Assembly (NCBI GenBank): GCA_011524785.1
Contig: WTJQ01000583.1
Location: 1 to 15,699 of the forward strand
Direction: 5' to 3'
Source of the DNA: Planctomycetota bacterium
Lineage (GTDB): Bacteria; Planctomycetota; UBA1135; GCA-002686595
DNA length: 15,699 nucleotides
Shown: positions 1 through 15,699 of the stretch, piece by piece
Layout: every line of letters starts with the position of its first letter
Position numbering within the stretch: the stretch's first letter is position 1
Translations under genes and position numbers: made by a program
The notes under the pieces: generated by a model
What the model saw: the letters and a program-made list of their open reading frames with translations, nothing else
The model's database searches: none
Told to the model about the DNA's origin: nothing

Positions 1-293
1 GAGGGCAGGGCGTGCCTCGAGAGGCCGAGCGCGCGGTTGCCAGGACGATCCATCGGATGAGCCGCGCCCCGTGGGCGCTGTTCCACGATAGCGCGACGCG
101 CGTGGCCGGTCGGGTCGTCGGCGATGTCCACGCGTTCCCAGGAAGCCCCATGCCCTGGACCTCCTCGCGCTTCGCGCAGGAGTGCGTGGGAGGGGTCTCG
201 GAGCGTGCCCTCCGTCGTGCAGCGCGATTCCCCCGCAAGGAGACGGACCCCCTTCCCGAGAAGGGCCGGTCGTCCTCACGATCCCGCTCCTCC
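1..293. other. Left-edge region without a supported gene
   Basis: I read all three frames of the - strand and the open + frames here. A + frame stays open from a GTG at position 12 to 296, but its product resembles no family I know. About one fifth of its codons end in A or T, clearly more than in the real genes of this window. The other + frames stop at about 60 and 90 and could only be the tail of a gene lying to the left. The - frames stay open but give low-complexity, Arg/Pro-rich products. I see no tRNA, repeat or clear terminator. The last bases lead into the promoter of the next gene. Confidence 0.5.
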
Positions 294-299
294 TAGGCT
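294..299 (+). promoter_or_regulatory. -10-like box TAGGCT of a probable leaderless promoter
   Basis: TAGGCT lies exactly six bases before the GTG start at 306, so transcription would be expected to begin at or next to the start codon. The first three bases (TAG, 294-296) are an in-frame stop for the gene, so no start further upstream is possible. No convincing -35 element is seen. The same spacing recurs before the genes at 2116 (+) and 12866 (-), which is the main support. Confidence 0.45.
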
Positions 300-305
300 G
301 TCCCC

Positions 306-737
306 GTGCTCAAGAACCTCGTCCGCGTCACCATCCTCGTCGTCATCACCGCAGCGGCGGCCACCTCCTGGGTGGAGGGACCCTCACGGGCGGCCGAGCA
401 GGTCGTGCGCCTGGCCTCCGAGGGGCAGTTCGAGGAGCTCTCCGAGCTGATCGTCGCGCCCTGTGCGCTCGAGGCCACGGAGGACGGCGGCGTGCGGGTC
501 GTCGACGCCGAGGGGACCGAGGCGCGCATCCCGGCGGGGCGGCTCCCCTTCCGTGCCGGCGCGCACACGCCGGTCGAGCGGGGGACGCGGACCTTCCGCG
601 ACGTGATCGAGGGGCGCTATCGCTTCACGATCGCGGCCGTGGGCTTCGGAAAGGACGAGCCCCGGGAGGGGCAGCCGGTGACGGTGCTCCTCTCCGTCGA
701 GCGCGGGGACGTGACGGTCGACCAGATCGTCCACTGA
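306..737 (+). CDS. Hypothetical membrane-anchored or secreted small protein
   Basis: This 143-residue protein starts at GTG 306; an in-frame TAG at 294 excludes earlier starts. Residues 1-21 form a short basic-hydrophobic segment (MLKNLVRVTILVVITAAAAT) that looks like a signal anchor or signal peptide, so the rest should be outside the cytoplasm. Residues 28-50 look like an amphipathic helix (AAEQVVRLASEGQFEEL). The C-terminal third alternates short strands, ending in VTVLLSVERGDVTVDQIVH. A helix followed by a curved sheet is reminiscent of small NTF2/DUF4878-like domains, but I do not recognise the family and this is only a fold guess. Codon third positions are strongly G/C, as in the neighbours, which supports a real gene. 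It stands alone, probably leaderless, and converges on the sulfatase-like gene with 34 bp between them. Function unknown. Confidence 0.7.
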   Translation: MLKNLVRVTILVVITAAAATSWVEGPSRAAEQVVRLASEGQFEELSELIVAPCALEATEDGGVRVVDAEGTEARIPAGRLPFRAGAHTPVERGTRTFRDVIEGRYRFTIAAVGFGKDEPREGQPVTVLLSVERGDVTVDQIVH

Positions 738-775
738 GGGCGCCGCGGCAGCGTGGAGTCGCGGCCCGGCCTCAG
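734..775. terminator. Possible bidirectional terminator hairpin between convergent genes
   Basis: CTGAGG (734-739) is complementary to CCTCAG (770-775), and GCCGC (742-746) to GCGGC (761-765), giving an interrupted GC-rich stem. It contains both stop codons: TGA 735-737 of the + gene and the TGA at 774-772 of the - gene. There is no T-tract on either side, so it does not meet the classical intrinsic-terminator pattern. In DNA this rich in GC such a stem may be chance. Confidence 0.3.
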
Positions 776-2076
776 AGGTAGCCCAGGTTCCGCAGCTGCT
801 TGGCGATCTGCTCGTCGACGGCCTCGCGCTCCCCCCAGGCCGCGGCCACCTCGGGCCGCGAGCTCAGGAGGGCGCGCGCCTCCTCCTCGAGGCGCTGGGC
901 GCTGGCCTCCGAGCCCACTGCCGCCGGACCGCCGTTGCGCTCGAAGAACGTGCCCTCCTCGAAGGCGATGCCCGAGCGATTGACGCGGTCGGGGAGGGTC
1001 TCGACCCACACGTGCTGGTCGTCGCGCATCGAGCGCAGCAGGTCGTCCACGTGCTCGCTGAAGGCGCAGGTCCGTGCCGGGGCCTCTCCGGCGGCGATGG
1101 GCGCGAGGTCCCTGCCCATGTAGAGGGGCTCGGCGTAGCCCGCGGCTGCCGCCACCGTCGGCGCGACGTCCGTCAGCTCCACGAGGCCCTCGACGACCTC
1201 GCCCGCATGGGCCCCGCCGGGGAAGCGGATCCACAGGGGGACGTGGACCGTGGTGTCGAAGAGCTTCTTGTGCGCGCAGTAGACCCCGTGCTCTCCCTCG
1301 AGGCACTCGCCGTGGTCGGCCGTGACGATCAGCAGCGTCTCGTCCCACAGGCCCCGGGTGCGGAGCCCCTCGATCAGTCGGCCGAGCTGGGCGTCGATGT
1401 GGGCGACGGAGGCGCGGTAGCGCGCGGGGAAGTGGCCGAGCGGGACGTGCTTGCGCAGGGCCGGATAGCCCGAGTGGAACCAGCCGCGCTGCTCGACCTC
1501 CTCGACGCAGGGCCGCGCGGAGCGGCCGCGCGGGACATGGGCGCGGAGGTGCTCCTTGGGGGCTGCGTACACCATGTGGGCGTCGAAGGCGTGCAGCCAC
1601 AGGAAGCGGTCCGGGACCGGCGACGCGTCGAGCCAGCCGAGGGCGTCCCCGACGGACTGCTCGAAGGGCAGGCGTGAGCCGTCACTCCGGCTCAGGGCCC
1701 AGCGCAGGCGCTGGGCCAGCGGCATGCCGGCGTAGGGGAAGCGCTCGTCGAAGGGGCAGAACTGGTCGGCGAGGGCTCGCGCCAGGAAGTGCACTCCCGT
1801 GAAGGCCGCGCAGTCGAAGCCACGCTCGGCCAGCCGGAAGGGGATCGCGTGCTCCGGCAGGGCGCACTGCACGAAGTTGCGGTAGACCCCGTGCTGGAAG
1901 AGGTAGTTCGACGTCAGCAGAGACAGGTGGGACGAGAGCGTGTTCTGGCTCTGCGCGATCGCCTGCGTGAACGTCGCGCCCTCGGCGCGGATCGAATCGA
2001 GGCACGGGGTCAGGCCGCTGCGCCCATCGAAGTGATCTGCGCGGCCACAGTCGATGGTGACGAGGACGACGTGCAT
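772..2076 (-). CDS. Sulfatase-like alkaline-phosphatase-superfamily protein with Thr nucleophile position
   Basis: This 434-residue protein begins at ATG 2076; the frame is open further upstream, but MHVVLVTIDCGRADH is a canonical start for this fold. D9 should bind metal, LHAFDAH (162-167) and TADHGE (D254, H255) are further metal/active-site blocks, and HVPLWIRFPGG follows. The nucleophile block reads TLSSHLSLLTS (46-56). The position that is Cys or Ser in formylglycine sulfatases is Thr46, and the usual Arg at +4 is His50. The same T-x-x-x-H arrangement is found in nucleotide pyrophosphatase/phosphodiesterases, so a phosphodiesterase or phospho-transfer activity is more likely than sulfate ester hydrolysis (inference). 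There is no signal peptide or TM segment, so it is predicted to be cytoplasmic. The protein ends in LRNLGYL, a tail shared with two other homologues here. It is divergent from the CxPAR sulfatase with a 39-bp gap. Confidence 0.88.
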   Translation of the reverse strand: MHVVLVTIDCGRADHFDGRSGLTPCLDSIRAEGATFTQAIAQSQNTLSSHLSLLTSNYLFQHGVYRNFVQCALPEHAIPFRLAERGFDCAAFTGVHFLARALADQFCPFDERFPYAGMPLAQRLRWALSRSDGSRLPFEQSVGDALGWLDASPVPDRFLWLHAFDAHMVYAAPKEHLRAHVPRGRSARPCVEEVEQRGWFHSGYPALRKHVPLGHFPARYRASVAHIDAQLGRLIEGLRTRGLWDETLLIVTADHGECLEGEHGVYCAHKKLFDTTVHVPLWIRFPGGAHAGEVVEGLVELTDVAPTVAAAAGYAEPLYMGRDLAPIAAGEAPARTCAFSEHVDDLLRSMRDDQHVWVETLPDRVNRSGIAFEEGTFFERNGGPAAVGSEASAQRLEEEARALLSSRPEVAAAWGEREAVDEQIAKQLRNLGYL

Positions 2077-2103
2077 GGGGGCGGCCGCGTGCGCGACCTC
2101 CTG

Positions 2104-2109
2104 TACGAT
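2104..2109 (+). promoter_or_regulatory. -10-like box TACGAT, probable leaderless promoter, possibly bidirectional
   Basis: TACGAT is followed by six bases and then ATG 2116, the same geometry as at 306 and 12866, implying a leaderless transcript for the sulfatase operon. Read on the - strand, 2110-2105 gives TATCGT, also a TANNNT -10-like hexamer. One short site could therefore serve both divergent genes. No clear -35 is visible in either direction. For the - gene an AGGAGG lies at 2102-2097, but about 20 bases from its ATG, too far for an ordinary ribosome-binding site. Confidence 0.45.
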
Positions 2110-2115
2110 AGTGCC

Positions 2116-3570
2116 ATGGCCAGCGAGGTGGGGAGGAGCATCGGCTCGCAGGCAGCGCGGTCCCAGCGCCCCAACCTGCTGATCCTCATGCCCGACCAGC
2201 TGCGGGCGGACTGCCTCGAGGAGGGCTCGGGTGCGCGCATGCCCCACCTGGAGCGGCTCGCTGGTGAGGGCCTCCACCTGCGGCAGGCGTACACGACCAA
2301 TCCCCTGTGCATGCCGGCGCGGGCCTCGTTCCTGACCGGCCGCTACTGCCACCAGCACGGGATGTGGCGCAACGAGGGGCGCCTCGCCCGCTGGACGAGG
2401 ACCTACCTCCACCGGCTGGCCCGCGCGGGCTACCACACCGCTCAGCTGGGCAAGGCCCACGTGTACGACCACGTCCCCTGCCGGGACCTGCGCCTCCAGG
2501 AGCGGCGCATGCGGGCCCTGGGGTTCACCCAGGTCGAGGAGGTGACGGGTCCGATCGCGACGACCCACACGGCCTCGGTGGTCACCGATCACTGGGAGGA
2601 GCGCGGCCTCCTGGAGCTCTTCCGCGAGGACTACGCCCGGCGGCGGGAGGCCGGTCCGCTCGACTCGACCTGGCCGAGTCCCCTCCCCGAGGGCGAGGGC
2701 CTGGACGACCGCATCGGGCAGCTGGCGCTGGACTTCCTCGCCTCCCCGGACGCGCGCCGACCGTTCGCCGCGTTCGTGGGCTTCGCGGGTCCGCACTGGC
2801 CCTGGGACGCGCCGCGGACCTGGGCCGAGCGCTTCGACCCCTCCACCCAGCCGGGACCCCTCCCGGTCACCGAGCCGGAGGCGCACGTTCCCGAGCCGGC
2901 CGCGAGCTTCCAGCGGCACCTGCAGGGGCGGGTCGAGCCGACGGCGGAGCAGGCGGGCCGGATCCGCGCGGCGTACCACGCCAAGGCCGCCCATGTGGAC
3001 GCCTGGATCGGGCGTATCCTCGACGCGCTCGAGGAGCACGGGCTCGCCGACGACACGGCCGTCCTGTTCTGGAGCGACCACGGCGAGATGTTGTGCGACA
3101 AGGGGAGACTCGGGAAGGCGGTGCTCTACGAGCAGGCCGTCCGCGTGCCCGTGGTGCTGCGGCTGCCTCCTGCGATGGGGGGGCCGAGGGGCACGGGGTC
3201 CGACGCCCTCGTCTCCATCGTCGATGCGTTCCCGACGCTGCTCGAGCTCGGGGGCTGCGAGCCGGTGGCCTCCATGGGACGCTCGCTGGTGCCGCTGGCC
3301 GTGGGGGCGACCGACCGTCACCGGGACGCGGTCCTCGCCGAGGTCGATGGGGGGGACGGCTTCGAGGGCGCGAGGATCCGGCGCCGCACGCTGGTGCGGG
3401 ACCGGACCCACAAGCTGGTGACCACGCACCGAGGGGAGCCGCTCTCCCTCCACGACCTCGAGGTCGATCCCCACGAGGAGCACAACCTGCTCGGCACGCC
3501 GGCAGCGGTCCCGCACGTCGAGCGGCTGGAGGCCGAGCGCGTGCGCATGAGGAAGGAGCGTCCGCGGTGA
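2116..3570 (+). CDS. Type I (formylglycine-dependent) sulfatase, CxPAR motif
   Basis: This 484-residue protein is a typical arylsulfatase-family enzyme, hydrolysing sulfate esters with a formylglycine made from Cys. It has NLLILMPDQLRAD (metal-binding D27), the nucleophile block C65-M-P-A-R69 followed by ASFLTG, and the substrate-pocket block GPHWPW. SDHGE follows (D321, H322), then GRLGK (K334) with LYEQAVRVP. Length and motif order fit the family. ATG 2116 was chosen because it lies just before the conserved N-terminal strand and six bases after a -10-like box. The upstream frame is open but lies across the divergent gene. No signal peptide or TM segment is visible, so it is predicted to be cytoplasmic, unlike most secreted polysaccharide sulfatases. 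No formylglycine-generating enzyme is in the window, so maturation must come from elsewhere. It heads a four-gene operon and overlaps the next gene by GTGA. The substrate cannot be read from the sequence. Confidence 0.92.
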   Translation: MASEVGRSIGSQAARSQRPNLLILMPDQLRADCLEEGSGARMPHLERLAGEGLHLRQAYTTNPLCMPARASFLTGRYCHQHGMWRNEGRLARWTRTYLHRLARAGYHTAQLGKAHVYDHVPCRDLRLQERRMRALGFTQVEEVTGPIATTHTASVVTDHWEERGLLELFREDYARRREAGPLDSTWPSPLPEGEGLDDRIGQLALDFLASPDARRPFAAFVGFAGPHWPWDAPRTWAERFDPSTQPGPLPVTEPEAHVPEPAASFQRHLQGRVEPTAEQAGRIRAAYHAKAAHVDAWIGRILDALEEHGLADDTAVLFWSDHGEMLCDKGRLGKAVLYEQAVRVPVVLRLPPAMGGPRGTGSDALVSIVDAFPTLLELGGCEPVASMGRSLVPLAVGATDRHRDAVLAEVDGGDGFEGARIRRRTLVRDRTHKLVTTHRGEPLSLHDLEVDPHEEHNLLGTPAAVPHVERLEAERVRMRKERPR

Positions 3571-5423
3571 CCGGGGAGCCCAGGAGAGCGCTGCTGTTCG
3601 TGGCCTGGGGCGATGCGTTCGTCCAGGAGGTGCTGGACTGCATCGCGGGGAGCGAGCTGCCGCGCGTGCCCCTCTACCTGCTCACCGACGAGACGAGCCA
3701 CGTCCCGGACGGGGCGCCCCTCCAGGTGATCCGCACGTCCTTCCGGCTGCACGGCAAGCTGCGCAAGGCGGAGCTGATCGACCACCTCCCCGAGGACGTC
3801 GACACCTGGATGTTCCTGGACTCGGACACGCGGGTCCTCGGCGACCTGGACCTCGGCTTCCGGATGGCCGAGCGCCACGGGCTGGCCCTCGCGCTCGCTC
3901 CCCACGGCACGCTCGAGACCTTCCGCGGCTTCGGGGAGGTGTTCGACGCCGAGAGCGTCCCGCGAGGCGGACAGGCCCAGTTCAACACGGGCGTCGTCTT
4001 CTTCGCCCGCCGGCCGGAGATCGACGCCGTGTTCGAGGCGTGGCGGGACCTCTGCCTGGCGCACGCGGATCGCAGCCACAGCGATCAGCCGTACTTCAGC
4101 CTGGTCCTCGAGCGGCAGGGCGTCGTCCCCTACACGCTCTCCGCCGCGTTCAACTACCGCGGGATCGGGGAGTGGGTCGCGGGACCGATCCGCGTGTGGC
4201 ACACGCGCGATGCCCTGCCGGCCGGCGCCAACGACTCCCACGCGTTCCGGCGCGTGCGCGAGGGGGAGGTCCTGCTCAGCAGCGGCCGCCCGACGGCCCT
4301 GGATGCGCTGCGAGGGCTCGTCGCCGCGCTGCTCGTGGTCACTGGCGTGCTCTTCACCGTCCTCGCCTCCCGCGGCGAGTCCCTGTGGGCCTGGCTGCAG
4401 GTGCCGAACCTCCTGGCGCTGGTCCTGGTCCTCGGGGCTCCCAGGCTGCTCCGCAGGGTGCGGGGCGCGCTGCCGCTCCTGCTCTCGGCCACGGTCCTCC
4501 TGGCCCTGGTCGTGCTCCCCGAGCTGGGCCTCCGGGTCGCCGGCTTCCAGGCCACGGGCGGCGTCTCCTCGGGTCCCCCGCGGGCCGCCCGCTTCGCGCG
4601 GTTCGTCGCCCACGAGGACCTGCTGTGGACGCGGGACCCGCACGACTCCGACGTGAACGACCAGGGGTTCCCCGGCCCGGAGCTGCCGGGTGCGCCGATC
4701 CCCGGGACGCGGCGGCTGCTGTTCCTCGGCGACTCCTGCACGGCCCAGGGCTTCCCCGCCCGGGTCCAGGACCGCGTGCCGGGGACGGAGGCCGTGACGC
4801 TGGCTTGCCAGGCCTACAGCTCGCTCCAGGGACTGCGCGCGGCGCGTCTCCACGGAGTCGCGCTCGAGCCCGAGGTCGTGTTCGTCGAGTTCGGCTGGAA
4901 CGATCACTGGCGCGCGCGGGGCCTGCCGGACGCCGAGCGTGAGGCACCCTCGACCCGGACGCGGCTCGTGGAGCGCAGCCGCCTGCTCCAGCTGCTGGCA
5001 CGGCGCGGGGGCGGAGGGAGCTCCCCGCCCTCCGAGTGGCCGCGCGTCTCCCCGGACGCCTATCGAGCCAACCTGGAGGCGCTCATCGCCACGTTCGAGG
5101 AGATCCCCGTCGTCCTCGTGACCGCGCCGAGCGCCCACGCGACCCTGGGCGTCCCGGACTACCTGGTGGAGGAGGGCTTCGCCCCCTCGGCCGAGGCCGT
5201 GCTCGAGGAGCACGCCGCCTACAACCGCGTGCTGCGGGAGGTGGCGACGGCCCACTCGACGAGTCGGCTGCTCGACCTCGCGGCGGAGCTCGACGCTCGC
5301 CCCGCCGAGGAGCTGCGGAGCCTCTTCCGGCCCGACGGGATCCACTTCACCGACGCCGGCCTCGACGAGGTCGCGCGTCTCGTCGCCGCGTTCCTCCGCG
5401 AACAAGGGCTGGTGGGCGCATGA
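3567..5423 (+). CDS. GT-A glycosyltransferase / transmembrane / SGNH-hydrolase fusion protein
   Basis: This 618-residue protein begins at GTG 3567, overlapping the sulfatase stop by GTGA, with AAGGAG (3553-3558) eight bases upstream. Residues 1-240 look like a GT8-like GT-A domain: the opening strand RALLFVAW, D85-S86-D87 as the metal/nucleotide-sugar DxD, AQFNTGVVFF, SDQPYFS and a closing VWHTRD. Residues 250-268, 277-291 and 301-318 are hydrophobic and could form two or three membrane spans. Residues about 375-618 form an SGNH/GDSL domain: LLFLGDSC with nucleophile S390, block III GWNDHW with N445, and PDGIHFTDAG with D590 and H593. One chain would thus add a sugar in the cytoplasm and add or remove an acyl group, possibly across the membrane (inference). 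I see no stop, frameshift or change in codon bias between the halves, so the fusion looks real. It is not an architecture I know as standard. Confidence 0.85.
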   Translation: MTGEPRRALLFVAWGDAFVQEVLDCIAGSELPRVPLYLLTDETSHVPDGAPLQVIRTSFRLHGKLRKAELIDHLPEDVDTWMFLDSDTRVLGDLDLGFRMAERHGLALALAPHGTLETFRGFGEVFDAESVPRGGQAQFNTGVVFFARRPEIDAVFEAWRDLCLAHADRSHSDQPYFSLVLERQGVVPYTLSAAFNYRGIGEWVAGPIRVWHTRDALPAGANDSHAFRRVREGEVLLSSGRPTALDALRGLVAALLVVTGVLFTVLASRGESLWAWLQVPNLLALVLVLGAPRLLRRVRGALPLLLSATVLLALVVLPELGLRVAGFQATGGVSSGPPRAARFARFVAHEDLLWTRDPHDSDVNDQGFPGPELPGAPIPGTRRLLFLGDSCTAQGFPARVQDRVPGTEAVTLACQAYSSLQGLRAARLHGVALEPEVVFVEFGWNDHWRARGLPDAEREAPSTRTRLVERSRLLQLLARRGGGGSSPPSEWPRVSPDAYRANLEALIATFEEIPVVLVTAPSAHATLGVPDYLVEEGFAPSAEAVLEEHAAYNRVLREVATAHSTSRLLDLAAELDARPAEELRSLFRPDGIHFTDAGLDEVARLVAAFLREQGLVGA

Positions 5424-6187
5424 GCGGTCCGATCGTCGCCGTCGCGGGGATGCATCGCTCGGGGACCTCCCTGTTCGCGCGCTTCCTGAACGACTCGGGG
5501 ATCGACCTGGGGGAGCGGCTCCACGTGGACCTGCGCACCAACCCGTACGGCCACTACGAGGACGAGGACTTCCTCGAGCTGCAGCGCGGGGAGCTGGCGC
5601 GGGCCTTCGGGGGGGAGGACTACCGCGTGGCGGAGCCGTTCCAGCGCTCGGAGTCCTTCGAGGAGCGCGCCCGCGCGCTGCTGGAGCGCAAGCGGGCGCA
5701 CCACGGGGACGCCGCGTGGGGATGGAAGGACCCCCGGACGACCCTGTTCCTCGACTTCTGGCGCGAGCTCGTCCCCGAGCTGCACGTGGTGGGCCTGCTG
5801 CGTCCGCCGCGCGACGTGCTGGACTCGCTCTGCCGGCGGACGCGCGCCTACTTCAGCGTGAGGCGCAAGGACCACCTGCTGCGCGTCATCACGCACTACA
5901 ACCAGGCCCTCCTCGAGCACGCGCGGAGTCATCCCGATCACACGCACGTGGTCGACCTGCCCACCCTGCTGGCACACCCGCGCACGGTGCTCGAGCCGCT
6001 GTCCGCGCGCCTCGGCGTGGAGCTCGACGCGGAGCTCTTCGCTGGACAGTTCGACGGCAACGCCATGTCGCGGTCTCGGCGCGCCTCCGTGCTCCTGCAT
6101 CGCCGCTCCCTGCGCGCGGCCTGCGAGGTGCACGGAGCGCTCGAGGCGTGCGCGGTGACGCTCGGCAGCGGTGGAGGGAGCGCCTGA
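5420..6187 (+). CDS. PAPS-dependent sulfotransferase family protein
   Basis: This 255-residue protein begins at ATG 5420, overlapping the fusion gene by ATGA. The N-terminal P-loop-like block GMHRSGTSL (10-18) is the 5'-phosphosulfate-binding motif of sulfotransferases. GWKDPRT (101-107) follows, and the 3'-phosphate-binding block is GLLRPPRDVLDSL (125-137). NPYGHYEDEDFLEL (41-54) is typical of bacterial 'sulfotransferase family' proteins in glycan clusters. It should move a sulfuryl group from 3'-phosphoadenosine 5'-phosphosulfate to a hydroxyl or amino group. The acceptor is unknown; a sugar is inferred from the neighbouring glycosyltransferases. There is no signal peptide, so it is cytoplasmic. 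It is clearly different in sequence from the other two sulfotransferases here. It ends one base into the next gene (TGATG). Confidence 0.88.
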   Translation: MSGPIVAVAGMHRSGTSLFARFLNDSGIDLGERLHVDLRTNPYGHYEDEDFLELQRGELARAFGGEDYRVAEPFQRSESFEERARALLERKRAHHGDAAWGWKDPRTTLFLDFWRELVPELHVVGLLRPPRDVLDSLCRRTRAYFSVRRKDHLLRVITHYNQALLEHARSHPDHTHVVDLPTLLAHPRTVLEPLSARLGVELDAELFAGQFDGNAMSRSRRASVLLHRRSLRAACEVHGALEACAVTLGSGGGSA

Positions 6188-7467
6188 TGCGGGGCGCCGA
6201 GTCCGACGGGTCCGAGGTGCCGGCGCGGGTTCCCGGGCTCGCGGCCGCGACCGTCGGCCTCCTCGCGATCGGGGCCGCTTGGGTCGGCTACCAGGGCTGG
6301 CGCCTCCTCCTGCAGCCCCTCCCCAAGGGGGCGATCGACCTCAAGCTCCGCTTCCGCGAGGTGGCCCTGTGGTTCCAGGGTGAGCCCGTCTACGGCGTGC
6401 GAGCGGACGCGGTCTACCCGCCGGCCAGCTACGCGATCCTGCGGCCCGTGCTCGACCACGGCTCGCTCCCCCTGGCGCGCTGGCTCTGGGGCGGGTTGAC
6501 CGTCCTGGCGCTCATTGCGCTGTGCCGCCGGTTCGCGGCCGAGAGCGGCGCCCAGGGCAAGGCCGCGCGGCGGCTGGCCATGGTCGTGCCCCTCGCGCTC
6601 TACCCCGTGGGGGCGACCATCGGCAACGGGCAGGTGGGGCTGCTCATCGCGGTCTGCCTGCTGCTCGTGCTTCCATTGCTGCGTCGTGAGGAGCGCTCGC
6701 TCGGGCAGGACGGGCTGATCGCCCTGCTGATGCTCGTCGCGCTGGTGAAGCCCTCCCTGGCCGCGTTCTTCTTCCTCGTGGTGCTCTTCGCCAAGGGGGG
6801 CCTGCGGCCCGCGGCGCTCACCGTCGCCGGGTACGGCCTCCTGACCTGGCTCGCGTCCCTCCCGCAGCGGAAGGGGCCCTTCGAGCTGCTCCTCAAGTGG
6901 AAGGACCGCAGCCAGGCGGGTTCGATCTGGGGCGCCCGGTTCGGGGAGGGAGCGATCATCGACCCCGCGGTGCGGCCCTCGCACCTGCCGCAGGTCGCGC
7001 AGGAGCGCATCGCCGAGCAGATGGAGCGCGGGCTCGTCATCAAGAGCATCAACCTCCACAGCCTGGTCTCGTACTTCGGCCAGCCGCGGTACTCCTTCCA
7101 CGCCTCGTTCGTGCTGCTGGGGATCTTCGCGGTGTGGCTGTTCCTGCGCCGTGGCGCGAGCCTGCTGACGCTCATGGGGGTGACCGCGGTCGTCACGCTC
7201 TTCGCGGGCTACCACGCGTGGTACGACCACGTGATCCTGCTGCTGGCGCTGCTCGCCCTGCTGCGCGTGGCGTGGACGCAGGACTCGCGGCCGGCGGCCG
7301 TCCTCGGGCTGCTGCTCGTCCTGTTCCTCCTGGCTCCCGGCGGCGTCTACGCCCTCCCCGTGGCCTGGAGCAACGCCTACGTCGTGGGCCAGACGCTCGT
7401 GTTCCTCGCCGCCGGGGTGTTCCTCGCGCGGCGGGCCGCTGCCGAGCACGCTCAGGCTCAGCGATAG
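6187..7467 (+). CDS. GT87-like (DUF2029) polytopic membrane glycosyltransferase
   Basis: This 426-residue protein starts at ATG 6187 inside TGATG, with GGAGGGAG at 6173-6180 as ribosome-binding site. It has about ten hydrophobic spans. The first periplasmic loop holds IDLKLRFREVALWFQGEPVY, with a candidate catalytic Asp at 51, and then YPPAS (77-81). GNGQVGLL (146-153) opens a later span. Asp after the first span, then the G-x-P-x-Y and YPP motifs and an NGQ-x-G motif, is the usual signature of GT87/DUF2029 enzymes. The characterised members use polyprenyl-phosphate mannose. The predicted role is therefore to add a sugar from a lipid-phosphate donor on the outer face of the membrane. Donor and acceptor are not readable from the sequence. 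It is the last gene of the + operon and its final ten bases overlap the end of the opposing operon. Confidence 0.8.
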   Translation: MRGAESDGSEVPARVPGLAAATVGLLAIGAAWVGYQGWRLLLQPLPKGAIDLKLRFREVALWFQGEPVYGVRADAVYPPASYAILRPVLDHGSLPLARWLWGGLTVLALIALCRRFAAESGAQGKAARRLAMVVPLALYPVGATIGNGQVGLLIAVCLLLVLPLLRREERSLGQDGLIALLMLVALVKPSLAAFFFLVVLFAKGGLRPAALTVAGYGLLTWLASLPQRKGPFELLLKWKDRSQAGSIWGARFGEGAIIDPAVRPSHLPQVAQERIAEQMERGLVIKSINLHSLVSYFGQPRYSFHASFVLLGIFAVWLFLRRGASLLTLMGVTAVVTLFAGYHAWYDHVILLLALLALLRVAWTQDSRPAAVLGLLLVLFLLAPGGVYALPVAWSNAYVVGQTLVFLAAGVFLARRAAAEHAQAQR

Positions 7468-8318
7468 TCGAAGCGCGTCGCGAGGGGGCCGGCGGCCCTC
7501 AGGCACCTGGCCTGCTCCCGGGTCGAGAGGGACTCCTTCCAGGTCTCGTCGAGAGCGATGCCGGCGAAGGGAGCGAGGCGGGCGCGGTTGCCCATCATGT
7601 GGTGGGTCGTTCGCGGCGCGAGCTCGAGCAGGTCCGCCGGGGGCAGGCCGAGGAACGCACAGACCTCCGCGAGCCTCCGCTCGGGCTCCCGACAGAGGTC
7701 CTCGAAGCGCAGGGTGTGGAAGCGCTCCGGCCCGAGACGGCGTCCGGCCGCCAGCGCCTGCTCGTGGGTCCGCCTCCAGAAGCGGGTCTGGGACCCGGCG
7801 CCCGCCCCCTGGCGCTTGCGCGTGCTGTGCAGGAACGCGCGCGGGTCGCGGATGAGGTGCAGGACCTTCAGGTCGAGGCCCGGATGGCGAGCCAGCGCGG
7901 GGAGGGGGGCGAGGTCCTTCGTCGTGTCGAGGAAGACGCTGCGTCCGGTGACGTCCAGCAGGGCGCGAGCGATCGTGCGCCCGCGGTCGACCGCGGCTGC
8001 GGCCCGCCGCTTGGCTCCCGGCAGGTGGCGGGACGGTCCACGCTCCTGGATCTTGATGCCGTAGTCGTAGAGGTCGAGCTCGACGCCCAGCTCGCGGCAG
8101 CGCGCGCGGAGGGCGTCGAAGTGCGCGCACTCGATCATGGGCACGCCGCAGGAGCAGGGGTAGGGCTCGCCGCTCTGGACGATCCGTCCGTAGCGCACCG
8201 GGGTGATCAGCTCGCCGACCGTCGCGAGGTCCGGGTGGGACCCGAGCAGCATCCCCAGCAGGGTCGAGCCCGAGTAGGCCGTCGCGACCATGTGCACGTA
8301 CCGCACCGGCGCGCTCAT
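7458..8318 (-). CDS. Sulfotransferase family protein with conserved Cys triad
   Basis: This 286-residue protein begins at ATG 8318, overlapping the upstream GT4 by ATGA; GGAG at 8330-8327 is eight bases upstream. ATAYSGSTLLGMLLGSH (12-28) is the 5'-phosphosulfate loop and LHLIRDPRAFLHST the 3'-phosphate block. Between them are VGELITPVRYG (34-44) and C55-S-C57-G-V-P-M-I-E-C64. A Cys-x-Cys-Gly with a third Cys a few residues later is common in one bacterial/eukaryotic-like sulfotransferase subgroup and may bind a metal or form a disulfide. The protein lacks a signal peptide and is probably cytoplasmic. The expected reaction is sulfuryl transfer from PAPS. As the last gene of a five-gene operon with two GT4 enzymes, a glycan or glycolipid acceptor is inferred. 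A protein-tyrosine or small-molecule acceptor cannot be excluded. Confidence 0.87.
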   Translation of the reverse strand: MSAPVRYVHMVATAYSGSTLLGMLLGSHPDLATVGELITPVRYGRIVQSGEPYPCSCGVPMIECAHFDALRARCRELGVELDLYDYGIKIQERGPSRHLPGAKRRAAAAVDRGRTIARALLDVTGRSVFLDTTKDLAPLPALARHPGLDLKVLHLIRDPRAFLHSTRKRQGAGAGSQTRFWRRTHEQALAAGRRLGPERFHTLRFEDLCREPERRLAEVCAFLGLPPADLLELAPRTTHHMMGNRARLAPFAGIALDETWKESLSTREQARCLRAAGPLATRFDYR

Positions 8319-9544
8319 GCGAAGAGCTCCGCGAGCTGGGAGGTCGTGGTCTCGACGTCGAAGTGGCGGGCGATCTGCTCACGACCGGCCACGCCCAGCC
8401 GTGCGCGCAGCTCGGGATCCCGTGCGAGCCGCTCGAGGGCCGCAGCCAGGGCCTCGGCCGAGCCCTCCGCGACCAGCAGGCCCGAGACCTCGTCCTCGAT
8501 CAGCTCGGGGATCCCCGACACCGGCGTGGAGACCGTGGGGATGCCCGTGGCCATGGCCTCCATGAGCGCGACCGGGATGCCGTCGACGTCGCCGTTGGCA
8601 GCGTGGACGCACGGGAGGGTGAAGACGTCCGCGCGCGCGAGGAGCGGGGGCAGCTCCTCCTGGGGGAGCGCCCCGGTGAGCGTGACCTGCTGGCGGACGC
8701 CGAGGCGCTCGACCTCGGCCTCGAGCGCGTTCTGGAGCGGACCGCCGCCCACCACGGTGCAGTGCACCTGCACGCCGCGGCTCGCCAGGAGCGAGCAGGC
8801 CTGCACGAGGACCGTCGCTCCCTTGCGCTCCTGGAGCTGGGCGATGAAGAGGACCTCGAGGACCTCGTTGGCGGGGACCGACTCGCGCGCGGGGAACTGG
8901 GCCAGCGGGAGGCCGCAGTGGACGACGTGCACCCGCTCCGAGGCGTCCACGCCCGGAGGAGCGCTGGCGAGGACGTGACGCTTGGTGGCCTCGGAGATGG
9001 CGACGATGAAGCGAGCGCGCCGGATCTTCTCCTCCAGCACCATGCGCTTGGTGAACAGGAGGTTGTGGGCCGTGAAGCTGAAGGGCACGTCCAGCAGGCG
9101 CGAGAGGACCAGCGCGATGGTCGCCGCGTTGATGGCGAACTGGGCGTGCACGTGGCGCACGCCGCGTCGCTGCAGTCCGCTCGCGAGCTGGACGGCCATG
9201 GCGAAGTGGAGCAGGGCGAAGCCCCGGTTGCGGAGGCTGTCCGAGCTCCCGAGGGTCACGCGGGCGAGCGTCCCCAGGTAGCGGAGCGGGCGCCGGGCGA
9301 ACCAGCCCACGTGGGCCGCGACGAACGCCACCGGCCGCAGGGGGAACACGTAGGTGGTCTCGTCCACCAGGGGGAGGCTCTCCGCGGAGAGCGCGTCCCG
9401 GTCCGGCGGCCAGCAGGCGCAGGTGACCACCTCGATCCCGCGCGCGCGGAGCCCCAGCACCTCGCGGTAGACGAAGGTCTCGGTGAGGTGCGGGTAGAAC
9501 TGCGAGAGGTAGGCGATGGGCCCTCGTGTGCCCGCGGAGCTCAA
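8315..9544 (-). CDS. GT4-family (GT-B) glycosyltransferase
   Basis: This protein has about 409 residues. No ATG or GTG lies before the conserved N-terminus (IAYLSQFYPHLTETFVYRE). The best start is TTG 9544, which overlaps the upstream stop as TTGA, matching the ATGA/GTGA junctions of the other genes. A retaining GT-B fold is indicated by FSFTAHNLLF, the sugar-nucleotide segment FIAQLQERKGA, and DGIPVALMEAMATG, where D321 and E329 take the place of the E-x7-E pair. SGIPELI and SGLLV complete the C-terminal Rossmann domain. The SQFYPxLTETF opening resembles exopolysaccharide GT4 enzymes of the colanic-acid WcaL type. It should transfer a sugar from a nucleotide donor to a lipid-linked glycan in the cytoplasm; the donor is unknown. 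It lies between two sulfotransferases in the - operon, suggesting sulfation of the same product. Confidence 0.87.
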   Translation of the reverse strand: MSSAGTRGPIAYLSQFYPHLTETFVYREVLGLRARGIEVVTCACWPPDRDALSAESLPLVDETTYVFPLRPVAFVAAHVGWFARRPLRYLGTLARVTLGSSDSLRNRGFALLHFAMAVQLASGLQRRGVRHVHAQFAINAATIALVLSRLLDVPFSFTAHNLLFTKRMVLEEKIRRARFIVAISEATKRHVLASAPPGVDASERVHVVHCGLPLAQFPARESVPANEVLEVLFIAQLQERKGATVLVQACSLLASRGVQVHCTVVGGGPLQNALEAEVERLGVRQQVTLTGALPQEELPPLLARADVFTLPCVHAANGDVDGIPVALMEAMATGIPTVSTPVSGIPELIEDEVSGLLVAEGSAEALAAALERLARDPELRARLGVAGREQIARHFDVETTTSQLAELFA

Positions 9545-10386
9545 GCCTCCCACCCCGGATCCTCGCCGAGGAGCTCGGCGAGCTCCTGGTTGTGGGGGCG
9601 GTAGTGCTCGGTGAGCTCGGCCCGGGTCGCGGGGTCCAGGTCCGCCCCGCGTGCGCTGTTGGCATGGGGGAAGGACCCGAGGTCCCGCGGCTCGACCCCG
9701 ACGTGCTCCTGGACCCGCGCGAGCTCGCGCTCGGGCTCCGCGAAGAGGCGCTCGCTCAGCACCACGTGCAGCTGCTCCCGGGGGTAGTGCTCGAGCCAGG
9801 CGCGCAGCTGGCGCGCGTACTCCCCGCGCGCTCGATAGGACCAGTGGTTGTGGGCGTGGCTGAAGGAGCCGGGCTCGCGGAGGAGCCGCTCCTCCTCGCC
9901 GCGAGTGCGCTCGGACTCCAGGGCGAGGGCCCGCGCGAGATCCGCCTCGGGCTCCTGGCCCCACCGGACCTCGTGCCGGTGGTGCGAGACGGCACGCTCG
10001 ACCGGGTCCCGCAGGACGACGACCAGGCGCGCCTCCGGGAGCATGGCGTGGACCGAGGCCGGGCAGCGCGGGTGGAAGAGGTAGTAGGGGGTCGCCTCCC
10101 CGACGCGTCCGCCCTCGGCGCGCACGGGGAAGTGGGCGCGGTACCAGTCCTCCCCGTGGTCCTCGTGGGCGTCGAAGTAGTGGACCTCCTTGACGGGCGC
10201 GCCCTGGATCCCGGGGTGCCGCTGGAGCGCTTGGAAGAGCGACGTCGTCCCGCCGCGCTGGGTCCCGATCACGAGGAAGTCGGGCAGGGGGCGCCGGCCC
10301 GCGGTCCACAGCCGGGGCAGCAGCGCGAGGTCCTGAGCCAGGGCCTTCGCGACTGGCGCGGGGGGGAAGCGACGCCGACGGATCAT
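9541..10386 (-). CDS. Heparan-sulfate-type sulfotransferase (Sulfotransfer_1)
   Basis: This 281-residue protein starts at ATG 10386, overlapping the upstream GT4 by ATGA, with AGAGG seven bases upstream. DFLVIGTQRGGTTSLFQAL (36-54) is the 5'-phosphosulfate loop. KEVHYFD (66-72) matches the KExxYFD block characteristic of heparan N-deacetylase/N-sulfotransferases and 3-O-sulfotransferases; its Lys-Glu pair is part of the active site in those enzymes. GEATPYYLFHP (96-106) follows, and LVVVLRDPVERAVSHHRHE (121-139) is the 3'-phosphate block. Of the three sulfotransferases here this is the most confidently carbohydrate-directed. No signal peptide is seen, although residues 1-35 form a basic N-terminal extension, so cytoplasmic sulfation of a lipid-linked glycan is more likely than a Golgi-like arrangement. 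Position and chemistry of the sulfated group are unknown. Confidence 0.9.
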   Translation of the reverse strand: MIRRRRFPPAPVAKALAQDLALLPRLWTAGRRPLPDFLVIGTQRGGTTSLFQALQRHPGIQGAPVKEVHYFDAHEDHGEDWYRAHFPVRAEGGRVGEATPYYLFHPRCPASVHAMLPEARLVVVLRDPVERAVSHHRHEVRWGQEPEADLARALALESERTRGEEERLLREPGSFSHAHNHWSYRARGEYARQLRAWLEHYPREQLHVVLSERLFAEPERELARVQEHVGVEPRDLGSFPHANSARGADLDPATRAELTEHYRPHNQELAELLGEDPGWEA

Positions 10387-11525
10387 GCCAGGACCTCTTT
10401 GTAGAGCTCCAGGTACGCGCGTGCGGCTCGTTCCGCGGAATGCTCCTCCTCGACCGTGGCGCGGGCGCGCGCGCCGAGAGCGCACGCCAGCTCTCGATCG
10501 TCCAGGACCGCCTGCAGCGCCTTGGCCAGCGCGTCCTCGTCCCGGGGCTCGACGACGAGCCCCGACTCCCCTTGCCGGAGGACCTGGTCGGTCCCGGAGA
10601 CCCGCGTCGCCACCACGGGCAGCCCGGCGGCCATCGCCTCGAGGAGAGCGATCGACAGGCCCTCCCAGAGCGAGGGCAGGACGAACAGGTCCGCAGCGCG
10701 CAGGAGCTGGTCCACGTCGCGGCGGAGGCCGAGGAGGGTGACGTGGTCCTCGAGCCCGAGGCGTTCCACCTCGGCGCGCAGCGCGGACTCCAGCTCGCCC
10801 GTCCCTGCGATCAGGAGATGGGCCCGGGGATGGGTCTCCACGACGCTTCGCATCGCGCGGACGAGGTGCAGCTGGCCCTTCTGCTCGGTCAGCCGTCCGA
10901 CGGTCAGGAGGAGGGCGGCGTTCTCGTCGAGCCCCAGCGCACGCCGGACCTCCGGCCGGTGCTCGGGCTGTGCGCGCGTGGCGAGCTCGACGCTGTTGGA
11001 GATGGTCACGAGCCGACGGCTCGCGCCGATGCCGCGCTCCACCTCGGTCCGCATGGTCTCGGCCGTGGCGACGATCGCCGCGAAGCGCTCCCGGTTGCGG
11101 CGGTAGAGCCTGCGATGGACCTCGCGCTTGAGGCGCCCCCATGCCGAGCCGCCCGCTGGCAGGTAGTCGACGTTGTGGACGGTCCAGATCACGGGGACCG
11201 GCAGCGCGAGGGCGAGGAAGTCGAGGGTGTGGAGCAGGTGGGTCTGGACGAGGTCGATGCGGCGCTCCCCGAGGAGGGTCCGCAGGCGACGCCCGTAGTC
11301 CGCTAACTCCTCGCGGAAGCGGAGCGGCCGCTCGATGCCGAACCGTCGGGGACCGAGGACCTCGACGGGGATCCCTGCGGCCTCGAGGTCGTGGCGGATC
11401 TCGCCGTCCACGAAGGTCGCCACGACCGACTCCACGCCCATGGCGGCCTGCTGCGTCACCAGCGAGCGCAGCACCTCCTGGGCACCGGCGCGCTCCAGGG
11501 TGAGGATCAGGTGGAGGACTCGCAC
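10383..11525 (-). CDS. GT4-family (GT-B) glycosyltransferase
   Basis: This 380-residue protein starts at GTG 11525, six bases after the preceding stop; a GGAGG 13 bases upstream lies inside the end of that gene. MRVLHLILTLERAGAQEVL is the typical acceptor-domain opening of GT4 enzymes with its glycine-containing loop. GRLTEQKGQ is the donor-phosphate-binding segment. The catalytic E-x7-E is intact (E288, E296, within LWEGLSIALLEAM), followed by VVATRVSGTDQVL and SGLVV. It is full length for the family. The expected reaction is retaining transfer of a sugar from a nucleotide donor. It differs enough from the other GT4 to suggest a different linkage. It sits between the sulfatase-like lipoprotein and the heparan-type sulfotransferase, consistent with assembly of a sulfated glycan. 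Confidence 0.9.
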   Translation of the reverse strand: MRVLHLILTLERAGAQEVLRSLVTQQAAMGVESVVATFVDGEIRHDLEAAGIPVEVLGPRRFGIERPLRFREELADYGRRLRTLLGERRIDLVQTHLLHTLDFLALALPVPVIWTVHNVDYLPAGGSAWGRLKREVHRRLYRRNRERFAAIVATAETMRTEVERGIGASRRLVTISNSVELATRAQPEHRPEVRRALGLDENAALLLTVGRLTEQKGQLHLVRAMRSVVETHPRAHLLIAGTGELESALRAEVERLGLEDHVTLLGLRRDVDQLLRAADLFVLPSLWEGLSIALLEAMAAGLPVVATRVSGTDQVLRQGESGLVVEPRDEDALAKALQAVLDDRELACALGARARATVEEEHSAERAARAYLELYKEVLA

Positions 11526-11531
11526 CGCGGC

Positions 11532-12866
11532 TCAGTCGCCTCCGTAGCCGATGGCCTCGAGCTGCTGACGCGCGGGTGCTCCGAGGGCCTCTCCCTCCGT
11601 CGACTCCACGCGCGGGTGGCGGCGCTCCCAGTCCGCGAGGTGGCGCGCGAGGTCCGCCGCGATCTCGGGGTGCTGCTCGAGCCGGTTGGTCGCTGCACCG
11701 TCCTCCGCGCCGCCCGCTGCCTGGAGCTCGACGGGGTCCGTCCCCGGATGACCGTCCCGGTTCTCCACGTAGCGCCACTCGGCCGCGTACGCCGCGAGCT
11801 TCTCCCGCTCGCGCCAGGCGGTCTCCGCCACGAAGACCTCGGGGAGGTCCGGGAGGCTCGTGCCCGTGAGCAGGCCCGCGAGCGAGACGCCGTGGAGATC
11901 CGGGCTGGGGCGGAGCCCGCACAGCTCGAGGACGGTCGGCATGACGTCGATCAGCCGCACGCGGTCGGGGATGCGCCGGGCGTCCAGGGTCCCGGGGCGC
12001 GAGAGGATCAAGGGCACCTGCAGCTGGGTCTCGTACAGGAGGTCGCCGTGGGGCTTCACCACCACCGCGGCGTGGTCCCCGTCCAGCGCCTCCCCGTGGT
12101 CGCTCGTCACGACCACCAGCGCGTCCGTCCAGCCCTCGAGCGCACGCAGGTCGGCGACGAAGCGCCCGACGTCGTGCGAGACCTGGGCCACGGCGGCGAG
12201 GTAGCCCTGGTCCGGCTCGCCCTCGAAGCGCTCCCGGAACTCGGGACGCAGCTGGCGCTCCCGCTCGTGCACCTCCATCAGGTCCACCTGGAGGAAGCCC
12301 GGAGCGTCACCGTGGTCCGCCGCCCACTCGAGCGCCCTGCGCAGCACCCGGCGCGAGCGGGGGAGGGTGACGTGGCCGAAGGCGTAGGTCTCCTGGGCGT
12401 CCCCTCGATCCATGAACTCGAACACCACGTCGCTGTCGATGTACGTGTCGAAGCCACGATCGAAGCCGAAGCAGGTGTTGATGTTGGGGTTCGCCGTGAT
12501 GCCGAACGTGTTCCAGCCCGCGGCTCCGAGCTCCTGGGCCAGGGTCCGCGTGGTCGCGGGGAGGGCGTCCCCGGCCTCCTTGAAGATGCCCAGCCCTCGC
12601 GGGTGCAGACCGGTGACGAGTCCCGCGATCGAGGGACGCGTCCAGCTGCAGGGCGCGAGGACGTCCTCGAAGACGATGCTCTCGCTCGCGAGCGCGTCCA
12701 GTTCGGGGCTGACGTCCTCGGGTCCGCCGTAGCAGCCGAGCCGGTCGGCACGGAGGGTGTCCACGATCACGAGGACGACGCTCGGGCCCTCCGGGCGCTC
12801 CCCTCCACAGCCCTGGAGCGCCGCCGCCGCGGCGCCGAGCACGAGGACGGGGGCGAGCGGACGCAT
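11532..12866 (-). CDS. Sulfatase-like lipoprotein with Thr nucleophile position (T-R-P-S-I)
   Basis: This 444-residue protein starts at ATG 12866; an in-frame TAG 12 bases upstream excludes earlier starts. Residues 1-19 are a lipoprotein signal ending in LQG-C20, so the mature protein should be lipid-anchored outside the cytoplasm. LVIVDTLRADRLGCYG supplies metal ligand D36, and TSDHGE (D256, H257) and VPLILSRPG follow. The nucleophile block is TRPSIAGLVTG (76-86). It keeps the Pro and Ser of C-x-P-S-R, but has Thr76 for Cys and Ile80 for Arg. It is therefore unlikely to be a formylglycine sulfatase and may be a Thr-dependent phosphodiesterase or transferase, or have lost activity. C73 lies three residues before T76, out of register. 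The tail is LEAIGYGGD. It is the first gene of the five-gene - operon and shares a divergent region with another sulfatase-like lipoprotein. Confidence 0.87.
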   Translation of the reverse strand: MRPLAPVLVLGAAAAALQGCGGERPEGPSVVLVIVDTLRADRLGCYGGPEDVSPELDALASESIVFEDVLAPCSWTRPSIAGLVTGLHPRGLGIFKEAGDALPATTRTLAQELGAAGWNTFGITANPNINTCFGFDRGFDTYIDSDVVFEFMDRGDAQETYAFGHVTLPRSRRVLRRALEWAADHGDAPGFLQVDLMEVHERERQLRPEFRERFEGEPDQGYLAAVAQVSHDVGRFVADLRALEGWTDALVVVTSDHGEALDGDHAAVVVKPHGDLLYETQLQVPLILSRPGTLDARRIPDRVRLIDVMPTVLELCGLRPSPDLHGVSLAGLLTGTSLPDLPEVFVAETAWREREKLAAYAAEWRYVENRDGHPGTDPVELQAAGGAEDGAATNRLEQHPEIAADLARHLADWERRHPRVESTEGEALGAPARQQLEAIGYGGD

Positions 12867-12872
12867 GGCTCG

Positions 12873-12878
12873 ATCCTA
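12873..12878 (-). promoter_or_regulatory. -10-like box TAGGAT of a probable leaderless promoter
   Basis: On the - strand TAGGAT (12878 to 12873) is followed by six bases and then ATG 12866. Its TAG is also an in-frame stop, so the ATG is the first usable start. The geometry equals that before the genes at 306 and 2116. No -35 match is evident. It would drive the five-gene - operon. Confidence 0.45.
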
Positions 12879-12951
12879 CTCCATGCCCGCGATGCGCCCG
12901 GCCCCGTGTCTCGGGCCGCAGGGTGTCCGCGGAGCCTTGGCTCGGCACTGC

Positions 12952-12957
12952 TACGAT
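12952..12957 (+). promoter_or_regulatory. Extended -10-like box (TGCTACGAT)
   Basis: TACGAT preceded by TG and one base (12949-12950) resembles an extended -10 element. It is the same hexamer as at 2104 but lies about 50 bases before the likely start of the downstream gene. Transcription from it would give a leader of about 40-60 bases containing the tandem repeat. No -35 is recognised. Confidence 0.35.
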
Positions 12958-12961
12958 GAGA

Positions 12962-13002
12962 CCTCGCGGCGCGACCCGGAGGTGCCTCGCGGTGCGACCC
13001 GG
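12962..13002 (+). repeat. Tandem 18-bp direct repeat in the leader of the sulfatase-like gene
   Basis: CCTCGCGGCGCGACCCGG (12962-12979) recurs as CCTCGCGGTGCGACCCGG (12985-13002), with 17 of 18 bases identical and a period of 23 bp. It lies just after the -10-like box and ends next to the start codons at 13005/13008. Two copies about two helical turns apart on the same DNA face could be an operator, or could act in the RNA leader. It could also be a recent small duplication. Confidence 0.6.
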
Positions 13003-13007
13003 GTGTG

Positions 13008-14435
13008 ATGGACGCCACGGCCATGCCCATGACCCGTTCTCGCCACTCGACGCTCCGCGCGGCCCTCCTGGGAGGTCTGCTCGCGCTGCTGCCTGCGTGC
13101 GGTGCGGACCAAGGGCCCGAGCCCTGGAGCGTGCTCCTCGTCACGCTGGACACCACGCGTGCCGACCGGCTGGGCTGCTACGGCTACGGACAGGACACGA
13201 CCCCGAACCTCGACGCACTCGCAGCCGACGGCGTGCGCTTCGAGTTCGCGGTGTCGACCGCGGGCATCACGCCCGTGGCCCATGCGTCGATCCTCACGGG
13301 CCTGAACCCGCCGCGCCACGGCGTGCGCGTCTTCCACGGAGCTCCTGGCAGCTACCTCGACCGGACCACGCCGACCCTCGCGCGCATCCTCGGGGAGGCC
13401 GGGCACGCCACGGGGGCCTTCGTCAGCGCCTACCCCGCGTCCGAGCGCTTCGGCCTCGACCACGGCTTCGATCACTTCGACAACGGGGCCAAGGACAGCG
13501 CCCTCCACACCGACCCCGAGTTCGAGCCGAAGCTGGGCGTGCTGCGAGGCGCTGGCGACTGGCAGCAGCGTCGCTGGGTCCCCACCCAGCGACGCGCCGA
13601 TGCGGTGACGGACAAGGCGATCGCCTGGCTCGAGGAGCAGGACGGACCCGTGCTGCAGTGGGTGCACTACTTCGATCCCCACGACTCCTTCCTCGTCCCG
13701 CCCCGCAAGTTCCTGCAGCGTTTCGAGGCGCGTCGTGACGGCCCCGACCGCATGGCGCGCGTCTACGACGCTGACCTCAACTTCATGGACCACCACGTCG
13801 GGCGCCTGCTCGAGGCGTACCGCGAGCGGGGGCGCATGGAGCGGACGATCGTGCTGGTGACCGCGGACCATGGGCAGGGCCTGGGGGACCACGACTGGGA
13901 GCAGCACCGGATCCTCTACCGCGAGCAGCTCCAGATCCCCCTCCTCGCGCGCTGGCCCGGCGGACCACGCGGCCGCGTGGTCCCGGACCTCGTCCGTAAC
14001 ACGGACCTCCTCCCGACGATCACCCAGCTGCTGGGGCTCGAGGCCCCGCGCGGGCTCGACGGCCAGAGCGTCGTCGACCTTCTCGATGCCTCGGGGGAGC
14101 CGCGCGTGGCCTACGCCGAGGCGCTGAACACCCTGGACAGTCACGCGCCGGGCGCCCTCCCCGAGCGCCACAAGGACCTGCTCTTCTGCGCCGTCGAGCG
14201 CGACTGGAAGCTGATCCACCACGTCGAGCACCCCGAGAACAGCGAGCTCTACGACCTCCGCGAGGATCCGGGGGAGCTCGTCAACGTGCTCGACGAGCAC
14301 CCCGAGGAGGCCGCGCGCCTGCTCGCGTTCCTCGAGGAGTCGGGCGGCATGGCCGTCCGGACCGGGGAGGTGGACCCGATCGAGGAAGAGGCCGCTCGCA
14401 AGCTGGAGGCCCTTGGCTACTCCGGGGACGAGTGA
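13008..14435 (+). CDS. Sulfatase-like lipoprotein with Thr nucleophile position (T-P-V-A-H)
   Basis: The start is uncertain: GTG 13005, ATG 13008, ATG 13023 and ATG 13029 are all in frame before the signal peptide. ATG 13008 gives 475 residues. A basic region (TRSRHSTLR) and a hydrophobic stretch lead to a lipobox LPA-C31, so the protein should be lipid-anchored outside the cytoplasm. VTLDTTRADRLGCYG supplies D48, VHYFDPHDSF is the substrate-pocket block, and TADHGQGLGDH (D287, H288) and IPLLARWPGGPRG follow. The nucleophile block is TPVAHASILTG (88-98): Thr88 replaces Cys and His92 replaces Arg, as in the T-x-x-x-H block of nucleotide pyrophosphatase/phosphodiesterases. A phospho-ester activity is thus more likely than sulfatase (inference). 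The C-terminus is LEALGYSGDE. It is divergent from a paralogue across 138 bp and followed at once by a membrane glycosyltransferase. Confidence 0.87.
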   Translation: MDATAMPMTRSRHSTLRAALLGGLLALLPACGADQGPEPWSVLLVTLDTTRADRLGCYGYGQDTTPNLDALAADGVRFEFAVSTAGITPVAHASILTGLNPPRHGVRVFHGAPGSYLDRTTPTLARILGEAGHATGAFVSAYPASERFGLDHGFDHFDNGAKDSALHTDPEFEPKLGVLRGAGDWQQRRWVPTQRRADAVTDKAIAWLEEQDGPVLQWVHYFDPHDSFLVPPRKFLQRFEARRDGPDRMARVYDADLNFMDHHVGRLLEAYRERGRMERTIVLVTADHGQGLGDHDWEQHRILYREQLQIPLLARWPGGPRGRVVPDLVRNTDLLPTITQLLGLEAPRGLDGQSVVDLLDASGEPRVAYAEALNTLDSHAPGALPERHKDLLFCAVERDWKLIHHVEHPENSELYDLREDPGELVNVLDEHPEEAARLLAFLEESGGMAVRTGEVDPIEEEAARKLEALGYSGDE

Positions 14436-15699
14436 GGTCGCGCGTGAGCCGGCTCGCGCGGGCAGCACGGGCTGGTTCCTCGTCCTGACGGGGTGCGGCG
14501 TCGCTCTGCGGCTGGTGGCACTCCTGCTGGCGGGCGACCTCGAGCCCGTGCTCGACGAGGGGGCCTACCTCTATCACGCCGCCTGCTGGGAGCGGTTCGG
14601 CTTCCACGTGGACAGCGGGCGATGGCTCTGGGCGCCCGGCTACCCCCTGTTCCTCCGGGTCGCCCTCGGTGCCTTCGGCGTCGAGGGCGTGCAGGTGGCC
14701 AAGCTCGTGCAGGTCGTCCTCTCGGCGAGCGTGGGGTTCTGCACGATGCGTATCGCCGCGGACCTGTTCGGGCGCCGCGCGGGGGTCGCCGCCGGCCTGC
14801 TGTGGTGCGTGCACCTGCCGCTGATCGGGTTCACCCACCTGCTCTGGCCCGAGACCCTCTTCCTCGCCCTGCTGATGCCGGCCCTGGCGCTGCAGCTGCG
14901 CTGGTCCCAGCGCGCCGACGAGCCCGGCGCGGCGGGTCTGCTCCTGCCGGCCGGGCTGCTCCTCGGGTGCGCGGCGTTGGTGAAGGAGGCCGCGATGCTC
15001 CTGCCGCTGGTCCTCGCCGCGGCGATCCTCGTGCGCCTGCGCGGGAGCTGGAGGGAGGGCGCGCGCGCGGCGAGCCTGCTCGTGCTCGCGGCCGTCGCAG
15101 CCGTGCTCCCCTGGTCGCTGCGCAACCAGGAGGTCCATGGTCAGGTGGCGCTCGTGGGCGCCTCGGCCGGCTACAACTCCTGGGTCGGGGTCACGGGGCG
15201 CACGCGCAACTTCGACTACCCGGCGGCCTTCCTCGCGCCAGGCCGTGACGGCTACGCGAGCCTGTACGACGCGGAGGACTGGCGCTTCCGTGCGTTCATC
15301 GAGCGGCCCGAGGGCACGACCCTCGAGGCGCTCCCGGCGCGCCGCGAGGGCCGCTCCCCCCGCAACGCCGTCCAGCTCTCGCGCGCGGAGACCGCCCGCG
15401 CCTGGCGTCATGCGAGGCGTCACCCCGGGCTCTTCCTGCGGGGTCGCATCAAGCAGCTGTCGAACTGGGTCACCCCGACCTCGTTCTTCGTGCGGCACAT
15501 GGGGATGGGGCGCTACGTCGGCCTGCAGCCGGGTGGCTGGCAGCAGCGCGCCCTGCTGGTGACGGCGCTCCTCGTCCCCGCGCTCGTGCTGGTCCTCGGC
15601 GTGCGCGGTCTGGTCCGCCTCGTTCGCGCGCGGGCCCCGGGGACGGAGGTCGTCCTGGCGGCCCTGGCGCTGGCCGTGGCTCTCGCCCTCCTCGTGGGC
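14432..15699 (+). CDS. GT39/ArnT-like polytopic glycosyltransferase, partial, with apparent frameshift near start
   Basis: The gene is open to the right edge with no stop, so its C-terminus is missing. The main frame (codons starting at 14434, 14437 and so on) encodes a hydrophobic first span, then LEPVLDEGAYLYHA, whose Asp-Glu pair in the first outer loop is the catalytic/metal signature of GT39/GT83 (ArnT, PMT) enzymes. Several more spans, LPWSLRNQ and RHPGLFLRGRIKQL follow, all typical of the family. Such enzymes use polyprenyl-phosphate sugars outside the membrane. The start is a problem. GTG 14432 overlaps the preceding stop as GTGA and opens a basic peptide (MRSRVSRLARAARAGS), but in a frame that stops at 14486, one base off. 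The only in-frame alternatives are TTG 14413, inside the upstream gene, or CTG 14485, inside the first span. A one-base deletion around 14453-14466 would explain this. Confidence 0.78.

Follow-up and report, generated by a model that had tools for sequence, protein, structure and literature searches.

A GT8-type glycosyltransferase joined to three membrane helices and an SGNH hydrolase domain in one planctomycete protein, encoded in a probable sulfated-glycan cluster

The window analyzed here, a stretch of 15,699 nucleotides of contig WTJQ01000583.1 from a Planctomycetota bacterium (GCA_011524785.1), carries on its forward strand a gene at 3567..5423 whose open frame of 618 aa encodes a fusion of a GT8-like glycosyltransferase, three transmembrane helices and an SGNH hydrolase. 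Third-position GC was 0.947 over this gene and 0.47–0.58 in the same frame upstream (four 300-base blocks), and a Shine-Dalgarno-like AAGGAG is located 8 nt upstream of its GTG start. As a preliminary description of this DNA had pointed out, the gene sits between a sulfatase and a sulfotransferase, and we found that it overlaps both. The stop of the upstream sulfatase (PF00884, with a CMPAR motif; 2116..3570, +; scanned from 2110, with the ATG at 2116 chosen as start) overlaps the GTG that begins the fusion gene as GTGA, the stop of the fusion gene overlaps the ATG of the sulfotransferase (PF13469; 5420..6187, +) as ATGA, and the stop of the sulfotransferase overlaps the start of a GT87-family membrane glycosyltransferase (PF09594, E 1.5e-9, scanned from 6184; 6187..7467, +) as TGATG. 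Given these start-to-stop overlaps on one strand, the four genes look co-translated. The contig as a whole encodes the CMPAR sulfatase, three sulfotransferases, two Glycos_transf_1 proteins, the GT87 protein and a PMT_2-like membrane protein. Of the four PF00884 sulfatase-family proteins of the window, one, the CMPAR protein at 2116–3570, has the active-site motif [CS]xPxR; those at 772–2076 (−), 11532–12866 (−) and 13005–14435 (+) lack it and therefore may not be formylglycine sulfatases.

Residues 1–230 (3567..4256, +) form a GT-A glycosyltransferase domain of GT8 type, as indicated by its model (pLDDT 95.5), structure matches and motifs. Searched alone, the domain returned the GT-A fold, with glycogenin-1, LARGE1 and LgtC as structure matches; it aligned with LARGE1 from the DxD through the DQ motif, and GT6 enzymes tied in fold score. 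GT8 enzymes are characterized by DxD, NxG and DQ motifs and a C-terminal metal-ligand histidine, and the window domain has D85xD87, N140TG142, D173Q174 and W211H212, with H212 as a candidate for that histidine. Both aspartates of D85-S86-D87, which had been singled out as a DxD motif from the sequence, were invariant in 52 aligned sequences, as were G142, D173, Q174 and W211, while N140 and H212 were kept in at least 90% of the rows. The window protein had no PF01501 match at E ≤ 1 in the Pfam scan. PF01501 was matched at E ≤ 0.01 by 27 of the 52 aligned sequences, the window's own domain not among them, and a stand-alone relative in a genome of the same order (G049) scored 14.7 bits, below the cut-off of 24.3. 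Given these absent or below-cut-off matches, we refer to the domain as GT8-type and do not file it as a member of PF01501.

Three membrane helices follow at residues 244–267, 272–290 and 299–324 (4296..4538, +), assigned from hydropathy, charge and the helices of the AlphaFold2 model, so that the "two or three" hydrophobic segments first placed at residues 250–318 resolve into three helices spanning residues 244–324. Three hydrophobic segments precede the SGNH domain in all 11 proteins compared, six fused and five short. The loop between helices 2 and 3 is arginine-rich, with 4–6 Arg/Lys in each of the six fused proteins, and the loop between segments 1 and 2 of the fused proteins has one Arg/Lys. 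By the positive-inside rule, the Arg/Lys-rich loop between helices 2 and 3, together with the number of helices, predicts an N-in, C-out topology with the glycosyltransferase inside and the SGNH domain outside, as the preliminary description had proposed. The five short proteins had the same charge sense, more weakly, with P0012 neutral. The full-length AlphaFold2 model had a pLDDT of 88.9 and a pTM of 0.62, a value at which the relative placement of the domains is not fixed by the model.

The C-terminal part of the protein (residues 380–618; 4704..5420, +) is an SGNH/GDSL hydrolase domain by profile match, fold and motifs. PF13472 was the sole Pfam family above cut-off in the fusion protein, and AlphaFold2 gave a confident SGNH domain for which the structure search led to GDSL acylhydrolases. 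The motifs are G388DSC, A416 (Block II), G443WND446 and D590GIH593, and the four residues named beforehand, S390 (Block I), N445 (Block III) and D590 and H593 (Block V), were all confirmed and invariant in the six fused proteins. Active-site motifs checked in both domains were kept in all six, except at residue 416 of the window copy. The Block II glycine of SGNH enzymes lines the oxyanion hole; codon 416 (4812–4814) encodes alanine in the window copy, the 10 other proteins in the alignment of 11, including the other five fused ones, have glycine at this position, and a glycine of 1yzf aligns with it. Ala416 may indicate a weaker SGNH site in the window copy, or may be a harmless change. Architecture, folds and motifs were all computed directly, and the models, structure searches and motifs, with both a GT-A and an SGNH fold found, bear out the original claim that a single polypeptide unites a GT-A glycosyltransferase, membrane spans and an SGNH domain.

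A search for full-length homologues in 5.8 billion proteins (7995 candidates scored, cut-off E ≤ 1e-3) returned 11 matches: the window protein, five further full-length fused proteins encoded on other contigs (53–70% identity, 98–99% coverage), and five proteins of 381–398 aa that comprise the membrane-SGNH part and no glycosyltransferase. The preliminary description had allowed for homologues that are always encoded as two separate genes, and instead the same full-length architecture was recovered five times. The stand-alone membrane SGNH proteins had 41–47% identity across the shared half. Each half also occurs by itself, the glycosyltransferase as a protein of about 250 aa and the SGNH part as a protein of about 390 aa with three hydrophobic segments. 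Used as a single-sequence query, the glycosyltransferase domain had no match at E ≤ 1e-3 among 3094 candidates; a 7-row profile found 77 relatives (7997 candidates scored), 72 of them 237–313 aa long, in a search that takes proteins of 0.55–1.75 times the query length and has the 618-aa fused proteins outside its range. P0051 (468 aa) has the same glycosyltransferase domain joined to an N-terminal methyltransferase.

The fusion is true and rare. We scanned one genome each of 84,980 species with two short peptide patterns present in all six fused proteins, a scan in which records for the window's genome, or for genomes very close to it, may be missing, and none of the best 80 of 124 relatives matched N-terminal of residue 237. 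Among the matches listed for a full-length profile in 61 genomes, including the window's own, the window protein alone covered both halves. Of the 154 genomes searched for the order, 3 matched the glycosyltransferase profile (a search by class gave the same 154), as did 5 of 392 sampled from the phylum. Besides the window, G049 has a stand-alone match at E 6.5e-108, four further matches are weak, with E from 2.2e-7 to 1.3e-9, and six same-genus genomes (77–91% complete) had no match. No SGNH motif or part was seen in the stretches read for the six others, one of which (G351) has a frame that runs off its locus; within the 154 class genomes, the fusion was found in the window's own genome only. 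A split gene pair was also sought in G049, where the contig with the stand-alone glycosyltransferase had no SGNH match among the matches listed. The weak matches in G137 and G410 are frames of 300 and 325 residues without SGNH. In G351 (L106 1–2223, −), a distant GT8-like domain starts a frame whose length is 741 aa or more; judged by eye, this frame continues into cupin-like and radical-SAM-like, non-SGNH domains.

Phylogenies were computed for both halves. An 81-row glycosyltransferase tree (75 of the 77 profile matches, two short fragments being dropped, plus the six fused proteins) and an 80-row version (74 matches, with the glycosyltransferase part of P0051 used and the very long branch P0089 omitted) each placed the fused proteins in one clade with an SH-aLRT of 99. 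The 32-row SGNH tree (six fused proteins, five short proteins and 21 of the 80 loci from the species scan) likewise had the fused proteins as one clade, SH-aLRT 99. P0007 branched first among the fused proteins in the 81-row glycosyltransferase tree and in the SGNH tree, all of these trees being unrooted products of quick searches. Given that the fused clade appears in both the glycosyltransferase and the SGNH trees, a single fusion event followed by descent as a unit fits best and is the probable history. In such a scenario, a stand-alone cytosolic glycosyltransferase would have been fused onto the N-terminus of a pre-existing SGNH protein with three transmembrane segments; as that protein would already have been N-in, a cytosolic domain could have been added without a change of topology.

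The window cluster probably builds a sulfated surface glycan, as suggested by the overlaps between sulfatase, fusion, sulfotransferase and GT87 genes and by sulfotransferases beside or fused to the glycosyltransferase in two genomes of the same order. In G049 (L120 8249–10832, contig C88), the stand-alone glycosyltransferase directly follows two sulfotransferase genes; a GT2 gene lies nearby on the opposite strand. In G477 (L107 1372–2865, −), a distant GT8-like domain (E 2.2e-8) is located behind a Sulfotransfer_2 domain (PF03567, E 1.9e-13) in a possible bifunctional glycosyltransferase-sulfotransferase, and a second sulfotransferase gene at 529–1371 adjoins this fusion. Given the neighborhoods in the window, G049 and G477, all three class genomes with a profile match tie the glycosyltransferase to sulfotransferases. 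A putative sulfated glycosaminoglycan cluster with a sulfotransferase among GT2 and GT4 genes is reported for Pontiella sulfatireligans (PMC7356697). Around the stand-alone SGNH relatives (22 loci; 120 crudely called ORFs, 100 of them scanned), no MBOAT, AT3 or glycosyltransferase family was among the 25 commonest of 136 neighbor families, and Sulfatase occurred twice among the 100 ORFs. Given these heterogeneous neighbors without enrichment of glycan genes, membership of the SGNH family does not by itself imply that the substrate is a glycan.

We propose, with about an even chance of being right, that the protein is an inner-membrane surface-glycan enzyme of single fusion origin with a cytosolic glycosyltransferase, three helices and a periplasmic SGNH esterase. 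The GT8-type domain would transfer one sugar in the cytosol from an NDP-sugar, with retention, onto a membrane-bound, lipid-linked or nascent glycan; the three helices would lead the chain into the periplasm, where the SGNH domain would meet the glycan after its flipping or export and, most likely, remove O-acyl groups from it as an esterase. The topology, the glycan substrate, the direction of the esterase and the coupling of the two steps are what we infer in this proposal. The preliminary description had left open whether the SGNH domain adds or removes acyl groups, and the window leans weakly toward removal: none of its 13 proteins scanned with Pfam was an MBOAT or AT3 protein, and the fusion has neither a fused AT3 domain nor an adjacent MBOAT or AT3 gene, the arrangements of AT3-SGNH and MBOAT-SGNH systems. 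Given this, and given that each MBOAT gene of the genome has another possible partner, we prefer hydrolysis over transfer.

The SGNH domain could instead be an acyltransferase that places on the glycan acyl groups delivered across the membrane by a distinct MBOAT or AT3 protein, like PatB or the SGNH domain of OafB. AT3-SGNH and MBOAT-SGNH are known membrane-linked surface-glycan systems (PMC7448272, PMC12148441, PMC9558356), and the window's genome contains two matches to MBOAT as well as matches to AT3 on four of its contigs. Transfer is nonetheless rather unlikely, given the lack of either gene among the 13 window proteins scanned, the absence of MBOAT and AT3 from the 25 commonest neighbor families of the stand-alone relatives, and the GxND motif kept in the SGNH domain. 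This motif is usual in hydrolases. Moreover, both MBOAT genes, on loci L121 and L122 (contigs C78 and C195), adjoin other candidate partners. One lies next to an AlgX-like gene (PF16822, E 5.1e-13) and the other next to an ORF of 341 aa without a Pfam match at E ≤ 0.01; AlgI and AlgX are an MBOAT-SGNH pair, and the two loci may hold polysaccharide acylation pairs.

Alternatively, the membrane-SGNH part might serve mainly to anchor or recruit the glycosyltransferase, with the two active sites working on unrelated substrates or with a weak SGNH site. The lower conservation of the SGNH half is in line with this (mean pairwise identity over 15 pairs 56.8%, vs 68.4% for the glycosyltransferase half), as are the alanine in Block II of the window copy and the lack of a tie to glycan genes among stand-alone SGNH relatives. 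However, GDSC, FGWNDHW and DGIHF are kept in all six fused proteins, beyond what an anchor needs, and we regard an anchoring role as improbable. An artefact in which frameshift, sequencing error or mis-assembly joined neighboring genes was worth testing, as the genome is 79% complete and split over 652 contigs, but it has no positive support, is refuted by the five full-length homologues on other contigs, and can be considered extremely improbable. Tetranucleotide correlations of three segments that span the first 13,500 bases with 12 sampled contigs (0.974–0.984) fell within the range of those contigs against each other (0.969–0.990); mis-binning was rejected, as the composition of the window fits its genome.

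Beyond the esterase reading, it is possible, and we suggest it tentatively, that one polypeptide, a new type of bifunctional transmembrane enzyme, couples cytosolic elongation of a glycan to acyl-ester editing of the same glycan across the membrane. In general, sugars are added in the cytosol and acyl groups edited on the outside by different proteins. Their fusion across the membrane in nature would argue that both steps serve one glycan and would make their coupling directly testable; if this bifunctional reading is true, assembly and outer-face tailoring would be held to a 1:1 ratio and to one location. The fusion would also point to a substrate for widespread, uncharacterized membrane SGNH proteins, and it draws attention to a probable gene cluster for a sulfated glycan in this planctomycete lineage.

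The protein is a new combination of known domains. Its domain order was not recognized as a described family at the outset, and this impression held: we found no description of a GT-SGNH fusion in the literature searched, which covered few subscription journals and parts of sources including PMC9487903 and PMC9558356. The Pontiella sulfatireligans cluster resembles the window in its mix of sulfotransferase and glycosyltransferase genes but, in the part of the source available, no GT-SGNH fusion is noted there (PMC7356697). Compared with GT8 enzymes such as glycogenin, the xylosyltransferase domain of LARGE1 and LgtC (PF01501), the window domain lacks a Pfam match of its own and runs into a membrane-SGNH module. 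The stand-alone membrane GDSL/SGNH proteins (PF13472) of Planctomycetota, Zixiibacteriota, Acidobacteriota and others share the SGNH motifs of the fusion, and the five short ones also its three hydrophobic segments, but they lack the glycosyltransferase. AT3-SGNH proteins (OafB, OatA) and PatA/PatB have a membrane-linked extracytoplasmic SGNH domain acting on a surface carbohydrate (PMC9558356, PMC12148441), as is proposed for the fusion. In contrast to these AT3-SGNH and MBOAT-SGNH systems, the partner of the SGNH domain in the window, without an AT3 domain, is a glycosyltransferase predicted to be cytosolic, together with three helices.
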